A DNA stretch of 64,000 bases from a virus, in the IMG/VR virus record IMGVR_UViG_3300032224_000809, positions 1-64,000 of that record. One strand, 5' to 3'. Under the pieces are notes generated by a model. It was not told the origin of the DNA. It saw nothing but the letters and a program-made list of their open reading frames with translations, and did not search any database. Below, one piece after another: positions 1 through 64,000 of this stretch (within the stretch, counting starts at the first letter, position 1; each line of letters opens with the position of its first letter). Both the position numbers and the translations under genes were made by a program.

Positions 1-132
1 ATCAGCAAATCCCCAATCCTCAAAACTGTTAAAAGTATTAACTGCGGATAGTGCGTCTGAGTAACGCCCTGTCCAATGTACGGGCTTGCTGTCATACGAT
101 ACTGTTACTGCGTATAGGTATTCATTTTCCAT
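1..132 (-). CDS. Partial early gene, hypothetical protein (C-terminus outside window)
   Basis: The first 44 codons of a leftward gene are present (MENEYLYAVTVSYDSK...). The ATG at 132 is preceded by an AAGGAGA ribosome site about 7 nt upstream, and it overlaps the stop of the gene before it as TAATG. The reading frame is open to the window edge. I do not recognise a family. It is the last visible member of the leftward early operon that starts at 496. Confidence 0.6.
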   Translation of the reverse strand, partial: MENEYLYAVTVSYDSKPVHWTGRYSDALSAVNTFNSFEDWGFAD

Positions 133-284
133 TAGTCGTTCTCCTTAGTGATAAATAATTGGTGAGGGTTACAATCGCAATTCTCTGTATCATAGTCTAT
201 ACCATTTCCAAAGAATAGCCAACCTGTGCCAAAGCATAGGTCGCAAGAAATTATTTCTGAGTATAACTCTTTCATCTTTCCCAT
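132..284 (-). CDS. Early micro-protein with Cys knuckles (CxxC...CDCNPH)
   Basis: A 50-residue protein with the pattern C-D-L-C-F-G-T-G near residue 14 and C-D-C-N-P-H near residue 37. This resembles half of a DnaJ-type zinc knuckle and probably binds one metal ion. The ATG at 284 lies 2 nt after the stop of the upstream gene; an alternative ATG is at 275. The protein at 2310-2465 has the same Cys pattern and the same CDCNPH signature, so the two are diverged copies. The function is unknown. Confidence 0.6.
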   Translation of the reverse strand: MGKMKELYSEIISCDLCFGTGWLFFGNGIDYDTENCDCNPHQLFITKEND

Positions 285-286
285 TA

Positions 287-496
287 TTATTCACCAACCT
301 TTACTGCGACAGTCGCATACTTATTTCGCAAGCCACGAGTATTTATTTCTACTAGATAGGCTTCTGTATTTTCTCCATACCAAATTGCTGGGTGAGCAGG
401 TTGGGCTGATACAATTACGCCCTCAAAGTGGCGAGTGCGTGAGCGATAGTTTTGACCAATTAGTAGGTCTGGTATTGTGTATAGTTTAGTAGCCAT
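287..496 (-). CDS. Early hypothetical protein, 69 aa
   Basis: This leftward gene (MATKLYTIPDLLIG...) begins at the ATG at 496 with an AGAGG ribosome site 8 nt upstream. It is the first gene behind the promoters at 529-550 and 612-640. The predicted protein is basic and rich in beta-prone residues, with no motif I recognise. It heads an operon with the two Cys-rich or partial genes to its left. Confidence 0.6.
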   Translation of the reverse strand: MATKLYTIPDLLIGQNYRSRTRHFEGVIVSAQPAHPAIWYGENTEAYLVEINTRGLRNKYATVAVKVGE

Positions 497-528
497 TAGG
501 CAACCTCTTTCTTTTTGTTGATAATTCT

Positions 529-550
529 ATCCTACCATAGGGGACTGACA
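529..550 (-). promoter_or_regulatory. Promoter of TGTCAG-N10 type
   Basis: Read leftward, TGTCAG (550-545) is followed after exactly 10 nt (C-rich, ending TGG) by a TAGGAT -10 box (534-529). The same spacing and C-rich spacer recur at 1653-1632 and 2889-2868. It probably serves the gene starting at 496. Confidence 0.5.
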
Positions 551-611
551 TTTTCGGTTAGACACGCCGTAGGTAAATAGACTTTCTTTATTTATTTTTT
601 CTTACTCTGTA

Positions 612-640
612 AGTCTATCTGATTACTCTAAAAATATCAA
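612..640 (-). promoter_or_regulatory. Early promoter (TTGATA-N17-TAGACT)
   Basis: Read leftward: -35 TTGATA at 640-635, 17 nt spacer, -10 TAGACT at 617-612. The start region CTTACAGAGTAAG can fold into a 5-bp hairpin. A perfect Crp-like box is centred 77.5 nt upstream of the last -10 base, the same distance as at the rightward copy at 3222-3250. Confidence 0.65.
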
Positions 641-681
641 CTTACTAGCCAGTAATCTTAAATAATGAGACGCTCAAAGGA

Positions 682-697
682 TGTGAGAAAAATCACA
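682..697. promoter_or_regulatory. Crp/GlxR-like site for promoter 612-640
   Basis: A perfect TGTGA-N6-TCACA palindrome. Its centre is 77.5 nt from the -10 end of the leftward promoter, within the class I activation range known for Crp. Confidence 0.65.
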
Positions 698-744
698 CAG
701 TACGTAAACAAAAGCGACACGCCCGACAGCGCCGAGGAAAATTT

Positions 745-767
745 TGAGCAGTTTTAGATCTTGCTCA
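745..767. terminator. Candidate terminator hairpin
   Basis: TGAGCA at 745-750 pairs with TGCTCA at 762-767. Rightward it is followed by GGATTTTTT; leftward by AAATTTTCC. It lies just past the last gene (780) of the leftward operon 780-1597. The stem is short. Confidence 0.35.
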
Positions 768-779
768 GGATTTTTTGCG

Positions 780-941
780 TTAGGACTTCTGGGATTTAGT
801 TCGTGTTGCCCTTAATGCAATTTGTAGTCTGCGAATTTCTTTATGCTGTTCAATATTTTGTTTCCAAAATAAACACATCATTGTTAAAGACCCCACAAGT
901 GCAATTACAATTGCGATTAGTGTTCCAGTATCTAAAATCAT
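780..941 (-). CDS. Small single-span membrane protein, 53 aa
   Basis: A leftward gene (MILDTGTLIAIVIALVG...) whose ATG overlaps the stop of the upstream gene as ATGA. Residues about 6-26 form one hydrophobic helix, followed by a basic, helical tail (KQNIEQHKEIRRLQ...). This would place it in the host membrane with a cytoplasmic tail. The function is unknown. It is the last gene of the operon starting at 1597. Confidence 0.6.
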   Translation of the reverse strand: MILDTGTLIAIVIALVGSLTMMCLFWKQNIEQHKEIRRLQIALRATRTKSQKS

Positions 942-1138
942 TTACTCATCTCCAATTCTTTATAGCAAGCAAGCGCAAATTTAGTTGCGTCAAATCTTGG
1001 GTTATCAGTTTCAAACATTAAAGAAAATTCATCTACCAAATCAGCAAATAGCATTTCTCCTTGCTCATCAAAAATAGATGTAGCAAAATAGTTGCTAAGG
1101 ATTTCAGCAGTAGCAATGTAGTCTTTTCGTGTCATCAT
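938..1138 (-). CDS. Early hypothetical acidic protein, 66 aa
   Basis: A leftward gene (MMTRKDYIATAEILSN...) starting at 1138 as a TAATG overlap with the upstream gene and ending with an ATGA overlap into the next. A longer form reaching 1195 would run through the neighbouring gene and has no ribosome site, so I reject it. The predicted protein is helical and acidic. No family was recognised, but the tight coupling supports it as a real operon member. Confidence 0.65.
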   Translation of the reverse strand: MMTRKDYIATAEILSNYFATSIFDEQGEMLFADLVDEFSLMFETDNPRFDATKFALACYKELEMSK

Positions 1139-1290
1139 TAGGCAGACACCAAACTTTCTGAAATCATTAAGTAAGCAGTTGCACAAACATAGCAAAACTT
1201 TTCTGTTGGTATTCCACCCAGCATAAAAGCGTCTACGCCTGAATAAACTAAGTTAGTATTTTCGCAATTCATTACTGCACAAGTTTTCAT
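1138..1290 (-). CDS. Cys4 micro-protein, 50 aa
   Basis: A leftward gene (MKTCAVMNCENTN...) with C-x4-C near the N-terminus and C-x2-C (FCYVCA) near residue 33, the spacing of a small zinc ribbon. Both ends overlap neighbours as TAATG. The function is unknown. Such micro zinc proteins of phage early regions often bind host proteins, but that is inference. Confidence 0.6.
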   Translation of the reverse strand: MKTCAVMNCENTNLVYSGVDAFMLGGIPTEKFCYVCATAYLMISESLVSA

Positions 1291-1412
1291 TAGATAGCAC
1301 CTTCCTGAAATAAACCAATTTCAATGTCTAGTAATTCTTGAGGGGTAGCCTCAGATAAATCAACCCAACCAGCACCCTGTTCATTAAGGCGAAAGATTTC
1401 AATGTATCCCAT
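1290..1412 (-). CDS. Early hypothetical protein, 40 aa
   Basis: A leftward gene (MGYIEIFRLNEQGAGW...) bounded on both sides by TAATG stop/start overlaps. That is the main reason to accept so short a frame. The protein is acidic, with a DLSEATPQELLDIE helix. No family was recognised. Confidence 0.5.
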   Translation of the reverse strand: MGYIEIFRLNEQGAGWVDLSEATPQELLDIEIGLFQEGAI

Positions 1413-1597
1413 TACAGAACCGCCTTTCCTCTAATTGTTCCACGAACGCTAAGAGCGTCGCAAGACATTTTAACAGAAACACCAACAGGCAGTTGGTCTG
1501 CGTAAGTGTTTATGAATTGAGCAACCGCACCTTTAGAAGGTAGAGCGATTTTTTTTGTAGAACCATTAAAGGTTTCTAGTGTTATAGTGTAAGTCAT
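1412..1597 (-). CDS. Early hypothetical protein, paralogue of gene at 3788
   Basis: A leftward gene of 61 aa (MTYTITLETFNGSTKK...). The ATG at 1597 is chosen because AGGAAG lies 8 nt upstream; an upstream in-frame extension to 1654 runs into the promoter. It aligns over most of its length with the rightward 62-aa protein at 3788-3976: TL.T..G.TK, then a helix ending FI..Y, then L..G..V and a final V.G...G. Both head-to-tail arms of the early region thus carry a copy. The function is unknown. Confidence 0.65.
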   Translation of the reverse strand: MTYTITLETFNGSTKKIALPSKGAVAQFINTYADQLPVGVSVKMSCDALSVRGTIRGKAVL

Positions 1598-1631
1598 TTT
1601 TAGACTTCCTTTCGTTTTTAGTGATAAGACT

Positions 1632-1653
1632 ATCTTACCATTAGGGGCTGACA
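1632..1653 (-). promoter_or_regulatory. Promoter of TGTCAG-N10 type with Crp-like site
   Basis: Read leftward: TGTCAG at 1653-1648, 10 nt C-rich spacer ending TGG, -10 TAAGAT at 1637-1632. The Crp-like palindrome at 1682-1697 is centred 57.5 nt from the -10 end, the same distance as at promoters 1756-1784 and 3049-3077. Confidence 0.6.
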
Positions 1654-1662
1654 TTTTGGCTA

Positions 1663-1715
1663 CTTATTTGCTAAGGCTCACTGTGATACTAGTCACATTT
1701 ATTTGCTTAGGCTCA
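1663..1715 (-). ncRNA. Leader element copy 3 (direct repeats around a hairpin)
   Basis: Read leftward: TGAGCCTAAGCAAATAA, a hairpin TGTGA-6 nt-TCACA, then TGAGCCTTAGCAAATAAG. The same arrangement, with nearly identical arms but an unrelated stem, occurs at 3116-3166 and 3296-3342. It lies in the leader transcribed from promoter 1756-1784. The hairpin is also a perfect Crp-like site. The RNA role is inferred from the pairing change between copies. Confidence 0.5.
1682..1697. promoter_or_regulatory. Crp/GlxR-like site for promoter 1632-1653
   Basis: Perfect TGTGA-N6-TCACA. It is centred 57.5 nt upstream of the end of the -10 box of the leftward promoter at 1637-1632. Confidence 0.6.
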
Positions 1716-1755
1716 TTAGCCAATTTGTCCTTTATTTAGTTTTTCTTATGTAGTA

Positions 1756-1784
1756 AGACTATCACACATACCCTGAAAAGTCAA
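1756..1784 (-). promoter_or_regulatory. Early promoter (TTGACT-N17-TAGTCT)
   Basis: Read leftward: -35 TTGACT at 1784-1779, 17 nt spacer ending TGA, -10 TAGTCT at 1761-1756. Upstream it shares a TACGGCGTGTCG block with the rightward promoter at 3049-3077. The Crp-like box at 1806-1821 is centred 57.5 nt from the -10 end. Confidence 0.65.
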
Positions 1785-1805
1785 GGCGACACGCCGTAGG
1801 CGTTG

Positions 1806-1821
1806 TGTGATTTACATCACT
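1806..1821. promoter_or_regulatory. Crp/GlxR-like site for promoter 1756-1784
   Basis: TGTGA-N6-TCACT, one mismatch from the perfect palindrome. It overlaps the 3' end of the small gene at 1817-1921. Confidence 0.6.
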
Positions 1822-1921
1822 TTTTTAGAGATTCAGCGTAGGCTGGGTCTGATACGCTTTCAGCGCCAAACTCCTCATAGATTTCTAGATAAATTTCATC
1901 ATAGTATTCGTTATAGTCCAT
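1817..1921 (-). CDS. Early acidic micro-protein, 34 aa
   Basis: A leftward gene (MDYNEYYDEIYLEIYEEF...) with a strong AAGGAGT ribosome site just upstream of the ATG at 1921 and its own promoter at 1971-1999. The protein is very acidic and tyrosine-rich. The N-terminal pattern (Y.EI..EFG) recalls the rightward early protein at 3408-3587. The stop codon lies inside a Crp-like box, so coding and control overlap. Confidence 0.55.
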   Translation of the reverse strand: MDYNEYYDEIYLEIYEEFGAESVSDPAYAESLKK

Positions 1922-1970
1922 TTGGACTCCTTTCAATTTGAGAACCTTTCTCAATTTTCTTTATACGAGA

Positions 1971-1999
1971 AGTATAGCATAGATAAGCCCAAAAGTCAA
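1971..1999 (-). promoter_or_regulatory. Early promoter (TTGACT-N17-TATACT)
   Basis: Read leftward: TTGACT at 1999-1994, 17 nt spacer ending TGC, TATACT at 1976-1971. The -10/start region TATACTTCTCGTATA is a palindrome with 5-bp arms. A degenerate Crp-like box (2031-2046) is centred 67.5 nt from the -10 end. Confidence 0.65.
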
Positions 2000-2030
2000 A
2001 TTTAGACACGCACAAAACGGACATTTTCAA

Positions 2031-2046
2031 TGTGATTTACACCACA
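2031..2046. promoter_or_regulatory. Crp-like site (degenerate) for promoter 1971-1999
   Basis: TGTGA-N6-CCACA, one mismatch from the consensus. It is centred 67.5 nt from the -10 end, one helical turn from the 57.5 nt and 77.5 nt sites. Confidence 0.5.
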
Positions 2047-2065
2047 AAATCGCCCGAGGATTTTT

Positions 2066-2167
2066 TTACTCTTTTACGAATAAAATAAATCCCCAAGTTA
2101 AACAGATCATTGAAAACCAAAACAATGCGTTACCACTTACGAAAAAAGTTTGATAAAAAGAATTCAT
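2066..2167 (-). CDS. Small membrane protein, 33 aa
   Basis: A leftward gene (MNSFYQTFFVSGNALF...) starting 2 nt after the stop of the gene at 2170, with a GAGG site upstream. About 20 residues in the middle (NALFWFSMICLTWGFILF) are hydrophobic and aromatic, so it should span the membrane once. The function is unknown. Confidence 0.5.
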   Translation of the reverse strand: MNSFYQTFFVSGNALFWFSMICLTWGFILFVKE

Positions 2168-2169
2168 TT

Positions 2170-2310
2170 TTATTTTTCCTCAATCTCTGCAACATAGACA
2201 GTGCTTCTATCTATGTTTCCGTGTTTTAATTTAAAATCAAATTCGTTAATTGCTTCATCATAGTTATCAGCAACGATGTCAATAAAAGTTGTAAATTCAA
2301 AAACTGGCAT
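2170..2310 (-). CDS. Early hypothetical protein, 46 aa
   Basis: A leftward gene (MPVFEFTTFIDIVADNYDEA...) starting at 2310 as a TAATG overlap. A longer frame to 2358 lies inside the neighbour and lacks a ribosome site. It has an alternating strand-helix pattern and the A.NYDEAI..F motif seen in small proteins of unknown function. Its place in the 2817-2066 operon supports expression. Confidence 0.6.
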   Translation of the reverse strand: MPVFEFTTFIDIVADNYDEAINEFDFKLKHGNIDRSTVYVAEIEEK

Positions 2311-2465
2311 TACGCAAACACCTCCATGCTTACATGATGAGGGTTGCAATCGCACCACTCAAAATCAAAGTCTCCATCTTGTGAAACCCATGCGTCAGTA
2401 ATTCCCTCACCTCCGCAGATTTCACAGTTAAGAACTGTGTCAATTAGTTGTTTCATGTATGACAT
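2310..2465 (-). CDS. Early micro-protein with Cys knuckles, copy of gene at 132
   Basis: A 51-aa leftward product (MSYMKQLIDTVLNCEICG...) with C-E-I-C-G-G-E-G and a later C-D-C-N-P-H. The layout matches the protein at 132-284, so the two are paralogues within the leftward early arm. Metal binding by the four cysteines is likely; the role is unknown. Start and stop both overlap neighbours as TAATG. Confidence 0.6.
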   Translation of the reverse strand: MSYMKQLIDTVLNCEICGGEGITDAWVSQDGDFDFEWCDCNPHHVSMEVFA

Positions 2466-2635
2466 TATTTAACTCCTTCAAATAATTCTTTACACTTGTT
2501 AGGATTTTCCCACCAAGTAAATCCCTCATGGTAGAGAGCAGGTGCTTTAACTACCTGACCGCAAGGGCATAAATTCATGTACCCTGTAGGGTAGTTATTT
2601 ACTGTAGCCATAGGCTCAAATATTCTATTAGTCAT
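2465..2635 (-). CDS. Early hypothetical protein, 56 aa
   Basis: A leftward gene (MTNRIFEPMATVNNY...) starting at 2635 as a TAATG overlap with the previous gene. The in-frame extension to 2662 starts from a rare codon inside that gene. It has a CPCGQ knuckle and one further Cys, a possible metal site. No family was recognised. Confidence 0.6.
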   Translation of the reverse strand: MTNRIFEPMATVNNYPTGYMNLCPCGQVVKAPALYHEGFTWWENPNKCKELFEGVK

Positions 2636-2817
2636 TATTTGGAAACCATCCAATCTGACCAACCGCTTAAGCGGTCAGAGTCATAGTCCATATACCATGA
2701 CTCTATATTGTTTTCACATACTTCGCAGAATGTGTAGCATACATCATTATGAAATGACTTAGCAGATTTATTAGGTGTATGTGTTTTACATACTTCGATT
2801 ATTACATTTGAATTCAT
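2635..2817 (-). CDS. Early Cys/His-rich protein, 60 aa
   Basis: First gene of the leftward operon behind the promoter at 2868-2889, with an AAAGGAA ribosome site before the ATG at 2817. The spacing C-x2-H ... C-x3-C-x2-C (VCKTH, CYTFCEVC) suggests a zinc-binding fold. The C-terminal part is rich in Trp, Asp and Ser. The function is unknown. Confidence 0.65.
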   Translation of the reverse strand: MNSNVIIEVCKTHTPNKSAKSFHNDVCYTFCEVCENNIESWYMDYDSDRLSGWSDWMVSK

Positions 2818-2867
2818 TTGAATTCCTTTCTAGTTCAATCACCTTGATTGACTTTCTTTATACTGTA

Positions 2868-2889
2868 AGTATAGCAGGGGGGTCTGACA
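2868..2889 (-). promoter_or_regulatory. Leftward early promoter (TGTCAG-N10-TATACT)
   Basis: Read leftward: TGTCAG at 2889-2884, 10 nt C-rich spacer ending TGC, TATACT at 2873-2868. TATACTTACAGTATA is a perfect 6-bp-arm palindrome over the -10 and start. A degenerate Crp-like box (TGTGA-N6-TCATG, 2930-2945) is centred 69.5 nt from the -10 end. Confidence 0.6.
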
Positions 2890-2929
2890 TTTAGGGGGGT
2901 ACAATACGGACATTACGGACAAAAGGGAT

Positions 2930-2945
2930 TGTGACTTACATCATG
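2930..2945. promoter_or_regulatory. Crp-like site (degenerate)
   Basis: TGTGA-N6-TCATG upstream of the leftward promoter at 2868-2889. A second half-degenerate copy, TGTGA-N6-TCATG, follows at 2972-2987. Confidence 0.4.
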
Positions 2946-3011
2946 TGGATAACTTGAGCGTGAATTAGGGGTGTGATGTGTATCATGTGGATAACCCCGA
3001 GGATCGGGCCG

Positions 3012-3027
3012 TGTGATGCGAATCACA
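3012..3027. promoter_or_regulatory. Crp/GlxR-like site for promoter 3049-3077
   Basis: Perfect TGTGA-N6-TCACA, centred 57.5 nt upstream of the last -10 base of the rightward promoter. Confidence 0.65.
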
Positions 3028-3048
3028 TACTAGATACGGCGTGTCGTC

Positions 3049-3077
3049 TTGACTTTTTGACATTTCTTTGCTATACT
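3049..3077 (+). promoter_or_regulatory. Rightward early promoter (TTGACT-N17-TATACT)
   Basis: TTGACT at 3049-3054, 17 nt spacer ending TGC, TATACT at 3072-3077. TATACTTCTAGTATA is a perfect palindrome with 6-bp arms over the -10 and start. It is the strongest-looking promoter of the region, combining -35, extended -10 and an upstream activator box. Confidence 0.75.
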
Positions 3078-3115
3078 TCTAGTATAAGAAAATTAAATAG
3101 TGTTAAAAAGGTTAA

Positions 3116-3166
3116 TGAGCCTACCAAATAAGTCGAACAACTGTTCGAATGAGCGTAGCAAATAAG
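3116..3166 (+). ncRNA. Leader element copy 1
   Basis: TGAGCCTACCAAATAAG, a hairpin TCGAAC-AACT-GTTCGA (perfect 6-bp stem), then TGAGCGTAGCAAATAAG. It sits about 30 nt downstream of the expected start of promoter 3049-3077. The arms match copies at 3296-3342 and 1663-1715, while the stem bases differ but still pair. Confidence 0.5.
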
Positions 3167-3180
3167 TGACCTAAATCACA
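3165..3180. promoter_or_regulatory. Crp/GlxR-like site for promoter 3222-3250
   Basis: AGTGA-N6-TCACA, one mismatch. It is centred 77.5 nt from the end of the -10 box, identical to the spacing at promoter 612-640. Confidence 0.6.
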
Positions 3181-3221
3181 TAGCGTGAGCGTCTCAATAT
3201 CTGAGAATACTAGAAAGTAAC

Positions 3222-3250
3222 TTGATATTTTTGACATTATCTGCTAAACT
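3222..3250 (+). promoter_or_regulatory. Second rightward early promoter (TTGATA-N17-TAAACT)
   Basis: TTGATA at 3222-3227, 17 nt spacer ending TGC, TAAACT at 3245-3250. It is followed by CTTACATAGTAAG, a 5-bp hairpin at the expected transcript start, and GAAAAATTAAATAAGG, also found after promoter 612-640. Confidence 0.65.
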
Positions 3251-3295
3251 TACATAGTAAGAAAAATTAAATAAGGAAAAATCCTAGTGAGCCTC

Positions 3296-3342
3296 TGAGC
3301 CTACCAAATAAACCTAGCAATAGGGTGAGCGTAGCAAATAAG
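3296..3342 (+). ncRNA. Leader element copy 2
   Basis: TGAGCCTACCAAATAA, hairpin CCTA-GCAA-TAGG (GNRA-type loop), then TGAGCGTAGCAAATAAG. It ends about 65 nt before the first gene of the rightward early operon. Confidence 0.5.
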
Positions 3343-3407
3343 AGCAAATAACCTAGGTCAGCAAAAAGGTTAAAAGGTTTAGCCGAATTAAAAGAAAGGT
3401 TCATCAA

Positions 3408-3587
3408 ATGAACACTATATATAACGAAATAGCAGAAGAGTTTGGCTCATCTGCACTATCTATCAATAACCCTACTAACTATGCATTGACATTACGCCAA
3501 TGCGCCATACTAAACAATAAGTATGGTTTCGATAAGGCTAAGGTTATCGTTGAGCGATACATGGCTCTATCTAAGGTAGGTAAATAA
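3408..3587 (+). CDS. First gene of rightward early operon, 59 aa
   Basis: A rightward gene (MNTIYNEIAEEFGSSAL...) with an AAAGG ribosome site 8 nt before the ATG at 3408. It is predicted helical, with a basic C-terminal half (NNKYGFDKAKVIVERY). No family was recognised. The next gene starts directly after its stop (TAAATG). It is expressed from the two Crp-linked promoters upstream. Confidence 0.65.
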   Translation: MNTIYNEIAEEFGSSALSINNPTNYALTLRQCAILNNKYGFDKAKVIVERYMALSKVGK

Positions 3588-3695
3588 ATGATTATCTATA
3601 TATGCGACTCATGCGATACACTCGCCACAGTTATCCATGCGGATAACACAATAACAATTAACTCATGCAAATGTACTAAGGAGAATAACAAATGA
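3588..3695 (+). CDS. Cys4 micro-protein, 35 aa
   Basis: A rightward gene (MIIYICDSCDTLATVI...) whose ATG abuts the previous stop. C-x2-C near residue 6 and C-x-C near residue 27 suggest a small zinc ribbon. The 3' end overlaps the next gene as ATGA. The function is unknown. Confidence 0.55.
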   Translation: MIIYICDSCDTLATVIHADNTITINSCKCTKENNK

Positions 3696-3787
3696 GAATT
3701 ATATTTATTACAGTATGCCTATATGTAGCATATATTACATATCAAAATATAGCAGGGTATCTATCACAAAAGAAAGCAGATAAATAA
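3692..3787 (+). CDS. Small membrane protein, 31 aa
   Basis: A rightward gene (MRIIFITVCLYVAYITY...) overlapping the previous gene by 4 nt. The first 20 residues form one hydrophobic helix and the tail is polar and basic, so it probably sits in the inner membrane. The next gene abuts its stop (TAAATG). Confidence 0.5.
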   Translation: MRIIFITVCLYVAYITYQNIAGYLSQKKADK

Positions 3788-3976
3788 ATGATTAAAGCAA
3801 CATTAACAAGTACATCAGGTACTACTAAAGAGATGAAATTCAATACTAAAGAACATCTATTAGAGTTCATTGAATTGTATAAGGCTACACTACATCAGGG
3901 CACAGCCGTGTGTATTGATGCACCATTGGTGGGCATACACTCTGGTTGGATACAGGGTACTGGTACTAAAAAATAA
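3788..3976 (+). CDS. Early hypothetical protein, paralogue of gene at 1412
   Basis: A rightward 62-aa protein (MIKATLTSTSGTTKEMK...) that matches the leftward 61-aa protein at 1412-1597 in size and motif order (TL.T..G.TK, FI..Y, L..G..V). The shared pattern is strand-strand-helix-strand-strand. The function is unknown. It ends the rightward early operon, just before the terminator at 3991. Confidence 0.7.
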   Translation: MIKATLTSTSGTTKEMKFNTKEHLLEFIELYKATLHQGTAVCIDAPLVGIHSGWIQGTGTKK

Positions 3977-3990
3977 ATAAGATCAATTAA

Positions 3991-4027
3991 GGTAGTGCAT
4001 CTATTATGGGCGCACTATCTTTTTTCT
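3991..4027 (+). terminator. Rho-independent terminator of the rightward early operon
   Basis: GGTAGTGC at 3991-3998 pairs with GCACTATC at 4012-4019 (one G-T pair), followed directly by a run of T with single interruptions. Confidence 0.75.
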
Positions 4028-4079
4028 TTTTATTTTTTAATTATACGTATCATACATCTGAACAAGATTTTCAGATTTG

Positions 4080-4088
4080 TGGTAAAAT
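4080..4088 (+). promoter_or_regulatory. Extended -10 promoter, leaderless start
   Basis: TGGTAAAAT ends 6 nt before the ATG at 4095, so transcription should begin on the start codon itself. Confidence 0.55.
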
Positions 4089-4094
4089 GGATCC

Positions 4095-4289
4095 ATGGGA
4101 ATTTTAGACAATCTAGAAAATGCCTGGGACTTCCCAGAACCAGAGAACCTGGCTGTAAAATTATTTTCAGAAACCTGCTGCTCAGGATGTACTTGTCAGC
4201 GGGAGTCAAAGGCTATTCCAGAAACAGACGCTATGGGCAGAGAAATCTTCTGGCTAGACATAGGTCGTAAATCCGAGGGGGATCAATAA
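4095..4289 (+). CDS. Cys-rich hypothetical protein, 64 aa
   Basis: A rightward gene (MGILDNLENAWDFPEPE...) with a C-C-x2-C-x-C cluster at residues 28-33 (TCCSGCTCQ). It has no ribosome site; the -10 box 6 nt upstream implies leaderless translation. It overlaps the next gene as TAATG. The acidic N-terminus and central Cys cluster suggest metal or Fe-S binding, but no family was recognised. Confidence 0.65.
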   Translation: MGILDNLENAWDFPEPENLAVKLFSETCCSGCTCQRESKAIPETDAMGREIFWLDIGRKSEGDQ

Positions 4290-4465
4290 TGTCAGACAAT
4301 GAACTAACAACAGAACAACAAGCAATCATCATCGTAGAGAAACTATCTGCTGGTTTGAGAACACAGATTGCCAACGAAGTAGAGTTAGAGTTCCATGATA
4401 TCGATCATGATCTTGCTCATGCTATTGGTCAATTTATTCGTGAGGGTAAGCCTACCATCGCTTAG
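4289..4465 (+). CDS. Hypothetical helical protein, 58 aa
   Basis: A rightward gene (MSDNELTTEQQAIIIVEK...) coupled to the upstream gene by TAATG. It is predicted to be nearly all helix, with an acidic, His-containing stretch (EFHDIDHDLAHAIG). Its 3' end overlaps the convergent leftward gene by 14 nt. No family was recognised. Confidence 0.6.
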   Translation: MSDNELTTEQQAIIIVEKLSAGLRTQIANEVELEFHDIDHDLAHAIGQFIREGKPTIA

Positions 4466-4625
4466 GATGTTTATCGGTTTTATAAGACCTATATATCTGA
4501 AAATCGTTTAACGCTTGAATAATAATTTTTCGATCAACATTGCACATCTTGGCTAAGTCGTCAATAGATTTATTGTTGTCAACATATTGTTTTTCAAGCC
4601 AAGCCTTATCTTTATGGTTTGACAT
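4452..4625 (-). CDS. Putative small helix-turn-helix protein, 57 aa
   Basis: A leftward gene (MSNHKDKAWLEKQYV...) starting at 4625 as a TAATG overlap. Residues about 17-45 (KSIDDLAKMCNVDRKIIIQAL) fit a homeodomain-like helix-turn-helix as found in resolvase and MuA-type DNA-binding modules. The C-terminus is very basic. It could regulate nearby genes; the call rests on pattern only. It is the last gene of the leftward operon from 6169. Confidence 0.55.
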   Translation of the reverse strand: MSNHKDKAWLEKQYVDNNKSIDDLAKMCNVDRKIIIQALNDFQIYRSYKTDKHPKRW

Positions 4626-4774
4626 TACATGTTTTCGTGAGAAATACGATCTCTCCAATATTTTTCAGAATTCTTACGTTCTTCTGCAAGTTTAATAATA
4701 TCTTCTTGTGTATCATCAGACCAAGCCTCAATATCGCAATTCATTAAATAAGGTCTAAAAGTTTCGGGGATCAA
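4625..4774 (-). CDS. Hypothetical protein, 49 aa, likely TTG start
   Basis: Starting at the TTG at 4774 gives a 49-residue product (M-IPETFRPYLMNCDIEAW...), a TTGA overlap with the upstream stop and a GGAG site 8 nt upstream. The later ATG at 4744 has no ribosome site. The protein is acidic and helical. Its 3' end overlaps the HTH gene as TAATG. Confidence 0.5.
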   Translation of the reverse strand: MIPETFRPYLMNCDIEAWSDDTQEDIIKLAEERKNSEKYWRDRISHENM

Positions 4775-4956
4775 TTGATCACTCCATTTGCTTTGAGCGT
4801 ATCATACAACATACCATTAACAAAAACCATCTGCTCTCTGGCTGCAGCAATATACTGTTCTACTTGCTCAGAGTCGATTCCTTGCTGTTCTGCTTGGTAG
4901 CGATTAAATTCATCTACCGTACTTGTCATAAGTTCTACTGCTTCTGTTCTATCCAT
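4771..4956 (-). CDS. Hypothetical helical protein, 61 aa
   Basis: A leftward gene (MDRTEAVELMTSTVDEF...) with GGAG 6 nt before the ATG at 4956. Its start overlaps the previous gene by 8 nt. It is predicted as two long helices rich in Gln and Glu (NRYQAEQQGIDSEQVEQY), possibly a coiled-coil adaptor. No family was recognised. Confidence 0.6.
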   Translation of the reverse strand: MDRTEAVELMTSTVDEFNRYQAEQQGIDSEQVEQYIAAAREQMVFVNGMLYDTLKANGVIN

Positions 4957-5203
4957 TTTGCTCTCCAATTGGTTCGTAGTGTGTTGGTTCTAAATTTGTA
5001 AATGGCCATGGGTAATATGAAAAACCTAATTGCTCTGAAGCAATCTTATTTGCCATAAGTGTGATATCTGGATCAGCAGCAGCGATCATAGGTACAGTTG
5101 CTCCATTATTGGCCATATCTGCCTTCATACGGTTTGAAAGATCTTGAACTCTTTCAAAATATTGTATAACCTTAAGTCTGTGTTCTTCTGGAATACTTGC
5201 CAT
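4949..5203 (-). CDS. Hypothetical protein, 84 aa
   Basis: A leftward gene (MASIPEEHRLKVIQYFE...) starting 1 nt past the stop of the gene at 5205, with an AAGGGGAAG site upstream. The N-terminal half is helical; the C-terminal half ends in an aromatic, proline-rich stretch (SYYPWPFTNLEPTHY). I do not recognise it. Confidence 0.6.
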   Translation of the reverse strand: MASIPEEHRLKVIQYFERVQDLSNRMKADMANNGATVPMIAAADPDITLMANKIASEQLGFSYYPWPFTNLEPTHYEPIGEQNG

Positions 5204-5204
5204 G

Positions 5205-5402
5205 CTACCACTTCCCCTTTGGACATTTTGCTTGTGCTAACTGGGTTTTCAATTTCATGAAACATCCGCATTGAACACATCTCTTTGTCATGGGTCTGAA
5301 AAACTCACAACCCTTACATATATTATACCTTATCGCTGCTTCTTCTTCAGATGCACGAGGAGATCCATTAATCATATCCCAAGGCTTTACATCTTCGCTC
5401 AT
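5205..5402 (-). CDS. Cys-rich phage protein with CxxC...CxxCGC...C
   Basis: A leftward 65-aa protein (MSEDVKPWDMINGSPR...) with C-K-G-C-E-F-F at about residue 30, C-V-Q-C-G-C-F-M about 12 residues later and a final C-P-K-G-K-W. This Cys layout recurs in small proteins of many phages and probably binds zinc. The start at 5402 is a TAATG overlap with the DHH-like gene. The function is not established. Confidence 0.7.
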   Translation of the reverse strand: MSEDVKPWDMINGSPRASEEEAAIRYNICKGCEFFRPMTKRCVQCGCFMKLKTQLAQAKCPKGKW

Positions 5403-6169
5403 TACCAATCTACCTCCTGATCATACGTTATTGAATATTCCCCGCCAAAAATCTCAGCATATGAAATTATATCTTTATTATACCTTATTAACGTGTTTAT
5501 GCCAACTTTGTCACACATATATTTCTTGCCAGTTACAAGCGGTTCAAATGCTACCCCTTGCTCTTCAAATGCCGTATTTAGGGTTTGTATATATCGATCT
5601 TTGCCATATCGCTTAGATGTGAAGGATTGCTGAATATAGTCAAACCTTGCTTGCACATCATTCTCTCTTGCAATGTCCGAATTGTCTGTAATATACTTTA
5701 CTGCAGGATGTTCCATCCGTTTTGACCAATTAATCATGTTAGCGCTGTAAGACTCCATATTCTTAAGAGTTGAATCAGCGTATGCCATGCGGATAAGGTC
5801 AGAGTCGGAGGTTTGAACCTCTGTTGCAAACGAAATTAAAAATGCAGTTGCATATGGAAACTTGTCGCTATATGTCGAGACGCCGAAGTGAACATTCGGA
5901 TTAAAAGACTCAACCGACATACAATCATTTAACAGTCGCATATGATTTCCAAGTGACACATAATTTTGACGATTCATATCGCAATCAACAAACAAACATT
6001 CATATGGATTTACGCCATCTGCCAAACAAAGAATGTTCTTATCATACGTGCCAACTATTTTTGAACCGTTAAAACGATTTAATAACTGCGCCGACACCAA
6101 ACCATCCATATCTGGAGATATAATAATTTGTTTTGAAAACGACAGAGTGTCAAGTATGCTTTGTTTCAT
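5402..6169 (-). CDS. Putative DHH-like phosphoesterase
   Basis: A leftward 255-aa protein starting at MKQSILDTLSFSK. Near the N-terminus IISPDMDGLVSAQLL resembles motif I of DHH-family phosphoesterases (..D.DG..S...L), and a second acidic pair follows in LFVDCDMNRQ about 40 residues on. The canonical DHH triplet is not clear (SLGNHM stands in its place), so the family call is tentative. DHH enzymes hydrolyse phosphodiesters in nucleotides or nucleic acids. It heads a tightly coupled leftward operon of six genes. A longer start at 6214 would overlap the divergent promoter. Confidence 0.5.
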   Translation of the reverse strand: MKQSILDTLSFSKQIIISPDMDGLVSAQLLNRFNGSKIVGTYDKNILCLADGVNPYECLFVDCDMNRQNYVSLGNHMRLLNDCMSVESFNPNVHFGVSTYSDKFPYATAFLISFATEVQTSDSDLIRMAYADSTLKNMESYSANMINWSKRMEHPAVKYITDNSDIARENDVQARFDYIQQSFTSKRYGKDRYIQTLNTAFEEQGVAFEPLVTGKKYMCDKVGINTLIRYNKDIISYAEIFGGEYSITYDQEVDW

Positions 6170-6187
6170 ATTTTTGAAAACACCCCT

Positions 6188-6193
6188 TATAAT
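6188..6193 (+). promoter_or_regulatory. Rightward -10 box (TATAAT) before holin-like gene
   Basis: TATAAT ends 9 nt before the ATG at 6203. The opposite strand here offers TTGAAT-N17-TATAAG for the leftward operon, so the two transcripts diverge from overlapping promoters. Confidence 0.45.
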
Positions 6194-6202
6194 AATACAG
6201 TT

Positions 6203-6469
6203 ATGACAATTCAAGATTGGGCAGCCCTTGCCGTTTCCGTACTTTCAATTGTAGCAGTTCTTGCTGGTGCAATCAAGTGGCTCGTCAAACATTATCTCGT
6301 CGAACTTAAACCGAATTCTGGATCATCGATGAAAGACCAAATTTCAAGATTAGAAAACGCTTTGGACGAACAGAGAATTGATTCTATAAAATCTAGAGAT
6401 CGCCAAGAAAAGAAACTTGACGATATGTATAAAATTTTAATTGAGCATATTGAAAAACTTAATAAATAA
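6203..6469 (+). CDS. Holin-like membrane protein
   Basis: An 88-aa rightward protein (MTIQDWAALAVSVLSIV...). Residues about 6-28 make one transmembrane helix; the remainder, from about residue 40, is a charged coiled coil (ISRLENALDEQRIDSIKSRD). Single-span proteins with a cytoplasmic coiled coil are common holins or holin-like proteins of actinobacteriophages. The lysin at 12607-13158 is not adjacent, which weakens the case. The start at 6203 is preferred because the -10 box overlaps any longer form. Confidence 0.5.
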   Translation: MTIQDWAALAVSVLSIVAVLAGAIKWLVKHYLVELKPNSGSSMKDQISRLENALDEQRIDSIKSRDRQEKKLDDMYKILIEHIEKLNK

Positions 6470-6587
6470 TTTGCTATATACTATATATAAGATATCTTCT
6501 ATATACAAACCTTAAAGATAGTTCTTTTCTCTTATATATATTTAAGTATACACTATCGCAATCCTGGCATAAAAGACTTATGGTAAC

Positions 6588-6652
6588 AAAACGGACATTG
6601 TCAATTGTAACAATCTGGTAAACTTTAATATCATGTCTGTATTGTCCGTTTT
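6588..6652. repeat. Inverted repeat AAAACGGACA ... TGTCCGTTTT
   Basis: AAAACGGACA at 6588-6597 and its exact complement at 6643-6652 flank 45 nt and abut the TGGTATAAT promoter at 6654. The half-motif ACGGACATT also occurs in the early promoter region near 2018 and 2906. Confidence 0.5.
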
Positions 6653-6653
6653 A

Positions 6654-6662
6654 TGGTATAAT
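6654..6662 (+). promoter_or_regulatory. Extended -10 promoter directly before a terminator
   Basis: TGGTATAAT. The expected start at about 6669 is the first base of the terminator stem, so the transcript would be a roughly 50-nt hairpin RNA unless read-through occurs. Confidence 0.55.
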
Positions 6663-6668
6663 TTTAAA

Positions 6669-6720
6669 GACTAATACCTTGGTTGTCTTATACCCACCAC
6701 CTTGGTATTAGTCATTTTTT
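6669..6720 (+). terminator. Terminator hairpin before the structural region
   Basis: GACTAATACC at 6669-6678 pairs perfectly with GGTATTAGTC at 6704-6713, followed by ATTTTTT. It separates the upstream region from the tail-fibre genes. Confidence 0.7.
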
Positions 6721-6721
6721 A

Positions 6722-6730
6722 TGGTATAAT
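6722..6730 (+). promoter_or_regulatory. Extended -10 promoter, leaderless start
   Basis: TGGTATAAT ends 8 nt before the ATG at 6739; no ribosome site fits in between. Confidence 0.65.
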
Positions 6731-6738
6731 CAAGTATT

Positions 6739-7152
6739 ATGAACTCCTCTTCTTATGGCCCTGAAATTTTTGGAGCAGACCCTGTAAATATTAAATGGTC
6801 TGTGGTTAGAGGAGATACATCCTCAATCACTGTTAGTTTTTTGCAAGATGATGAGGTTACCCCATATAATATCACTACTTGGGATTTTATTTCAACAGCA
6901 TATGAGAAGTCAACTGACCTAGTTGATATTTTAACTGTCACTAAGCCAGCCCCTGGAACTATTACTATTTCAGCACCTGCCTCTACAACTAAAGACTGGG
7001 GAACAGGTCGGGGATCGAAAGTTGGAGAATTAATGTTTGATCTTCAAGTAACAATTAATGGATCAACAGATGCTCTAGATGTTATCTGGACCCCCCTTAT
7101 TGGAACTATATCAGTAATTGGTGATATCACATATACTGGAGGATCTCTTTAA
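6739..7152 (+). CDS. Virion structural protein, small beta-rich tail/baseplate type
   Basis: A 137-aa protein (MNSSSYGPEIFGADPV...). The pattern 'W.VVRGD..S..V.F..DD' followed by alternating strands and 'DV.WTP..G...V.GDIT' recurs in the proteins at 13825-14232 and, more weakly, 7975-8322. All three resemble the N-terminal beta-sandwich of baseplate or tail-attachment proteins (BppU-like); this is pattern-based. It is the first gene of the tail-fibre cassette, with its own leaderless promoter, and is coupled to the next gene by TAATG. Confidence 0.6.
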   Translation: MNSSSYGPEIFGADPVNIKWSVVRGDTSSITVSFLQDDEVTPYNITTWDFISTAYEKSTDLVDILTVTKPAPGTITISAPASTTKDWGTGRGSKVGELMFDLQVTINGSTDALDVIWTPLIGTISVIGDITYTGGSL

Positions 7153-7253
7153 TGCCAGTAATTAAAGTTTCTGAAAATAAAAAGAATCTCCCTTCCGTAA
7201 TTAAAATAACATACCAATCTGGAAAGTCACAAACTTTTAAGGTTAAAAAATAA
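7152..7253 (+). CDS. Hypothetical basic micro-protein, 33 aa
   Basis: MPVIKVSENKKNLPSVIK... lies between two structural genes with TAATG overlaps at both ends, which makes it likely to be translated. It is rich in Lys with a strand-turn-strand pattern. No function can be assigned. Confidence 0.5.
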   Translation: MPVIKVSENKKNLPSVIKITYQSGKSQTFKVKK

Positions 7254-7948
7254 TGGCGTTAAGCAGAAGCACAGATTTTCCAGGTAGCAGAAAAACAAAT
7301 TATGCTGATCAAGTTCAGCAATCACAAGAAATAGGTTCTATAGACAGCAGCCTTTATATACCAGTTCAAGGTCCACAGGGACCCGCAGGACCTAGGGGAT
7401 TAGACGGCCAGGTGGGCCCACAGGGACCCGCAGGAGTTCAAGGTGAACGTGGACCAGCAGGCAAGGATGGAAAGTCTTTATTTGCCGATGGGTGGGCCAA
7501 TTACGATAATAGAAACTCTATAAACTTTTCACTTGGAGCAACACGGGGAGACGATGGTTGGGTAGATGTTTATGTTGATGCTCTGGGTAAAGGAACAAAT
7601 GAAAAATATTTGCCTAAAGATAACATAAGTTTATACAATCCAGAAACTCGTAGAATTAACTTAAAACATTTAGACATTGGGTCACAACTTAGAATTACAT
7701 ATACTTTTGATTTATCGACATATGGAAATAATACTGAGGTTTGGGCAAGATCCTATTTCCCAGATACTGGAAAAGCCGTTACAAGTTTTGTTGCAAACCT
7801 TAAATACCAATATGACTATGAACTGTCAACAACCCACTTGCTATACTTAGATGATAGCGTAGACAAGTCAAGTGGTATAGTTCCACAACTAAGAGCAGAC
7901 CTAGACTCCATGGCAGTATTGAAATCAATCTATCTTTCAACGTTCTAG
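7253..7948 (+). CDS. Collagen-like tail fibre protein
   Basis: A 231-aa protein. Residues about 40-75 are twelve uninterrupted Gly-X-Y triplets (GPQ GPA GPR GLD ... GPA GKD), expected to form a collagen triple helix. The C-terminal 150 residues form a beta-rich domain probably located at the fibre tip. Several triplets have Pro in the Y or X position (GPA, GPR). Collagen-like stalks are common in phage fibres. Five Fe(II)/2OG dioxygenases in the same cassette make proline hydroxylation of this stalk conceivable, though nothing here proves it. Confidence 0.8.
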   Translation: MALSRSTDFPGSRKTNYADQVQQSQEIGSIDSSLYIPVQGPQGPAGPRGLDGQVGPQGPAGVQGERGPAGKDGKSLFADGWANYDNRNSINFSLGATRGDDGWVDVYVDALGKGTNEKYLPKDNISLYNPETRRINLKHLDIGSQLRITYTFDLSTYGNNTEVWARSYFPDTGKAVTSFVANLKYQYDYELSTTHLLYLDDSVDKSSGIVPQLRADLDSMAVLKSIYLSTF

Positions 7949-7950
7949 CA

Positions 7951-7959
7951 TGGTATAAT
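7951..7959 (+). promoter_or_regulatory. Extended -10 promoter
   Basis: TGGTATAAT, followed by an AGGAGG ribosome site before the ATG at 7975 (leadered). Confidence 0.65.
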
Positions 7960-7974
7960 TAAGCAGGAGGAATA

Positions 7975-8322
7975 ATGGCATTTCCAGGCACATACAATAT
8001 TAACTATTATAAGGGTGATACCTATGATTTCAACATATACCCTAAAGATTCTTCTGGTGCCATTTTCTCACTTTCAAACTACGCAGCAACTTTTACTATA
8101 AGTACATCTCGTGGAGCAAACCCAGCATTTACTGTTGCTGCAACTGCAAACATTGCTTCAAATAACAGTTATATTACTTGTTCTATTTTGCCAGCAACAG
8201 GAAGAACTTTAACTGCTGGAACAGAATATGTTTATGATGTTCAAATTGCTCAAGGCTCAAATAAAATTTATACACTTCTAACTGGAACAGTCACTGTAAC
8301 AGCAGACGTAACTGGAGCATAA
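7975..8322 (+). CDS. Tail/baseplate structural protein, 115 aa
   Basis: MAFPGTYNINYYKGDTYDF... with 'Y.KGDTY.F..Y.KD', then alternating hydrophobic strands ending 'TLLTGTVTVTADVTGA'. The KGD followed by a two-sheet pattern is shared with the products at 6739 and 13825 and suggests the same small virion fold. It has its own promoter and a strong AGGAGG site. The next gene begins 1 nt after its stop. Confidence 0.6.
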   Translation: MAFPGTYNINYYKGDTYDFNIYPKDSSGAIFSLSNYAATFTISTSRGANPAFTVAATANIASNNSYITCSILPATGRTLTAGTEYVYDVQIAQGSNKIYTLLTGTVTVTADVTGA

Positions 8323-8323
8323 T

Positions 8324-8902
8324 ATGGCAGAACTACTTTTATCGACAGATAACATTACTGTAATTGGTGGTCCAGATATAGTAAACTTAGATGTTGACTT
8401 TGGTCCATCAGGCACAAGAGGAAGCAAGATTTTTGCTTCAAACCAGAATCCAAATAACTCTGGGGCTTTAGGAAGCCAAGTTCCAAACATTGGAGACTGG
8501 GCAATAAATGTATCTAAGGCTGATTTAGAATATACTTATATGTATGAATACATCTCTGAGCCTGGCGGTAATACATGGACTTCAAGGCTTAAAGTTAATC
8601 CCGCAATTTATTCCGAAAATTTAGATGTTGCTTTTTCTGCAGGATCAAAAACAATAACTTTTAATGTTCAGAAGATTGCATCTTTGACAAATAATCAAAA
8701 TCTAACTGCTGCAAATTTTAATATTCAGCATAGCATTGTTGGCACTAATCCCATCGCTTCTTCTATTTCTGTTGGTGCAGTAACAGTTACAAATGATACC
8801 CTTACTTTGCCAATTACAATTAAAGCAGCAGAATTTTCAGGAGGGACATGGTCTCAGATAGCCGATACCCGTAAGGTTCATATTCTGATTACTGTGGTAT
8901 AA
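8324..8902 (+). CDS. Minor tail protein, 192 aa
   Basis: MAELLLSTDNITVIGG... carries a short Gly-rich turn (VDFGPSGTRGSKIF), then a beta-rich body. The 'FGP.G.RGS..F' segment is typical of actinobacteriophage tail-fibre-associated proteins. Its stop codon TAA is part of the -10 hexamer of the next promoter (TATAAT at 8898-8903). Confidence 0.55.
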   Translation: MAELLLSTDNITVIGGPDIVNLDVDFGPSGTRGSKIFASNQNPNNSGALGSQVPNIGDWAINVSKADLEYTYMYEYISEPGGNTWTSRLKVNPAIYSENLDVAFSAGSKTITFNVQKIASLTNNQNLTAANFNIQHSIVGTNPIASSISVGAVTVTNDTLTLPITIKAAEFSGGTWSQIADTRKVHILITVV

Positions 8903-8903
8903 T
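8895..8903 (+). promoter_or_regulatory. Extended -10 promoter overlapping a stop codon
   Basis: TGGTATAAT contains the stop of the gene ending at 8902. An AAAGGTG ribosome site precedes the next ATG at 8921. Confidence 0.6.
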
Positions 8904-8920
8904 CGAAAAGGTGAAAATAA

Positions 8921-9373
8921 ATGGCAAATAAAAATATAGATAATACAGATAATGGCACTGGAGTATTTAATACTAAGGTTCCTGGAATGGATGAGGCTGC
9001 AGATATTCAAGAAGCCCTTCGAATCTACCACTATGGATCAAAAACTCCTCCAGCATCAGAGGCAGACATTGTAAGGCCATCTCTTGTAGGTCATATTAAA
9101 GATATTAAAACAGATATTGCTACCATTAATGCAAAAGGTATTGGAAGCAAATACACAGCCAATGAACCATCATCTATTGTAGATGGAATGATCTGGGTAG
9201 ACTCTGATGTAACTGGTGGAAATGGAGTTCAGTTTGCAACCTCTCAATATCAAACAGCAACACCAACTACTGGTCTTGTTAATGGTTTAATCTGGATTAA
9301 AAAAGGAACTTCACCACTTGAGATGTGGGTTTATGATTCTTCTACTACTGCGTTTGTAAAGGTCGGTGCATAA
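8921..9373 (+). CDS. Minor tail protein, 150 aa
   Basis: MANKNIDNTDNGTGVFN... Its N-terminal part contains 'DIQEALRIYHYGS', a helix often seen in fibre base domains. The body has two repeats of 'G.IW(V/I)..(D/K)...G' (DGMIWVDSDVTGGNG and NGLIWIKKGTSP), typical of tail-fibre tip modules. It is coupled to the next gene by TAATG. The function as a virion surface protein is inferred from context. Confidence 0.55.
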   Translation: MANKNIDNTDNGTGVFNTKVPGMDEAADIQEALRIYHYGSKTPPASEADIVRPSLVGHIKDIKTDIATINAKGIGSKYTANEPSSIVDGMIWVDSDVTGGNGVQFATSQYQTATPTTGLVNGLIWIKKGTSPLEMWVYDSSTTAFVKVGA

Positions 9374-10023
9374 TGCCAAAATCAATTGATTCAGAATCAA
9401 AAGTAGCATATATATATAGTTCAGAAACAGATAAGTGGCATCCAATTGCAGGAGCGGTTAATACTGGTGCAGCATATACCTGGTCAGCAGATCAGCGGTT
9501 TTCTACTTCTGTAACATTTGAATCTGTAGTTAAAGCAAAGGCTGGAGTAAATAATTTTTTAAACCCAGCAGCAAGAGATTTGGTTTTTACTGATATCTCA
9601 TCAGAAAATAAAAAAGGAATTGTCTGTTTTGTTAGAAATAATGCAGCAGGATTACCAATAAATCAAATTCAATATTTTGATGGAACTAATTGGAGATCAT
9701 ATTCTGATTCTACTTCACTGCTTTCAAAAACCAACACTGCAACATATACAATTGTTTTAGAAGATGCTGGTCGTACAATTATTGCAAACTCAGACACAGT
9801 AAATGAGATTGTTGTTCCAGCAAACAGCACTACTCCATTTGTTATTGGTCAAAGGCTTGACATTATTCGTTACGGCGTTGGAGTTACATCAATTTCTGGT
9901 GCAAACGGGGTAACTATTCAAAGCAAGAATTCTAATAAGAAGATTGCAGCAAGATACTCAGGAGCAACACTTATTAAATTAGAAGAGAACACCTGGATAC
10001 TTGTTGGCGATTTGATAGCGTAA
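9373..10023 (+). CDS. Tail fibre protein with shared C-terminal module
   Basis: A 216-aa protein (MPKSIDSESKVAYIYSS...). Its last ~95 residues ('TYTIVLEDAGRTI....VPANST.PF.IG..LDI...G...T.I....GV...........ATLIK...NTWI..GDL.A') match the C-terminus of the 470-aa protein at 17489-18901 almost motif by motif. The shared module is probably a swappable fibre tip or trimerisation/receptor domain. The N-terminal half has a 'TDKWHPIAGAVN' motif and 'QIQYFDGTNWRSY', found in phage fibre proteins. Confidence 0.65.
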   Translation: MPKSIDSESKVAYIYSSETDKWHPIAGAVNTGAAYTWSADQRFSTSVTFESVVKAKAGVNNFLNPAARDLVFTDISSENKKGIVCFVRNNAAGLPINQIQYFDGTNWRSYSDSTSLLSKTNTATYTIVLEDAGRTIIANSDTVNEIVVPANSTTPFVIGQRLDIIRYGVGVTSISGANGVTIQSKNSNKKIAARYSGATLIKLEENTWILVGDLIA

Positions 10024-10032
10024 GGTTTAAAA

Positions 10033-11412
10033 ATGCTGACCACACTAGGGCTATTTGGAAAAGGTATGGTATCAGTACCATCTTTAGTTGGTTTGTCAAA
10101 AACAGAAGCAGAGTTGACAATAACCGCAGCAGGATTGATTATTGGAAGTTCTGCATCAACAGATACAAATACACAGGCAGATAATTTAAAACTTTTTTCA
10201 CAAAATCCACCAAGTGGAACTGAGGTTGATTATGAAACCTCTGTTAGTTTTACTTATAAAACTTATGTTGCTCCAGTTATTAATACAATTAATACAATTA
10301 ATACAATTGATACTATTAACACAATAAATACTATCAACACTATTGCAACAATTAATACAATTAATACTATCGATACAATTAATACAGGACCACAGCCATG
10401 CTGCCAAGATGATGATGCTGGCTATTGTGTCAATGTGGGTTCAGATGGATATGGAACATGGATGCAATATCAATACGATCCATGTACTGCAAGTTCTTGT
10501 CCAGCAAGAAGCATGGGCAGAACATTCTGTGGAGTTCCTAACACAATTAACACAATTAACACAATTAACACAATTAACACAATTGATACAATTAACACAA
10601 TTAACACAATTAACACAATTAACACAATTAATGTGTGCTTGTCAGATGAAATTCCATCAGGAACTGCCTATCGTGCAGAGTGTTGTGGATATGCAGTTAG
10701 AGTTAAGGTTATAGGTTGCTCTGGAACACAAATTGGAACAGCATACTATTGCATTGATTCATGTGCAACTATCGATACTATCAACACTATTAACACTATT
10801 AACACAATTAACACAATCAATACAATCAACACTATTAACACTATCAACACTATTAACACTATCAACACTATTAACACTATCAACACTATTAACACTATTA
10901 ACACTATTAACACTATTGCTACTGGTGGATTCAGTGCTGGATGTTTGCTATACGAAACACCAATTTTGCTTGCCGACAGAACATATAAAAATATTGAAGA
11001 TTTAGAAGTTGGAGATGAACTACTTTCTTTAAATATTTTATCTATACCAGATGAAGAATATCCTACAATACTAGAGTCTTGGAGATCAGATAACATTGAT
11101 GATTCTGTTTTTACAACAACATTTGTAACAGATATAAAGAAAGCAACAAATCCAGGTTATTATTTATTAAATAATAAATTAAAGGTTACCTATGAGCATA
11201 CAATGTTAGTAAAAAGATCCGATGTTTGGATGTTTGTTTCTATGGAGCACGTTGTTGTTGGAGATTATATGGTTGATAGTGAAGGCGATACTATTCGTGT
11301 AGACTCTATTGATTATGATGACTCTGTTGTTAATGTTATTTCTATTGATACAGAAGTAAAAGATATGTATTTTGCAGCAGATATCTTAGTTCACAATATG
11401 TATGCAAAATAA
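10033..11412 (+). CDS. PASTA + INT-repeat + Cys-rich + C-terminal Hint domain protein
   Basis: A 459-aa mosaic. Residues about 13-76 fit a PASTA domain (VPSLVGLSKTEAE...QNPPSGTEVDYETSVSF). Three blocks of strict Ile-Asn-Thr tripeptides follow (about 82-118, 170-200 and 247-297), separated by two Cys-rich islands with several CC or CxxC pairs. The last ~150 residues, from GC-LLYETPILLADRTYKNIE, are a Hint (hedgehog/intein) domain: first-residue Cys, block-B-like T-Y-E-H, and terminal 'FAADILVHN'. The residue after HN is Met, so there is no nucleophile for protein splicing; cleavage or transfer at the N-terminal Cys is more likely. Two dioxygenase genes follow at once. Probably a tail-surface protein. 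Confidence 0.8.
   Translation: MLTTLGLFGKGMVSVPSLVGLSKTEAELTITAAGLIIGSSASTDTNTQADNLKLFSQNPPSGTEVDYETSVSFTYKTYVAPVINTINTINTIDTINTINTINTIATINTINTIDTINTGPQPCCQDDDAGYCVNVGSDGYGTWMQYQYDPCTASSCPARSMGRTFCGVPNTINTINTINTINTIDTINTINTINTINTINVCLSDEIPSGTAYRAECCGYAVRVKVIGCSGTQIGTAYYCIDSCATIDTINTINTINTINTINTINTINTINTINTINTINTINTINTINTINTIATGGFSAGCLLYETPILLADRTYKNIEDLEVGDELLSLNILSIPDEEYPTILESWRSDNIDDSVFTTTFVTDIKKATNPGYYLLNNKLKVTYEHTMLVKRSDVWMFVSMEHVVVGDYMVDSEGDTIRVDSIDYDDSVVNVISIDTEVKDMYFAADILVHNMYAK
10282..10387 (+). repeat. 9-bp tandem repeat, INT block 1
   Basis: Tandem units close to ACAATTAAT encode Ile-Asn-Thr. Third codon positions vary between units, so the protein repeat is under selection. Confidence 0.85.
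10538..10632 (+). repeat. 9-bp tandem repeat, INT block 2
   Basis: Nearly identical AACACAATT units, about ten copies. DNA identity is high, which suggests recent expansion by slippage or recombination. Confidence 0.85.
10768..10920 (+). repeat. 9-bp tandem repeat, INT block 3
   Basis: About seventeen AACACTATT or AACACTATC units encoding INT. The units differ in codon choice from block 2, so each block has expanded separately. Confidence 0.85.
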
Positions 11413-11413
11413 A

Positions 11414-12001
11414 ATGATAAAGACAGAATACTTTCCTGGGGTAGTTGGATACTCTGGATTAATTCCAGAATCTATTGGTTATGTTGAAGATATTGTTGAT
11501 CTTGCAAATAAAGAACTTATATCTTGGCATAAAACAACAACTGGTCGTGGCAATGTAAATGCTGCAACAGTGATACCAGAATTGCGTCAAGGCTCAGTTA
11601 TTGGTCTTAATGGAATTAGTAAAGAAGAAAAAGTATTTTTGGCGGTATCTACTTTAAAAAATGCAGCAAATCTTGCAGTAAAAGAATGTCTTAATGACTA
11701 TCAAAATAGTTATGGATATTTTGATTTAGAAGGAGAAGGTTGGGCCCTATTAAAGTATGAAGTTGGAGATTTTTTTAAATTGCACACAGATGCCTCTAGG
11801 GCATATCCAAGACAAGTATCTACGGTATACTATATTAATGATGACTACCTTGGAGGAGAAATAAATTTTAAATATATAGACTTAGAATTAAAACCAAAAA
11901 AAGATGAGTTTTTAGTTTTTCCATCAACAAACCTATTTTCTCATTATGCAAAAGAAGTGATAGCGGGTACAAAATATTCAATGCCAAACTGGTTTAGATA
12001 A
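11414..12001 (+). CDS. Fe(II)/2-oxoglutarate dioxygenase, prolyl-4-hydroxylase-like (1)
   Basis: 195 aa from the ATG at 11414, 1 nt after the previous stop; an ATG at 11402 is also in frame. The conserved core is present: H-x-D in 'FKLHTDAS', 'STVYYINDDYLGGEINF', the distal His in 'LFSHYAKEV' and a basic 2OG-binding residue in 'GTKYSMPNWF'. These enzymes use O2, Fe(II) and 2-oxoglutarate to hydroxylate side chains, as in prolyl hydroxylases. Its position directly after the INT-Hint protein makes that protein the obvious substrate candidate, by inference only. Confidence 0.85.
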   Translation: MIKTEYFPGVVGYSGLIPESIGYVEDIVDLANKELISWHKTTTGRGNVNAATVIPELRQGSVIGLNGISKEEKVFLAVSTLKNAANLAVKECLNDYQNSYGYFDLEGEGWALLKYEVGDFFKLHTDASRAYPRQVSTVYYINDDYLGGEINFKYIDLELKPKKDEFLVFPSTNLFSHYAKEVIAGTKYSMPNWFR

Positions 12002-12010
12002 GGATAAAAA

Positions 12011-12604
12011 ATGGAAAAAACAATATTAGGTGATAAGATAGTGGTATACCACAATATATCTAAAACCCCAATGGTAATTATTGATGCAGCCAATGAAATC
12101 ACCAATAAATATCCAAATGTTGGATTTAAAAATGCCACAATTAATAATCATCAATATGATACAAGTTTAAGATCTTGTACCGTTTTTAGTTTATTTCCAG
12201 ACAAATCTGATAAGTCACTTGCTGGAGTAAATGCAAGATTAGAAAAGGTAAAACTTAATCAAAAAATAATTAGCCAAACATCCCTTGCATTGATTGATTT
12301 TATTAAAGAATACGGATTCAAGATTATAGAAAGAGAAGCCTGGGAATTGTTATCATATGAAGAAACTCAAAAACTTACCTGGCACTCAGATAATGGAGAT
12401 CCACACCCTTGCCTAGTTTCCCTGGTTTATTATTTAAATGATGACTATGAGGGTGGAGAGGTGGAGTTTAAAGACCATATAGGTACTCCTTTTAAACCCT
12501 CTGCAGGAGATCTTTTGATCTTTCCATCATCAGTAGAATATGTTCATAGGGTTCTTCCAATAACAAGTGGAAGAAAATATGCTGCTATCTCCTTTTGTAA
12601 GTAA
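12011..12604 (+). CDS. Fe(II)/2-oxoglutarate dioxygenase, prolyl-4-hydroxylase-like (2)
   Basis: A 197-aa protein with H-x-D in 'LTWHSDNGD', 'SLVYYLNDDYEGGEVEF', 'AGDLLIFPSSVEYVHRV' (distal His) and 'GRKYAAISF' (2OG-binding basic residue). It is clearly related to the preceding gene and to the enzyme at 24608 in the core, but its N-terminal 100 residues differ, as expected for a separate substrate. It ends 2 nt from the end of the convergent lysin gene. Confidence 0.88.
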   Translation: MEKTILGDKIVVYHNISKTPMVIIDAANEITNKYPNVGFKNATINNHQYDTSLRSCTVFSLFPDKSDKSLAGVNARLEKVKLNQKIISQTSLALIDFIKEYGFKIIEREAWELLSYEETQKLTWHSDNGDPHPCLVSLVYYLNDDYEGGEVEFKDHIGTPFKPSAGDLLIFPSSVEYVHRVLPITSGRKYAAISFCK

Positions 12605-12606
12605 AA

Positions 12607-13158
12607 CTACTTAGGAAACTTTAACATCCACTCTTTAGTCTTAGCAGTAATGCCCTTCCAAGAAGACCAGTTCTCCCCACCATTAGACATGTAGTATGCT
12701 ATTTCGGCATTTTTGACGGGATTGAAAAGTTCAGCATTAGATTCAATATCAAACTTGTCTCTACGATCAGGACCAAGAGAGTCAATCATATTGATCTGAA
12801 ACATTCCGTATGAAGAGTCTCCTGTTTTGTGATTGCCATTAAAAGCCAGTGGACGGCCATTAGATTCCTTCTTTGCAATAGCCCAAGCCACGACTAGATC
12901 ATTGCCCTTAAAACCAACAAGGCCAAGAAGTTCCTTAAGTTCTAAATCTGTTAGAGATGTCTTATTTTCAAAACTCTCTAGTCTTTTTGCCTTAGAAACC
13001 AAAAAAACCTCTTTCGAGGCGTTTTGTGATGACTGAGCCTGTTCCAGGCTTAGGTTATTTTTTGTATTATTAGCATTAGCAGCGTTTATTGATGTTCCAA
13101 CCAACAGACTAATACTGAGTATGCTGATGATTTCCTTGTTTCTTTCGATCCATTTAAT
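12607..13158 (-). CDS. Secreted lysozyme-like / SLT transglycosylase (lysin candidate)
   Basis: A leftward 183-aa protein starting at MIKWIERNKEIIS with GGAGG just upstream. Residues about 10-29 form a signal peptide or membrane anchor (ISILSISLLVGTSINAANA). The C-terminal half has the transglycosylase core: catalytic Glu in 'AIAKKESNGRPLAFNG', then 'GDSSYGMFQIN' and 'NAEIAYYMSNGGENWSSW'. It would cut the glycan chain of peptidoglycan outside the membrane. It is the only leftward gene inside the tail-fibre cassette and has its own promoter, so its timing can differ from its neighbours. It may be the lysin or a virion-associated wall hydrolase. Confidence 0.82.
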   Translation of the reverse strand: MKWIERNKEIISILSISLLVGTSINAANANNTKNNLSLEQAQSSQNASKEVFLVSKAKRLESFENKTSLTDLELKELLGLVGFKGNDLVVAWAIAKKESNGRPLAFNGNHKTGDSSYGMFQINMIDSLGPDRRDKFDIESNAELFNPVKNAEIAYYMSNGGENWSSWKGITAKTKEWMLKFPK

Positions 13159-13209
13159 CATAGTTTCCTCCTTAGAAAACAATAACACCCTGGTAGGTGT
13201 CTACTGATA

Positions 13210-13249
13210 AGTATAACATAATTTTACTAGGTTTGGCAGCAAAAGTCAA
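13210..13249 (-). promoter_or_regulatory. Promoter of the leftward lysin gene
   Basis: Read leftward: TTGACT at 13249-13244, 17 nt, TAAAAT at 13226-13221. A second extended -10, TGTTATACT, sits at 13218-13210. The start is about 45 nt before the ATG. Confidence 0.6.
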
Positions 13250-13258
13250 GTTTAAGCG

Positions 13259-13267
13259 TGGTATAAT
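13259..13267 (+). promoter_or_regulatory. Extended -10 promoter, leaderless start
   Basis: TGGTATAAT ends 8 nt before the ATG at 13276. It diverges from the lysin promoter, with the two signals back to back. Confidence 0.65.
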
Positions 13268-13275
13268 TATTTATC

Positions 13276-13806
13276 ATGGCAAAAGACTCAGTTAAATATT
13301 CAATACCTTATCCAGAGGACTCTGATCCTGTTGATATAACTAATGATATTAAAGTTATTGTTGATAGATTAGAAACAATTCTTCCACCCCTTGGTGTCTC
13401 ATATTTTGAGATTCTTGTAAGAAATGAAACAGGTAATACAATTCCTGCGGGGTATCCAGTTTATGCAGTAGGATCAAATGTAGATTCAAATAGTACTGTA
13501 AGAACTAAGATTGCTCTTTCTACTCCAGTAATAACAAAGCCAATTTTAGGTTTAACAAAAACATCTCTTGGAAATAATTCTAATGGCGTTGTAGTTGTTG
13601 CTGGTGTTGTTGAAGGAGTAAACACAAGTTCATTTTTAGCAGGAGATGTTTTATACGTTGCAAATGGCGGGGGACTAACAAAGACTCGTCCTGACTCTGG
13701 TGGAGCAGCAGTAGGAATTGTAGGACATGCAGCAACTACAGGAGTAGTAATAGTTCAAGCAAAAGGAAACGGTACATGGGGCGCACTTGCTGCTGGCCTC
13801 TCGTAA
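13276..13806 (+). CDS. Virion surface/tail protein, 176 aa
   Basis: MAKDSVKYSIPYPEDSD... Residues about 50-176 form a beta-rich domain: 'VRNETGNTIPAGYPVYAVG', 'ILGLTKTSLGNNSNGVVVVAGVVEGVNTSSFLAGDVLYVANGG'. This GYPVYA ... AGDVLYV pattern occurs in cyanophage-type fibre and decoration proteins. The product is probably exposed on the tail. It has its own leaderless promoter. Confidence 0.55.
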   Translation: MAKDSVKYSIPYPEDSDPVDITNDIKVIVDRLETILPPLGVSYFEILVRNETGNTIPAGYPVYAVGSNVDSNSTVRTKIALSTPVITKPILGLTKTSLGNNSNGVVVVAGVVEGVNTSSFLAGDVLYVANGGGLTKTRPDSGGAAVGIVGHAATTGVVIVQAKGNGTWGALAAGLS

Positions 13807-13809
13807 TCG

Positions 13810-13818
13810 TGGTATAAT
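13810..13818 (+). promoter_or_regulatory. Extended -10 promoter, leaderless start
   Basis: TGGTATAAT ends exactly 6 nt before the ATG at 13825. Confidence 0.65.
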
Positions 13819-13824
13819 CTAAAT

Positions 13825-14232
13825 ATGCCAACATTAAGAACAACTACAGTCACATCATCTCAGGCAACTAATGCCAATGGCGAGATTGAAATTGGAGCAA
13901 CTCCTCCAATTGTAAGATGGACTGTTGTAAAAGGCGATAGCGCATCATTTAGAATTTATGTTGAAGATGATAAGCAGGTTGCTATTAACCCAGATGATTA
14001 TTCAATTAAAGCAGACTTTAGACGTGGATCTTCTTTGCTATTTTCAGTTTTTCCCTCAAAAACAGCATTTGATCTTGCAGGAGAATTTACAGTTTATTTA
14101 GCACCAGGGCAAGCCAAACTTTTATCAACAGGAGATATCTTTGATGTACAGTTAACAGACCCAGTAGTGGTTTGGACTGTTTGCAGAGGCGTTATGAACG
14201 TTATTGCAGAAGTCACTGATAGAACGGTTTAA
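13825..14232 (+). CDS. Tail/baseplate structural protein, 135 aa
   Basis: MPTLRTTTVTSSQATNA... with 'RWTVVKGDSASFRIYVEDD' and a closing 'VVWTVCRGVMNVIAEV', the same signature as the product at 6739 ('KWSVVRGD.SS....' / 'DVIWTPLIGTISV'). This suggests an attachment domain used more than once in the fibre cassette. It is coupled to the next gene by TAATG. Confidence 0.6.
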   Translation: MPTLRTTTVTSSQATNANGEIEIGATPPIVRWTVVKGDSASFRIYVEDDKQVAINPDDYSIKADFRRGSSLLFSVFPSKTAFDLAGEFTVYLAPGQAKLLSTGDIFDVQLTDPVVVWTVCRGVMNVIAEVTDRTV

Positions 14233-14489
14233 TGGCAAAAAGACTTGTTTCTACAATTCTCCCAGCCGTTGCCCTTGGTTTAATAAATCTTAATCCCGTT
14301 GCAGATTTAACAATTAACAAAGCAAACAATATTGCTTTTGAAGTAGCATCAGTACCAAAAAAAGTATTGGTAAATGAAAGTTTACCTTTCAGACTGCGTA
14401 TATCTAACATAGGTTTAGATGGGTATACAAGGCAGAATCCAGCACCGATAGGAGTAGCAATTATTGGCTACAGCAATTATATTCTGTAA
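14232..14489 (+). CDS. Hypothetical structural protein, 85 aa
   Basis: MAKRLVSTILPAVALGLIN... has a mildly hydrophobic N-terminus and a strand-rich body with 'FEVASVPKKVLVNESLPFRLRISNIG'. It is translated by coupling from the upstream gene. Its genomic position suggests a small virion protein; no family was recognised. Confidence 0.5.
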   Translation: MAKRLVSTILPAVALGLINLNPVADLTINKANNIAFEVASVPKKVLVNESLPFRLRISNIGLDGYTRQNPAPIGVAIIGYSNYIL

Positions 14490-14496
14490 AAAATAA

Positions 14497-14505
14497 TGCT
14501 ATAAT
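14497..14505 (+). promoter_or_regulatory. Extended -10 promoter, leaderless start
   Basis: TGCTATAAT ends 6 nt before the ATG at 14512. Confidence 0.6.
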
Positions 14506-14511
14506 AACAAC

Positions 14512-14958
14512 ATGGCCCAAATATCACTCACAGCACTTAAGCAAAAATTCCAGACTGGTGATCGCCCATCACAGGCAGATTACGAAGATCTAATTGACAC
14601 TACCGCAGCACAAGCAACACGTGCAGGCGTATTTGGCAATAATGACAATACCATCTACGGTATTGAAAATGCATCAGTAATTGATAACTTTGATGCAACT
14701 GAATGGAGAATGGTTAAGTACCTTATCTCTATATCTAAGAATTCTGGTGGCGTAAATAAATACTATGCTACAGAAATGACCATCTTGGTTGACGGAGTAA
14801 ATGTATCTGTTAACGAATTTGGAACTATCGACAACGATGGGAATATGGGAACCATTACTGTCTCTCGCACTGGAAATACCGTAACTTTAACAGTTACTCC
14901 AGACCCTGCGATCAAGCCAATCACTGTACGTTATGCACGTATGGGATTAAAGGCATAA
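14512..14958 (+). CDS. Tail fibre protein with shared C-terminal module, 148 aa
   Basis: MAQISLTALKQKFQTGDRPS... opens with 'FQTGDRPSQADYEDLIDT', a motif frequent at the base of phage fibres. The C-terminal ~85 residues ('VKYLISISKNSGGVNKYYATEM.....G....VNEFGTI.N.G.....') correspond to the C-terminus of the 655-aa fibre at 14975 ('AKVLVKTKNGTHTEISELLL...NNIAITEYALVGTNGTLATVTAD'). It is probably a short fibre carrying the same tip fold. Confidence 0.6.
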   Translation: MAQISLTALKQKFQTGDRPSQADYEDLIDTTAAQATRAGVFGNNDNTIYGIENASVIDNFDATEWRMVKYLISISKNSGGVNKYYATEMTILVDGVNVSVNEFGTIDNDGNMGTITVSRTGNTVTLTVTPDPAIKPITVRYARMGLKA

Positions 14959-14974
14959 TAAGGAGATATAAAAA

Positions 14975-16942
14975 ATGGCATCTACAGTAAATAAAGATTT
15001 TAAGATCAAGAATGGTCTTATCGTTGAAGGCGCATCCGCAACAGTCGGTGGCTCAGACGTATTAACAAAGAAGCAGGCAGACATTGATTACATTGTTTCA
15101 CTTGCAGGTGGCGGAGCAGATTCTGCTAACGTTGCAAACAAGGTAGTAAAGCGTGATGCATCAGGTAACTTTGCAGCAGGAACAATCACTGCAGCACTAA
15201 CTGGTAACGCATCAACAGCATCTACACTTGCTACACCAAGAGCAATTGCACTTTCAGGTGATGTTTCTGGTACAGCAAACTTTGATGGTTCAGCAGGAAT
15301 CACAATTACAACAACTCTTAACACAGCATTTGCTACAGATGCAGAAGTTGCTACAGCAAAGTCAGAGGCTATTGCTTCAGCAGCATCAGATGCAACTACA
15401 AAGGCTAATAATGCTAAGTCTGGAGCAGAAGCAACCGCAGCATCTGCACTTTCAACACACGAAGCAGATACAACAAATATTCATGGAATTGCAGATACTG
15501 CACTTCTTGCAACAAAGTCTTATGCTGATGGAAAGGCTTCAGATGCACAAGCAGCAGCAACAACCGCTGCAGCAACAGATGCTACAACTAAGGTTGCAGC
15601 CGAAGCAACTGCACGGGCAACAGCCGTTACAAATGCAATTTCTACTGCTGCATCAGATGCAACTTCTAAGGTTGCAGCAGAAGCAACCGCTAGAGACACA
15701 GCAATTGGAACAGCAATTTCAACAGAAGTTACAAACCGTAACTCTGCTATCTCTTCAGCAATTTCAACAGAAGTTACAAACCGTAACTCAGCAATTTCTA
15801 CTGCAGTTGCAGCCGTTGTTGACTCAGCACCTGCAATGCTTGACACATTGAACGAACTTGCAGCAGCACTTGGAAATAACCCAAATGTTATTACAAACTT
15901 AACCACTACTATTGGAACTAAACTTCCTCTCGCTGGTGGAACACTAACTGGAGCACTTGTTCTTTCAGGTGCACCAACAGCAGATCTTCAAGCAGCAACT
16001 AAGGGCTATGTTGATACAGCAAATACAAATCAGTCAACAACTCTTACAACAGCAATTGCAACTGCAAAGTCAGAAGCAATTTCTACTGCTTCATCAGATG
16101 CTACAACAAAGGCTAACGCAGCCCAGTCTGCTGCAACAACAGCAGCAGCAACAGATGCTACAACAAAGGCTGACGCAGCAAAGGCTTTTGCTACAGCAGC
16201 AGATACAACACTTCGCACAGCAGTAACATCTGATATTGCAACTGCAAAGTCAGAAGCAATCACTGCAGCAGCATCAGATGCTACAACTAAGCGTGATGCA
16301 GCAAAGACTTATGCTGACGGACTTATTGCAACAGAAGTTACTAACCGTAACTCAGCAATCACAGCAGCAACTGGAGCGCTATCAACTTCAACAATTGCAG
16401 AAGGTACAAATAAGTACTTTACAGATGCTAGAGCAGTCGCAGCAGTATCTGGTGCAATTACAGCAGCAGTTGACGCAATCAATACAGATGCAATTGAAGA
16501 AGGTACTTCAAACCTTTACTTCACAAATGCTCGTGCACTAACAGCAGTTGGTGGATCAGTAACAACAGCAATTGCAAATGGTGATTCAACAGCATCACCA
16601 ACATATCTTGCTGTAAAGTTGGGAACACTTGCAAAAGAGTTTGCAGCAACAGTTAACGTACCAACAGCATCAACAGCAACAGCATATTCATGGCCAATTG
16701 CAGATTTCAGATCTGCAAAGGTACTTGTAAAGACCAAGAATGGAACACACACTGAAATTTCAGAGTTACTCCTAACACTTGATACTTCAAACAACATTGC
16801 TATTACAGAATACGCACTTGTTGGAACAAATGGCACACTTGCCACAGTTACAGCAGACGTAAACGGTACTGACGCAAGAATTCGGGTAACAACAATCAAT
16901 GCATCATCAGATGTATACGTTGTTGGAACTCTTATTGCTTAA
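14975..16942 (+). CDS. Long Ala/Thr-rich coiled-coil tail fibre, 655 aa
   Basis: It starts MASTVNKDFKIKNGLIVEG, also the start of the product at 16974. The centre (about residues 110-520) is a long low-complexity helical rod of repeats such as 'ASDATTKA', 'TEVTNRNSAIS' and 'VAAEATA', broken by 'HEADTTNIHGIADTALLATKSYADG'. It contains 'GAPTADLQAATKGYVDTA', a classic phage fibre motif. The C-terminal ~110 residues form the receptor-proximal beta domain shared with the protein at 14512. A GGAGA ribosome site precedes the ATG. Probably a trimeric side or tail fibre. Confidence 0.8.
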   Translation: MASTVNKDFKIKNGLIVEGASATVGGSDVLTKKQADIDYIVSLAGGGADSANVANKVVKRDASGNFAAGTITAALTGNASTASTLATPRAIALSGDVSGTANFDGSAGITITTTLNTAFATDAEVATAKSEAIASAASDATTKANNAKSGAEATAASALSTHEADTTNIHGIADTALLATKSYADGKASDAQAAATTAAATDATTKVAAEATARATAVTNAISTAASDATSKVAAEATARDTAIGTAISTEVTNRNSAISSAISTEVTNRNSAISTAVAAVVDSAPAMLDTLNELAAALGNNPNVITNLTTTIGTKLPLAGGTLTGALVLSGAPTADLQAATKGYVDTANTNQSTTLTTAIATAKSEAISTASSDATTKANAAQSAATTAAATDATTKADAAKAFATAADTTLRTAVTSDIATAKSEAITAAASDATTKRDAAKTYADGLIATEVTNRNSAITAATGALSTSTIAEGTNKYFTDARAVAAVSGAITAAVDAINTDAIEEGTSNLYFTNARALTAVGGSVTTAIANGDSTASPTYLAVKLGTLAKEFAATVNVPTASTATAYSWPIADFRSAKVLVKTKNGTHTEISELLLTLDTSNNIAITEYALVGTNGTLATVTADVNGTDARIRVTTINASSDVYVVGTLIA

Positions 16943-16973
16943 AAAATTAAAATAATAAAGGGGCGTGATCACT

Positions 16974-17429
16974 TTGGCTACAGTCAATAAAGACTTCAAA
17001 GTAAAAAATGGACTACAGGTCGCAGGAACTGCAGTTTTCGGGGGAACAGTACAGGTAGCAACACCAGTATCTGCTTCTGATGCAGCAACAAAGGCATATG
17101 TAGATTCAAAATCAAGTCAAATGGCTTCAGGTGCAATCGCTCCTTCCAACCCAACAGCGGGTGCACTTTGGCTAGACTCTCTAACTAATAGAGTTAATGT
17201 TTATTCTTCAGCAGGATGGGTAACACTTGCTGCAATTGATGACACATTAGATCTACCACAGCACATCCACGATACAGCAATCGATGGTACAGGATTTATT
17301 GTTTCACAATTCCGCAGTGGCGGAAGTTTCAATAGTCCGCAAGGATCAGGTCTCGATGGAGGATCTCCAAGTTCAACTACTTGGGACGTTTCATTCGATG
17401 GTGGTTCAGCAGTAGATAACTTCAATTAA
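16974..17429 (+). CDS. Tail fibre protein, 151 aa, TTG start
   Basis: The start is set at TTG (16974) because the product then begins M-ATVNKDFKVKNGLQVAG, matching the start of the 655-aa fibre, and AAGGGG lies about 10 nt upstream; GTG at 16965 is the alternative. 'PVSASDAATKAYVDSKS' is the fibre motif seen in the larger protein. The C-terminal half is Gly/Ser-rich ('GGSFNSPQGSGLDGGSPSS'), ending in 'FDGGSAVDNFN', as in exposed fibre or decoration proteins. Confidence 0.65.
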   Translation: MATVNKDFKVKNGLQVAGTAVFGGTVQVATPVSASDAATKAYVDSKSSQMASGAIAPSNPTAGALWLDSLTNRVNVYSSAGWVTLAAIDDTLDLPQHIHDTAIDGTGFIVSQFRSGGSFNSPQGSGLDGGSPSSTTWDVSFDGGSAVDNFN

Positions 17430-17436
17430 AAATTGA

Positions 17437-17445
17437 TGTTATAAT
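17437..17445 (+). promoter_or_regulatory. Extended -10 promoter with structured leader
   Basis: TGTTATAAT. The leader holds ATCCG-5 nt-CGGAT (17459-17473), a small hairpin just before the AAGGAG ribosome site of the gene at 17489. Confidence 0.6.
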
Positions 17446-17488
17446 AGTACAGAAAGACATCCGCAGAACGGATAAAAGGAGAATATAA

Positions 17489-18901
17489 ATGGCAACTAGA
17501 ATGCAACAGCGCAGAGGAACTGCAGCCCAATGGACGGCAGCAGATCCAATTTTAGCAGCAGGAGAAATTGGGTTTGAAACAGACACCAGCCAGTTCAAAA
17601 TGGGCGATGGCGTTAATGCATGGTCAACTCTCTCCTACTTTAAGAACTTAGAAGACTTGGGTGGTACTCTTGATGATTACATCCCACTAACCCAAAAGGG
17701 TGCAACCAATGGTGTAGTCCCTCTTGATGGCTCAGGTAAGATTCCAATTGGATACCTTACAAACCTTATTGCAAACGCACCAGAAGCACTTGATACACTT
17801 AAAGAACTTGCAGATGCAGTTACTTATGTTACAAATCAAGTTTCTGGACATAATGGAACAACAACAAATGTTCACGGTATCGCAAATACAGGAGCACTTG
17901 CTACAACTACAGCAGTTACTACAGCAATTGCGACACACGAAGCAGATACAACAAATGTTCACGGAATTGCAGATACATCAGTACTTGAAACAACATCTGG
18001 AGCACAAACTAAGGCCAATGCAGCAGCACTTGCTGAAGTAAATGCTCACAAGGTAATCACAACTTCAGTACACGGAATTGCTGATACAGCACTTCTTGCT
18101 ACAAAGGTATATGCCGATGCAGTAGGAACAACAGAGGCTTCAAGCCGTGCAACAGCAATCTCAACACATAATTCAGCAACAGCAAACGTACACGGAATTT
18201 CTGATACATCTGCTCTTGCTACAAAGACATATGCTGATGGTAATGTTACAACACACAACTCAGCAACAACAAGCGTACACGGAATTGCAGATACTTCACT
18301 TCTTGCAACTAAGTCATACGTAGATACAGCAGATGCTCTTAAGGCAGCGCTTGCATCACCAGCATTCACTGGCACACCAACTGCTCCAACAGCAACAGCA
18401 GGAACAAATACTACACAGGTAGCAACAACAGCGTTCGTAGGAACAGCAGTTTCAGCACTCGTAGCATCTGCTCCAGCAGCACTTGACACACTTAATGAGT
18501 TGGCAGCAGCGCTTGGTAGCGATGCAAACTTCTCAACAACAATGACAAATGCTCTTGCTCTAAAGGCAAGCAAGGCTGAACTTTCAGCAGCAACTGTCGC
18601 ATCATTTAATAACAAGACAACTTCTTACACACCAGTACTTTCAGATGAAGGAAATGTAATTGAAATGGATTCTGCTTCAGCAAATTCTGTTACAATTCCA
18701 CCAAACTCATCAGTAGCATTTACAATTGGTTCATCAATCGATGTATTCCAAAAGGGTACAGGCCAGACAACAATCGTTGCAGGTGCAGGAGTTACAGTTC
18801 TTAATACACCAGGACTCAAGTTCCGTGATCGTTACTCAATGGCAACATTGATCAAGCGTGATACAAATACTTGGATCGTTTCTGGCGACTTGACAGCGTA
18901 A
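17489..18901 (+). CDS. Tail fibre with Mtd-like N-terminal domain, 470 aa
   Basis: It starts 'MATRMQQRRGTAAQWTAADP' and continues 'ILAAGEIGFETDTSQFKMGDG' and 'NAWSTLSYF', the well-known N-terminal domain of phage tropism determinants and fibres (Mtd_N-like). Residues about 60-350 are a repetitive Ala/Thr-rich rod with many 'VHGIADT..LATK.YAD' units. The last ~95 residues match the C-terminal module of the protein at 9373. It is probably a receptor-binding fibre; the two shared C-terminal modules suggest domain swapping. Confidence 0.82.
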   Translation: MATRMQQRRGTAAQWTAADPILAAGEIGFETDTSQFKMGDGVNAWSTLSYFKNLEDLGGTLDDYIPLTQKGATNGVVPLDGSGKIPIGYLTNLIANAPEALDTLKELADAVTYVTNQVSGHNGTTTNVHGIANTGALATTTAVTTAIATHEADTTNVHGIADTSVLETTSGAQTKANAAALAEVNAHKVITTSVHGIADTALLATKVYADAVGTTEASSRATAISTHNSATANVHGISDTSALATKTYADGNVTTHNSATTSVHGIADTSLLATKSYVDTADALKAALASPAFTGTPTAPTATAGTNTTQVATTAFVGTAVSALVASAPAALDTLNELAAALGSDANFSTTMTNALALKASKAELSAATVASFNNKTTSYTPVLSDEGNVIEMDSASANSVTIPPNSSVAFTIGSSIDVFQKGTGQTTIVAGAGVTVLNTPGLKFRDRYSMATLIKRDTNTWIVSGDLTA

Positions 18902-18932
18902 TACAAATTTAATAAGAAAAAAGGAGATATAA

Positions 18933-20288
18933 ATGGCAACTATTCGTAGAGGTGGTAAAGCAGGTAAATCTGCTAAGGCTGCAGTAAGTTTTTGGGGAGT
19001 AGCCCCAGGGCAACCTTACATCGTAAGCGTAGTCCCAGGTTTTGGTGGAGCATATTTCTCATCAACAGCCGTGATTACATTCAATAAGAATGCTATGGGT
19101 GCCACTCCTTCTTCTTATACAATTTTCGCTAACTCAGTATATGGAACTACTACATTCACAGCAACGTCTTCACCATTTACAGTTACAGGTTTAAGAGCAG
19201 GTACAGCATACGCATTCACAATTCTTGCAAATGCTCCAGTTGGTCAGGCAGCAACAGCAACAACATCTGTAGCGTCTTCACAGAGTAACGCAGATATAAA
19301 GTCTGTTCCTGATGCTCCAACAGGAGTTACAGCATCATCACCATCAGGTGCAACATATGACACAGTGTCATGGTCAGCACCAGCAGATAACGGTGGAGAA
19401 GCAATTACTAACTATCAGATTGAATCTTCTGACGGAAAGTCTGCTACAGTAAATGCTCTTACAACAAATATTGCACAAGAAGCAGGAACAGCACAGACAT
19501 ACCGTGTTAGAGCCTACAATGCTCAGGGTTGGTCAGAATGGTCTGCATGGTCAGCATCTGTTACAACATTCTCATTTGTGCCGTTCTCAGTATTCGGATT
19601 CTCCCCATTCGGAGTATTTGGATTCTCACCATTCGGCGTGTTCGGATTCTCTCCATTCGGATTCTCTCCGTTCGGTGTATTCGGATTCTCTCCGTTCGGT
19701 GTATTTGGGTTCTCACCATTTGGTTTCTCACCATTCGGAGTATTTGGATTCTCACCATTCGGTGTATTCGGATTCTCTCCAGGAGGAGGATGTATTGCTC
19801 CTGATACACTAGTATCAGTTGTTGGTCCAGAAGACACATACATTCAGATTCCTGCAAAGGATGTTGTTACTGGACAAGAAGTATGGGCACACTCATTTGA
19901 TGAAATGATAGATGAAACTGTTGCTGATCCAATGACACTTGCTTTTGATAAATTGACAAACCAAGCAATTGTTAAGACAAACGTTGCATCTGTTGTTGAA
20001 AAAGAAATGCCAGCAACATTGACAATTAACGGGGACTCAACAAAGAAGTATTCAACTGTACAGGGAATTCTATATAAGCGTAATGGAATCTATGGATACA
20101 TTAGTACAGGACTTCTAGAAGTTGGAGACTATGTAATGGAATATGATTACAATTTTCATGCTTTCAATGAGATTCTAGTAACATCAATTGAAATTGATGA
20201 AACTCCATCAACAGTTTATAAGTTTGACATGGAACCAGCAGATACATTTATTGCTGGAAACATGGTAGTACACAATCGTAAGTCATGA
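18933..20288 (+). CDS. Fibronectin-III + FG-repeat + C-terminal Hint domain protein, 451 aa
   Basis: A basic N-terminus (RRGGKAGKSAK) leads to two fibronectin type III-like domains (about 28-118 and 125-212; 'APTGVTASSPSG', 'ITNYQIESSDG', 'YRVRAYNAQGWSEWS'). Residues about 213-283 are strict repeats of the units FSPFG and VFG, a Phe/Gly-rich tract resembling nucleoporin FG sequence. After GGG comes C-IAPDTLVSVVG, the start of a ~165-residue Hint domain that ends 'FIAGNMVVHN' plus RKS. The block B position reads T-V-Q-G, lacking the usual His, so catalysis may be impaired or use another residue. Probably a tail-surface protein; GGAGA precedes the ATG. Confidence 0.8.
   Translation: MATIRRGGKAGKSAKAAVSFWGVAPGQPYIVSVVPGFGGAYFSSTAVITFNKNAMGATPSSYTIFANSVYGTTTFTATSSPFTVTGLRAGTAYAFTILANAPVGQAATATTSVASSQSNADIKSVPDAPTGVTASSPSGATYDTVSWSAPADNGGEAITNYQIESSDGKSATVNALTTNIAQEAGTAQTYRVRAYNAQGWSEWSAWSASVTTFSFVPFSVFGFSPFGVFGFSPFGVFGFSPFGFSPFGVFGFSPFGVFGFSPFGFSPFGVFGFSPFGVFGFSPGGGCIAPDTLVSVVGPEDTYIQIPAKDVVTGQEVWAHSFDEMIDETVADPMTLAFDKLTNQAIVKTNVASVVEKEMPATLTINGDSTKKYSTVQGILYKRNGIYGYISTGLLEVGDYVMEYDYNFHAFNEILVTSIEIDETPSTVYKFDMEPADTFIAGNMVVHNRKS
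19577..19786 (+). repeat. Tandem repeat encoding FSPFGVFG units
   Basis: Roughly ten units of 15 or 24 bp close to GGATTCTCTCCATTC plus GGTGTATTC. Silent differences between units show selection for the peptide. The mix of short (FSPFG) and long (FSPFGVFG) units makes a higher-order pattern. Confidence 0.85.
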
Positions 20289-20293
20289 TGTAA

Positions 20294-21010
20294 TTGCTTT
20301 ACCATCATCATGCGCCAAGGACTTCAGGCCTATTCATTAGATCTGCGGTCCATTTGGCTTTTCAGACCAATAAACTAAAATCAGCAATTGTTTATCATGA
20401 TAGGGCCATTAGTCCAGACATGTTTAAAGATGTTGAGTTTATTTCTGGACACTTAGGGAACTATCCTAATCTATTTATTAAAGATTTAAAATCTTTTACA
20501 ATATTAAGAGATCCAGTTGAGAGGTTTATTAGTTGGTTCTTTTTCATGTATGAAAACTCCAGAAGTTTTGAGGAACTTGAAAAAATATTTGACCAGTGGC
20601 TATATAACCCAGAGATATATCCATACCTTTCAGACATGCAAACAAAATTTTTGACGGGAACTGTAGATGAAGCAGGATTTAACAGCACTAAAAGCATAAT
20701 GGATAAAACCATGAATGAGTGGTTTCTTAAAGATTATTCGTTTGATGAGTCAGTAATGCAGGACAAAGTTGACTCTATTGGTTGTTATACAGTGGAGACC
20801 AGAGATATACTATTAGATGACATAATTAGGTATATGGGTAAAACATATGGCTTTGTCCCAAACTTTCAGCACAGACATATGATGTTTAACTCAAGCACAT
20901 CTAAAAGGTTTGACATAACTGATAAAATGATTAACAGGATTAAAGAACTAAACCAGCATGATATAATTTTATATGAGATGGCAAAAAAGTCTAATCCAAA
21001 GCCACTTTAA
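20294..21010 (+). CDS. P-loop sulfotransferase-like enzyme, 238 aa
   Basis: It starts at TTG (20294), the only start before the motif; TAA lies directly upstream in frame. 'YHHHAPRTSGLFIRSAVH' matches the 5'-phosphosulfate loop (H.PKTGGT..R) of PAPS-dependent sulfotransferases, and 'KSFTILRDPVERFISWFFFMY' matches the 3'-phosphate motif (LRDPVERF.S). The family moves sulfate from PAPS to sugars or tyrosine. The phage has no visible PAPS synthesis genes, so host PAPS would be used. It lies between the FG-Hint protein and two dioxygenases, which suggests modification of virion proteins or of the host surface. Confidence 0.78.
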   Translation: MLYHHHAPRTSGLFIRSAVHLAFQTNKLKSAIVYHDRAISPDMFKDVEFISGHLGNYPNLFIKDLKSFTILRDPVERFISWFFFMYENSRSFEELEKIFDQWLYNPEIYPYLSDMQTKFLTGTVDEAGFNSTKSIMDKTMNEWFLKDYSFDESVMQDKVDSIGCYTVETRDILLDDIIRYMGKTYGFVPNFQHRHMMFNSSTSKRFDITDKMINRIKELNQHDIILYEMAKKSNPKPL

Positions 21011-21016
21011 GCAATA

Positions 21017-21025
21017 TGGTATACT
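21017..21025 (+). promoter_or_regulatory. Extended -10 promoter (TGGTATACT)
   Basis: The -10 is part of a perfect 12-bp palindrome TATACTAGTATA. A GGGAG ribosome site precedes the ATG at 21051. Confidence 0.6.
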
Positions 21026-21050
21026 AGTATAAATAGCAAAGGGAGCAGTA

Positions 21051-21716
21051 ATGAACATGAATCAATATCCAACCGATATTCAGAGTGTGAGCAAGTCCAC
21101 TCAGCCACATAAGTTTTTTGAAAGATATCTTAACAATAACCTATCGGTCCTAGCATCAGAACTACAGGATAGATATGAAAAGATTGAAAAAGCAAAAGTT
21201 GTAGGCGTAACTCCAGTAGGTGCTAACGAAGCCTGGAAGCAGTCAAATAGTGTATCAACAATGAAGTGGAGACAGTATAATGTTTTCCAATTCCACTCAA
21301 CTGGTATTTATAATTTGTACAAATCGGTAAAAGATATGACAATTGAAGCATGCGACTACTACGGTATTGATTTTGAAAAAGAAAAGTTTATGCTTCAGGG
21401 ATGGTTTAATATTACTCATGCTGGTAAGGGTAAACTTGATTGGCATGATCATGGTCCAACTGGTGCTCCAAACTTTCATGGGTACTACTCTGTAAGTGCA
21501 GAGCCTTCAATTACCTACTACAAGGTTTTTGATAAGGAGATTGAGAATCATAACAAGAATGATCGTGCAATCCTTTCTGAAATGGGGCATCCACACTCTA
21601 TGGCCGATTGGGACTGGGAAGGTCCAAGAATTACAGTTGCCTATGACGTTATTCCATTAAGAGATATTCAAAAGTTTGGAATGGATCAAGAGCAACATTG
21701 GATTCCACTAGCATGA
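21051..21716 (+). CDS. Putative 2OG-Fe(II) oxygenase, second family (1)
   Basis: A 221-aa protein with 'LDWHDHGPTGAPNFHGYYSVSAEPS', 'NDRAILSEMGHPHSMADW' and 'PRITVAYDVIPL'. The order (H-x-H near the first strand, later His, then an R-x-T strand) fits the phage/cyanophage oxygenase family that carries H.H...GYY.V (2OG-FeII_Oxy_5-like). The N-terminal half is helical and ends 'MTIEACDYYGIDFEKEKFMLQGWFN'. The next gene is a paralogue and overlaps by ATGA. Confidence 0.72.
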   Translation: MNMNQYPTDIQSVSKSTQPHKFFERYLNNNLSVLASELQDRYEKIEKAKVVGVTPVGANEAWKQSNSVSTMKWRQYNVFQFHSTGIYNLYKSVKDMTIEACDYYGIDFEKEKFMLQGWFNITHAGKGKLDWHDHGPTGAPNFHGYYSVSAEPSITYYKVFDKEIENHNKNDRAILSEMGHPHSMADWDWEGPRITVAYDVIPLRDIQKFGMDQEQHWIPLA

Positions 21717-22348
21717 TAGCAATGGCAAAACCAAGTCACAAGTTTTTTGAAAGACATTTAAGTCTAGATCTTCCAAAACTCGAAACATCTCTTTTGAGTC
21801 TTAAAGAAAGACTTTCTTCTGAAAATGTTCCAGGGGTAAAAAATAAAGACTATGAGTCAGTAGATAAAGCATCATTTACTACTCAACTAGGAGAGAAGTA
21901 TAATATCTTTCAGTTTCATGATGAGAATATTAGAGCACTTTATTCTTCAATTAGAGACATGGTTTTAGAAGCCTGTGACTACTATGGTATTAATGCTAAA
22001 GATCAAAACTATATGATTCAGGGATGGTTTAATGCTGATAAAAATAGCAAGCCAGAGCCACTACCAAATACATATCTTCATGACCATTTAAACGGTCAAG
22101 GAGCACCAGATTTTCATGGATACTACTGCGTTAATGCAGAGCCTTCATATACAAAGTATATGATTTCAGGAGAGACAGAGTTTTTGAATGTTAATGTTAA
22201 TAACCGTGCAATCCTTTCTGAAACTGGACATGCTCATGGTATTAGCAACTGGCCTTTTGAAAAAGACAGAATCACAATTGCTTATGATGTGTCTCCATTG
22301 CAAAATATGAAAGGCTCACCAGAACAGCATTGGGTTCCAATCCTATGA
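21713..22348 (+). CDS. Putative 2OG-Fe(II) oxygenase, second family (2)
   Basis: 211 aa from the ATG at 21713 (ATGA overlap). It is collinear with the preceding protein: 'PSHKFFERHL', 'EACDYYGINAKDQNYMIQGWFN', 'YLHDHLNGQGAPDFHGYYCV', 'NNRAILSETGHAHGISNWPFEKDRITIAYDV', ending 'EQHWVPIL' versus 'EQHWIPLA'. The tandem duplication with retained metal ligands suggests two related substrates. It ends with an ATGA overlap into the small gene at 22345. Confidence 0.72.
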   Translation: MIAMAKPSHKFFERHLSLDLPKLETSLLSLKERLSSENVPGVKNKDYESVDKASFTTQLGEKYNIFQFHDENIRALYSSIRDMVLEACDYYGINAKDQNYMIQGWFNADKNSKPEPLPNTYLHDHLNGQGAPDFHGYYCVNAEPSYTKYMISGETEFLNVNVNNRAILSETGHAHGISNWPFEKDRITIAYDVSPLQNMKGSPEQHWVPIL

Positions 22349-22488
22349 TTAAAAACTTTATTCGTCATCTATTAGGATACAGATCAATAGTACAAAAATG
22401 TCCTGTAACTGGAATAGAACAAACTATAACATTTAATAAACTTACTAAAAAAACAAAAGATGCACACAGAGGTATGAGTTTTAACTAA
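22345..22488 (+). CDS. Hypothetical basic protein, 47 aa
   Basis: MIKNFIRHLLGYRSIVQK..., overlapping the upstream oxygenase by 4 nt, which supports translation by coupling. It is Lys/Arg-rich, with a single 'KCPVTGIEQ' knuckle. No family was recognised. Confidence 0.5.
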   Translation: MIKNFIRHLLGYRSIVQKCPVTGIEQTITFNKLTKKTKDAHRGMSFN

Positions 22489-22509
22489 CTCTCAATAACA
22501 CCTTTAGGT

Positions 22510-22534
22510 AGAGTTTTGTTTTTTTGAAAACTCT
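22510..22534 (+). terminator. Candidate hairpin before the reductase gene
   Basis: AGAGTTTT (22510-22517) and AAAACTCT (22527-22534) are perfect complements around a T-rich loop. It may terminate upstream transcripts or form part of the adjacent promoter. Confidence 0.35.
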
Positions 22535-22542
22535 GCTATACT
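22534..22542 (+). promoter_or_regulatory. Extended -10 promoter (TGCTATACT) of reductase gene
   Basis: Located 35 nt before the ATG at 22578; the leader contains an AAAGGACG ribosome site. Confidence 0.55.
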
Positions 22543-22577
22543 TAACACTTAATCCGTTTTTGAAAGGACGATAATAC

Positions 22578-24608
22578 ATGTCAGATTTCTTTAGTTTTAG
22601 GCTTCCAGAAGACTTTGTTGAAAAATATAAAAGCGTTGAAAGCCCTTTTGGCTTTAAAGATGCAGCAGAGAATTCACTTGGAGAGATCACCTTTATCAGG
22701 ACATACTCCAGAATGAAAGAAGATGGAACTAAAGAGCGATGGCACGAAGTTTGTCGTCGAGTAATCGAGGGTATGTATTCAGTTCAAAAGAATCATGCTA
22801 AAGAGAACCGTTTACCCTGGAATGATTATAAGGCTCAGAAATCTGCACAAGAGGCTTTTGATAGAATGTTTAATTTAAAGTGGACTCCACCAGGACGTGG
22901 TATGTGGGCTTTTGGTACTCCCATGGTTATGGAAAAGAAAAATTCAGCAGCACTTCAAAATTGTGCAATGGTTTCAACAAAGGACCTTGACAAAAATGAT
23001 CCAGGGGCTTTGTTTGCTTGGGTTATGGATGCCCTTATGCTTGGTATTGGTGTAGGATTTGATACAGTTGGACAGGATAAGAATTTCTCAATCTATGCCC
23101 CGACAGAACCTGAACAGGTGTTTGAAATTCCAGACACTCGTGAAGGCTGGGTCGAGTCAGTTAGAATTCTTATCAACTCCTATTTAAGAGCAAATCAAAG
23201 TATTCAAAAGTTTAACTACGACCTCATCAGACCCCTTGGTTCGGCCATTAAGGGCTTTGGAGGCGTTGCATCAGGGCCTGCACCTCTTATCAAGTTGCAT
23301 GACCATATAGACCGTGTAATCGGCTCCAGAGCAGGTGAAACACTAGACTCTCGTGCCATTGTAGATTTAGTAAATCTTATTGGTACTTGCGTAGTATCAG
23401 GCAACGTTCGCAGATCCGCAACCCTTGCCTTGGGGAGTGAGGGGGATGAAACATTCATGAACTTAAAGAATTCAGAAATGTTCCCAGAGCGTAATTCATT
23501 TGATTCAGATAATCCAGGATGGGCATGGATGTCTAATAATTCTATTTCAGCAGAAGTAGGAACAAAGTATGAAGACTATGTAGATTTAATTACAGAAAAC
23601 GGAGAACCAGGTTTTATCTGGCTTGACGTTGCTCGTAATTATGGCAGACTAAAGGATGCGCCAGATGGAAAAGACTATCGTGTGATGGGCTTTAATCCAT
23701 GTGCGGAGCAGCCATTAGAGTCTTACGAATTATGTACACTTGTAGAAGTGCATTTAAATCGTCATGACTCTAAGGAGGATTTCCTGCGTACCCTGAAGTT
23801 TGCATACCTATATGGAAAAACTGTAACTCTTGTTCCAACACATTGGCAACAGACAAACGGAATTATGCAACGTAATCGTCGCATTGGTACATCGCTCACA
23901 GGCATTGCATCTTTTGCAGATCTAAAGGGCTTGCCAACAGTTCGTGAATGGATGGATGAGGGATATAACAAAATTCGTCATTACGACAATCAGTATTCTG
24001 AATGGCTATGTGTTCGTGAATCAATTCGTGTAACAACAGTCAAGCCATCAGGATCAGTTTCAATTCTTTCTGGTGCAACTCCTGGAGTTCACTGGGGTCC
24101 TGGAGGAGAGTTCTTCCTTCGTGCTATTCGTTTTGGAAATACAGATCCAATGGTTCATTTGTTTAAAGCAGCGGGATACAAGATTGAAAATGATGTAGTG
24201 TCAGCAAATACATCCGTAGTATATTTCCCAATTAAGTCAGGTCATCCAAGATCTGAAAAAGATGTTACTTTATTTGAGAAGATTGCTCTTGCAGCAACTG
24301 CTCAGAAGTACTGGTCTGATAATGGGGTTTCTGTAACACTTTCATTTGACAAGGAAACAGAGTCAAAGCATGTTGTTCCAGCACTACATATGTACGAGGG
24401 ACAATTAAAGGCAGTATCATTCCTTCCAATGGGAAATCACACATACCCACAACAACCATATACTCAGATCTCTGAACAGGAGTATAATAGTCACGTAGGT
24501 AAGTTAAAGCATATTGACTTTGGGGCAATTTACGATGGTGTAGACAACCTAGAAGCAATGGGCGAGGCATACTGTACAACAGACTACTGCGAGATAAAGG
24601 TGAAATAA
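22578..24608 (+). CDS. Adenosylcobalamin-dependent (class II) ribonucleoside-triphosphate reductase
   Basis: A 676-aa monomeric enzyme of the Lactobacillus RTPR type. It shows the key cysteines: 'ALQNCAMVS', 'GFNPCAEQPLESYELC' (two Cys 11 apart, as in Cys408/Cys419) and the C-terminal redox pair 'AYCTTDYCEIK'. 'TTVKPSGSVSILSGATPGVHWG' is the conserved barrel segment. It reduces NTPs to dNTPs using coenzyme B12 and a thioredoxin-like donor, supplying phage DNA synthesis. The length is close to the usual ~740 aa. Host supply of adenosylcobalamin is implied. It lies far from the replication genes, inside the structural half, with its own promoter. Confidence 0.93.
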   Translation: MSDFFSFRLPEDFVEKYKSVESPFGFKDAAENSLGEITFIRTYSRMKEDGTKERWHEVCRRVIEGMYSVQKNHAKENRLPWNDYKAQKSAQEAFDRMFNLKWTPPGRGMWAFGTPMVMEKKNSAALQNCAMVSTKDLDKNDPGALFAWVMDALMLGIGVGFDTVGQDKNFSIYAPTEPEQVFEIPDTREGWVESVRILINSYLRANQSIQKFNYDLIRPLGSAIKGFGGVASGPAPLIKLHDHIDRVIGSRAGETLDSRAIVDLVNLIGTCVVSGNVRRSATLALGSEGDETFMNLKNSEMFPERNSFDSDNPGWAWMSNNSISAEVGTKYEDYVDLITENGEPGFIWLDVARNYGRLKDAPDGKDYRVMGFNPCAEQPLESYELCTLVEVHLNRHDSKEDFLRTLKFAYLYGKTVTLVPTHWQQTNGIMQRNRRIGTSLTGIASFADLKGLPTVREWMDEGYNKIRHYDNQYSEWLCVRESIRVTTVKPSGSVSILSGATPGVHWGPGGEFFLRAIRFGNTDPMVHLFKAAGYKIENDVVSANTSVVYFPIKSGHPRSEKDVTLFEKIALAATAQKYWSDNGVSVTLSFDKETESKHVVPALHMYEGQLKAVSFLPMGNHTYPQQPYTQISEQEYNSHVGKLKHIDFGAIYDGVDNLEAMGEAYCTTDYCEIKVK

Positions 24609-25138
24609 TGGAGGACTACGTGTCACAGATACATCACATTAAAGGTTTTATGAATGCAGATGATGCTGCAAAGATTTATGATCATGCAAAAAAATTTCCT
24701 GATGGGTTTACAATGCATGGAAATAATGAAAAAGAATTTAAGGTCTATACGTATCATGGAATTGAAGCAAATGATCCAGCAATCTTAGAGTTAATGCAAG
24801 AGTATGCCTTAAAAGTTTATGATCATGTTTTGACAACCTATGGAGAATCTTTTGAACCATTTAATCCTCACAAGACGCATATTGCAAAGTTTGAAGAAGG
24901 TCATGGAATGCATGAGCATTTTGACTCTTCAAGACCAAACGACATAGCCACTCTTGTGTATTTAAATGATGACTATGAAGGTGGAGAAATTTATTTCCCA
25001 GATTATCAAATTTCCATTAAACCAGAGCCAGGAGATTTACTTTGTTTTCCAGATCAGCCTAGATATGTTCATGGGGTAAAAGAAATAATTTCTGGAACAA
25101 GGTTCACAACACCACGTTGGTTTACCCGCATTGTGTGA
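24608..25138 (+). CDS. Fe(II)/2-oxoglutarate dioxygenase, prolyl-4-hydroxylase-like (3)
   Basis: A 176-aa protein coupled to the reductase by TAATG. It has the full core: 'GMHEHFDSSRPND' (H-x-D), 'ATLVYLNDDYEGGEIYF', 'PEPGDLLCFPDQPRYVHGV' (distal His) and 'GTRFTTPRWF' (Arg for 2OG). It is close in core sequence to the enzyme at 12011. The substrate is unknown; the large tail protein downstream is a candidate by position. Confidence 0.9.
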   Translation: MEDYVSQIHHIKGFMNADDAAKIYDHAKKFPDGFTMHGNNEKEFKVYTYHGIEANDPAILELMQEYALKVYDHVLTTYGESFEPFNPHKTHIAKFEEGHGMHEHFDSSRPNDIATLVYLNDDYEGGEIYFPDYQISIKPEPGDLLCFPDQPRYVHGVKEIISGTRFTTPRWFTRIV

Positions 25139-25142
25139 TAAA
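25134..25142 (+). promoter_or_regulatory. Weak extended -10-like sequence
   Basis: TG-T-GATAAA before the large tail gene at 25160, with AGGAGA as ribosome site. It departs from the consensus at one -10 base. Confidence 0.35.
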
Positions 25143-25159
25143 ATAGACTAGGAGAACCT

Positions 25160-28100
25160 ATGTCTAACCCATCAAATATCTATGCAGAAAAGATTTATTC
25201 TGAGCAGCCAACAGCAATGTGGTCGCTTGATGATACAGCAGACTACATTTCTTTTGTTAGTTCAGAGTTAAAAAGATCAGTACATCTTTGGGATATAGAA
25301 AACGGATCTGGAGTAGTTGGAACATCTGAAAATGAGCCATTCCCAGATAGTGTGGTTTCAAGTTTAAATGGTCAAATAAATAAGACATACGTTAAAGCAA
25401 CTAGCCCAGACTTTGCTAAATTTACAGATTTTGATCAAGATCTAAAAGTATTCTCTATTGGCGCATACGTCTATTCTCCAAGCACGTATTTAAGTAGCAT
25501 TGAAATTGGGTATGAGTATTCCGATTCTACATCTGGAACAACAGAATCTGTGTCTAAAGTATTTAACATTAACATAGGAGAGAAGTGGCTCAATGTTTCT
25601 GATACGTTTATAATTCCAAGACAGGATGTATATTTTAATCCGTTCATAAAAATATCCTATATTCCTGGCGGAGTAGTAAATGACTATAAGTTTTTGGTTA
25701 ATGGTTTAACTGTTGGTCAATGGAATGAGGAGTTTAGTGCAAAATCTTTAGGTGTTACTAAGATTCAAGTTCCATCAACTGTTAGATTGTTAGCAGGTCA
25801 TGATGCAATCGAAGCCCCTTCGTATGGATTGCAAAATGATCCAGGATATTATCTTGTAAATAATAATAGACTGCTTGCACAAAATTCTGGAATTCCATTA
25901 GTTTTTGGATCATCAAATGTAACTCATATTGTTCAAAATAGTGATGGCTTGCCATCTTTTATATTTCCAGGATGTGGATTTTTAAATGAGTCTGGAAAAT
26001 ATGAAGAAAAAACTTTAGAGTTTTGGCTAAGAATTTTTGCAGATTGTTCGACTCCAAAAAGACTTGTTGGTCCAGTAGCATCAGAAGATGGTCTGTATGC
26101 ATATAAGAATAATTTAATTTTAAAGGTTGGTGAATATACTAAGTCATATGGAATAGATGAGTGGTATAGGCCAATGCTTGTTGACTTAAGAATGGGAATA
26201 AATAATACAAGTCTATTGATTAATGGCGATGAGGTTATTTCAATTTCTATCGATATTGATACTATTTCTTTACCAGACAAAATTACAAAAATAGGAAATA
26301 CTTACTTTAATAATGACTGGATCGGGTTCTATTCATACGAAGAAGTTACTCAGTTTGATATTGATACAATTGCTATATATCCATACAAAGTCCCATCTTT
26401 GGTTGCAAAAAGAAGATTTGTGTACGGTCAGGGAGTTGAATATCCAGAAATTCTTAACTCCGCATATGGTGGCACATCTACTGTAATTGATTATCCATTT
26501 TCTAAATACACCAATAACTATTCCTACCCAGACCAAGGATCTTGGGCAAGTGGATATTTCACAAACCTATCAGTAACAAATAATACTCTGTCAACTCCAA
26601 ACTACAAGTTACCTGATTTTGTTTTTTCTAACAAAAGTTACGATAATTTTTATCTTGATAATTCTACAATTCAGAACGATAGCGATGGCAATTTTTTAAC
26701 GTTGAGGCCTTCAGCAGGTTGGTCATCAACAGATGGATATATTCATTTTGATAAGTTAAATATTCTAACAGATAGAACAGAAGCAGTCTATGGAGTATTT
26801 AAGATTGCAGAGCATAAAAGTTACGCTCAGGTTTTAATTCGAATTGAAGACTCCTCTAATGGAAATTATTTTTCTTTAGAGTTAGTTGGAGAAACTTTAA
26901 GGTATAAATTTAAAAATGGAGACAGTATTTCAACAGTGTACTCTGCAGAAGGAATTCTTACAGGATCTCTTTTTATTGCTGGAATTAGTATTGATAAATT
27001 TATAGATGCTTTTGGAAGTAGTGCTGCTTCACTTTTTGGCAATAGGGCTGCTCTTTCAGTTTATATTGCTGGAACAAAAGAGTTTGCAAGCACTTTTAGT
27101 GGAAAAATATTTGGAATTCATTTTGCAAATAAAGACACCCTTGACTTAATATCATATGGCTTTTCAGATAGGGGCGTTCCATTAGATTATGAAAACGTAT
27201 TTAATGACTATTCCACTGGCTCAGAAGTTGGAGAATCTGATTATGATGCACGGTTTTATAATACAAATTTTTGGTCAAGTTTGGCAGACGGGGGAAGTGT
27301 ATCCTCTTACATATCTTCAAGAATTGGTTCAGTAGTAAGTTCATACTCTTTACTTCCTCAATATTTTATGGGGTCATTTAAAATTGATATTGGATGCCAC
27401 GGATACTGGAAGACAACCCTGCCGTTAACCTATTTTGGTAAATATGTAAATGACTCATACGGGGATTCATATTATGATCTTGACTTTTTACAATTTAATA
27501 TTTCTGTTCCATCTCCAAGCAAGTTTGTTACAATTGAAAGCACTGGCTCTTGGAAATATGAAGACTTAAAACAAGCATACAGTAATGAAGAGTTTAATAG
27601 TTATGCCTATTTAAATAATCAACTTTATACTAACTATAATGACTATTTAGACTTAAAAAACAGATCTGAAAAAACATATTCGTATGATACATCAGAAAAT
27701 CCAATAAGAACTAGAGTAACCTTTGAATACACTGAGGCATCTGGTCAAACTCCAGACTCAGCATATGTTAACCAAATTGCACCAGATAAAAATGGAACAG
27801 TAAGAGTAGGCTCAGAGTGGATAAATACAGCCTATGAGGTTGTTGATGGAATGATTATTTATCCACCATCTGACGTAAATTTTGAAGATGTGTCAATCTC
27901 TGTTTCAGTAGATATGGTCACAAGATCAATGCTATCTTTGCCAATGTCAATAAAACAGTTACAGTTATCATCTCAGTCATTTAGCGAAGATGGCTTCAAT
28001 CCTATTGGAACAAAGTTTGGAACAGATATTTATCCATATACAAAGTCTGGACTTTATTATGATTACAAAACTGCAAACCCATATAGCATTTATAAGAAAA

Positions 28101-28867
28101 GTACTCCATATCTATATCTAACAAGAGATAGTGGCATTTCTATTAAAGGTGATTTTAAAGATGGCTCTGATAGAGGTATAGCAATTCCTATTAATTCCTC
28201 TAAGTCATCTTCATATAATTTAATGGCAGCACAATTCTCATTAAGATATGATTATGAGTTTTTCCCATTTTCTCCAATTAAAATTTTAAGTTTTGACAAT
28301 GGAACTAGGTTTATAGATATCTTCTTAGTTGCAAATACAACAGATGGAAAACGTGCAAAACTTTATGCAGTAAATGCTGCAACAGGAATTGTAGAAAGTG
28401 GTATTGCTTTTTATGTTAATGGAATTGTTAGCCGTGAGCCAGTTATTCAGGCTGGACACTGGGATATGCTGGGTATCTATTTTTCAGATCTTCTAAATCT
28501 AAAAAGTATTAATGGAAAAATGTCGGTATCAGGACCAGTAACAATTAATAACATATCTTTATATGATGCAAGTAGGCTTTCAGAAGTAAGAGATTTGCAG
28601 ACTAGACCTTGGTTTAGGGTTAAGGTTACTAATGACCCAGAAGATCTTTATGAGTGGACCTTCTGGGATCTAGACTTTAACTGGGACGAGGTATTAGTTA
28701 TTGCAACAACAAGCCTTTATGGGGTAGACCCAGAAACACTGTATAAAACCTTTATAGGCACAAATAGATTTATTGTTGATGATTCTTTGCCGTTATTGGT
28801 TGGAAATTATCAATATTCTATAAACTCGGATGTTAGATGGCAACAGGGAGTACAGACTTCTACGTAA
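25160..28867 (+). CDS. Large tail-surface protein with lectin-like domains, 1235 aa
   Basis: MSNPSNIYAEKIYSEQPTAM... The opening 'Y....P.AMWSLDD' and later segments such as 'LEFWLRIF.....' and 'WYRPMLVDLRMGINNTSLLINGDEVISISID' fit concanavalin/LamG-like jelly-roll domains, probably two or three in tandem. The protein is rich in Ser, Tyr and Asn, has no transmembrane segment and no long coiled coil. It sits between the oxygenase gene and the head genes. It is probably a large fibre or tail-tip protein binding host glycans; the domain call is pattern-based. Confidence 0.65.
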   Translation: MSNPSNIYAEKIYSEQPTAMWSLDDTADYISFVSSELKRSVHLWDIENGSGVVGTSENEPFPDSVVSSLNGQINKTYVKATSPDFAKFTDFDQDLKVFSIGAYVYSPSTYLSSIEIGYEYSDSTSGTTESVSKVFNINIGEKWLNVSDTFIIPRQDVYFNPFIKISYIPGGVVNDYKFLVNGLTVGQWNEEFSAKSLGVTKIQVPSTVRLLAGHDAIEAPSYGLQNDPGYYLVNNNRLLAQNSGIPLVFGSSNVTHIVQNSDGLPSFIFPGCGFLNESGKYEEKTLEFWLRIFADCSTPKRLVGPVASEDGLYAYKNNLILKVGEYTKSYGIDEWYRPMLVDLRMGINNTSLLINGDEVISISIDIDTISLPDKITKIGNTYFNNDWIGFYSYEEVTQFDIDTIAIYPYKVPSLVAKRRFVYGQGVEYPEILNSAYGGTSTVIDYPFSKYTNNYSYPDQGSWASGYFTNLSVTNNTLSTPNYKLPDFVFSNKSYDNFYLDNSTIQNDSDGNFLTLRPSAGWSSTDGYIHFDKLNILTDRTEAVYGVFKIAEHKSYAQVLIRIEDSSNGNYFSLELVGETLRYKFKNGDSISTVYSAEGILTGSLFIAGISIDKFIDAFGSSAASLFGNRAALSVYIAGTKEFASTFSGKIFGIHFANKDTLDLISYGFSDRGVPLDYENVFNDYSTGSEVGESDYDARFYNTNFWSSLADGGSVSSYISSRIGSVVSSYSLLPQYFMGSFKIDIGCHGYWKTTLPLTYFGKYVNDSYGDSYYDLDFLQFNISVPSPSKFVTIESTGSWKYEDLKQAYSNEEFNSYAYLNNQLYTNYNDYLDLKNRSEKTYSYDTSENPIRTRVTFEYTEASGQTPDSAYVNQIAPDKNGTVRVGSEWINTAYEVVDGMIIYPPSDVNFEDVSISVSVDMVTRSMLSLPMSIKQLQLSSQSFSEDGFNPIGTKFGTDIYPYTKSGLYYDYKTANPYSIYKKSTPYLYLTRDSGISIKGDFKDGSDRGIAIPINSSKSSSYNLMAAQFSLRYDYEFFPFSPIKILSFDNGTRFIDIFLVANTTDGKRAKLYAVNAATGIVESGIAFYVNGIVSREPVIQAGHWDMLGIYFSDLLNLKSINGKMSVSGPVTINNISLYDASRLSEVRDLQTRPWFRVKVTNDPEDLYEWTFWDLDFNWDEVLVIATTSLYGVDPETLYKTFIGTNRFIVDDSLPLLVGNYQYSINSDVRWQQGVQTST

Positions 28868-28869
28868 TA

Positions 28870-28878
28870 TGGTATACT
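28870..28878 (+). promoter_or_regulatory. Extended -10 promoter, leaderless start
   Basis: TGGTATACT ends 7 nt before the ATG at 28886. The earlier in-frame ATG at 28880 is too close to the -10 box to be transcribed. Confidence 0.6.
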
Positions 28879-28885
28879 AATGGTT

Positions 28886-29272
28886 ATGGATTCATTAATT
28901 AACCCCGAAACTGGCGAGCCGATAGTAAAGAATGTAAGACGACAAGTCATCGACAAGATGTACGACTGGGGTTTATACGTATATAAGAAGTCTGATGGTA
29001 AATGGTTTACAGACGGCACTGGCTCTGTTTTAAATATACCAGCAATGAAAAACGACATAGGAAGAATCTCCGAGTTAAAGAAAGCAGCAATGCACTATGG
29101 GGATGACGGACAAGGAACAGCAGTATTTGTTCCAGGTCTGACAAGAGTTTCAGAAGAAGAATATTCAGAACAAGTTGATCGCTTTAAGTCTGGACTTATT
29201 CCATCAATGAATGACCTTGGCGCAGTCCAAGCAGCAAAAGACACAATCGCTCTTTATGGAGATGAGGAATAA
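28886..29272 (+). CDS. Hypothetical protein upstream of the portal, 128 aa
   Basis: MDSLINPETGEPIVKNVR... It is basic at the N-terminus, with 'YDWGLYVYKKSDGKWFTDGTG' and a helical C-terminal half. The position directly before the portal and coupling to it by TAATG suggest a head-assembly or packaging-related role, but no terminase motif is present. The start at 28886 follows from the promoter spacing. Confidence 0.55.
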   Translation: MDSLINPETGEPIVKNVRRQVIDKMYDWGLYVYKKSDGKWFTDGTGSVLNIPAMKNDIGRISELKKAAMHYGDDGQGTAVFVPGLTRVSEEEYSEQVDRFKSGLIPSMNDLGAVQAAKDTIALYGDEE

Positions 29273-30888
29273 TGGATAATGATGATATCTTAGTTGGTGC
29301 AAGAATTGACCAAATTCAAGATGAAAGAAATGCTTTTGTAACAAGCGATCCATTCAATAAATCGTGGGATGATCTTAAAAATTTGTCGGGACTATCAAAT
29401 AACTTTAAACGTAGAGCAGCCAGACTATCTAAGATGGAAGTAACAGATCAATATCTAGAAGACTCAGGATCTGGAAAAGTTGGTGTTGGTGGTGCTAAAT
29501 CAAAAGAAATTAATCCAGGATCAGTATTTAGAAATGCGTATGGTCTCTTTGATGTAATTACTCCGCCATGGAACGTTTATGAGTTGGCAAATTATTATGA
29601 TACTTCGTTTGCAAATCATGCAGCAATTGATGCTAAAGTTGAAAATATTGTAGGGCTAGGTTATGACTTTAAGGTTTCTCCAAGAACAATGCTGAAGTTA
29701 GAATCATCAACAGACACTGGAGCAACAGACCGTGCAAGAAAAAGAATTGAAAGAGCAAAGATTGAAATGAGAGACTGGTTAGAATCTCTTAATGATGACG
29801 ATTCGCTTACTGGCACAATGGAAAAAGTGTATACAGATGTTCAAGCAATCGGTAATGGTTATTTAGAAATTGGAAGAACCACACGTGGGGAGATTGGGTA
29901 TGTAGGGCATATTCCAGCAACCACAATTAGAGTAAGACGATTAAAAGATGGATACATTCAGATTATTGGAAACAAAACAGTTTACTTTAAAAATTTTGGG
30001 GCAACAAATCAAAACATGGTTACTGATGATCCAAGACCAAATGAGATCATACACTTTAAGCAATACTCACCATTAAATACATTCTATGGCGTACCAGACG
30101 TAATGTCTGCAATATCTTCACTTATTGGTGATCAACTGGCTTCACAATATAATATTGACTATTTCTCAAATAAGGCTGTCCCTAGATATGTTGTTACATT
30201 AAAGGGTGCAAAGTTATCTGCAGATGCAGAAGACAAAATGTTTAGATTTTTACAGACAGGCCTTAAAGGACAGTCTCACAGAACTCTTTATATTCCACTT
30301 CCTCCAGACTCAGATACAAACAAGGTTGAATTTAAGATGGAGCCAATTGAGGCAGGAATTCAGGAAGGCTCATTTAAAGAATATCGTAAACAAAATCGTG
30401 ACGACATTCTGGTAGCACATCAGGTTCCACTTTCAAAACTTGGAGGATCCGATTCTTCTGCTATTGCTGCAGCACTTGCTCAGGATAGAACATTTAAGGA
30501 GCAGGTTGCAAGACCAGCACAAGCACAACTTGAAAAAATGATCAATAAAGTTATTAAAGAAAAAACAGATATTCTTGAGTTTAAGTTTAACGAGTTGACA
30601 CTTACTGATGAAATTACTCAGTCTCAAATACTTGAGAGGTACGTAAAGAATCAGGTTATGACACCAAATGAAGCACGTATTGCTTTAGGTATGCCAGTAA
30701 GAGAAGGTGGCGATGAGCCACTAGACCTAAAGCCTCAGCAAGCAGCAGATGCCACAGCCAACAGGGCTAGAGATGGTGAGAGAGTAAATAATAACTCTGA
30801 CAGTCCTACAACAGTTGCTGGTCGTAATCCTAAAGGACAAGGAAGAAAGTTTGATGATTTACTTGAACTATCCGAATTGTCCGAATAG
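29272..30888 (+). CDS. Portal protein, 538 aa
   Basis: The dodecameric ring at the packaging vertex through which DNA passes. The sequence has the typical portal core: 'PPWNVYELANYYDTSFANHAAIDAKVENIVGLGYDF', 'QAIGNGYLEIGRTTRGEIGYVGHIPA', 'EIIHFKQYSPLNTFYGVPDVMSAISSLIGDQLASQYNIDYF', and 'APR'-like stem followed by 'VAHQVPLSKLGGSDSSAIAAALAQDRTF'. The length is within the usual 450-560 aa. It precedes the protease and capsid genes as in most siphophages. Confidence 0.92.
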   Translation: MDNDDILVGARIDQIQDERNAFVTSDPFNKSWDDLKNLSGLSNNFKRRAARLSKMEVTDQYLEDSGSGKVGVGGAKSKEINPGSVFRNAYGLFDVITPPWNVYELANYYDTSFANHAAIDAKVENIVGLGYDFKVSPRTMLKLESSTDTGATDRARKRIERAKIEMRDWLESLNDDDSLTGTMEKVYTDVQAIGNGYLEIGRTTRGEIGYVGHIPATTIRVRRLKDGYIQIIGNKTVYFKNFGATNQNMVTDDPRPNEIIHFKQYSPLNTFYGVPDVMSAISSLIGDQLASQYNIDYFSNKAVPRYVVTLKGAKLSADAEDKMFRFLQTGLKGQSHRTLYIPLPPDSDTNKVEFKMEPIEAGIQEGSFKEYRKQNRDDILVAHQVPLSKLGGSDSSAIAAALAQDRTFKEQVARPAQAQLEKMINKVIKEKTDILEFKFNELTLTDEITQSQILERYVKNQVMTPNEARIALGMPVREGGDEPLDLKPQQAADATANRARDGERVNNNSDSPTTVAGRNPKGQGRKFDDLLELSELSE

Positions 30889-30911
30889 TGAGATATCAAT
30901 AAAAAGGGGTT

Positions 30912-30917
30912 TATAAT
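30912..30917 (+). promoter_or_regulatory. -10 box (TATAAT) before protease gene
   Basis: TATAAT ends 3 nt before ATG (30921) and 6 nt before an in-frame GTG (30924), so a leaderless GTG start is possible. AAAAGGGG lies upstream as an alternative ribosome site for the read-through message. Confidence 0.45.
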
Positions 30918-30920
30918 ATA

Positions 30921-32357
30921 ATGGTGAACAGTCTATCTAAAGCCCATTGGAATTCGGATGGGGAAAATCTGCGTCTCTCGATGCCATTCTCAAAAGTTGA
31001 TGAGAATAGAAGAACGGTATCTGGATTTGCATCACTTGATAATATTGACAAGCAGGATGATATTGTAACTGCCGAAGCATCAATGGAAGCATTTGCCAAG
31101 TTTCGTGGGAACATTAGAGAAATGCATCAACCATTAGCAGTAGGCAAAATGATTTCATTTAAAGCAGACAAATATTTTGATCCAGAAACAAAGAAATTTT
31201 ATAATGGAGTCTATGTATCTGCATATGTTTCAAAGGGTGCACAAGATACTTGGGAAAAGGTTCTTGATGGAACACTTCAAGGTTTTTCTATCGGTGGAAA
31301 AATGAATAAATGGGATGATGGTTATGACGAGAAATCGGATAAAGCAATTAGAATTATTAAGCAATATGATTTGGTAGAGTTGAGTCTTGTTGATTCACCA
31401 GCAAATCAATTTGCAAACATTATGTCTGTAGAAAAAGTTGATGGAATAAATGTTATTAAAGCAGACGAAACAGTATTAGAAAATGTATTTTATGATAAAG
31501 AATCTGGTATCGTTATGGTTTCTGAAAATGAAAATGAGTTAAGCCCAACAACAGGAAGTCAAATGGAAAACATAGGATTCGTTGAAAAAACGGATAACGA
31601 AAAGGTAACAATGATAAAATTCTTAGTTGATAGTGCTAAAGGCATTAATACTTCTAAGATTAACAAGGAGGAAAACCTTATGGCAAAATCAACAAAAAAC
31701 ACAGTTGAAGAGATCGTAGAGAAATCTGATATTGCAGTTGAAATAACAGAGGTCGCTCCAGTAGCAGAAAATGAAGTTACAAAGGCTTCAACATGTCCAG
31801 ATTGCGGAAAATCTATGGACGCATGCAAATGCGATTCAAAGGCTGATGCAGCAACATGTCCAGATTGCGGAAAGGCTATGGACGCATGCGAATGTGCTTC
31901 AAAGTCAGATGCAGAAACAGAAAAGGCTGCAAAGCCAAAGGCTGGCGAAGAGTCTGCTGCTCATGAAGGAACTGAATCAACAGATGTTGAAGCAGAAGAA
32001 GACAAGAAGAAGCCTATGGCTCCTAAGTCAGATGTTGTAGAAACAAATGACGGTCTTGAAAAAGCCTTTAGCGATCTAGTAGAAATAGTCAAGTCATTGC
32101 AATCAGAAGTAGAACTTTTAAAGTCTACTAAGGTTGACATTGAAGTGGCACAAAATTCATTTGAAGCAGTTGCAAAAGATATTGCATCAGCAACAAATGT
32201 ATTTAATGAATTTGGAAAGCGTGTAGAACTTGTAGAGCAAGATACTGCATTCCGAAAGTCTGGTGATCTCGGAGAGATTATTCAGGATCAGCCTGAAATG
32301 GTTGAAAAATCCCTATGGGGCGGGAGTTTCCTCAAAACAACCGATCTATTTAAGTAA
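30921..32357 (+). CDS. Prohead protease fused to scaffold-like region, 478 aa
   Basis: Residues about 14-175 form a herpes/HK97-type serine protease: 'RRTVSGFASLDNIDKQDDIV', the catalytic His in 'NIREMHQPLAVG', and the catalytic Ser in 'DLVELSLVDSPANQF'. The rest is acidic and helical, as in scaffold proteins, and carries two near-identical C-x2-C-x6-C-x-C units (about residues 292-331). An in-frame ATG at 31680 with a strong AAGGAGG site should give a separate scaffold protein. The protease matures the capsid by cleaving the scaffold and possibly the capsid N-terminus. Confidence 0.88.
   Translation: MVNSLSKAHWNSDGENLRLSMPFSKVDENRRTVSGFASLDNIDKQDDIVTAEASMEAFAKFRGNIREMHQPLAVGKMISFKADKYFDPETKKFYNGVYVSAYVSKGAQDTWEKVLDGTLQGFSIGGKMNKWDDGYDEKSDKAIRIIKQYDLVELSLVDSPANQFANIMSVEKVDGINVIKADETVLENVFYDKESGIVMVSENENELSPTTGSQMENIGFVEKTDNEKVTMIKFLVDSAKGINTSKINKEENLMAKSTKNTVEEIVEKSDIAVEITEVAPVAENEVTKASTCPDCGKSMDACKCDSKADAATCPDCGKAMDACECASKSDAETEKAAKPKAGEESAAHEGTESTDVEAEEDKKKPMAPKSDVVETNDGLEKAFSDLVEIVKSLQSEVELLKSTKVDIEVAQNSFEAVAKDIASATNVFNEFGKRVELVEQDTAFRKSGDLGEIIQDQPEMVEKSLWGGSFLKTTDLFK
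31680..32357 (+). CDS. Nested in-frame scaffold protein (internal start), 225 aa
   Basis: Within the protease gene, AAGGAGG at 31664-31670 stands 9 nt before ATG at 31680 (MAKSTKNTVEEIVEKSD). Internal start of a scaffold in the same frame as the protease is known from lambda C/Nu3 and similar phages. The product is acidic, with a coiled-coil stretch 'FSDLVEIVKSLQSEVELLKST', and ends with 'MVEKSLWGGSFLKTTDLFK', likely the capsid-binding tail. Confidence 0.7.
   Translation: MAKSTKNTVEEIVEKSDIAVEITEVAPVAENEVTKASTCPDCGKSMDACKCDSKADAATCPDCGKAMDACECASKSDAETEKAAKPKAGEESAAHEGTESTDVEAEEDKKKPMAPKSDVVETNDGLEKAFSDLVEIVKSLQSEVELLKSTKVDIEVAQNSFEAVAKDIASATNVFNEFGKRVELVEQDTAFRKSGDLGEIIQDQPEMVEKSLWGGSFLKTTDLFK
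31791..31916 (+). repeat. 63-bp tandem duplication in the scaffold
   Basis: Two copies (31791-31853, 31854-31916) encode T-CPDCGK-x-MDAC-x-C-x-SK. They differ at about a dozen bases, mainly at their 3' ends. Confidence 0.8.
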
Positions 32358-32381
32358 GAAAGTCACTTGGAGGTGAAATAA

Positions 32382-33518
32382 ATGTCGGAACAAAATATAG
32401 AAAAGAATCAACCAGGAACTTCTGGTAACGTGGGCGGAACAGCCCCAGGACTCTACCAAGGCCAAGGATCATTCGTATCAGGTGGTATTGGCGGAGTTTC
32501 TAACCCAGGAGCAAGCACATTGGGTAACACCCCAGTGGCAACCCTAGGTTCAAACTCTGGTTCCAATGCCGTAAACCCTTCTGGGACTACTGCAGCATCT
32601 GGAATTTTGCGCCCTGAACAGGCACGTCGTTTTATTGACTATGTTTGGGATGCAACTGTACTTGCAAATGATGGCCGTAAGGTCACAATGCGAGCAAACA
32701 CTATGGAACTTGAAAAGGTAAACGTAGGAGAACGTGTAATTCGTTCAGCAGCACAGGCTGACGGTACATATACAAACACAGGAGCGACATTCTCAAAGGT
32801 CGAATTAACTACAAAGAAGATTCGTCTTGACTGGGAAGTATCTGCTGAAGCACTTGAAGATGGCGTAGAAGGAGATGCTCTTGAGGATCACCTAGTACGT
32901 TTGATGACAAATGCGTTTGCAAATGATATCGAAGACCTTGCAATCAATGGTGATGGTTCAACATCCCCATTCCTTAACATCATGACTGGTTTCGTAAAGA
33001 AGACCAAGACTAACGGATTCGCACATGAGTCAGTTGTAACCGTAGCAGATAATGCTTGGACACCTGAAGTTATGCAGGGAATCATCAATGTAATGCCACG
33101 TAAGTACCGTGCACTTAAGAACAATCTTAAGTTCTACGCAGGTACAGATGTATTCGGAGGAATCGTTAAGAACAACGGTACCCTTGCAGATGCAGTTGCA
33201 GAAGCATTTACTGGTCGTATGCCAGGAAGCACACAAGCAAACCGTCAGAACTATCTAGACGGACTTGGACAGACATTTGGTGGAGCACGTACAACTCGTG
33301 TTCTCGGAATTGAAGTTCAGGAAGTCCCTTACTACCCAGCAGGATACGTCGACTTGACATTCCCTGCTAACCGTGTATGGGGTATGCAACGTGACATCAC
33401 TGTAAACCGTGAATACGTAGCAAAGAAGGACACAATTGAATACACAGTATTCGTCCGCTTTGGTATTCAGTGGGAAGAAGAAGATGCAATTGCATTCGCT
33501 GACGCTGCTGCAGAGTAA
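32382..33518 (+). CDS. Major capsid protein (HK97 fold), 378 aa
   Basis: A Gly/Ser-rich flexible N-terminal arm (about 1-75, 'PGLYQGQGSFVSGGIGG') precedes the HK97-type core: 'RFIDYVWDATVLANDGRKVTMR', 'KVELTTKKIRLDWEVSAEALED', 'DIEDLAINGDGS', 'YRALKNNLKFYAGTDVFGG', 'PANRVWGMQRDITVNREYVAKKDTIEYTVFVRFGIQWEEEDAIAF'. It forms the icosahedral shell. GGAGGTG precedes the ATG and a strong terminator follows, as expected for a very highly expressed gene. Codon use here is more uniform than in the neighbouring genes. Confidence 0.93.
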   Translation: MSEQNIEKNQPGTSGNVGGTAPGLYQGQGSFVSGGIGGVSNPGASTLGNTPVATLGSNSGSNAVNPSGTTAASGILRPEQARRFIDYVWDATVLANDGRKVTMRANTMELEKVNVGERVIRSAAQADGTYTNTGATFSKVELTTKKIRLDWEVSAEALEDGVEGDALEDHLVRLMTNAFANDIEDLAINGDGSTSPFLNIMTGFVKKTKTNGFAHESVVTVADNAWTPEVMQGIINVMPRKYRALKNNLKFYAGTDVFGGIVKNNGTLADAVAEAFTGRMPGSTQANRQNYLDGLGQTFGGARTTRVLGIEVQEVPYYPAGYVDLTFPANRVWGMQRDITVNREYVAKKDTIEYTVFVRFGIQWEEEDAIAFADAAAE

Positions 33519-33540
33519 TCTGTAAACAGTACCTTTAATG

Positions 33541-33572
33541 GGGGGCGGGAGTTCACTCTCCTGCCCCCTTAT
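33541..33572 (+). terminator. Strong terminator after the major capsid gene
   Basis: GGGGGCGGGAG (33541-33551) pairs with CTCCTGCCCCC (33558-33568) with one G-T pair and a 6-nt loop, then TTATT. It is unusually GC-rich for this genome. Confidence 0.85.
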
Positions 33573-33583
33573 TAAATTTATAA

Positions 33584-33592
33584 TGATATAAT
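33584..33592 (+). promoter_or_regulatory. Extended -10 promoter for the neck genes
   Basis: TGATATAAT just downstream of the capsid terminator, with AAGGAGG before the ATG at 33622. Confidence 0.6.
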
Positions 33593-33621
33593 ACAATTAA
33601 CACTACAAGGAGGGCATACTT

Positions 33622-34176
33622 ATGTCAGAAGAACTAAATAACGAAATTGCTGGGACATTTTCAGAAGAAGAACTATCTTCTATTGTTGAAGAAAACCCAG
33701 AAGTTTTAGAAGTACCAGAACCACCTGCACCAGCAATGAGTGAAGAAGATCAAGCAATGGTTGATGAAGTTAACGATGTAGAATTACTTGAACTTGAAGA
33801 TGCACCACAATGGAAAGACCCAGAGCCTTTCCTTTACGTTCATCCAGGAGAGCCAGGATCAGATGATCATGTTATAGGTTCACCAGAAACACCAGAGGTC
33901 GCACCACAGCCATCACTTGGCTACAACGATAATGGAGTTTTAGGATCGACTGCACCAGTTGAACAAGAAGTTCATGCAGCACCTGCTGCACCATCTGCAC
34001 CACTTACATCAGACAAGGTTGCAGTATTTTCTACAAGAAACGCATCATGGGGAGAATTTGGCAAGGTCTATAATGGCTACAACATTCTTTCTCCAAAGGC
34101 AGCCGAGGCTTGGTTGACAAGAGATCACTGCAGAATTGCTACACCAGAAGAAGTTGCGAAGGAATTCGGTAACTAA
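33622..34176 (+). CDS. Acidic Pro-rich structural protein, 184 aa
   Basis: MSEELNNEIAGTFSEEE... The first ~125 residues are acidic, Pro-rich and probably disordered ('EVPEPPAPAMSEED', 'APAAPSAPLTS'). The C-terminal ~55 residues ('DKVAVFSTRNASWGEFGKVYNGYNILSPKAAEAWLTRDHCRIATPEEVAKEFG') form a compact domain. Such tail-anchored small domains occur in head-tail or capsid-associated proteins just after the capsid gene. The function is inferred from context. Confidence 0.6.
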   Translation: MSEELNNEIAGTFSEEELSSIVEENPEVLEVPEPPAPAMSEEDQAMVDEVNDVELLELEDAPQWKDPEPFLYVHPGEPGSDDHVIGSPETPEVAPQPSLGYNDNGVLGSTAPVEQEVHAAPAAPSAPLTSDKVAVFSTRNASWGEFGKVYNGYNILSPKAAEAWLTRDHCRIATPEEVAKEFGN

Positions 34177-34179
34177 TTC

Positions 34180-35088
34180 ATGGAGGTAATGAGAGTTCCA
34201 CCTTATCCTATTACAACTACTTGGACACTACCTATAGCCAACTATAACTATGTTCAAGTTGTTGAGGATTTGGTGGATCACTCAGTAGTAGAGACTACAG
34301 TACATTCAGATGCTCATGGCATTGTTACATATGTGCTACCACTAGACAAAGTAAGTTTTGATAGAAAGTTTTACATTAAGTTTTATGACACAGCAAAAGT
34401 TAATGTTTTGTATGAAGAAAACCTAGATATTATTAGACCATATGTGAATGCAAACAAGATTGGTGATACTGCTTCAGAAGTTGCAGAGTATAGAATGCAT
34501 GAACTTTTTGCTAGAGCAATTATTGATACTATTATTCCAAATGGATTCTATAACCATAAACAAATTATTCAGACAGTTGGACAAGGAACAGATTACTTCC
34601 CACTATGGGCCGACACAAATAAAATTTTAAAAGTATATGAAAATAACGTTTTAGTTTATGATGTAGAAACACCACAAACAAATATACATAATTATATGAT
34701 TACTCTTGATAACTCTGCAGTTCAAAGAGTTGTAAATGAAATGTGGAATCGTGCAGAATATCAAATGCCTAACCTACCGATCTCAAGAGGAGACCTTGGA
34801 TATTTTGGATATGAAACAGTAGGGTTCCCATCAGGATGGGATTATACATTTATTGTTGATAGCGGATATAAAACTATTCCATCAGATGTAGAGGTTGCAA
34901 CTAAAGCACTTATTGAAGATATAAAATGTGGAAAATTAGACTATTATAAAAGATATGTAAAATCATATAATACAGATCAATTTACAATTGAATTTGATCC
35001 AGCAATACTTAGCGGAACAGGAAATATGTTTGTAGATAAGATTTTAGATAAGTATGCTAATACTATTCTAAAGCCAGGGATAATCTAA
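34180..35088 (+). CDS. Neck/head-tail structural protein, 302 aa
   Basis: MEVMRVPPYPITTTWTLPI... starts 3 nt after the previous stop. The N-terminal third is strand-rich, followed by 'EYRMHELFARAIIDTIIPNGFYNHKQIIQTVGQGTDYFPLW' and a helical C-terminus. The 'LFARAIIDTI' helix and its place between capsid and adaptor genes suggest a head-tail connector. No clear family motif is visible. Confidence 0.55.
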   Translation: MEVMRVPPYPITTTWTLPIANYNYVQVVEDLVDHSVVETTVHSDAHGIVTYVLPLDKVSFDRKFYIKFYDTAKVNVLYEENLDIIRPYVNANKIGDTASEVAEYRMHELFARAIIDTIIPNGFYNHKQIIQTVGQGTDYFPLWADTNKILKVYENNVLVYDVETPQTNIHNYMITLDNSAVQRVVNEMWNRAEYQMPNLPISRGDLGYFGYETVGFPSGWDYTFIVDSGYKTIPSDVEVATKALIEDIKCGKLDYYKRYVKSYNTDQFTIEFDPAILSGTGNMFVDKILDKYANTILKPGII

Positions 35089-35534
35089 TGTTATGCGAAA
35101 TTTCAGATTTTACTTTCCCACTATTGGCTGATGTTTATTACCCAATCGTTACACAAGGAGACCTTGGAGAAGTAAAAAAGCAGTGGCTAATAGACAAGAC
35201 AATTGCTTGTAGCCTATCTTATGCGGGACTTAAAGCAAAAGAAGAAATAACCCCAAACCCAATTATCACACATAGTTCAGTACTATACGGAAGAACAAAA
35301 AACGATATTAGAATCTCAGAACGACAAGAAGCCACCTCTATTACAAATATTGTACTAACAAACATAAGAGATTCATCTGGAACACCAATATATACAGAGA
35401 CAGCAGGAGTTAGAGCAGGCAAGTCAACAATATTTGAAATTGCTACTAGTGAGCCTTTTGTTGGGCCCTTCGGAGGAATTGAATATTATAAATTAGTTGT
35501 TAGAAGATCTGAAAACCAGGTGTCAACAATATGA
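35088..35534 (+). CDS. Head-tail connector candidate, 148 aa
   Basis: MLCEISDFTFPLLADVYYPI... is coupled by TAATG. The pattern of a short N-terminal helix, then 'YYPIVTQGDLGEVKKQWLIDKTIACSLS', and a beta barrel ('SVLYGRTKNDIRISERQEATSITNIVLTNIRDSSG.PIYTE') is that of stopper or head-completion proteins. It overlaps the next gene as ATGA. The assignment rests on order and fold pattern. Confidence 0.55.
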   Translation: MLCEISDFTFPLLADVYYPIVTQGDLGEVKKQWLIDKTIACSLSYAGLKAKEEITPNPIITHSSVLYGRTKNDIRISERQEATSITNIVLTNIRDSSGTPIYTETAGVRAGKSTIFEIATSEPFVGPFGGIEYYKLVVRRSENQVSTI

Positions 35535-36211
35535 TAAGCCTTAAGTTTAATACAGCAGCATTTAATAAAGAAATGAAAAACATAATGGACTACTCATTTG
35601 GATTTCTTGAAGGACTTGAATACGGTAAAACAGAAATGTATAGAAACTTAGGACCAGAAATTACAGATATTGTTTATTCATACATAGACTCAAATGCAAG
35701 GGTAAGCCCACAAACACTTCATCACATATATGAGTGGTATCAGATAGGAAGCCCAGAGTCACGACTATACGACATAAACTACTCAATAACATCAACAGGT
35801 TTAAAATTCTCTAGTAACTTTAAACAATCAAACACTATAAAAGATGGATCTAAAGTACCCTTCTATAGCAAGGCGCAGATTATGGAAAGCGGAACTCCTG
35901 TTACCATAGCACCTAGAAAAGCAAAGGTTTTAGCATTCGATATTGATGGACAGACAATATTTACTCCAAACTCAGTTACTATTGATAACCCTGGAGGTCA
36001 GTCACAAGGTCAATTTGCAAAAGTTTTAGATTCATTTTTTAGTGTTTATTTTAAACAATCATTTTTAAAGGCAAGCGGTTTATCAGATCACTTCAAGAAT
36101 GCTAAAGTATTTAAAGAAAATATTCGTGCAGGTGCAAGAGGTGGAAGGTCAGTCGGAGTATCAACTGGATCTCGCTGGGTAGCAACTGCATCAATTGGAA
36201 AGGTATCATAA
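35531..36211 (+). CDS. Tail-completion/neck protein (HK97 gp10-like), 226 aa
   Basis: MISLKFNTAAFNKEMKNIM... resembles HK97 gp10 neck proteins: an N-terminal helix, a central region 'GLKFSSNFKQSNTIKDGSKVPFYSKAQIMESGTPVTIAPRKAKVLAFDIDGQTIFT' and a basic C-terminus rich in Gly and Arg. The 'IMESGTPVTI.PR.AKVLAF' segment is a common motif of this family. It is coupled to both neighbours by overlaps. Confidence 0.6.
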   Translation: MISLKFNTAAFNKEMKNIMDYSFGFLEGLEYGKTEMYRNLGPEITDIVYSYIDSNARVSPQTLHHIYEWYQIGSPESRLYDINYSITSTGLKFSSNFKQSNTIKDGSKVPFYSKAQIMESGTPVTIAPRKAKVLAFDIDGQTIFTPNSVTIDNPGGQSQGQFAKVLDSFFSVYFKQSFLKASGLSDHFKNAKVFKENIRAGARGGRSVGVSTGSRWVATASIGKVS

Positions 36212-36831
36212 TGCAAGAACCTAATGACACAATATCAAAGAGAGTAAACTCTCCTTTTCATATAGCAGATGGAAAAGATTATATCCATATGCCACCAGCA
36301 ATAATTAATGCATATATAAAGGATGTAGTTACGCCAGACCTTAATATTGCAGTAGAGTTTGTTCCAACAATGCCTACAGATATTGATGCATTTACTGAGC
36401 AATTTCCTGGAGGGCCTTTAGGGGCACTTGGAGTATATGACAGAATGTTTAGAATGCGTAGACTTCCTTTCCCACATATAAAATGCGAACAACTTCTATA
36501 TTATTTTTATGCAAGAGAGATAACAGATTTATATGCTATTCAAGAGTTATTTCTTGAGCACTTTGATGAGGGTGTTGATTCCGCAGAAAACATCAATAGG
36601 TGGTACGCAGCAAACGCTATCAATGTGCCAGCAAAATATAGAACAAGTCTTACCTTCCATAGTTTTAAGATATACCAACTTAATGAAAGCCGAGATATTA
36701 TTGACTTTGGAACAGCAAGAACTTGGTCTGGAAATAAGATAATTATCGAGTATGACTACCATCACAAGAAGTCCGATGACCCCACATACGATCCAACCCG
36801 CCCCAATTACCTTGCCAATCGCCTCAACTAA
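36211..36831 (+). CDS. Tail terminator candidate, 206 aa
   Basis: MQEPNDTISKRVNSPFHIA... is the last of the neck genes before the tail tube, where the tail terminator usually lies. It has the expected alpha/beta mix, with 'PPAIINAYIKDVVTPDLNIAVEFVPTMP' and 'FPHIKCEQLLYYFYARE'. No decisive motif is present. It is coupled upstream by TAATG; a new promoter follows its stop. Confidence 0.5.
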   Translation: MQEPNDTISKRVNSPFHIADGKDYIHMPPAIINAYIKDVVTPDLNIAVEFVPTMPTDIDAFTEQFPGGPLGALGVYDRMFRMRRLPFPHIKCEQLLYYFYAREITDLYAIQELFLEHFDEGVDSAENINRWYAANAINVPAKYRTSLTFHSFKIYQLNESRDIIDFGTARTWSGNKIIIEYDYHHKKSDDPTYDPTRPNYLANRLN

Positions 36832-36844
36832 TCGGTAAAAACAC

Positions 36845-36853
36845 TGTTATAAT
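36845..36853 (+). promoter_or_regulatory. Extended -10 promoter of tail tube gene, structured leader
   Basis: TGTTATAAT. The leader has a perfect hairpin CCTTTAT-5 nt-ATAAAGG (36872-36890) just before the AAAGGTGA ribosome site, which could stabilise this abundant message. Confidence 0.65.
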
Positions 36854-36905
36854 TAATACGAGGAAACAAGCCCTTTATTTCATATAAAGGAAAAGGTGAA
36901 AAAAT

Positions 36906-37547
36906 ATGGCATATTCAAGAGGAAGTAACGCTAACATCATCGTTGGCGCAGCAGCGCTCTTCACATACGAAGACGGTGCCCTTACACCATCTACTTCGGT
37001 TCCAGCATTCGTGTCTGGTACAAAGTACACAGAAACTCTTTCAGCATCAGCCAACACTGCAAAGTGGCGTAACGTAGGTTATACCAGCAATGGTCTAGAA
37101 CTACAGTTCCAGCCAGATTTCGGTGAAGTTGCAGTTGATCAGGTTCTTGACGTAGCAAAGTTGTTCAAGCAAGGTATGAAGGTCAATCTAAAGACATCAT
37201 TCGCTGAAGCAACAATGGAAAACCTTCTAGTTGCATTAGCAGCAAAAGATTCTAACTTGTCTACAGTTGCGGGAAACCCAACACTTAACCTATCTGCAGG
37301 AGACTTGGGCGACGTCCCAGTTGAAGCAGGTTTAATTGCTGTCGGTCCAGGATCTGGCGACGCAGCGGTTCACAAGGAGCGTATCTACACAGCATACCGT
37401 GCACTTTCAATTGAAAGCGTAACAGTATCTGCAAAGCGTGATGCTGCTTCTATGTTTGAAGTTTCATTCCGTCTACTTCCAGATGATTCATCTGGTTCAT
37501 ACGGAAAGATTGTTGACCGTACCGTTGGTACATCAGGCCCAGCATAA
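36906..37547 (+). CDS. Major tail tube protein, 213 aa
   Basis: MAYSRGSNANIIVGAAALF... has the classic tube-protein layout: 'WRNVGYTSNGLELQFQPDFGEVAVDQVLDVAKLFKQGMKVNLKTSFAEATMENLLVAL', a long insertion, and 'SVTVSAKRDAASMFEVSFRLLPDDS'. Hexameric rings of this protein stack to form the tail tube. The position before the chaperones and tape measure agrees. It has its own promoter and terminator, as expected for an abundant protein. Confidence 0.88.
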   Translation: MAYSRGSNANIIVGAAALFTYEDGALTPSTSVPAFVSGTKYTETLSASANTAKWRNVGYTSNGLELQFQPDFGEVAVDQVLDVAKLFKQGMKVNLKTSFAEATMENLLVALAAKDSNLSTVAGNPTLNLSAGDLGDVPVEAGLIAVGPGSGDAAVHKERIYTAYRALSIESVTVSAKRDAASMFEVSFRLLPDDSSGSYGKIVDRTVGTSGPA

Positions 37548-37577
37548 TCTTCAAAATATAACTTAATAATAGAATTG

Positions 37578-37606
37578 GCCTCATCCTAACGGATGGGGCT
37601 TTTTCT
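37578..37606 (+). terminator. Terminator after tail tube gene
   Basis: GCCTCATCC (37578-37586), TAAC loop, GGATGGGGC (37591-37599) with one G-T pair, then TTTTTCTTTT. Confidence 0.85.
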
Positions 37607-37608
37607 TT

Positions 37609-37617
37609 TGGTATACT
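37609..37617 (+). promoter_or_regulatory. Extended -10 promoter, leaderless start
   Basis: TGGTATACT ends 6 nt before the second of two ATGs (37624), immediately behind the tail-tube terminator. Confidence 0.6.
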
Positions 37618-37623
37618 TATATG

Positions 37624-38304
37624 ATGGCAACAAAAATATATGAATCGGGACAAGTAGAATTACTAAATGGAGTTATAGTTGAAGCAGTACCATTAAAGAT
37701 AAAATATTTAAGAGAGTTAATGGATGCTTTTGAACTTGTTAAAAATTCTGATGGTGATGATGAGGCAATGACTAATCTTGCTTTATGTGCTTCTATAGCA
37801 TTAAAACAATACTGCCCAGAGTTTTATCCAGAGGCAGAAGATATATGCAATATGCCAATTGTGTACAAACTCCTCAACTATGCTGCAGGTATTAAAGTAA
37901 ATAAAGATTCAGAAGAATCTGTAAAAAAGCAAGCAGTTGATAGTGGATCTTCTTGGGAAGAATTAGATTTAGCAAAGATAGAATCAGAAGTATTTTTGCT
38001 GGGGATCTGGAAAGATTATCTAGAACTAGAAAAATCAATGTCTATGCCAGAGATACTTGCAACTCTCAGTGTTAAAAGAGAATTAGATCATAACGAAAAA
38101 AAATTTATAGCAGCAATGCAAGGAGTGGATTTAGATGCTGGCTCTGGTGGCGGTCAGCAAGAATGGGAAGACATGAAGGCCAGAGTATTCAGTAAAGGTC
38201 AGGCAGTTGATGGAAATGACATTCTTGCATATCAAGGTGCAACTGCATCAAAGGCAGGGTTTGGTGTCGGTATGGGCATAGATTACGAAATTGTAGAGGG
38301 CTAA
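37624..38304 (+). CDS. Tail assembly chaperone, long form, 226 aa
   Basis: MATKIYESGQVELLNGV... Its first ~100 residues ('LNGVIVEAVPLKIKYLRELMDAFELVKNSDGDDE..TNLALCASIALKQYCPEF') align with the shorter protein at 38359. The C-terminal half ('LGIWKDYLELEKSMSMPEILATLSVKRELDHNEKKFIAAMQGVDLD') is the extension expected of a gpGT-type chaperone. Such proteins coat the tape measure during tail assembly. ATG 37624 is favoured by the promoter spacing; ATG 37621 is the alternative. Confidence 0.78.
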   Translation: MATKIYESGQVELLNGVIVEAVPLKIKYLRELMDAFELVKNSDGDDEAMTNLALCASIALKQYCPEFYPEAEDICNMPIVYKLLNYAAGIKVNKDSEESVKKQAVDSGSSWEELDLAKIESEVFLLGIWKDYLELEKSMSMPEILATLSVKRELDHNEKKFIAAMQGVDLDAGSGGGQQEWEDMKARVFSKGQAVDGNDILAYQGATASKAGFGVGMGIDYEIVEG

Positions 38305-38320
38305 AAAAACACGCTTGCTG

Positions 38321-38329
38321 TGGTATAAT
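38321..38329 (+). promoter_or_regulatory. Extended -10 promoter
   Basis: TGGTATAAT; an AGGAGG ribosome site precedes the ATG at 38359 (leadered). Confidence 0.65.
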
Positions 38330-38358
38330 TAATTTAACAATCCACAGGAGGAAATACT

Positions 38359-38688
38359 ATGGCAGACAAAGCCACAACAGATAAAAAGCACGTAGTTTTA
38401 ATTGACGGTACAAAGGTAACAGTACAACCACTAAAGATTTCACTACTAAAGCCATTCATGCAGAAGTTCCAAGAACTAAGCACAGTGGCAGATAACAATG
38501 AAAAGTCTATGGACATTCTTCTCGATTGCGTACAAATCGCATTCAAGCAGTACAATCCAGAACTCGCAGACGATAGAGCAGCACTAGAAGAAAACATCGA
38601 CCTACCTACAGTATACGAAGTAGTAGATGCAGCCTCTGGAATCCAACTTGCTGATCCAACTGCATTAGTTAATTCTTTAACTAAGTAA
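38359..38688 (+). CDS. Tail assembly chaperone, short form, 109 aa
   Basis: MADKATTDKKHVVLIDGTK... has 'IDGTKVTVQPLKISLLKPFMQKFQELS...MDILLDCVQIAFKQYNPEL...IDLPTVYEVVDAASGIQL', a clear paralogue of the first half of the preceding protein. It corresponds to a gpG-type chaperone. In most siphophages the two forms come from one gene by -1 frameshifting; here they are separate genes with separate promoters. Confidence 0.78.
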   Translation: MADKATTDKKHVVLIDGTKVTVQPLKISLLKPFMQKFQELSTVADNNEKSMDILLDCVQIAFKQYNPELADDRAALEENIDLPTVYEVVDAASGIQLADPTALVNSLTK

Positions 38689-38715
38689 AAACAATGTAAA
38701 GAGGTGGAATGAAAC

Positions 38716-41700
38716 GTGTCTGATGTAAATGCTAATATAGGCATACATTTTGATACGGCCACGGCTCTTTCAGAATTAAGAAGGCTTCAGGCTGGTCTAA
38801 GCAAGTTTAACCAATCCTTAACACAAGGAAACATTGCTGCTGAAAATGCACAAAAGGGTTTAAACAGTCAACTCATTCAGTCGATTAATCAAACTGGAAA
38901 GTTTATTGCTAGCCAAAAGGATGTCCATACATCTACTGCAGCCTTCACCTCTGCGCTGGAAAAGAACCAGTTAAGCCTTAAACAATACTTTAGATATACC
39001 GCTGCAGCCACCTCATTAAACAGTAATGTCTTAAAAAACTTTTTTGCTCAAGAAAAAGAAATTCTTCAACGTGCAAGTAAAGATAGAGTAAAGACTCTTC
39101 AAAGCCAGTATATCCAGTTAACAAATGCTAATGGTCAATTAGTAAAAACTCTTCAGGTAATGCCAAAGCATCTACAGATGACTGGTGGAGCATACACAGA
39201 TTATGCAACACGAATACAAATGGCTGCACAAAGACAACAGTTCTTGAATCAACTATTAAAGCAGGGTTCAACACAACTACTAAACTTTGGTAAAAATACT
39301 CAATGGGCAGGCCGTCAGTTGATGGTTGGTTTAACAATTCCTTTGACAATGCTTGGATCATTTGCTGCTAAAACATTTAAAGAGATGGAAGAGGCAACTG
39401 TAAAGTTCCAGCGTGTATATGGAGATATGGCAACAAGCGTTGCAGAAACAGACAAGGCTGTTGCTGGAATTAAAAGACTTGCTAGCGAGTTCACAAAGTA
39501 TGGTGTTGCAGTAAAAGATACAATGAACATGGCTGCAGATGCAGCAGCAGCAGGTTATTCTGGCGCAGCCCTTACCGCTCAAGTAACGCAGGCAACTAGA
39601 CTTGCAGTTCTTGGTCAAGTGGATCAACAGCAAGCATTAGAAACAACTATTTCTTTACAGAATGCCTTTGGAATATCTTCTGAACAATTAGCAACCAAGA
39701 TTAACTTCCTCAACGCTGTAGAAAACCAAACAGTTTTGTCTATTGAAGATTTAACTATTGCAATTCCAAAAGCAGCCCCTGTTGTAAAACAACTTGGAGG
39801 ATCTGTTGAAGACCTAGCCTTCTTCCTTACAGCAATGAAGGAAGGTGGAATCAACGCATCAGAAGGTGCCAACGCACTTAAGTCTGGCCTTGCAGCAATG
39901 ATCAATCCTTCTAAGAAAGCATCAGATATGCTTGCTGGTCTTGGAATTAATATTAAGGGAATTGTTAATAATAATGCGGGGGATTTAAAAGGCACCGTAG
40001 TAGGATTTGCAAGAGCACTAGATACACTAGATCCTCTTAACCGTGCTAAAGCAATTGAGCAGATGTTTGGCAAGTTCCAGTTTGCCCGTCTATCAACATT
40101 ATTCCAGAACATAACAAAAGATGGCAGTCAGGCTTCTAGAGCACTAGGTTTGGCAGGTGCTTCTATGGAAGAGTTAGCAATCTTGGCAGAGCGAGAAACA
40201 GCAAAGATTGAAAATGCAACTGGTAAGAAATTCCAAAAAGCAATTGAAGATATGAAGGTTCAGTTGATGCCTTTGGGTAAGGCATTCCTTGAGGCTGCAA
40301 CTCCTATTGTAAAATTTGTTGGAAATATATTAGAAAAATTTAATAACCTAAGCGATGGAACAAAAAAGATCATAACAACTATCGTTGGAGTGGTTGGAGG
40401 TTTGGCCCCAGTAGCACTTATGGCATTTGGTTTACTTGCTAACGGAACTGCAAACGTAATCAAGTTCTTTGCAATGCTTCGTGGAGGAATGGCAAAACTT
40501 AATGGACAAAGCAACGTCCTTGGTGCAGGCTTTGACTATATGACTCAGCAACAGATCGAAAGTCTTGCTCAGTCTAATGCCCTTCATACATCACATCAAA
40601 AATTAATTGAAACATTTAATGTTGAAGCAGGAGCAGCAAATGCACTAGCAGCAGCATATGGAAATGCAGCATCACAAGCAAGAGCACTCTCAATGTCCTC
40701 TCCAGGATTGTTTAATGCAGCACCAGGAGCAGCAGGGGCAACATCAGGTCTTTCTCCAAGAAAGAAATATGCAGAAGGTGTATTTAGTGTTCCAGGATCA
40801 GGAACTGGAGATACTGTTCCAGCAATGCTGACTCCAGGAGAAACAGTTGTATCAAAAAAGAATACAGATAAATATGGACCACTTCTTAAAGCAATTGGAA
40901 ATGATTCTGTTCCAGGATATGCAAATGCAGGAATGGTTGGTGCAGATGGACAAAGAATTTCATTTAATGGTCAGAGTTATGAAATACCAAATAGATCAAC
41001 ACCACAAAGCGCTAACCTTGCATTAATTTCAGAACTATCTAAGTTTAGCAAGGATGTAGAGGGTGTCTCTCGTGTATTAAAAATGCTTGAAGCCCAAGCC
41101 AAAATAGCAGGGGATGGATTTAAAAAATTATCTGGGGAAACAATAAAGACTATTCTCGAACAAGAAGGTGTATTAAGAAATAGACCAAAGGGAACTTCTG
41201 CAACAACGTACAATGGAGAAAATTATGTGTTTGCACATGGACAGTCTCCTGGCGCCCCAATAAGAGATCCACAAGAATTGCAAAGACTTGCAGATATGGC
41301 AACATCAAAAACATCTGGAGTTGGAAAACACCTACAGTCTTCGGCAGATGCTGCTAAGGCAGGAGATCCAAACGGATATGCTAGACAGTTTAGCAACTTT
41401 GGATTTATGCTACCAGAAAAAGCAAACAAGGGACAAATGTCCCCTACAGATCTTGCATCTAAATTTGGTGGAAAAGATATGGCAGTCACCATGGCCCCAA
41501 TGTATGATCAGTATGCAAGGTCAATGGGTATGTCACTTGAAGAAGCACTTAATAATCCTGCTGTCGCTGCACAAATGCATACAGACATGCAAACATTTGC
41601 AAGTAGAATTTCAAGCGAAGTTTCAAAAATTCCAACAGAGTTTGTTAATGATCCAGAATTTTACGCAGCAGTAAAGCAAGCACAATCCCAACTTGGAGAT

Positions 41701-44700
41701 TCTGTTAGTGGAATGATGAAACAGGCAATTGCTGATGCTAAAGCAACTTCTGTTGTTGGAACATTTGGTGGAGAAGCAAACCGTGGATCAGAAGGACAAA
41801 GAATATCTTTGGCAGGAAAAGAAACAGCATTAAGAACAGAGTTAGGGGCTTCATCAAACGCAAAGCCATACAGAAAGAGAAACCCAGAATTTGTAAAAGC
41901 ATCAACAGAGATTAGTGATGCACTCGATAAAGACTTAACAAGAGCAGAAAAGCAAATTGCTCAAACAGCATCTCCATCAAAGAGAACTAAGAAACTAGGG
42001 CAAGATATTGGAGATGGTTTATCTCAAGGTCTTGCCTCAAAGGCTAGTGCTGTATCAGCACAGTCAGATAAATTAAAGAAGGCTGCAAAAGTTGATACAG
42101 GTAATAAACAGTTCTATGATGATATTAATACTCCAGATATGAGAGACCAAAGACAGGTCCTTAAATCTCTTGATAGAAGAAGAAGAGATGGCAAGGGGTC
42201 ACTATCTTCTGGCGCAGGCTCAGGCGGAATTGATAAAACATCTGCAACATTAACATTACAGATGGGCAAACTTTCTAAAGCAACTGGGGATTCACTAGAG
42301 GCACAGAGAAGACATCAAGATAACATAGTAACAGCGTCAGATCTTGCTAAAGCAACAGCAAACAGTTCACAACAAATTGCTAATGCAGCAGATCAAACAG
42401 CAAATGCACAACAAAACTCATCAATGCTTGCAGATCAAATTTCAAAGAAAGATCGTGAAATTCTTGCAGAGAAAGAAAAAGAACTTGCTGCACTTCGTGC
42501 AAAAATTAACTCATCAGCATCACAATCTCAAAACCTTGATACCAGAATGACAAAAGAACAAGCGCTCAAAGAAGCCTCTGGATATGCTCGTGAAGATGGC
42601 AAAGTATTTATTGATCCAGGTACAGGCGACCCAATGGACAAGAAAACATACAACAAGATGAAGCGTGGTATGCGTAGAGAAAAGGTTGGAAAGTTCTCTG
42701 GTAAGGCTGCAGGAGGCCTAGGAATTGCCACTATGGTTGCAGGCGCAGTGGGGGCACCACCAGCAGTAACAGGAGCACTTGGAGCAGCATCCACAGTTGC
42801 ATCTATTGCCCCAGCCCTAGCAGGTATGGGACCAGTTGGTTGGACTGTTGCAGGAATAGCAGCACTTGGTGCTGGAGCATATATGCTAAATAAACATTTT
42901 GAAAATGCAGCAAAAGAAACTGCAAAATTTGTAACTGCAACATCTGCTACATCTGATTTAATGAAAAAGATTGGTCAAGAAACTGGTCTTGTTGGTGCAT
43001 CTGAAATTATGAATAAGAGAAGAGGAAATGGACTCCTCTCTGGATATAATGAAGCAGCACGTAAAGGAACCATGGAGGGCGAGAAGTTTATGGGGTCTGC
43101 AACTGGTAAAGAGTTGACAGCCACATATACAAAGAACGCAAATCAAAATGGTTCAGAAGTAGCAGCACAACAGTTTGCAATGCAGTTGGCAGCAGCCGTT
43201 TCTGATGGAACAATGAGTGCAGATCTTGCAAGTCAGGTTGCATATCAACTAGGAGTTAACCTAAAAGACTCTAGTATTTCTATGAAAGTTGATGGACAAT
43301 TAAGAAATCTCATTGGACCAAATGGAGAAGATTTAACAAGAGATCCATTAACAGTTAGAACACGTCTTGCAGTTATTGCAGGAGCAAGATCTGGTCAAAT
43401 AGTTAATGGTCTAGATGAGGCTTTAGCAAAGGGCAATAGTGGAAGAACTGAAGCAGCAGCCCTTGCAGCAGCAGGAACAAACGCAGTTGAGATGGCCCAG
43501 ATGCAAGCCGATGGAATGGCAAGATATTATGAAGATCAATTAAAATCTTTGACAGCACAACGTGCAGCAACTACCGATAAAGCAAAACAGTTAGAACTTG
43601 ATACCCAAATTAAAGCAATGCAGGATAAACAAATAGCGGGTATGGAAACAATGAATAGGCTTGTTTCTGCTCAGATTGCAAAGCAAGAAGCATTTGTAGC
43701 AGATAAGGTAATTGGAGCATACACTGGAACAGCAAAAGAAGATGCATATTTTGATGCAAATAAGGCTGATGTAAAAGCAAAGTATAAAGGTACAGCATAT
43801 GAGGCATCGGCACAAAGAGTGCTTAATGTTGGTGCACGTGCCGATGAAGATAAATCTTTTGGCAGCGTAAAGGCTGGTAGAGTATTTGAAGCAAAAATTC
43901 AAATGCTTATGGCTTCTGGTCAGTTGAATCCTAATCAAATGGAAACAATGCTAAAAATATTTGATGGCAATCTTGCAAGCATGGATGTTGCTTTAAATGT
44001 TGGAATTAGAAAACAGGGCGCTACAAAGGTAGCAGAACTTACATCTCTCCTCTCTGGAATGAAAAATAAAACAACAGCGCAAAGTATTGTTTTAAATATG
44101 GTTAGAAAGAGTCCAGCAGAGTTTGATAGAGTTGGCAAGGCTCTAGCATTACTTCAAGCCTCTGATGGCCTAGAGGTAGATATGAGCGCTTACATAGATA
44201 CAGTTGGTTTACCAGGTCTTGAAAAACTTGCAAAAAATCTTGATCTAATTGAAGCAATGAAAACCCCTATTACAAAAGAAGCAGTTATTCAATTTGGAAA
44301 AGATACATTAACTAATATGCAGGGGGTTATTGACAATTGGGACTATTTTAGTAAATTAAAAGACCCAGTACAAAAAGAAGCCATTCAAACATACACAACA
44401 CTTTATGATACTTTAATACATTTTGAAAATGAAGATGCACGTCGTGCTTGGGCAGATAAAATGGCAAAAGACGAAGCAGGCCTGTATGGTAAACCAGGTT
44501 CAACTGAATATACAACTGTCTATAATACTAAGTTTAATGCGTTAACTTCTGGAACACTTAATGATCCAGCAGCAGCAGCAAAACTTGCTTTTGATATGGA
44601 TCAGGCAAAATACGGAAAAGATCCTGTAATTGCTTCAAAGCCTGCAGGTCCAGCAACCGACACTGGCTCAGGTAATAAACCAGCAGACCCATATGCAGAT

Positions 44701-47304
44701 TTACTCAAGAGACTTAAAGAGGTTCGCCTTGCTTCTATAGATGCAGAAGGTGGAATCAAGGCTTTAAATAAGGCACTTCTAGCAGCAAAGAAGGGCGGTA
44801 TTGGAGATGCATATAAGGGTATTAAAGAGCAAATGCTTGACCTTGGAAAGAACTCACAATTCATGGACTTTATTAATGGTCTTGATCCAAAAGAACAAGC
44901 AAAGTTTATGCGTACAGCCAAAGCGGGAACTGGCAAGAATAAAGGTAAAGCAATTGACCCATTCACTGGTAAGGTTATTAAAGATGGAAAAGTTGGAGAT
45001 GTTGTATTTAGTAAGAATGCACAATCAGTAGAGGCTGGACTTAATAAAGCAATCACTGGAGATTTTATTGTTGCACAAAAATCAATCATTAAAAATTTTA
45101 ATGAACAAGAAATTGTAACAAAGAAGTTGGCTGCACTTGGAATGTCTAATACTGAAATTCAACAAGTACTTTCAGATGAAGCAATGACAACAGTTATTGC
45201 CACTGGTAAGATTACAGACAAAGAACTGCAAACAAATATAGCACTAGAAAAACAAAGAGTTGCACGAGAGAAGATTAATGAATTAATTAATACTGGCAAG
45301 GCTGCAATTGAAGAACAAAATAACAATGCAAAGATTCCACAAGTCTTAGAGTTCTTTGCTAAGAATGGCCCAGCCATGTCTCCAAAGGCATTAAACTCTT
45401 TGATCTCAGATCCAAAATCTCTTGCAGCAGCCATCGCAGCAATGGAAGAATATGGAACAGATTCAGAAAAGGCTAAAGAACATGTTGAAGGAATTGTAAA
45501 GGGCCTAGAAGCAGTACAAGCAAATTCAACAATTAAGATTGCACTTGAATATGCAAATTCTGATTTAAAGGGCAAGGCTACAAAGGGTCTTGAGGCTGCA
45601 CAAAAGATTATGAATGTTAGAAAAACTGCATACTCTAACATGTCAATAAACGAATTACGCAAGGCTCAGACATCAGATAACACTGCTCTTGGTGGAAAGG
45701 CTTCTTGGAATGTTGGAGAGGCTGGATATCAAGCAGCAATTTCAAAATCTGGAGCATTAGGTGGCGTGGCTCCAGGAGAAGCAATGATGGGTAAGTCGTT
45801 GGCAAGTATTCAAAAATCTCGTGCATCACTGGCACAAGCAATTGGTGTTGCAACAGCACGAACAAGTGCACTTGAATCACAACTTACAGTAGCCCAGAAT
45901 AAACTTTCTAAAGACTTAGAGGCAAACGCCAAAAAATATGAAGGTTTCATTAAGACACAAGAAGATGATATTAAAAGAAAACAAGACTTTATCAAGAAAA
46001 ACTTTGAAGATCCAGCAAAGGCTTTGGGTGTTGAGTCTAATAAGATTTCAAATGATCTTGCGGTCATGTCTCATGCAGCGGATGAAATTAATAAGAAATA
46101 TGATGCTCAGGCAGAAGCCCTTGCAAATGTTCAGCGTATTAATGAAAACATAATTAGACAACAGCAACAACAATTAGGTCTTGCAGATGCGCTTTCATCT
46201 GGAGACATCGCAGCAGCAGCCAAGGCAGCACAAGATATGAGGGCAGCAGATGCTGCCAACTATGCTGGTGGAGTATCTTCTGCAATGGATCAAGCACGTA
46301 ATAATGAAATTAAAAATCTTAAAAATAGTTCTGGTCAAAATCAAGAGCAATTACAAGAAAGACAATATCAAATTTCTCAAGAATTATTTGCACTTGAAAC
46401 AGACCCACGAAGAGTTGCTGCTGAAAAGGCAATTGAAGATGCACAGGCTTCTATTGCAAAATATCAACAGGATCAAATTGATGAGGCTGCTGCATTACAA
46501 ACTGCATTTGATAAATTAAATGCAACTATAGTTAAACAACTTGCTGATCAAAAAGACATTGTTGACAATTTACAGGCGCAGGATGCACAACTTGCATTAG
46601 AAGAAATATCTGCTCAAGCAGTTGTAGATCAAATTGTTGCTATGGATGACAGTTCTGGTCATACACTTTCAGAGTGGGAAGATATAGTTGCAAAGATGGA
46701 CGAAGGAGACCCGCTAGCAGAAGCGTATGCAGTAGCCATGGAAGCAGCAGCAGATTCAGCGCTAAGCAATAAGCAGAGTTGGGTTTCAATTCTTGACACT
46801 ATGAACAAAATTCCTAAGAGCCTATACACAAAACATGTTTATGATGAAATCCACAATATAACAAACTATGTTACTAACTATGTAACAAGTGTTTCTTCTG
46901 GCTCATCAGGAAGTAGTGGCTCATCAGGAAGTAGTGGCTCATCAGGAAGTGGATCGGGAAGTTCTGGCGGTGGGGGCAGGGGGTCTTCCTATCTTTACTC
47001 ATCTGGTGGTATGATTCCAAGATATTTTGCTAAGGGTGGATTTAATATGTTGCCTATTGGAACTGATACAATTCCAGCAATGTTAAGTCCTGGAGAATTT
47101 GTTGTAAGTAAGTTTGCAGTAGATAACTTTGGAGCAGATAAACTAAAGTCAATAAATTCTGGTAATACAGACCTTGGCTCAGTGTATAATTATAACCTAA
47201 GCGTTAATGTTAAATCTGATGCAAATCCAAATGATATAGCCCAGACAATCATTGAACAAATTAGGCAAGTAGATAATCAAAGAATTAGGAGCAACAGACT
47301 ATAA
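38716..47304 (+). CDS. Tail tape measure protein, 2862 aa
   Basis: The longest gene of the window, starting at GTG (38716) with GAGGTGG upstream. Residues about 200-520 carry the TP901-type core ('FKEMEEATVKFQRVYGDMA', 'AAAGYSGAALTAQVTQATRLAVLGQV', 'KEGGINASEGANALKSGLAAMINPS'). Hydrophobic helices follow near 550-590 and 1330-1390, then long coiled coils. The motif 'GT.D.(V/I)PAML(T/S)PGE.VVSK' occurs twice (about 695 and 2775). A Gly/Ser linker of repeated SGS units lies just before the second. It sets tail length and enters the host at injection. At the usual ~1.5 A per residue the tail would be near 400 nm. Confidence 0.95.
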   Translation: MSDVNANIGIHFDTATALSELRRLQAGLSKFNQSLTQGNIAAENAQKGLNSQLIQSINQTGKFIASQKDVHTSTAAFTSALEKNQLSLKQYFRYTAAATSLNSNVLKNFFAQEKEILQRASKDRVKTLQSQYIQLTNANGQLVKTLQVMPKHLQMTGGAYTDYATRIQMAAQRQQFLNQLLKQGSTQLLNFGKNTQWAGRQLMVGLTIPLTMLGSFAAKTFKEMEEATVKFQRVYGDMATSVAETDKAVAGIKRLASEFTKYGVAVKDTMNMAADAAAAGYSGAALTAQVTQATRLAVLGQVDQQQALETTISLQNAFGISSEQLATKINFLNAVENQTVLSIEDLTIAIPKAAPVVKQLGGSVEDLAFFLTAMKEGGINASEGANALKSGLAAMINPSKKASDMLAGLGINIKGIVNNNAGDLKGTVVGFARALDTLDPLNRAKAIEQMFGKFQFARLSTLFQNITKDGSQASRALGLAGASMEELAILAERETAKIENATGKKFQKAIEDMKVQLMPLGKAFLEAATPIVKFVGNILEKFNNLSDGTKKIITTIVGVVGGLAPVALMAFGLLANGTANVIKFFAMLRGGMAKLNGQSNVLGAGFDYMTQQQIESLAQSNALHTSHQKLIETFNVEAGAANALAAAYGNAASQARALSMSSPGLFNAAPGAAGATSGLSPRKKYAEGVFSVPGSGTGDTVPAMLTPGETVVSKKNTDKYGPLLKAIGNDSVPGYANAGMVGADGQRISFNGQSYEIPNRSTPQSANLALISELSKFSKDVEGVSRVLKMLEAQAKIAGDGFKKLSGETIKTILEQEGVLRNRPKGTSATTYNGENYVFAHGQSPGAPIRDPQELQRLADMATSKTSGVGKHLQSSADAAKAGDPNGYARQFSNFGFMLPEKANKGQMSPTDLASKFGGKDMAVTMAPMYDQYARSMGMSLEEALNNPAVAAQMHTDMQTFASRISSEVSKIPTEFVNDPEFYAAVKQAQSQLGDSVSGMMKQAIADAKATSVVGTFGGEANRGSEGQRISLAGKETALRTELGASSNAKPYRKRNPEFVKASTEISDALDKDLTRAEKQIAQTASPSKRTKKLGQDIGDGLSQGLASKASAVSAQSDKLKKAAKVDTGNKQFYDDINTPDMRDQRQVLKSLDRRRRDGKGSLSSGAGSGGIDKTSATLTLQMGKLSKATGDSLEAQRRHQDNIVTASDLAKATANSSQQIANAADQTANAQQNSSMLADQISKKDREILAEKEKELAALRAKINSSASQSQNLDTRMTKEQALKEASGYAREDGKVFIDPGTGDPMDKKTYNKMKRGMRREKVGKFSGKAAGGLGIATMVAGAVGAPPAVTGALGAASTVASIAPALAGMGPVGWTVAGIAALGAGAYMLNKHFENAAKETAKFVTATSATSDLMKKIGQETGLVGASEIMNKRRGNGLLSGYNEAARKGTMEGEKFMGSATGKELTATYTKNANQNGSEVAAQQFAMQLAAAVSDGTMSADLASQVAYQLGVNLKDSSISMKVDGQLRNLIGPNGEDLTRDPLTVRTRLAVIAGARSGQIVNGLDEALAKGNSGRTEAAALAAAGTNAVEMAQMQADGMARYYEDQLKSLTAQRAATTDKAKQLELDTQIKAMQDKQIAGMETMNRLVSAQIAKQEAFVADKVIGAYTGTAKEDAYFDANKADVKAKYKGTAYEASAQRVLNVGARADEDKSFGSVKAGRVFEAKIQMLMASGQLNPNQMETMLKIFDGNLASMDVALNVGIRKQGATKVAELTSLLSGMKNKTTAQSIVLNMVRKSPAEFDRVGKALALLQASDGLEVDMSAYIDTVGLPGLEKLAKNLDLIEAMKTPITKEAVIQFGKDTLTNMQGVIDNWDYFSKLKDPVQKEAIQTYTTLYDTLIHFENEDARRAWADKMAKDEAGLYGKPGSTEYTTVYNTKFNALTSGTLNDPAAAAKLAFDMDQAKYGKDPVIASKPAGPATDTGSGNKPADPYADLLKRLKEVRLASIDAEGGIKALNKALLAAKKGGIGDAYKGIKEQMLDLGKNSQFMDFINGLDPKEQAKFMRTAKAGTGKNKGKAIDPFTGKVIKDGKVGDVVFSKNAQSVEAGLNKAITGDFIVAQKSIIKNFNEQEIVTKKLAALGMSNTEIQQVLSDEAMTTVIATGKITDKELQTNIALEKQRVAREKINELINTGKAAIEEQNNNAKIPQVLEFFAKNGPAMSPKALNSLISDPKSLAAAIAAMEEYGTDSEKAKEHVEGIVKGLEAVQANSTIKIALEYANSDLKGKATKGLEAAQKIMNVRKTAYSNMSINELRKAQTSDNTALGGKASWNVGEAGYQAAISKSGALGGVAPGEAMMGKSLASIQKSRASLAQAIGVATARTSALESQLTVAQNKLSKDLEANAKKYEGFIKTQEDDIKRKQDFIKKNFEDPAKALGVESNKISNDLAVMSHAADEINKKYDAQAEALANVQRINENIIRQQQQQLGLADALSSGDIAAAAKAAQDMRAADAANYAGGVSSAMDQARNNEIKNLKNSSGQNQEQLQERQYQISQELFALETDPRRVAAEKAIEDAQASIAKYQQDQIDEAAALQTAFDKLNATIVKQLADQKDIVDNLQAQDAQLALEEISAQAVVDQIVAMDDSSGHTLSEWEDIVAKMDEGDPLAEAYAVAMEAAADSALSNKQSWVSILDTMNKIPKSLYTKHVYDEIHNITNYVTNYVTSVSSGSSGSSGSSGSSGSSGSGSGSSGGGGRGSSYLYSSGGMIPRYFAKGGFNMLPIGTDTIPAMLSPGEFVVSKFAVDNFGADKLKSINSGNTDLGSVYNYNLSVNVKSDANPNDIAQTIIEQIRQVDNQRIRSNRL
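46900..46985 (+). repeat. Gly/Ser linker repeat in tape measure gene
   Basis: Tandem GGCTCATCAGGAAGTAGT units encode a repeated (SGSSGS)n linker joining the coiled-coil body to the C-terminal domain. Confidence 0.75.
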
Positions 47305-47924
47305 TGGCAACCGCATCATATATGTCAGGACGCAAGAAGTGGGGAAGACCCCAAGCGTTGCTTTGGTCTGAAAATTCAGGTAAGTTAGATAATGGACTAT
47401 ACGTACCAAATGGATTAGAGAAAGGTGCAACAGCAACAACAGATACCCTGGTTGATCAGTTTATTGTTTTATCGGATCATGGTAGAGCCCCTATTGATAT
47501 ATCAACAGAAAGAATTGAGAAACGTGAAAGAACTGTAAATGGTAAATCAAGATCTTATCATATTGCAGACAAGAATAAGTTTACTGTTTCGTGGACAGGT
47601 CTTCCATCAAGAGCATTTTCAGATGCCCCAGAGTTTTCTGTAAATGGGAAAAAGACTAGCGCTGGTATTGGGTTTACTGTAGATGGTGGAGCAGGCGGAG
47701 TAGAACTATTAGATTGGTATGAAAACCATAAAGGATCTTTCTGGATGTTTTTATCATACGATAAATATAATACCTTTGGTTCTAACTCAGAAGCCAAGAT
47801 GCATTTACAACAGTATAACGATGTTGTTGAAGTATACATATCAAACTTTAACTATAAGGTTGGCAAGCGTGGACAGACACTACATGATTTTTGGGATATT
47901 ACGGTAACCCTGGAAGAGGCGTAA
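47304..47924 (+). CDS. Distal tail protein candidate, 206 aa
   Basis: MATASYMSGRKKWGRPQAL... is coupled to the tape measure by TAATG and is followed by the large tail-tip gene, the position of Dit-type distal tail proteins. It has 'STERIEKRERTVNGKSRSYHIADKNKFTVSWTGLPSR' and 'LLDWYENHKGSFWMFLSYD', and a C-terminal 'VYISNFNYKVGKRGQTLHDFWDITVTLEE', a beta-rich end typical of proteins forming the hexameric ring under the tube. Confidence 0.65.
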   Translation: MATASYMSGRKKWGRPQALLWSENSGKLDNGLYVPNGLEKGATATTDTLVDQFIVLSDHGRAPIDISTERIEKRERTVNGKSRSYHIADKNKFTVSWTGLPSRAFSDAPEFSVNGKKTSAGIGFTVDGGAGGVELLDWYENHKGSFWMFLSYDKYNTFGSNSEAKMHLQQYNDVVEVYISNFNYKVGKRGQTLHDFWDITVTLEEA

Positions 47925-50900
47925 TGTTTAAAAATGCAGAACTGAATCAGCATTTATTATCTTCTTCTGTAGTTCAAACAAACTCTTTAGTTGTTGCAGA
48001 GTGGAACCTTAACATTCCAACAAACATTAAACAAATAGGAAACTACAGATATAGGCCAACAGACCAAACATCTCCATACAATAATATTGTATCTTCTTTT
48101 GACATTAATGATGCTGGTAATCATTACACAGATGCAACAGATTCCGATATAACAATTGATGGCGGATATACAGATAATAATCTTCCAACTACACTTACAA
48201 AAACAAAAGATAAGTTAAAAATGCTATATTCTTTAGAGTCTTGTTTTCAACAGTTTAGACCAAGATCTGGAATTAATAAGGCATCGTACCTACCTGGAAG
48301 ATACCTTCACAGTCAGAATATAAACATGGCACGTAGACCAAGATACTATATGCCTGATAAAAATGATAAATTTAAATATTGGACTTCTTTGAGAACCGAA
48401 GGTAATACTGAGTATGGAATTTCTTTCCTATCTTCTAGTGGACAATATGCAATTAATGATTCAGCCCCTTATATTGTTTATGAAGAAGAGGTTCCAGCAA
48501 ACCGTGTAGTAGTTAAATTACAAACGCATTCTGGTAATGTAGACCTTGGCCCCTTTTCAAATGCAACAGGAACTTATTCTGATCCACTATATGGTGATGC
48601 TAATAAAAGTGTTCCGTTAAGGTGGAAAGTCCAGGGGCTCAAGAATAATACCTGGGTAGACCTAGTATCATTTACAGAAACATCATTAAGACAAGACGGA
48701 ACTCCAGTAATAAAAACAGATGGATATGTTGAGTTAGCCTATGGATTAAAAATACCCAATAGATATAGGGATATCTTTATTTATGCAGATACCTATACCT
48801 CTGAAGACTTCTTGCCAGATGAGTCAGTAAATGGATACTCTTATTTTATCAAGCAGTCAGAAACTGATATCGGATATTATGTTATATTTATAAATGGAAA
48901 CAAAGAAACATTTGTTCCAGAGTATGGTTGGTACTTAGAGGAAGATTCTGTTGATAGACTCACAAACTTTGTTACAGACACTACCTCTCCAGTTAAATTT
49001 ACAACTACAACAAATAGTGGATACAAGTACCGTGAGTTTGACTACGTTGGTGGATTAAGAGTAGTTGCACAAACAATGAATAAAATTGGAGCAACACTAG
49101 ACCTTATTGAACTATCCCCAAGACTGTCTGTAAATGTTTCAGACAAGGTCACTACGCTAAACCTAAAAAAGAGTGCCTCTGATCTGGGTTCTAGTGGATT
49201 GCCAGTAGGTCAACTCTTAGCCTCAACAGGATCTTTATCTTTATTTGATTTTGATGATGCCTTTAGTGCTAATAATGATAGTAGCATTCTTTCTAAATAT
49301 GTTACTAATCATATACAGTTTAAAATTTATGATGTAACTGTAAATTTAAATGGCTATGACTATATGGTGCCAATTAAAACAATGTATTCTGAAGGTTTTC
49401 CAAAGTATGAAATTACTAATAAAAAACTTACAGTAGACCTTAGAGATCTATTCTTTTACTTTGAATCATTAACTGCACCACAAACATTATTTAGAGATGT
49501 CAGCCTTAGTGCTGCAGTATCATTTTTACTTGACTCTATTGGATTCTCTAACTATTCTTTTAAAAGAGTTGCTGGAGAAGTAGATCTAGTTATTCCGTTC
49601 TTCTTTATTCCAACAGATAAAAACATTGCAGAAATATTACAAGACCTTGCAAGATCCACTCAGACAGCAATGTTCTTTGATGAGTACAATAATTTTATCT
49701 GCATGAGTAAGTCTTACATGATGCCAACAGAAGCAGAGAGAGCGTCTGACGTTACGTTATCAAAAGAATTTAACATTATTGATGTATCTTCAAAAAATAA
49801 TTCAGTTTATAACAATGGATATCTTAATTACGAGACAAGGTCAATACAAAAAAACTACGGATCAATTAAACAAGCAAGCCTAATTGATTCTGATAAAACC
49901 TGGATATACAAACCAGTTCTTTTATGGGAAGTAACTGGAACAGAAAATACAAAAACGTCTACTGGCCAAATAACAAACCAGTCAGACTACACCCTCAGCG
50001 CAATACCCTTAAATTCAAACCTATCGGCTACAGTTCCATATGTAAAAAATAATATAGTTGTTGATAATATTATTGATTTTGGAGAAGGAGTTTATTGGAT
50101 ATCAAGATATAATGGATATTTTTACTCTAATGGAGAAATTATTAAATATGATGCTGTAGAGTACAGCGTCTCTGGACAAGGAAATGTTTGGATATCTAGC
50201 ACACAAGAGTATTCTAATTATTTTTCTAAAATATCTTTTAATGGAAAACTTTATCCAACTGGAAGAGTTAGAATCTATTCTCTTCCTAAATATGAAACTG
50301 TACAAGGTGTTTTAAAATTAAAAAACGGAGTAGTTGAAGAGCATGGTCGTGGACAGTTTGGCACCGCTATTGTTGCACACAATGCAGCCATATCAGATCA
50401 CTGGCTAGACGCAGCCAACGTAAGAGGTTGCGATATGAATTCAGACTACTTATTTAAGACCGATTATGGAGTAGCAACTGGCACTGTTGCTGCAGCAGGA
50501 GTAAATTCTGCTACTGCTCAAAAAAGTGGAAGAACTAATATAATTAAAAACTTTTTATCAACAACATTTGTAGATGAAAAAACTATTAACTCAATAAGGT
50601 CAACACAAACTGGAACAGTTCAGTCGTCAGCACTTATTTTATCTGGCCCAAGTTTTTCTGCACAAGAAACTCCAATTAACTTTTTGTCATATGTTAAAAA
50701 ACCATTAACAGATAAGTTTAAACATTTTGGAACAAGAATGAGAATTATTGGAAAAGTTGAAAGTGGTCTATCTAATTCACAGTCAGCAGTTGGAAATACA
50801 ACGTACTACGTTGTTCCAGGAACTACACCAGATAAAAATATTAACGTTTCAGGAGGATCTGGGGGGCTTGCAGTTTTGTTAAACCCAGAAACAAATGTGG

Positions 50901-52144
50901 GATATTATTTTGAAATTATAGCATTGGGATCAAATAATATCAGTTCTAATTCAAAAGCAAATGTAAACAATATTATGTTTTATAAAATACAAAAAGACTC
51001 ATCTAGTGATAAAGCAGTTCCAATTAAACTTTGGGAAGGCCTAGGTAATATAATTGTAGACAATGGGTTATTTACTGGTCAATATAGAATGGCGTCTGAG
51101 CAGAACCCAACAGTTTATGATCTTGCAGTTGAGTATATAGATATTGGAAACATTAGAAGGTTTTACTTATATATAAACGGGGTATTAATAAAAACCGTTG
51201 ACGATGCATCTCCACTACCAACATATAACAACATGGCTTTATTTACCCGTGGCTCATCAAAGATGATGTTTGAAAATATATATGCGTTAACAACAAACTA
51301 TAGTCAAAACACCTCTAACATTCTTGAAACGCCAGTTCAATCTGTATATGGGGATGATGCTGTGGATGTTCATGAGTCATTTAAAAAATATGCCTTAAGT
51401 GGTATGATTCAAAATACCTATCTTTCAGGTATTGATCCATCACAACCACCAAAATATAATATATACTTTGAAGAGTTTGGAACAATCATGAGAGAGTGTG
51501 CAACATTTAATGTTAAATATGATAAGGCTTATCCAGCGCTTTACGCAAAACTATCTCCAACCTTTAACTCATTAAAAACATATTCGGTATCTGGATTTAG
51601 GGCTGGATCGTACGGCGCTGAGTTTATGGTATTTAATGCAACAGATACTGCAATCAGTTTAGATTCATCAAGTGGAAACTATCTAAGAATACAGGGTGTA
51701 ACATTTACGCAGCAAAGTACTAACAAATTGACAGTCGATGAATTTTTTAATAAGGGTAGTGATTTTTCTGATCCACAGTTTGCTGGCTCAAATCTTGTGT
51801 CATCTCCATTTAAAGTAAAGAAACAATATGAAGGAATTAAACTAAGTAGAATGCTTCATGGTAATAAAGATTTTTCTTTAGATGTTCCCTATGTTCAATC
51901 TTCAGACGAAGCAAACTCTTTAATGTCCTGGCTAACACAAAGAATCATGAAACCTAGAAATTCTATTGGACTTAAGATTTTTTCATTGCCAACAATGCAA
52001 CTAGGAGATATTGTAAAGATTGATTATTTAGATAATAATATTGATGTCTTAGACTCAAAAGATAAGCGATATGTTGTATATAGCATAGACTATGCTAGAT
52101 CTATAGCAGGTCCAGAGATGACAGTATACTTGGGGGAAATATAA
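47924..52144 (+). CDS. Tail-tip/hub protein, 1406 aa
   Basis: It starts at the ATG at 47924 (TAATG overlap; MFKNAELNQHLLSSS). The centre 'GLRVVAQTMNKIGATLDLIELSPRLSVNVSD' and 'PQTLFRDVSLSAAVSFLLDSIGFSNYSF...FFFIPTDKNIAEILQDLARSTQTAMFFDEYNNFI' fit the hub fold that closes the tube (gp27/Tal-like). A jelly-roll-like stretch lies near 1000-1130. The end 'SLMSWLTQRIMKPRNSIGLKIFSLPTMQLGDIVKIDY' is typical of actinophage minor tail proteins. No peptidase motif was noticed. Confidence 0.72.
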   Translation: MFKNAELNQHLLSSSVVQTNSLVVAEWNLNIPTNIKQIGNYRYRPTDQTSPYNNIVSSFDINDAGNHYTDATDSDITIDGGYTDNNLPTTLTKTKDKLKMLYSLESCFQQFRPRSGINKASYLPGRYLHSQNINMARRPRYYMPDKNDKFKYWTSLRTEGNTEYGISFLSSSGQYAINDSAPYIVYEEEVPANRVVVKLQTHSGNVDLGPFSNATGTYSDPLYGDANKSVPLRWKVQGLKNNTWVDLVSFTETSLRQDGTPVIKTDGYVELAYGLKIPNRYRDIFIYADTYTSEDFLPDESVNGYSYFIKQSETDIGYYVIFINGNKETFVPEYGWYLEEDSVDRLTNFVTDTTSPVKFTTTTNSGYKYREFDYVGGLRVVAQTMNKIGATLDLIELSPRLSVNVSDKVTTLNLKKSASDLGSSGLPVGQLLASTGSLSLFDFDDAFSANNDSSILSKYVTNHIQFKIYDVTVNLNGYDYMVPIKTMYSEGFPKYEITNKKLTVDLRDLFFYFESLTAPQTLFRDVSLSAAVSFLLDSIGFSNYSFKRVAGEVDLVIPFFFIPTDKNIAEILQDLARSTQTAMFFDEYNNFICMSKSYMMPTEAERASDVTLSKEFNIIDVSSKNNSVYNNGYLNYETRSIQKNYGSIKQASLIDSDKTWIYKPVLLWEVTGTENTKTSTGQITNQSDYTLSAIPLNSNLSATVPYVKNNIVVDNIIDFGEGVYWISRYNGYFYSNGEIIKYDAVEYSVSGQGNVWISSTQEYSNYFSKISFNGKLYPTGRVRIYSLPKYETVQGVLKLKNGVVEEHGRGQFGTAIVAHNAAISDHWLDAANVRGCDMNSDYLFKTDYGVATGTVAAAGVNSATAQKSGRTNIIKNFLSTTFVDEKTINSIRSTQTGTVQSSALILSGPSFSAQETPINFLSYVKKPLTDKFKHFGTRMRIIGKVESGLSNSQSAVGNTTYYVVPGTTPDKNINVSGGSGGLAVLLNPETNVGYYFEIIALGSNNISSNSKANVNNIMFYKIQKDSSSDKAVPIKLWEGLGNIIVDNGLFTGQYRMASEQNPTVYDLAVEYIDIGNIRRFYLYINGVLIKTVDDASPLPTYNNMALFTRGSSKMMFENIYALTTNYSQNTSNILETPVQSVYGDDAVDVHESFKKYALSGMIQNTYLSGIDPSQPPKYNIYFEEFGTIMRECATFNVKYDKAYPALYAKLSPTFNSLKTYSVSGFRAGSYGAEFMVFNATDTAISLDSSSGNYLRIQGVTFTQQSTNKLTVDEFFNKGSDFSDPQFAGSNLVSSPFKVKKQYEGIKLSRMLHGNKDFSLDVPYVQSSDEANSLMSWLTQRIMKPRNSIGLKIFSLPTMQLGDIVKIDYLDNNIDVLDSKDKRYVVYSIDYARSIAGPEMTVYLGEI

Positions 52145-52145
52145 T

Positions 52146-52637
52146 ATGGCAGTAGACGCATCATCAGCAACACCTGCAACAGTTAGCGCAGCATCTCAAA
52201 GTGCTGTAAAGATACCAACACCAGACCTGGTTCTTTTTAATACTGCCCCAATGCCAATTGAGGTAATGACCGATTTAATATTTGAAGATATTGGCGGTAT
52301 AGAGTTACTAAGCCTATCAAGATCAGACATGGTAAATGGACAAGATATTTTATACTCTCCAATTAGGAATTTAAGCAGCATATTCTTTCAGTATAATCCC
52401 TTAAACTTGATTGCAATGCAAGGAACAATTCAATCAACATTTGATGCCTTTCCTATAAAGTTTGAGCAGTATGTTCCTGAAAATGGCAATGGCCCAGACG
52501 GGGCTTCTGTCTATATTGATAGTACTACTGGGGACCTAATTGTCAATGTTGTTAATTTAGGAAATGATGAAAATGTTCGTGTTGAAATACAGGTAAATGG
52601 AACCAAGTATAATGATACAATATATAGGGCGGAATAA
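52146..52637 (+). CDS. Minor tail protein, 163 aa
   Basis: MAVDASSATPATVSAASQS... has a low-complexity N-terminus, then a strand-rich region ('IGGIELLSLSRSDMVNGQDILYSPIRNLSSIFFQYNPLNLI') and a final domain 'GASVYIDSTTGDLIVNVVNLGNDENVRVEIQVNG'. It starts 1 nt after the hub stop. Probably a tail-tip component. Confidence 0.6.
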   Translation: MAVDASSATPATVSAASQSAVKIPTPDLVLFNTAPMPIEVMTDLIFEDIGGIELLSLSRSDMVNGQDILYSPIRNLSSIFFQYNPLNLIAMQGTIQSTFDAFPIKFEQYVPENGNGPDGASVYIDSTTGDLIVNVVNLGNDENVRVEIQVNGTKYNDTIYRAE

Positions 52638-52639
52638 AT

Positions 52640-53842
52640 ATGATAACTAATACTGGCAAAAACATACTAGCAAAATACCTTATAGGGCAGGCACCAGCCT
52701 ATGCCTCATATATTGCTATAGGCTGTGGACCAAAACCTGTTGACACTAGTCATGCATTTACAAATCAGGAAGTATCTGATATGAGCAATAAGACTAGCCT
52801 TGATTTTGAGATGCAGAGAGTTCCGATTACATCAAGAGGATATGTCAAAGAAAATGGTGTCTCTAAAATTGTATTTACTGCAGAACTAGACTCAACTCCA
52901 AGATACGAAATATCAGAAGTTGGAGTATTTTCTGTTGGATCTAATACTGCTAACGGAGCATATGATAGTAAATCTTTATTCTCTTGGGCTAATAACGAAA
53001 ACTGGAAACTATATAGTCCTTCATCTGGCTCAGGAACAATTACAGAAATTCCACAAATACTAGACCCGCTTAGTACTAATGCAGTCACAAGCGCTGTGAC
53101 AAATAATATTCTTGGTTCATACAATGTCGGAACAAATGGAGCACTTGTTGAATGCCCAGTAATAAAGACAAGTGCAGAAAATACTATCTTTAACTCAAGC
53201 GTAAGAATTGCAAGGAATGAAAGATCTAGATTTTTAAATGAAACAGTTTTGGTGCGGGGAGATTCTGCAACAATAACAAAAGCAAGTGGGAGACTCTCAG
53301 CGTCTGCAACATCTAAATGTTTAATATATACTGGAGTCTCTATTGACCTAACAAGAAACTCATCGGTTGATGAGTTAAAACTTGCTTTTTCTATTGTTAA
53401 CAAAAATGAAACTGGGTTAGATCCAGAAAAATTTAAAATCATTCTAGAGTTTGCATCAACAGATGGAACTCAAACTGCAAGAATGGAAATTGACTCAGAC
53501 GATATGTCAATAGATCTTTCTTCAAATAGATATTTTGTTGTAACAAAGCAATTGCAGGAGTTATTCTATAACTCTGGGTCAACTCCATTTTCTTGGAATT
53601 CCGTTAATTTAGTAAAGGCCTATGCTTCTGTATTTAGAAAAAATTCAAGTAATGCTTATGTTGTTTCATCAGACTACTATGTATCCTTTGATGGATTGAG
53701 ACTAGAAAATAAGTCTACATCAAACCCACTTTATGGACTTACTGGTTACTCTATTGTTAAAAATATAGATGCAAAGCCAATTGTTAAGCAGACAGCATAT
53801 TCTGGTTATATTGAATTTAGATTTGCTATTGAGGTGCAATGA
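52640..53842 (+). CDS. Minor tail/fibre protein, 400 aa
   Basis: MITNTGKNILAKYLIGQAP... begins with the 'NTG..ILAKYLIGQ.P.YASYIAIGCG' motif common at the N-terminus of fibre proteins that attach to the tail tip. A long beta-rich C-terminal part (about 130-400) with 'YSGYIEFRFAIEVQ' at the end is probably the carbohydrate-binding end. It is coupled to the next gene by overlap. Confidence 0.65.
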   Translation: MITNTGKNILAKYLIGQAPAYASYIAIGCGPKPVDTSHAFTNQEVSDMSNKTSLDFEMQRVPITSRGYVKENGVSKIVFTAELDSTPRYEISEVGVFSVGSNTANGAYDSKSLFSWANNENWKLYSPSSGSGTITEIPQILDPLSTNAVTSAVTNNILGSYNVGTNGALVECPVIKTSAENTIFNSSVRIARNERSRFLNETVLVRGDSATITKASGRLSASATSKCLIYTGVSIDLTRNSSVDELKLAFSIVNKNETGLDPEKFKIILEFASTDGTQTARMEIDSDDMSIDLSSNRYFVVTKQLQELFYNSGSTPFSWNSVNLVKAYASVFRKNSSNAYVVSSDYYVSFDGLRLENKSTSNPLYGLTGYSIVKNIDAKPIVKQTAYSGYIEFRFAIEVQ

Positions 53843-54285
53843 TGGCAACACCAGATCCAGGCATCAAAAATATTATAATTCAAAAAAAAGATCTACCAGC
53901 CTACGATGGTAAAAATAGTTCTTATACAATAAGGTATAAGATAGTTTCTTCTGATGGAAATAGATCATCACATTGGTCTCCACAAAGAACCATGATCGTT
54001 GCAAAACCATTAAATACGAATTTTAATGTTGCAGTATCTGGTCCAAATGTTGTAGCAGTTTGGGATCATTCAAGTGGAAATATTTCTGATAAATTTGATG
54101 TTTATGTTAAATGGTCTGGAGATACAGAATGGTCTTTTGTTACTACAGTATCTTCATCTTATTTTGTAACATTAAAGAAACAGGCTAAAACAACTATTCA
54201 GGTTGCAGTACAACAGGAGACATATCAAAAACAAAGATTTAATAATTCTACCTTATGGGAAAGCGGAGTTATATCACTGGCTTAG
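53842..54285 (+). CDS. Fibronectin-like minor tail protein, 147 aa
   Basis: MATPDPGIKNIIIQKKDLP... has the layout of one or two FN3-type sandwiches: 'YTIRYKIVSSDGNRSSHWSPQRTMIV', 'NVVAVWDHSSGNISDKFDVYVKWSGDTEWSFVTTVSSSYFVTL'. The ATG at 53842 is chosen because GAGGTG lies 5 nt upstream; ATG 53839 is possible. FN3 domains are frequent on phage tails and bind surfaces weakly. Confidence 0.65.
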   Translation: MATPDPGIKNIIIQKKDLPAYDGKNSSYTIRYKIVSSDGNRSSHWSPQRTMIVAKPLNTNFNVAVSGPNVVAVWDHSSGNISDKFDVYVKWSGDTEWSFVTTVSSSYFVTLKKQAKTTIQVAVQQETYQKQRFNNSTLWESGVISLA

Positions 54286-54294
54286 TGGTATAAT
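54286..54294 (+). promoter_or_regulatory. Extended -10 promoter, leaderless start
   Basis: TGGTATAAT ends 5 nt before the ATG at 54300. Confidence 0.6.
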
Positions 54295-54299
54295 TAAGT

Positions 54300-54746
54300 A
54301 TGGCACAACTTCCCCTACCTGAGCGTGGTCAACCACTAGATGTAACATATGTCTATCAGATGGCTAATGCTATTAATTATCTTGACTCAGCAATATCGGT
54401 TCCATCAACGTATAAGTATGTTACTGTGGATGCAGGTCCAGCAGGAAAGCAAAGCGTAAGAACGTCAGAAGCAAGAATTATTGGTGGATATGTTTCTATT
54501 AATAATAATACATCTGTAACTGCTTCAGAAGAAAAAGATTTTTCATATGATTTTTCAACAGATTTTAAATATGCTCCAATAGTTGTTGCAACTGTTGTGA
54601 ATGCGGGAGGAACCGATGCTGGCCGTGATATGTCAGTAATCATCAAGCCACCATCTACTAACAAAGTAGAAGGGTCTGTTAGATTTAACAAAGGTGGCAT
54701 TGTAACCGCTGGAGTTAATCTTATTATCATCGGCATACCAAATTAA
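54300..54746 (+). CDS. Minor tail/fibre tip protein, 148 aa
   Basis: MAQLPLPERGQPLDVTYVYQ... The N-terminal 'P.RGQPLDVTY.Y.MANAIN.L' motif recurs in fibre-tip proteins of actinobacteriophages. The C-terminal half ('FSTDFKYAPIVVATVVNAGGTDAGRDMSVIIKPPSTNKVEGSVRFNKGG') resembles the H-type lectin-like ends of tail proteins. It is the last structural gene and is coupled to the zinc-ribbon gene by TAATG. Confidence 0.6.
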   Translation: MAQLPLPERGQPLDVTYVYQMANAINYLDSAISVPSTYKYVTVDAGPAGKQSVRTSEARIIGGYVSINNNTSVTASEEKDFSYDFSTDFKYAPIVVATVVNAGGTDAGRDMSVIIKPPSTNKVEGSVRFNKGGIVTAGVNLIIIGIPN

Positions 54747-54937
54747 TGTTAAGATGCTTAAAATGCAAAGGAAGAATGTTCTTAGACAGGATATATTCAT
54801 CCCCAATGCATCTCGAATCATATTGCATGCTCTGTGGATCTAGAAGGTTTTTTAATCCACCCAATAGTTCGGAAGAAGGAAGATGGCTACTAAAAAAGGA
54901 ACTACAGAGGTCGAAGGCTACAATCTCCTCCCTGTAA
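54746..54937 (+). CDS. Zinc-ribbon protein, 63 aa
   Basis: MLRCLKCKGRMFLDRIYSS... has C-x2-C at residues 4-7 and C-x2-C (YCMLCGSRRFF) about 21 residues later, a clear four-Cys ribbon, followed by a basic helix (EEGRWLLKKELQR). Small ribbons of this kind at the structural/replication boundary are widespread in actinophages and are thought to bind nucleic acid or RNA polymerase. The last 55 nt overlap the next gene in another frame, an unusually long overlap. Confidence 0.72.
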   Translation: MLRCLKCKGRMFLDRIYSSPMHLESYCMLCGSRRFFNPPNSSEEGRWLLKKELQRSKATISSL

Positions 54938-55428
54938 TTCCTGGCAATAAAAAAGTTTGGTTTTTAAATAAAGATCTTGTTCGTATTTATCACTACAACC
55001 AGTCCAATGGAATAATGTCTGTTTACAATATTACTAAAGATCAAATCGAAAGTTGTTTAATTAGTGATTTTAAAAATAAAAGAGAGAGAGCATATACGGT
55101 AGGCCAGACTGCTGATTTAGTTAATCGTCATAAAAAATATATGCCATCATTAATGAAACGAGGAGTCATTCCATTTCCTACAGGATCACAAAAAGGCGGG
55201 GATAGAGGATGGCAAGTAAGATCATACTACTCAGAATCCCAAGTAAGAGAGATACGTGATATACTTGCTACACACCATATTGGTAGACCAAGAAAAGATA
55301 ATTTAATAACAAATGATATAACACCCACAAAGGCTGAATTGACAAGGCGAATGGGGGATGGTATACTTAAATATACGAAAACTGAAGATGGACGATTTAT
55401 TCCAATTTGGAACGAATCAATTAATTAA
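54883..55428 (+). CDS. MerR-like helix-turn-helix protein, 181 aa
   Basis: MATKKGTTEVEGYNLLPVI... The centre 'AYTVGQTADLVNRHKKYMPSLMKRGVIPFPTGS' followed by 'RGWQVRSYYSESQVREIRDILA' fits a MerR-type winged helix as used for DNA recognition. The N-terminal domain ('VWFLNKDLVRIYHYNQSNGIMSVYNITK') is a small beta sheet. It could regulate late genes or act at the origin. The start has GAAGGAAG 1 nt upstream. Confidence 0.65.
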   Translation: MATKKGTTEVEGYNLLPVIPGNKKVWFLNKDLVRIYHYNQSNGIMSVYNITKDQIESCLISDFKNKRERAYTVGQTADLVNRHKKYMPSLMKRGVIPFPTGSQKGGDRGWQVRSYYSESQVREIRDILATHHIGRPRKDNLITNDITPTKAELTRRMGDGILKYTKTEDGRFIPIWNESIN

Positions 55429-55438
55429 GGGGTATAGG

Positions 55439-55645
55439 ATGAATAACGAAGAAACCAAGGTATCTGTAACATTGGGGTACACGCTTAATCTGGGAAATTT
55501 TCAGTCGCTTAGACTGGATCTTGGGGTTGTTGAAAATCGCAAAAATGGAGAAACAATTGACCAAGCCTTTGAGCGTGTTTATAAGTTTGTTGAAGACAAA
55601 CTGACTACTAAAATTAACGAAGCAAAGTCTGAAATAAACGAGTAA
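55439..55645 (+). CDS. Conserved phage hypothetical protein, 68 aa
   Basis: MNNEETKVSVTLGYTLNLG... starts at the ATG at 55439 after a GGGG run. 'VSVTLGYTLNLGNFQSLRLDLGVV...GET...AFERVYKFVE' recalls small proteins next to replication genes in many phages. It has a beta-sheet first half and a helical second half. The function is not known. It is coupled to the next gene by TAATG. Confidence 0.65.
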   Translation: MNNEETKVSVTLGYTLNLGNFQSLRLDLGVVENRKNGETIDQAFERVYKFVEDKLTTKINEAKSEINE

Positions 55646-55953
55646 TGGCCGAACGCAAAGACCGAATGGCTTTGCTTTCAAGATACAGTAAGTATCATAC
55701 AGCAAGGTACGAGTCAAAGCCATCACTGAACTTAAACGTTGAGCAATGGGCTTCCGACGCACTTGTAGAGTCCTATGGAATAGGAGAATGCTATGATTTA
55801 CTTGAGTACTATTTTAGTGTTGCTTCCTCTCCTTCTTGGAATTACTTTGCATACAATGCAGAAAAAATACTACAAGCAAGACTAGATAAGAAAAAAGACG
55901 ACAAAGAACGATTAGAGCGCAGAGCAAAAGCAAAGGAGTGGCTAAGTGAGTAA
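55645..55953 (+). CDS. Hypothetical protein before helicase, possible loader, 102 aa
   Basis: MAERKDRMALLSRYSKYHT... has a helical core ('NLNVEQWASDALVESYGIGECYDLLEYYF') and a long basic C-terminal helix (RLDKKKDDKERLERRAKAKEW). It overlaps the helicase gene by 8 nt, which suggests a helper or loader of the helicase. That role is inferred from position only. Confidence 0.55.
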   Translation: MAERKDRMALLSRYSKYHTARYESKPSLNLNVEQWASDALVESYGIGECYDLLEYYFSVASSPSWNYFAYNAEKILQARLDKKKDDKERLERRAKAKEWLSE

Positions 55954-57166
55954 TACAGAATCAAAATTAATTTCTGCAGTATTAAAAGACAAACAAGCCC
56001 ACGTTCTGCTTCAAGCCAATATTGATTCAATTCTCAGAACCCACGGAGACATCTGGACATTTATTCGAAAGTACTTTGAGGCTAATGGATCTACTCCGCC
56101 AGTCAGTTTGGTTGTAGAGAAGTTTAGAGATTTTATTCCAACAGAAGAGATTGGTGCAACAAAGCACCACCTAGAAGAGTTACGTGCAGAGTATTTAACA
56201 GATAGCCTTAAAGATATAATAAGATCAGCAGCATCGGATGTTCAGTCTGGTAATGGTCCAGAGGCTCTAGACTCTTTAATCACATCTACATCAGCATTAA
56301 AAAAGAATACATCCGCAATCCGTGATATTGATGTTACTGACCTAGAGTCTGCAGTCGCATACTTTGAAAATGTAAAGAAGATGCAGGCTTTGGGACATGT
56401 AGGCATTAAGACTGGTCTTCCTGGTTTTGATAACTACCTTCCAGCAGGAATCATGCCAGGGCAGTTAGGAGTCTTCCTTGCATACCCAGGTATTGGAAAG
56501 TCCTGGTTGGCTCTCTACTTCGCTGTACAAGCCTGGAAACAGGGTCGTAGCCCCATGGTCATCAGCCTTGAAATGAGTGAGACAGAGGTTCGTAACCGTG
56601 TGTTTACTATTATGGGTGAGGGCCGTTGGTCACACAGAAAAATTAGTAATGGAGAAATTGAGATTGACATGCTTAAAGAGTGGCATGCAAAGAATCTTCA
56701 GGGAAAGCCAGAGTTCCATATTATTTCAAATGATCAGGGTGGAGAAATTAATCCATCCGTTATTCGTGGAAAGATTGATCAGTATAAGCCAGACTTTGTA
56801 ATCGTTGACTACCTTCAGTTAATGGCTCCTAATCAGAAGTCAGATAATGAAACGGTAAGAATGAAGAACCTTTCACGAGAACTTAAACTTATGGCAATTG
56901 GTGAAGAGGTTCCTATTATTGCTATCTCATCTGCAACCCCAGATGATGTAAATGACCTATCAACTGTTCCAACTCTTGGACAGACTGCTTGGTCAAGACA
57001 GATTGCCTATGATGCTGACTGGGTGCTTGCTCTTGGTCGTGGAACTAATAGTGACATTATTGAATGCGCTTTTCGTAAAAACCGTAATGGATATATGGGA
57101 GACTTCTTAGTCCAGTGTGATTTTGACAAGGGATACTACAGATACAAAGACTTTGAGGATAAGTAA
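55946..57166 (+). CDS. Replicative DNA helicase, DnaB type, 406 aa
   Basis: It starts at GTG (55946). The N-terminal helical domain (about 1-130) is followed by a RecA-type ATPase: 'GIKTGLPGFDNYLPAGIMPGQLGVFLAYPGIGKSW' (Walker A), 'PMVISLEMSETEVRNR', 'PDFVIVDYLQLMAP' (Walker B) and 'QTAWSRQIAYDADWVLAL'. It unwinds DNA 5' to 3' at the replication fork as a hexamer, and probably pairs with the primase two genes downstream. Confidence 0.92.
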   Translation: MSNTESKLISAVLKDKQAHVLLQANIDSILRTHGDIWTFIRKYFEANGSTPPVSLVVEKFRDFIPTEEIGATKHHLEELRAEYLTDSLKDIIRSAASDVQSGNGPEALDSLITSTSALKKNTSAIRDIDVTDLESAVAYFENVKKMQALGHVGIKTGLPGFDNYLPAGIMPGQLGVFLAYPGIGKSWLALYFAVQAWKQGRSPMVISLEMSETEVRNRVFTIMGEGRWSHRKISNGEIEIDMLKEWHAKNLQGKPEFHIISNDQGGEINPSVIRGKIDQYKPDFVIVDYLQLMAPNQKSDNETVRMKNLSRELKLMAIGEEVPIIAISSATPDDVNDLSTVPTLGQTAWSRQIAYDADWVLALGRGTNSDIIECAFRKNRNGYMGDFLVQCDFDKGYYRYKDFEDK

Positions 57167-57175
57167 ACATATGGG

Positions 57176-57181
57176 TATAAT
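57176..57181 (+). promoter_or_regulatory. -10 box (TATAAT), leaderless start
   Basis: TATAAT ends 6 nt before the ATG at 57188, within the replication operon. Confidence 0.5.
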
Positions 57182-57187
57182 TAATGT

Positions 57188-57532
57188 ATGGCAAGCGTAC
57201 ACCACAAACCAATTAAAAGGTTTAATCTCTCAGGGATTATTCATGATGAGTCAGCCCTAGGCAGGCTTAAACTGGAGTATGCCAGATTATTAGTATCAGA
57301 AATGAAACTGACAGGGTACGTTCCAAGGTTTGACATAGAAGTAGATTTTACGGTAGACTATAATAGTAAGAAGAAATATTTTGAGTTTGAAATCACGGTA
57401 CATGGAATATACGTAGGAAGAAGGCAGAGCGAATGGATAGATGGAATAGACGGGCACAAGGTGATTTATACACCGCCGAACAAATTAAAAGAGTCCTCAC
57501 GGGCGCAGGTATTGAAGTCGAATCTGACTTAG
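57188..57532 (+). CDS. Hypothetical protein, 114 aa
   Basis: MASVHHKPIKRFNLSGIIH... has an alpha/beta pattern ('RFDIEVDFTVDYNSKKKYFEFEITVHGIYVGRRQSEWIDGIDG'). The last 100 nt overlap the primase gene in a different frame. No family was recognised. Its leaderless promoter suggests separate timing from the helicase. Confidence 0.6.
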   Translation: MASVHHKPIKRFNLSGIIHDESALGRLKLEYARLLVSEMKLTGYVPRFDIEVDFTVDYNSKKKYFEFEITVHGIYVGRRQSEWIDGIDGHKVIYTPPNKLKESSRAQVLKSNLT

Positions 57533-58377
57533 ATTTAAACTACATTATATTTTGCCCTTTCCATAATAACAGTCGCACACCAGCAGGAGAGGTTCACAAA
57601 GAGAATGGATTGTTTTTCTGTTTCTCTTGTCAAAAGACCGCACCTCTTATTGAGGTTGTCATGCATTCATCTGGCAGATCATATTTTGAGGCAGCAAGAT
57701 TTATAAAATCAAAAGAAGGTGAAACTAACCTTGAAGCAGAAGTACAAAAACAACTATACGCAAAACCAGAGTTCCTTCCATTTGACGAGGTAGTCTTAAA
57801 GCGTTTATACAATGGGTTGCTAGTTTCCGATAGAGCAAAAAACTATTTTAAATATAGAAAAATAAATACAGAATCCTGGTCAAAGTTTTCTTTGGGCTAC
57901 TCTATCAAGCAGGATATGGTTACAGTCCCAGTACACAGTCCAGACGGAATGCCTATAGGTTTTGTTGGAAGATCTGTTGAGGGTAAAGAGTTTAAGAATA
58001 CTCCAGGTCTACCAAAAGCAAAGACTTTATTTAATTTGCATAGAGTAAAGACATCTGATAATGTCTATATAGTTGAGTCATCATTTGACGCTATTAGGTT
58101 AGATCAGGTTGGAATCCCATCAGTAGCAACTCTTGGGGCAAACGTGTCTAAAGCACAAGTAGAATTGCTTCAGAAATATTTCAACAACATTATAGTTGTT
58201 GCAGATAATGATGAAGCGGGAGGAAATATGAAAGACAGGATAATTGAAAAACTTGGATCTCGTGTTTCCGTTATAAAGTTAGATAAACAATATAAAGACA
58301 TAGGCGACATGGATGACGATTCAATTGCTGGGTTACAGTTCCAGTTTGACAAATCTATCATGTCTATGCTAAACTAA
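57433..58377 (+). CDS. DNA primase (CHC2 zinc finger + Toprim), 314 aa
   Basis: The N-terminal zinc-binding module 'FCPFHNNSRTPAGEVHKENGLFFCFSC' has C-x2-H ... C-x2-C. The Toprim domain shows the catalytic Glu in 'YIVESSFDAIRL' and the acidic pair in 'VVADNDEAGG'. It makes RNA primers for the lagging strand. At 314 aa it is short, lacking a helicase-binding C-terminal domain. AGAAGG stands upstream of the ATG at 57433; the overlap with the previous gene is 100 nt. Confidence 0.9.
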   Translation: MDRWNRRAQGDLYTAEQIKRVLTGAGIEVESDLDLNYIIFCPFHNNSRTPAGEVHKENGLFFCFSCQKTAPLIEVVMHSSGRSYFEAARFIKSKEGETNLEAEVQKQLYAKPEFLPFDEVVLKRLYNGLLVSDRAKNYFKYRKINTESWSKFSLGYSIKQDMVTVPVHSPDGMPIGFVGRSVEGKEFKNTPGLPKAKTLFNLHRVKTSDNVYIVESSFDAIRLDQVGIPSVATLGANVSKAQVELLQKYFNNIIVVADNDEAGGNMKDRIIEKLGSRVSVIKLDKQYKDIGDMDDDSIAGLQFQFDKSIMSMLN

Positions 58378-58401
58378 GATAACAACACAAAGGAGAATAA
58401 T

Positions 58402-59058
58402 ATGAGCGTAGTAAAGGGACTAAAAGCAATCAATGCCCTGCTCGATAAGCCAAAGTATGATGAAAACTCACCGAAGGTAAAGTGGCTAAAACTTGCTGAC
58501 GGTCAAGCAGTAAAGATTCGTTTCATTGAAGAATTAGACGATGAATCTGCAAACTACAATGAAAGTCGTGGACTTGCACTTGTAGTTAAGGAACACACAA
58601 ATCCAAAGGACTACAAGCGCAAGGCTGTAGACACAATGGAATCAGAAGGCCGTGACTGGGCTGAAGAAATGCACCGCAAGGATCCAAAGGCTGGATGGCG
58701 AGCACGTCTTCGTTTCTATTGCAACGTTCTTGTTGACGATGGAATTGAAAAGCCATATGTTGCAATTTGGTCAATGGGTGTTAGTAAGCAATCAGCATTC
58801 AATACAATTCGTGAGTATGCCCTAGAAACAGGAAGCATCTCCAATCTTGTTTGGAAGGTAAAGCGTAATGGTCAGGGAACTGAAACAAGTTACACTTTGA
58901 TTCCATCTGCTCCAGATAAGGAACCATTCAACTGGGAAGGCACAGAGCCATATCCTCTTGAACTTGCACTTCGTAACATTCCTTACGCAGAACAAGAAGC
59001 ATTCTACTTGGGCTTTGATGGCCCAACAACCACATCTGCAACAAACGCAGACTGGTAA
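58402..59058 (+). CDS. Single-stranded DNA-binding protein candidate, 218 aa
   Basis: MSVVKGLKAINALLDKPKY... It lies between primase and polymerase, with an AAAGGAG site. 'VKWLKLADGQAVKIRFIEELD' and 'RLRFYCNVLVDDGIEKPYVAIWSMGVSKQSAFNTIREYALETGSISNLVWKVKRNGQG' fit the OB-type core of phage gp32-like proteins, with aromatic residues placed for base stacking. A classic acidic tail is missing; it ends 'TSATNADW'. Codon use is biased, as in highly expressed genes. Confidence 0.62.
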   Translation: MSVVKGLKAINALLDKPKYDENSPKVKWLKLADGQAVKIRFIEELDDESANYNESRGLALVVKEHTNPKDYKRKAVDTMESEGRDWAEEMHRKDPKAGWRARLRFYCNVLVDDGIEKPYVAIWSMGVSKQSAFNTIREYALETGSISNLVWKVKRNGQGTETSYTLIPSAPDKEPFNWEGTEPYPLELALRNIPYAEQEAFYLGFDGPTTTSATNADW

Positions 59059-59060
59059 GA

Positions 59061-62000
59061 ATGAACTACGTAGGTTTACACGTCCACACACACTATTCAT
59101 TATTTGATGGTGTTGCTACTCCAGAAGAATACGTTGACCGTGCAGTTGAGTTGGGGATGCCAGCAATTGCTATCACCGACCACGGTACTTTATCTGGGCA
59201 CAGGGAACTGCACCGTGTTGCAAAAGCAAAGGGCGTTAAACCGATTCTAGGTCTAGAAGGATACATGTGTGCAGATATATCTGATACACGAGATAAATCT
59301 GAAAGAGAAGGTCAACAAGATCTTGTCTACAATCACATTATCCTTCTAGCCAAGAATAAAATTGGCTTAGAGAATTTGAATAAGATTAGCGAACTATCTT
59401 GGACTGATGGATTCTTTAAGAAGCCAAGGTTTGACTTTACAGTATTAGAAAAATATAAAGAAGGAATTATTGTAACTTCTGCATGCCCAAGTAGTGTTTT
59501 GGTCAAAGCCTTAGAAGAAGAAGAGTTTGCACTTGCCAAGAAGTACATCTCCTGGTTTAAAGATCGTTTTGGAGATGACTACTACATTGAAGTAATGCCT
59601 CATAATGAAGCAAGTATAAATAAGCATCTCATTGCCTTGGCAGATGAATTTAATATTAAAGTTGTTGTGACTCCAGATTGTCACCATGTTGACCCATCAC
59701 AAAAAGAAATTCAAGAGTTTAAATTATTAATGAACACCCACGGCAAAATAAGTAAAGATACAACCTATGCAAAGTCAGCAAAGATTGAATCTATGATGGA
59801 GCGCCTTGACTACCTATATGGGGAAGATCGTCAAATAACATTTAATAAATTTGATATTCACCTTCTATCCTATGAAGAGATTAAGACTGCCATGGAATCG
59901 CAGGGGATAGACAGAGCAGACATCTACTCAAACACATTACTATTATCAGATACAGTGGAAGACTACGGCATAGAAGAAGGCTTAAATTTGCTTCCAGTGC
60001 AGTATAAGAGTCCAGACAAGCAATTGCGAAAGATTGCATTTGAAGGTTTAGAGTTAAAAGGTTTGTCAGATAATGAAGAATATGTTGCTAGAGTTGAAGA
60101 AGAATTAGAGATTATTAAAAATAAGAAGTTTGCTCCGTACTTCCTTGTTGTTCAAAGCATGATTGCTTGGGCAAAGAAGGAAGGAATTATGGTTGGTCCT
60201 GGCCGTGGCTCTGCAGCAGGTTCTTTAGTATGCTACGCACTTGGAATAACAGATGTTGATCCATTAAAGTATGGACTACTGTTCTTTCGTTTTATTAATC
60301 CAGAACGTAACGATTTCCCAGATATTGACACGGACATTCAAGATTCTCGCCGTGATGAGGTTAAAGACTATTTAGTTAGACAGTATAGACACGTTGCATC
60401 TATTGCTACCTTCTTACAGTTTAAAGATAAAGGAGTCGTACGAGATGTTGCACGAGTATTAAATATTCCATTAACAGATGTTAATAAGGTTCTGAAGATG
60501 GTTGATACCTGGGATGAATACTGTACCTCAAAATCAACTAGAGAGTTTAGAGATAAATATCCAGAGGTGGAGATGTATGGAGAACAACTACGTGGTCGAA
60601 TTAGGGGTACTGGTATTCACGCTGCAGGAGTTGTTACTAGTAAAGATCCAATCTTTAGGTATGCGCCGATGGAAACTCGCTCTTCTCCTGGATCTGACGA
60701 TAGGATTCCAGTGGTTGGCGTTGACATGGAAGAAGCGGAAAGAATTGGTCTAATTAAGATTGACGCACTTGGATTAAAAACGCTAAGCGTTATTCAAGAT
60801 GCAGTTGCAATGATTAAAGAAAACCACTATAAGGATATTAATTTAGATTCTCTTGATCTTGCAGATCCAAAAGTTTATGAAATGCTTTCTGATGGATATA
60901 CTAAAGGTGTATTCCAGTGTGAAGCAACTCCATATACAAACCTTCTTGTAAAAATGGGGGTAAAGAATTTTAACGAACTTGCTGCATCTAACGCACTAGT
61001 TAGACCAGGAGCAATGAATACAATTGGCAAGGACTATATTGCACGTAAGCATGGCAAGCAAAATGTTTCTTATAGTCATCAAATTATGAAACCATTCACG
61101 GAGGATACCTATGGCTGCATCCTATACCAGGAGCAAGTTATGCAAGCATGCGTACACCTTGGACAAATGTCCATGTCGGAAGCAGATAAAGTTAGAAAAA
61201 TCATTGGAAAGAAAAAAGATGCTAAAGATTTTGACGAGTTCAAAGAAAAGTTTGTCGAGGGTGCTTCTGCCTTTATTAGTCCCAATCAGGCTCGTGATCT
61301 ATGGCATGACTTTGAAGCACATGCTGGGTACTCGTTCAACAAGTCTCATGCGGTTGCTTACTCTACGCTCTCGTATTGGACGGCGTGGCTAAAGTATTAT
61401 TATCCACTTGAGTTTATGTTTGCTCTTCTAAAGAATGAGAAGGATAAAGACAATAGAACTGGATATCTTATTGAGGCAAAACGTATTGGTATTTCAATAA
61501 AACTTCCACACATTAACGACTCCGACTTTGACTTTAAAATTGAAGGCAAGGGCATTAGGTTTGGACTTACTGCAATTAAGTATATTTCTAATAACATTGC
61601 TGAAAAGTATATTGCTGCTAGACCTTTTAAATCTTATAAAGAAGTAGAAGAGTTTACTTTTACAAAAGGTAATGGAGTTAACAGCCGTGCACTACAGGCT
61701 ATGAATATGATTGGCGCACTAACATTTCCAGACAATGAAAGAAATGATACTCAGATTAAAGAAAACCTTTATGAGTATTTAAACCTTCCAGAATTTAATA
61801 TCACTATCCCCTCACACTATTACGCATTTATTCAGGAAGTATGTGATTTTGAAGAGAAGGGATCTTATATACTTCTAGGCATGGTTAAAGCAATTAAACG
61901 AGGAACTGGCTGGTCAAGAGTTGAGGTATTAGATAAGACTGGCAGTGTTGGAATCTTTGATGATGAGGGAACAACTATTGAGACTGGTCGTACTTACCTA

Positions 62001-62336
62001 ATTCTTGCAAATGATAATAGGATTGTTTCTGCAGTTCCTGCTGATGAAATAAAAACATCAAGCAACGCATTAGTAAAATTTCTTAGTTACAAGCAGTTAC
62101 CCTTTACCGAAGAGGAAATGTTTGTGGTATCCTTTAAGCCAAGGATTACAAAAACTGGAAAAAAGATGGCATCATTAACACTTGCTGATACATCTAGAGA
62201 TCTTCACTCTATCACAGTATTCCCTACATCTTTTGCTAGAGCATACATGAATCTAGAAGAAGGAAAATCTTATAAGTTTAGTTTTGGAAAGACAAAAGAC
62301 GGGACAGTTACATTGGAGGATATACATGTCGGTTAG
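59061..62336 (+). CDS. dnaE: DNA polymerase III alpha subunit (DnaE type), 1091 aa
   Basis: The N-terminal PHP domain keeps its metal ligands ('LHVHTHYSLFDG', 'AITDHGTLSG', 'GLEGYM', 'TPDCHHVDP'), so it may proofread. The C-family polymerase core contains the catalytic 'FPDIDTDIQD' and 'VGPGRGSAAGSLVCYALGITDVDPL'. The C-terminal part holds a helix-hairpin-helix-like region and an OB domain ('FVVSFKPRITKTGKKMASLTLADTSRD'). It replicates the phage genome. It is slightly shorter than host DnaE (about 1150-1180 aa); the loss is at the far C-terminus. Confidence 0.95.
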   Translation: MNYVGLHVHTHYSLFDGVATPEEYVDRAVELGMPAIAITDHGTLSGHRELHRVAKAKGVKPILGLEGYMCADISDTRDKSEREGQQDLVYNHIILLAKNKIGLENLNKISELSWTDGFFKKPRFDFTVLEKYKEGIIVTSACPSSVLVKALEEEEFALAKKYISWFKDRFGDDYYIEVMPHNEASINKHLIALADEFNIKVVVTPDCHHVDPSQKEIQEFKLLMNTHGKISKDTTYAKSAKIESMMERLDYLYGEDRQITFNKFDIHLLSYEEIKTAMESQGIDRADIYSNTLLLSDTVEDYGIEEGLNLLPVQYKSPDKQLRKIAFEGLELKGLSDNEEYVARVEEELEIIKNKKFAPYFLVVQSMIAWAKKEGIMVGPGRGSAAGSLVCYALGITDVDPLKYGLLFFRFINPERNDFPDIDTDIQDSRRDEVKDYLVRQYRHVASIATFLQFKDKGVVRDVARVLNIPLTDVNKVLKMVDTWDEYCTSKSTREFRDKYPEVEMYGEQLRGRIRGTGIHAAGVVTSKDPIFRYAPMETRSSPGSDDRIPVVGVDMEEAERIGLIKIDALGLKTLSVIQDAVAMIKENHYKDINLDSLDLADPKVYEMLSDGYTKGVFQCEATPYTNLLVKMGVKNFNELAASNALVRPGAMNTIGKDYIARKHGKQNVSYSHQIMKPFTEDTYGCILYQEQVMQACVHLGQMSMSEADKVRKIIGKKKDAKDFDEFKEKFVEGASAFISPNQARDLWHDFEAHAGYSFNKSHAVAYSTLSYWTAWLKYYYPLEFMFALLKNEKDKDNRTGYLIEAKRIGISIKLPHINDSDFDFKIEGKGIRFGLTAIKYISNNIAEKYIAARPFKSYKEVEEFTFTKGNGVNSRALQAMNMIGALTFPDNERNDTQIKENLYEYLNLPEFNITIPSHYYAFIQEVCDFEEKGSYILLGMVKAIKRGTGWSRVEVLDKTGSVGIFDDEGTTIETGRTYLILANDNRIVSAVPADEIKTSSNALVKFLSYKQLPFTEEEMFVVSFKPRITKTGKKMASLTLADTSRDLHSITVFPTSFARAYMNLEEGKSYKFSFGKTKDGTVTLEDIHVG

Positions 62337-63336
62337 TTTAGAAGAAGCGTTTGCACAACTAGATCCAAAGTTGAGAAAGAAATTAGGCAATGGTGTTGGA
62401 GTTTCGTATGAGTTTCAGCCAACGCCAAGTTTTGGATTAAATAAGGCTCTAGGCGGTGGCTTGCCATACGGAAGACAAGTTCTTATCTGGGGATCAAAGT
62501 CCTCTGCAAAGTCCTCTATGTGCCTTCAGATGATTGCTCTAGCACAGTCAGAAGGAAAGTTATGTGCTTGGATTGATTCAGAAATGTCATACTCAGAAGG
62601 CTGGGCCAGACAACTTGGGGTAGATCCAGAAAAATTAATTTACTCACAGGCAAGAACTATCAGTGATATGGTAGATGTTGGTGTAGGTCTAATGAATGCA
62701 GGAGTTGATTTAATCGTGGTAGACTCTATTACATCAATGCTTCCTGCAATTTATTTTGAAAAGGACACTGATGAGATGAAGGCTTTAGAAAATACAAAGC
62801 AGATTGGAGCAGAATCCCGTGACTTTAGCAATGCATGGAAGATGCTTAACTATGCTAATAATAAAGTTAAGCCTACTTTGCTTGTCCTTATTAGCCAGTC
62901 TCGTAATAATATTAATGCTATGTATACTAGCCAGCAGCCTTCTGGTGGTCAGGCTACTAAGTTTTATTCCTCTTGCATTATTAAGTTATTTAGTTCCGAG
63001 TCCGACAATCAGGCGATTAAAGGAAAGATTAAAGTAGGAGATAAATTGATTGAGGAAAAGGTTGGAAGAAAAATTAAGTGGGAACTTCAGTTCTCAAAAA
63101 CTTCCCCAGGATTTCAATCAGGAGAATATGATTTCTATTTCAGAGGAGACTCAATCGGCTTAGATGCAGTTGGAGATCTTGTTGATACAGCAGAATTAGT
63201 TGGCCTAGTTGAAAGAACTGGGGCTTGGTACTTGTTGCCAGACGGAACTAAAGTTCAGGGTAGAGATGGATTTATTAATCGTGTTAGAGAAGATCTTGAT
63301 TTACAAGATGATCTTAAAAGAAAGTTGTCTTCATGA
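62326..63336 (+). CDS. recA: RecA-like recombinase, 336 aa
   Basis: It starts at the ATG at 62326 (MSVSLEEAFAQLDPKLR), overlapping the polymerase by 11 nt, with GGAGGATAT upstream. The RecA core is clear: 'GGLPYGRQVLIWGSKSSAKSS' (Walker A), 'AWIDSEMSYSEGWARQLGVDPEKLIY', 'VDLIVVDSITSMLP' (Walker B) and 'PTLLVLISQSRNN'. It drives strand exchange in recombination-dependent replication and repair. The C-terminal ~60 residues differ from host RecA. Confidence 0.92.
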   Translation: MSVSLEEAFAQLDPKLRKKLGNGVGVSYEFQPTPSFGLNKALGGGLPYGRQVLIWGSKSSAKSSMCLQMIALAQSEGKLCAWIDSEMSYSEGWARQLGVDPEKLIYSQARTISDMVDVGVGLMNAGVDLIVVDSITSMLPAIYFEKDTDEMKALENTKQIGAESRDFSNAWKMLNYANNKVKPTLLVLISQSRNNINAMYTSQQPSGGQATKFYSSCIIKLFSSESDNQAIKGKIKVGDKLIEEKVGRKIKWELQFSKTSPGFQSGEYDFYFRGDSIGLDAVGDLVDTAELVGLVERTGAWYLLPDGTKVQGRDGFINRVREDLDLQDDLKRKLSS

Positions 63337-63884
63337 TAAAATCTGCATTTGTTTTAAAAAATATATTCTCTGCCGAAGAGGTTGAAAAATTAAAAAGTTT
63401 TATTCAAATTCAGAGTGAGGGTAGAGAAACTTTAAATTTTCTCAACCCAGAGCCAGTAGATCCAGATAAGGCAAATCATATAAAGATATATTCAAAATGG
63501 GGAAGAAGAGATATTCCCCAGGTTAGGTTACCATCACAAGTTACAGATAGAGTACAGAAAATTATTAATGATACCTTTACTGATGGAAAATACTTTGTTA
63601 ATTCAAATGAAATATTAGTTTCAACATACTCAGCAGAATACGGTACTCCAAACCTGCAAGGACACAAAGATGGTGGCACCTCTTCATTTTTAGTTGACTA
63701 CCAACTAGACTCCAACACCAACTGGGATATTACTGTTGACGGAAAAGATTATTCTATTAGCAATAACGATGCCGTAGTTTTTAATCCAGTAAAATTTGAA
63801 CACTCAAGACCATCTAAGATTTTTTCTGATCGTGAATTTATTACTATGATTTATTTTAGGTTTACTAGACAAGGCGATAAGTAA
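63333..63884 (+). CDS. Fe(II)/2-oxoglutarate dioxygenase (sixth in window), 183 aa
   Basis: MIKSAFVLKNIFSAEEVEK... overlaps recA by ATGA. It has H-x-D in 'LQGHKDGGTSSF', the distal His in 'VVFNPVKFEHSRPS' and Arg in 'SDREFITMIYF'. The core is more distant from the P4H-like enzymes of the tail cassette. In a replication operon it could act on a nucleotide, DNA or protein; the sequence does not decide. Confidence 0.8.
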   Translation: MIKSAFVLKNIFSAEEVEKLKSFIQIQSEGRETLNFLNPEPVDPDKANHIKIYSKWGRRDIPQVRLPSQVTDRVQKIINDTFTDGKYFVNSNEILVSTYSAEYGTPNLQGHKDGGTSSFLVDYQLDSNTNWDITVDGKDYSISNNDAVVFNPVKFEHSRPSKIFSDREFITMIYFRFTRQGDK

Positions 63885-63885
63885 C

Positions 63886-64000
63886 TTGGCATCTTATACA
63901 GTTTATTCTGGTCAATGGCCTTGCCATACCTGTAAAACAGTAGTCTTAACGCTAAGATGTTATGCTGAGACAAAGACGCTGACCTGGATGTGTAAAGATA
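63886..64000 (+). CDS. Truncated zinc-ribbon gene (3' end outside window)
   Basis: A frame open to the window edge, starting at TTG (63886), 1 nt after the previous stop: M-ASYTVYSGQWPCHTCKTV, with C-x2-C at residues 13-16, a third Cys near 25 and a fourth in 'WMCKD'. The pattern is that of a small zinc ribbon. The start codon is uncertain. Confidence 0.5.
   Translation, partial: MASYTVYSGQWPCHTCKTVVLTLRCYAETKTLTWMCKD

Follow-up and report, generated by a model that had tools for sequence, protein, structure and literature searches.

A conserved phenylalanine-repeat C-terminal tail, with or without a Hint domain, on putative appendage proteins of uncultured phages

The FG domains of nucleoporins are 500–700 residues long and show selection against Val, and shortening of the spacers in Nup98 variants increases cohesion (PMC9918544). 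BIL domains are auto-cleaving and occur as A and B types (PMC7765530). Among phages, Hint domains are found in Phage NCTB and in the Erwinia phages pEa_SNUABM_5 and _33, jumbo phages in which the N-termini ahead of the Hint are collagen-like or Ig-like; the NCTB Hint follows a Gly-rich linker, and the NCTB and Erwinia Hints all end in HN plus a short tail. In the NCTB sequence (L137, 1–6468), three adjoining tail-region genes carry Hint-type sequence, two of them as a C-terminal Hint after Gly-rich linkers. Phage appendage proteins with FN3/Ig-like or PASTA domains (PF00041, PF03793) are also described from tail clusters. Furthermore, phage spikes carry a C-terminal autocleaved chaperone domain (Peptidase_S74).

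Here, a gene is described from 64,000 nucleotides of virus DNA (positions 1 to 64,000 of IMG/VR record IMGVR_UViG_3300032224_000809; this whole stretch is called the window) that encodes a 451-aa protein (Table 1). The protein consists of a basic N-terminus, two FN3 domains, a Phe-repeat tract and a Hint domain, in this order, and the ATG of its ORF is preceded by AAGGAG, which resembles a ribosome-binding site. The FN3 neighbour of the repeat, already named in the first-pass annotation, was recovered by Pfam as PF00041 (E=1.5e-12, 48 bits against a cut-off of 25, best stretch residues 127–207). The same part of the protein matches a PHROG minor tail protein (E=7.8e-10) and forms confident beta structure in the AlphaFold model. 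Tail-fibre genes lie upstream of the gene, and portal, protease, capsid and tape-measure genes lie downstream; from this gene context and the PHROG match through FN3, the product would be a tail protein in the virion. Other repeats of the window are a 63-nt tandem repeat of 2.1 copies within the head maturation protease gene (31789–31919) and, close to where the tape-measure gene ends, a perfect 18-nt tandem repeat (46899–46950).

Table 1. Features of the window around the Phe-repeat gene and its putative partner
Feature	Coordinates	Strand	Evidence
Partner protein: PASTA, (INT)n, Hint ending VHN-MYAK	10033..11412	+	PF03793 E=9.2e-7
Tail-fibre-like gene just upstream	17489..18901	+	Mtd_N PF18454 E=5e-13; PHROG 2631 tail fiber E=7e-33
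451-aa protein	18933..20288	+	ORF; PF00041; AlphaFold model; 68 related loci
Two FN3-type beta domains (residues about 30–212)	19020..19568	+	Pfam, PHROG, model
Phe-repeat tract (residues 213–286), units VFGFSPFG and FSPFG, end SPGGG	19569..19790	+	
Predicted Hint (bacterial intein-like) domain (residues 287–451)	19791..20285	+	Profile, AlphaFold, Foldseek
Sulfotransferase-like gene	20294..21010	+	PF03567 E=1.8e-5
Conserved 221-aa neighbour gene, motifs WH[DE]HG and GHxH...RIT.AYD	21051..21716	+	
Paralogue of the 21051 gene	21698..22348	+	ORF list; same pair in relatives
2OG-Fe(II) oxygenase, prolyl-hydroxylase-like	24608..25138	+	PF13640 E=6.8e-11

The tract reads FSFVPF SVFGFSPFGVFGFSPFGVFGFSPFGFSPFGVFGFSPFGVFGFSPFGFSPFGVFGFSPFGVFGFSP GGG. 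In the first-pass annotation, it was placed at 19577–19786 and said to consist only of FSPFG and VFG units without charge. The repeat is indeed present on the + strand within a few codons of that position, and none of its 74 residues is charged, while the unit description needs revision: the tract starts with FSFVPFSVFG and then uses 8-mers, VFGFSPFG, and 5-mers, FSPFG. Tandem Repeats Finder describes the DNA as 3.0 copies of a 63-nt unit (21 codons, 8+8+5; score 282). The composition is F27 G18 S11 P10 V8, that is, 36% Phe and 11% Val, with one Phe per 2.7 residues. In a codon comparison with one relative (L002), 19 synonymous and no nonsynonymous differences were found in the tract. Against another (L010), pS is 0.64 and pN 0.021, whereas pN of the same pair is 0.36 in FN3 and 0.41 in Hint; synonymous sites of the tract are near saturation, and nonsynonymous change is about 2% versus 36–41% in the flanks. 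Because silent changes have occurred with the peptide kept, the tract is held by selection, which bears out and strengthens the first-pass statement of a preserved peptide despite silent changes, and by the substitution pattern its peptide is under extreme purifying selection, stronger than that on the adjoining folded domains. In the full-length AlphaFold model, residues 226–284 have pLDDT below 50, which suggests that this segment has no stable fold as a monomer.

The repeat had been called nucleoporin-like. Like the FG nucleoporins, such as Nup98 and Nsp1, the tract has Phe-Gly motifs and charge depletion, and by its low pLDDT it may also be disordered; the compositional part of this comparison stands: a selected Phe/Gly sequence is located on an FN3 phage protein in a tail-fibre cluster. 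It departs from them in having Phe every 2–3 residues rather than one FG per about 12, and in being short (74 residues), Val-rich (8 Val) and free of spacers; there is no homology, and nuclear transport is not applicable. An assignment as a nucleoporin FG domain was thus rejected on spacing, length and Val. Since shorter spacers raise cohesion in Nup98 variants (PMC9918544), the tract might, by extrapolation only, show extreme cohesion instead of behaving as a selective gel.

Directly after the GGG of the tract, Cys287 (Cys1) opens a domain of 165 residues that ends in VHN-RKS. This domain was absent from the first-pass annotation. Its single-sequence matches are weak (PDB BIL domain, E=0.21; Pfam intein, E=0.014). 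When 32 relatives were combined in a profile, the Pho RadA intein was matched with E=1.3e-7. The AlphaFold model of the domain has a pLDDT of 89.2, and Foldseek aligns it with BIL2 and the RadA and DnaB inteins (E about 1e-7) and with Hedgehog (E=4.7e-5). On the profile and predicted-fold matches, residues 287–451 are a Hint domain of the bacterial intein-like type. Three classes are found among the relatives: class a, to which the window belongs, has Cys1, Gln in block B and HN; class b has Cys1, TxEH in block B and an HNK end; and class c has Ser1, His in block B and an HD end. Block B of the window reads YSTVQGIL, with Gln where inteins have His, and therefore lacks the T-x-x-H of inteins. 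A splicing intein has Cys, Ser or Thr at +1 of the C-extein. Here the +1 residue is Arg in the window, and the HN relatives have one of R, L, Y, P, M or K, so extein ligation and ordinary splicing are not expected. N-terminal cleavage by the class a Hint is plausible but not assured, because Gln replaces the His of block B.

The window Hint resembles A-type BIL domains in fold, Cys1, C-terminal His-Asn, absence of a +1 nucleophile, absence of a homing endonuclease and placement in a variable surface-type protein. It differs from BIL domains in its location at the very C-terminus of a phage structural-type protein, after a repeat tract, and in the block B Gln of its class; its cleavage is predicted. 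With NCTB and the two Erwinia phages it shares the C-terminal position, Cys1 and the tail-fibre cluster, whereas their proteins have no Phe tract. As in the Peptidase_S74 spikes, the C-terminal domain is expected to be removed by self-cleavage, but the fold is unrelated, and the segment ahead of the putative cut is here a low-complexity tract.

Loci collected by relatedness (68) and through the neighbour gene (80) gave 86 distinct tract proteins, all of them on metagenomic virus contigs, which are fragments. The first-pass annotation had proposed a search for other phage proteins with this repeat and an inspection of repeat number in relatives; copy number differs between relatives, and the tract is kept in many homologues. 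The tract is followed by Hint in 44 of the 86 proteins and is the protein end in 42, and no third arrangement was seen. Its length has a median of 64 aa (range 22–147), and the units differ by lineage, for example, FSPFG, FTPFG, FVPTF, FFGVF and FTPFNFVPF, with a constant Phe rhythm: the Phe-Phe spacing is 2 or 3 in 1925 of 2063 intervals. Ahead of this same tail, FN3, PASTA, tail-fibre-like and other N-termini are found. On the neighbour-gene tree, class b Hint forms one clade, and the absence of Hint requires at least three changes by well supported branches, most simply six. Judged from this tree, Hint is repeatedly gained and lost while the tract persists. In one locus (L054, 2305–3637), a frame change inside the tract breaks the gene, and Hint continues in another frame; this break may come from an error of assembly, from slippage or from a genuine loss.

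Searches of Pfam, PHROG and NCBIfam gave no family for the Phe tail itself. Across 84,980 species genomes of bacteria and archaea, the tract pattern has six matches, none of them in a comparable protein, and thus no host source of the tract was found. An F-rich control pattern, FFPFFGFF, retrieved short unrelated frames only; therefore, Phe-rich chance ORFs do not explain the tract family. Among 50,697 named phages, the tract plus FN3 gave FN3 matches only, all in Streptomyces phages, and the window Hint alone matched nothing; queries with Hints of the other classes retrieved Phage NCTB and the Erwinia phages, without the Phe tract. In the open-access literature, no paper on Hint domains or Phe tails of phage tail proteins was found. 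From these comparisons, the Phe tail is a widespread, undescribed tail module of phages that probably infect actinobacteria. The hosts are probably actinobacteria because WhiB genes are present in some tract contigs (7 of 27); in the window, a WhiB-like match lies below the cut-off.

Several neighbouring genes accompany the tract. In 11 of 13 class a loci and in none of 56 others, the FN3 gene is immediately followed by the sulfotransferase gene, and Hint of class a and this gene seem, from their joint distribution, to move as a mobile cassette joined at the tract end. The 21051-type gene matched nothing in Pfam or PDB; together with its paralogue it forms a well conserved pair with invariant His/Trp motifs (WH[DE]HG, GHxH, RIT.AYD) that falls into no known family. 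In every testable locus, a Phe-tract protein lies ahead of this gene; the exceptions are two contig ends and one frame-broken tract, and in four loci the tract gene is further upstream. Its HxH...H...R pattern is suggestive of a 2OG-Fe(II) oxygenase, but there is no Pfam match and none to PF13759 at its position. The virus has three 2OG-Fe(II) oxygenase genes, at 11402–12604 and 24608–25138. The 24608 type has the same relative place in many relatives, and PF13640 genes occur in 25 of 27 tract contigs versus 0 of 20 control contigs from unrelated viruses. This co-occurrence on contigs is a lead only towards a possible hydroxylation of the tract by the neighbouring oxygenases: a collagen-like gene at 7253–7948 would be a more natural substrate, and attempts to identify the immediate neighbour gene as an oxygenase did not succeed.

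Many genomes encode a second protein, mostly PASTA-type (PF03793), 7–11 kb upstream of the FN3 protein, and the C-termini of the two proteins are alike: they share TPTF[SA]VFGFR in G048, FNFAPWG in G051 and SAAF inserts in G016. The shared ends may include Hint, as with FTPFG plus class c in G014 and YGVKCI plus class b in G008. In 10 genomes, same-genome pairs are more similar than permuted pairs in the last ten residues and in 5-mers (permutation p about 1e-5). The two proteins also agree in Hint in 17/17 genomes, 10 of which have it on both and 7 of which lack it on both (p=5e-5, not corrected for kinship, as shared ancestry was considered only where the tree was used); in three further genomes, the FN3 protein alone was seen. 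In the window, the repeat of the partner is not Phe-rich but (INT)n, encoded by 9-nt tandem arrays at 10279–10917, and its Hint class differs from that of the FN3 protein; partners in other Hint genomes have PTP, PVV or PVT repeats. FN3 and PASTA domains on tail-cluster proteins agree with the known phage appendages, from which these proteins differ by the added Phe tail and the matching C-terminal modules on a protein pair.

Tentatively, and at somewhat less than even confidence, the Phe tract may be taken as a C-terminal attachment tail common to a pair of appendage proteins and processed by Hint in some lineages. The FN3 or PASTA domains would be the exposed part of a host-facing appendage, and the tract, a dense row of Phe stickers, would dock non-covalently to its own copies or to a shared virion partner, so that the two appendage proteins of one phage would be placed via C-termini of one kind. 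In lineages like that of the window, translation would yield a precursor in which the tract is joined to a Hint domain. Cleavage by Hint is predicted at Cys1 (FSPGGG|C), through a thioester followed by hydrolysis or amine capture, and would leave the tract as the mature C-terminus or linked to a partner. In this scheme the docking role, the actual cleavage, the fate of the thioester and the virion location are all inferred. The position of the tract in the 86 proteins, always C-terminal or pre-Hint, fits such a tail, as do its persistence on the tree while Hint changes, its occurrence behind diverse N-termini, the matched ends and Hint agreement within genomes, and the retention of Cys1 and His-Asn in classes a and b and of block B TxxH in class b. 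Other points speak against it. Gene conversion between tract genes could give matching ends without shared binding, and the repeats of the partners in Hint genomes mean that a Phe tract is not needed for Hint action. With the Gln of class a and the Ser1 and His-Asp of class c, cleavage may differ or be absent.

If the tract follows the usual outward orientation of C-termini in phage fibres, it would be a distal adhesive. In this alternative, considered possible but doubtful, the tract forms the distal end of the appendage and adheres to the host envelope, and FN3/PASTA serves as a stalk or wall binder; the sticky coat imagined in the first-pass annotation is one version of it. In its favour, the N-terminus is the usual attachment end of fibre proteins, PASTA and FN3 are typical cell-contact modules, the cluster adjoins tail fibres, and the tract is hydrophobic as well as uncharged. 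However, the peptide is extremely conserved while FN3 diverges, unlike receptor-binding tips, and simple adhesion does not predict matched ends on two proteins per genome. As the most conserved part of the protein, the tract is more in keeping with binding to itself or to an invariant partner than with a variable receptor-binding tip. On conservation and matched ends, we favour binding of the tail to itself or to a virion partner over binding to the host surface.

An elaboration of the attachment tail, which is rather unlikely in its full form, is that an FN3-type and PASTA-type surface pair is placed by a genome-specific C-terminal code of mutually recognising Phe tails, with Hint replacing or completing the code in some lineages by activating the tail end for covalent fixing. 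Slightly less probable still is a condensate or amyloid-like glue, in which the tracts of many copies stack via Phe contacts like a very cohesive FG phase. The dense, regular and, in the window, uncharged Phe tract is predicted to be disordered, paired proteins have the same tract type, and the cohesion of Nup98 variants rises with shorter spacers and with FSFG motifs (PMC9918544), all of which would suit a glue; but at a median of 64 aa the tract in the 86 proteins is short and far denser than FG domains, and it could equally well form insoluble aggregates or a selective gel.

Covalent ligation is an improbable alternative, in which an amine of the virion or the cell surface attacks the Hint thioester at the tract end, Hint being a built-in activator as in Hedgehog or BUBL-type BIL. 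Cys1 directly follows a flexible GGG or similar end, the fold matches BIL2 of the Tetrahymena BUBL locus as well as Hedgehog, and +1 has no Cys, Ser or Thr. Yet many close relatives have a free tract end without Hint, plain hydrolysis explains as much, and no acceptor is known. Finally, a functionless low-complexity expansion spread by slippage and recombination, as the tandem repeat, its differing copy number among relatives and the frame break in the L054 tract might suggest, is hardly credible because it is contradicted by the substitution pattern, with peptide, unit order and Phe spacing kept at near-saturated silent change.

The Phe tail is among the most constrained sequences of its proteins and is present in scores of uncultured viruses, yet has no family in the databases searched. 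Provided that the tail serves for docking or self-association, it would be a short, regular, natural Phe-repeat peptide for testing aromatic cohesion, and would offer a reason why phage tail-region proteins retain Hint. With matched ends on two proteins of a single genome, docking can be tested directly. If the C-terminal code is true, phage appendages would be assembled in a new manner that parallels the sorting signals of bacterial surface proteins.
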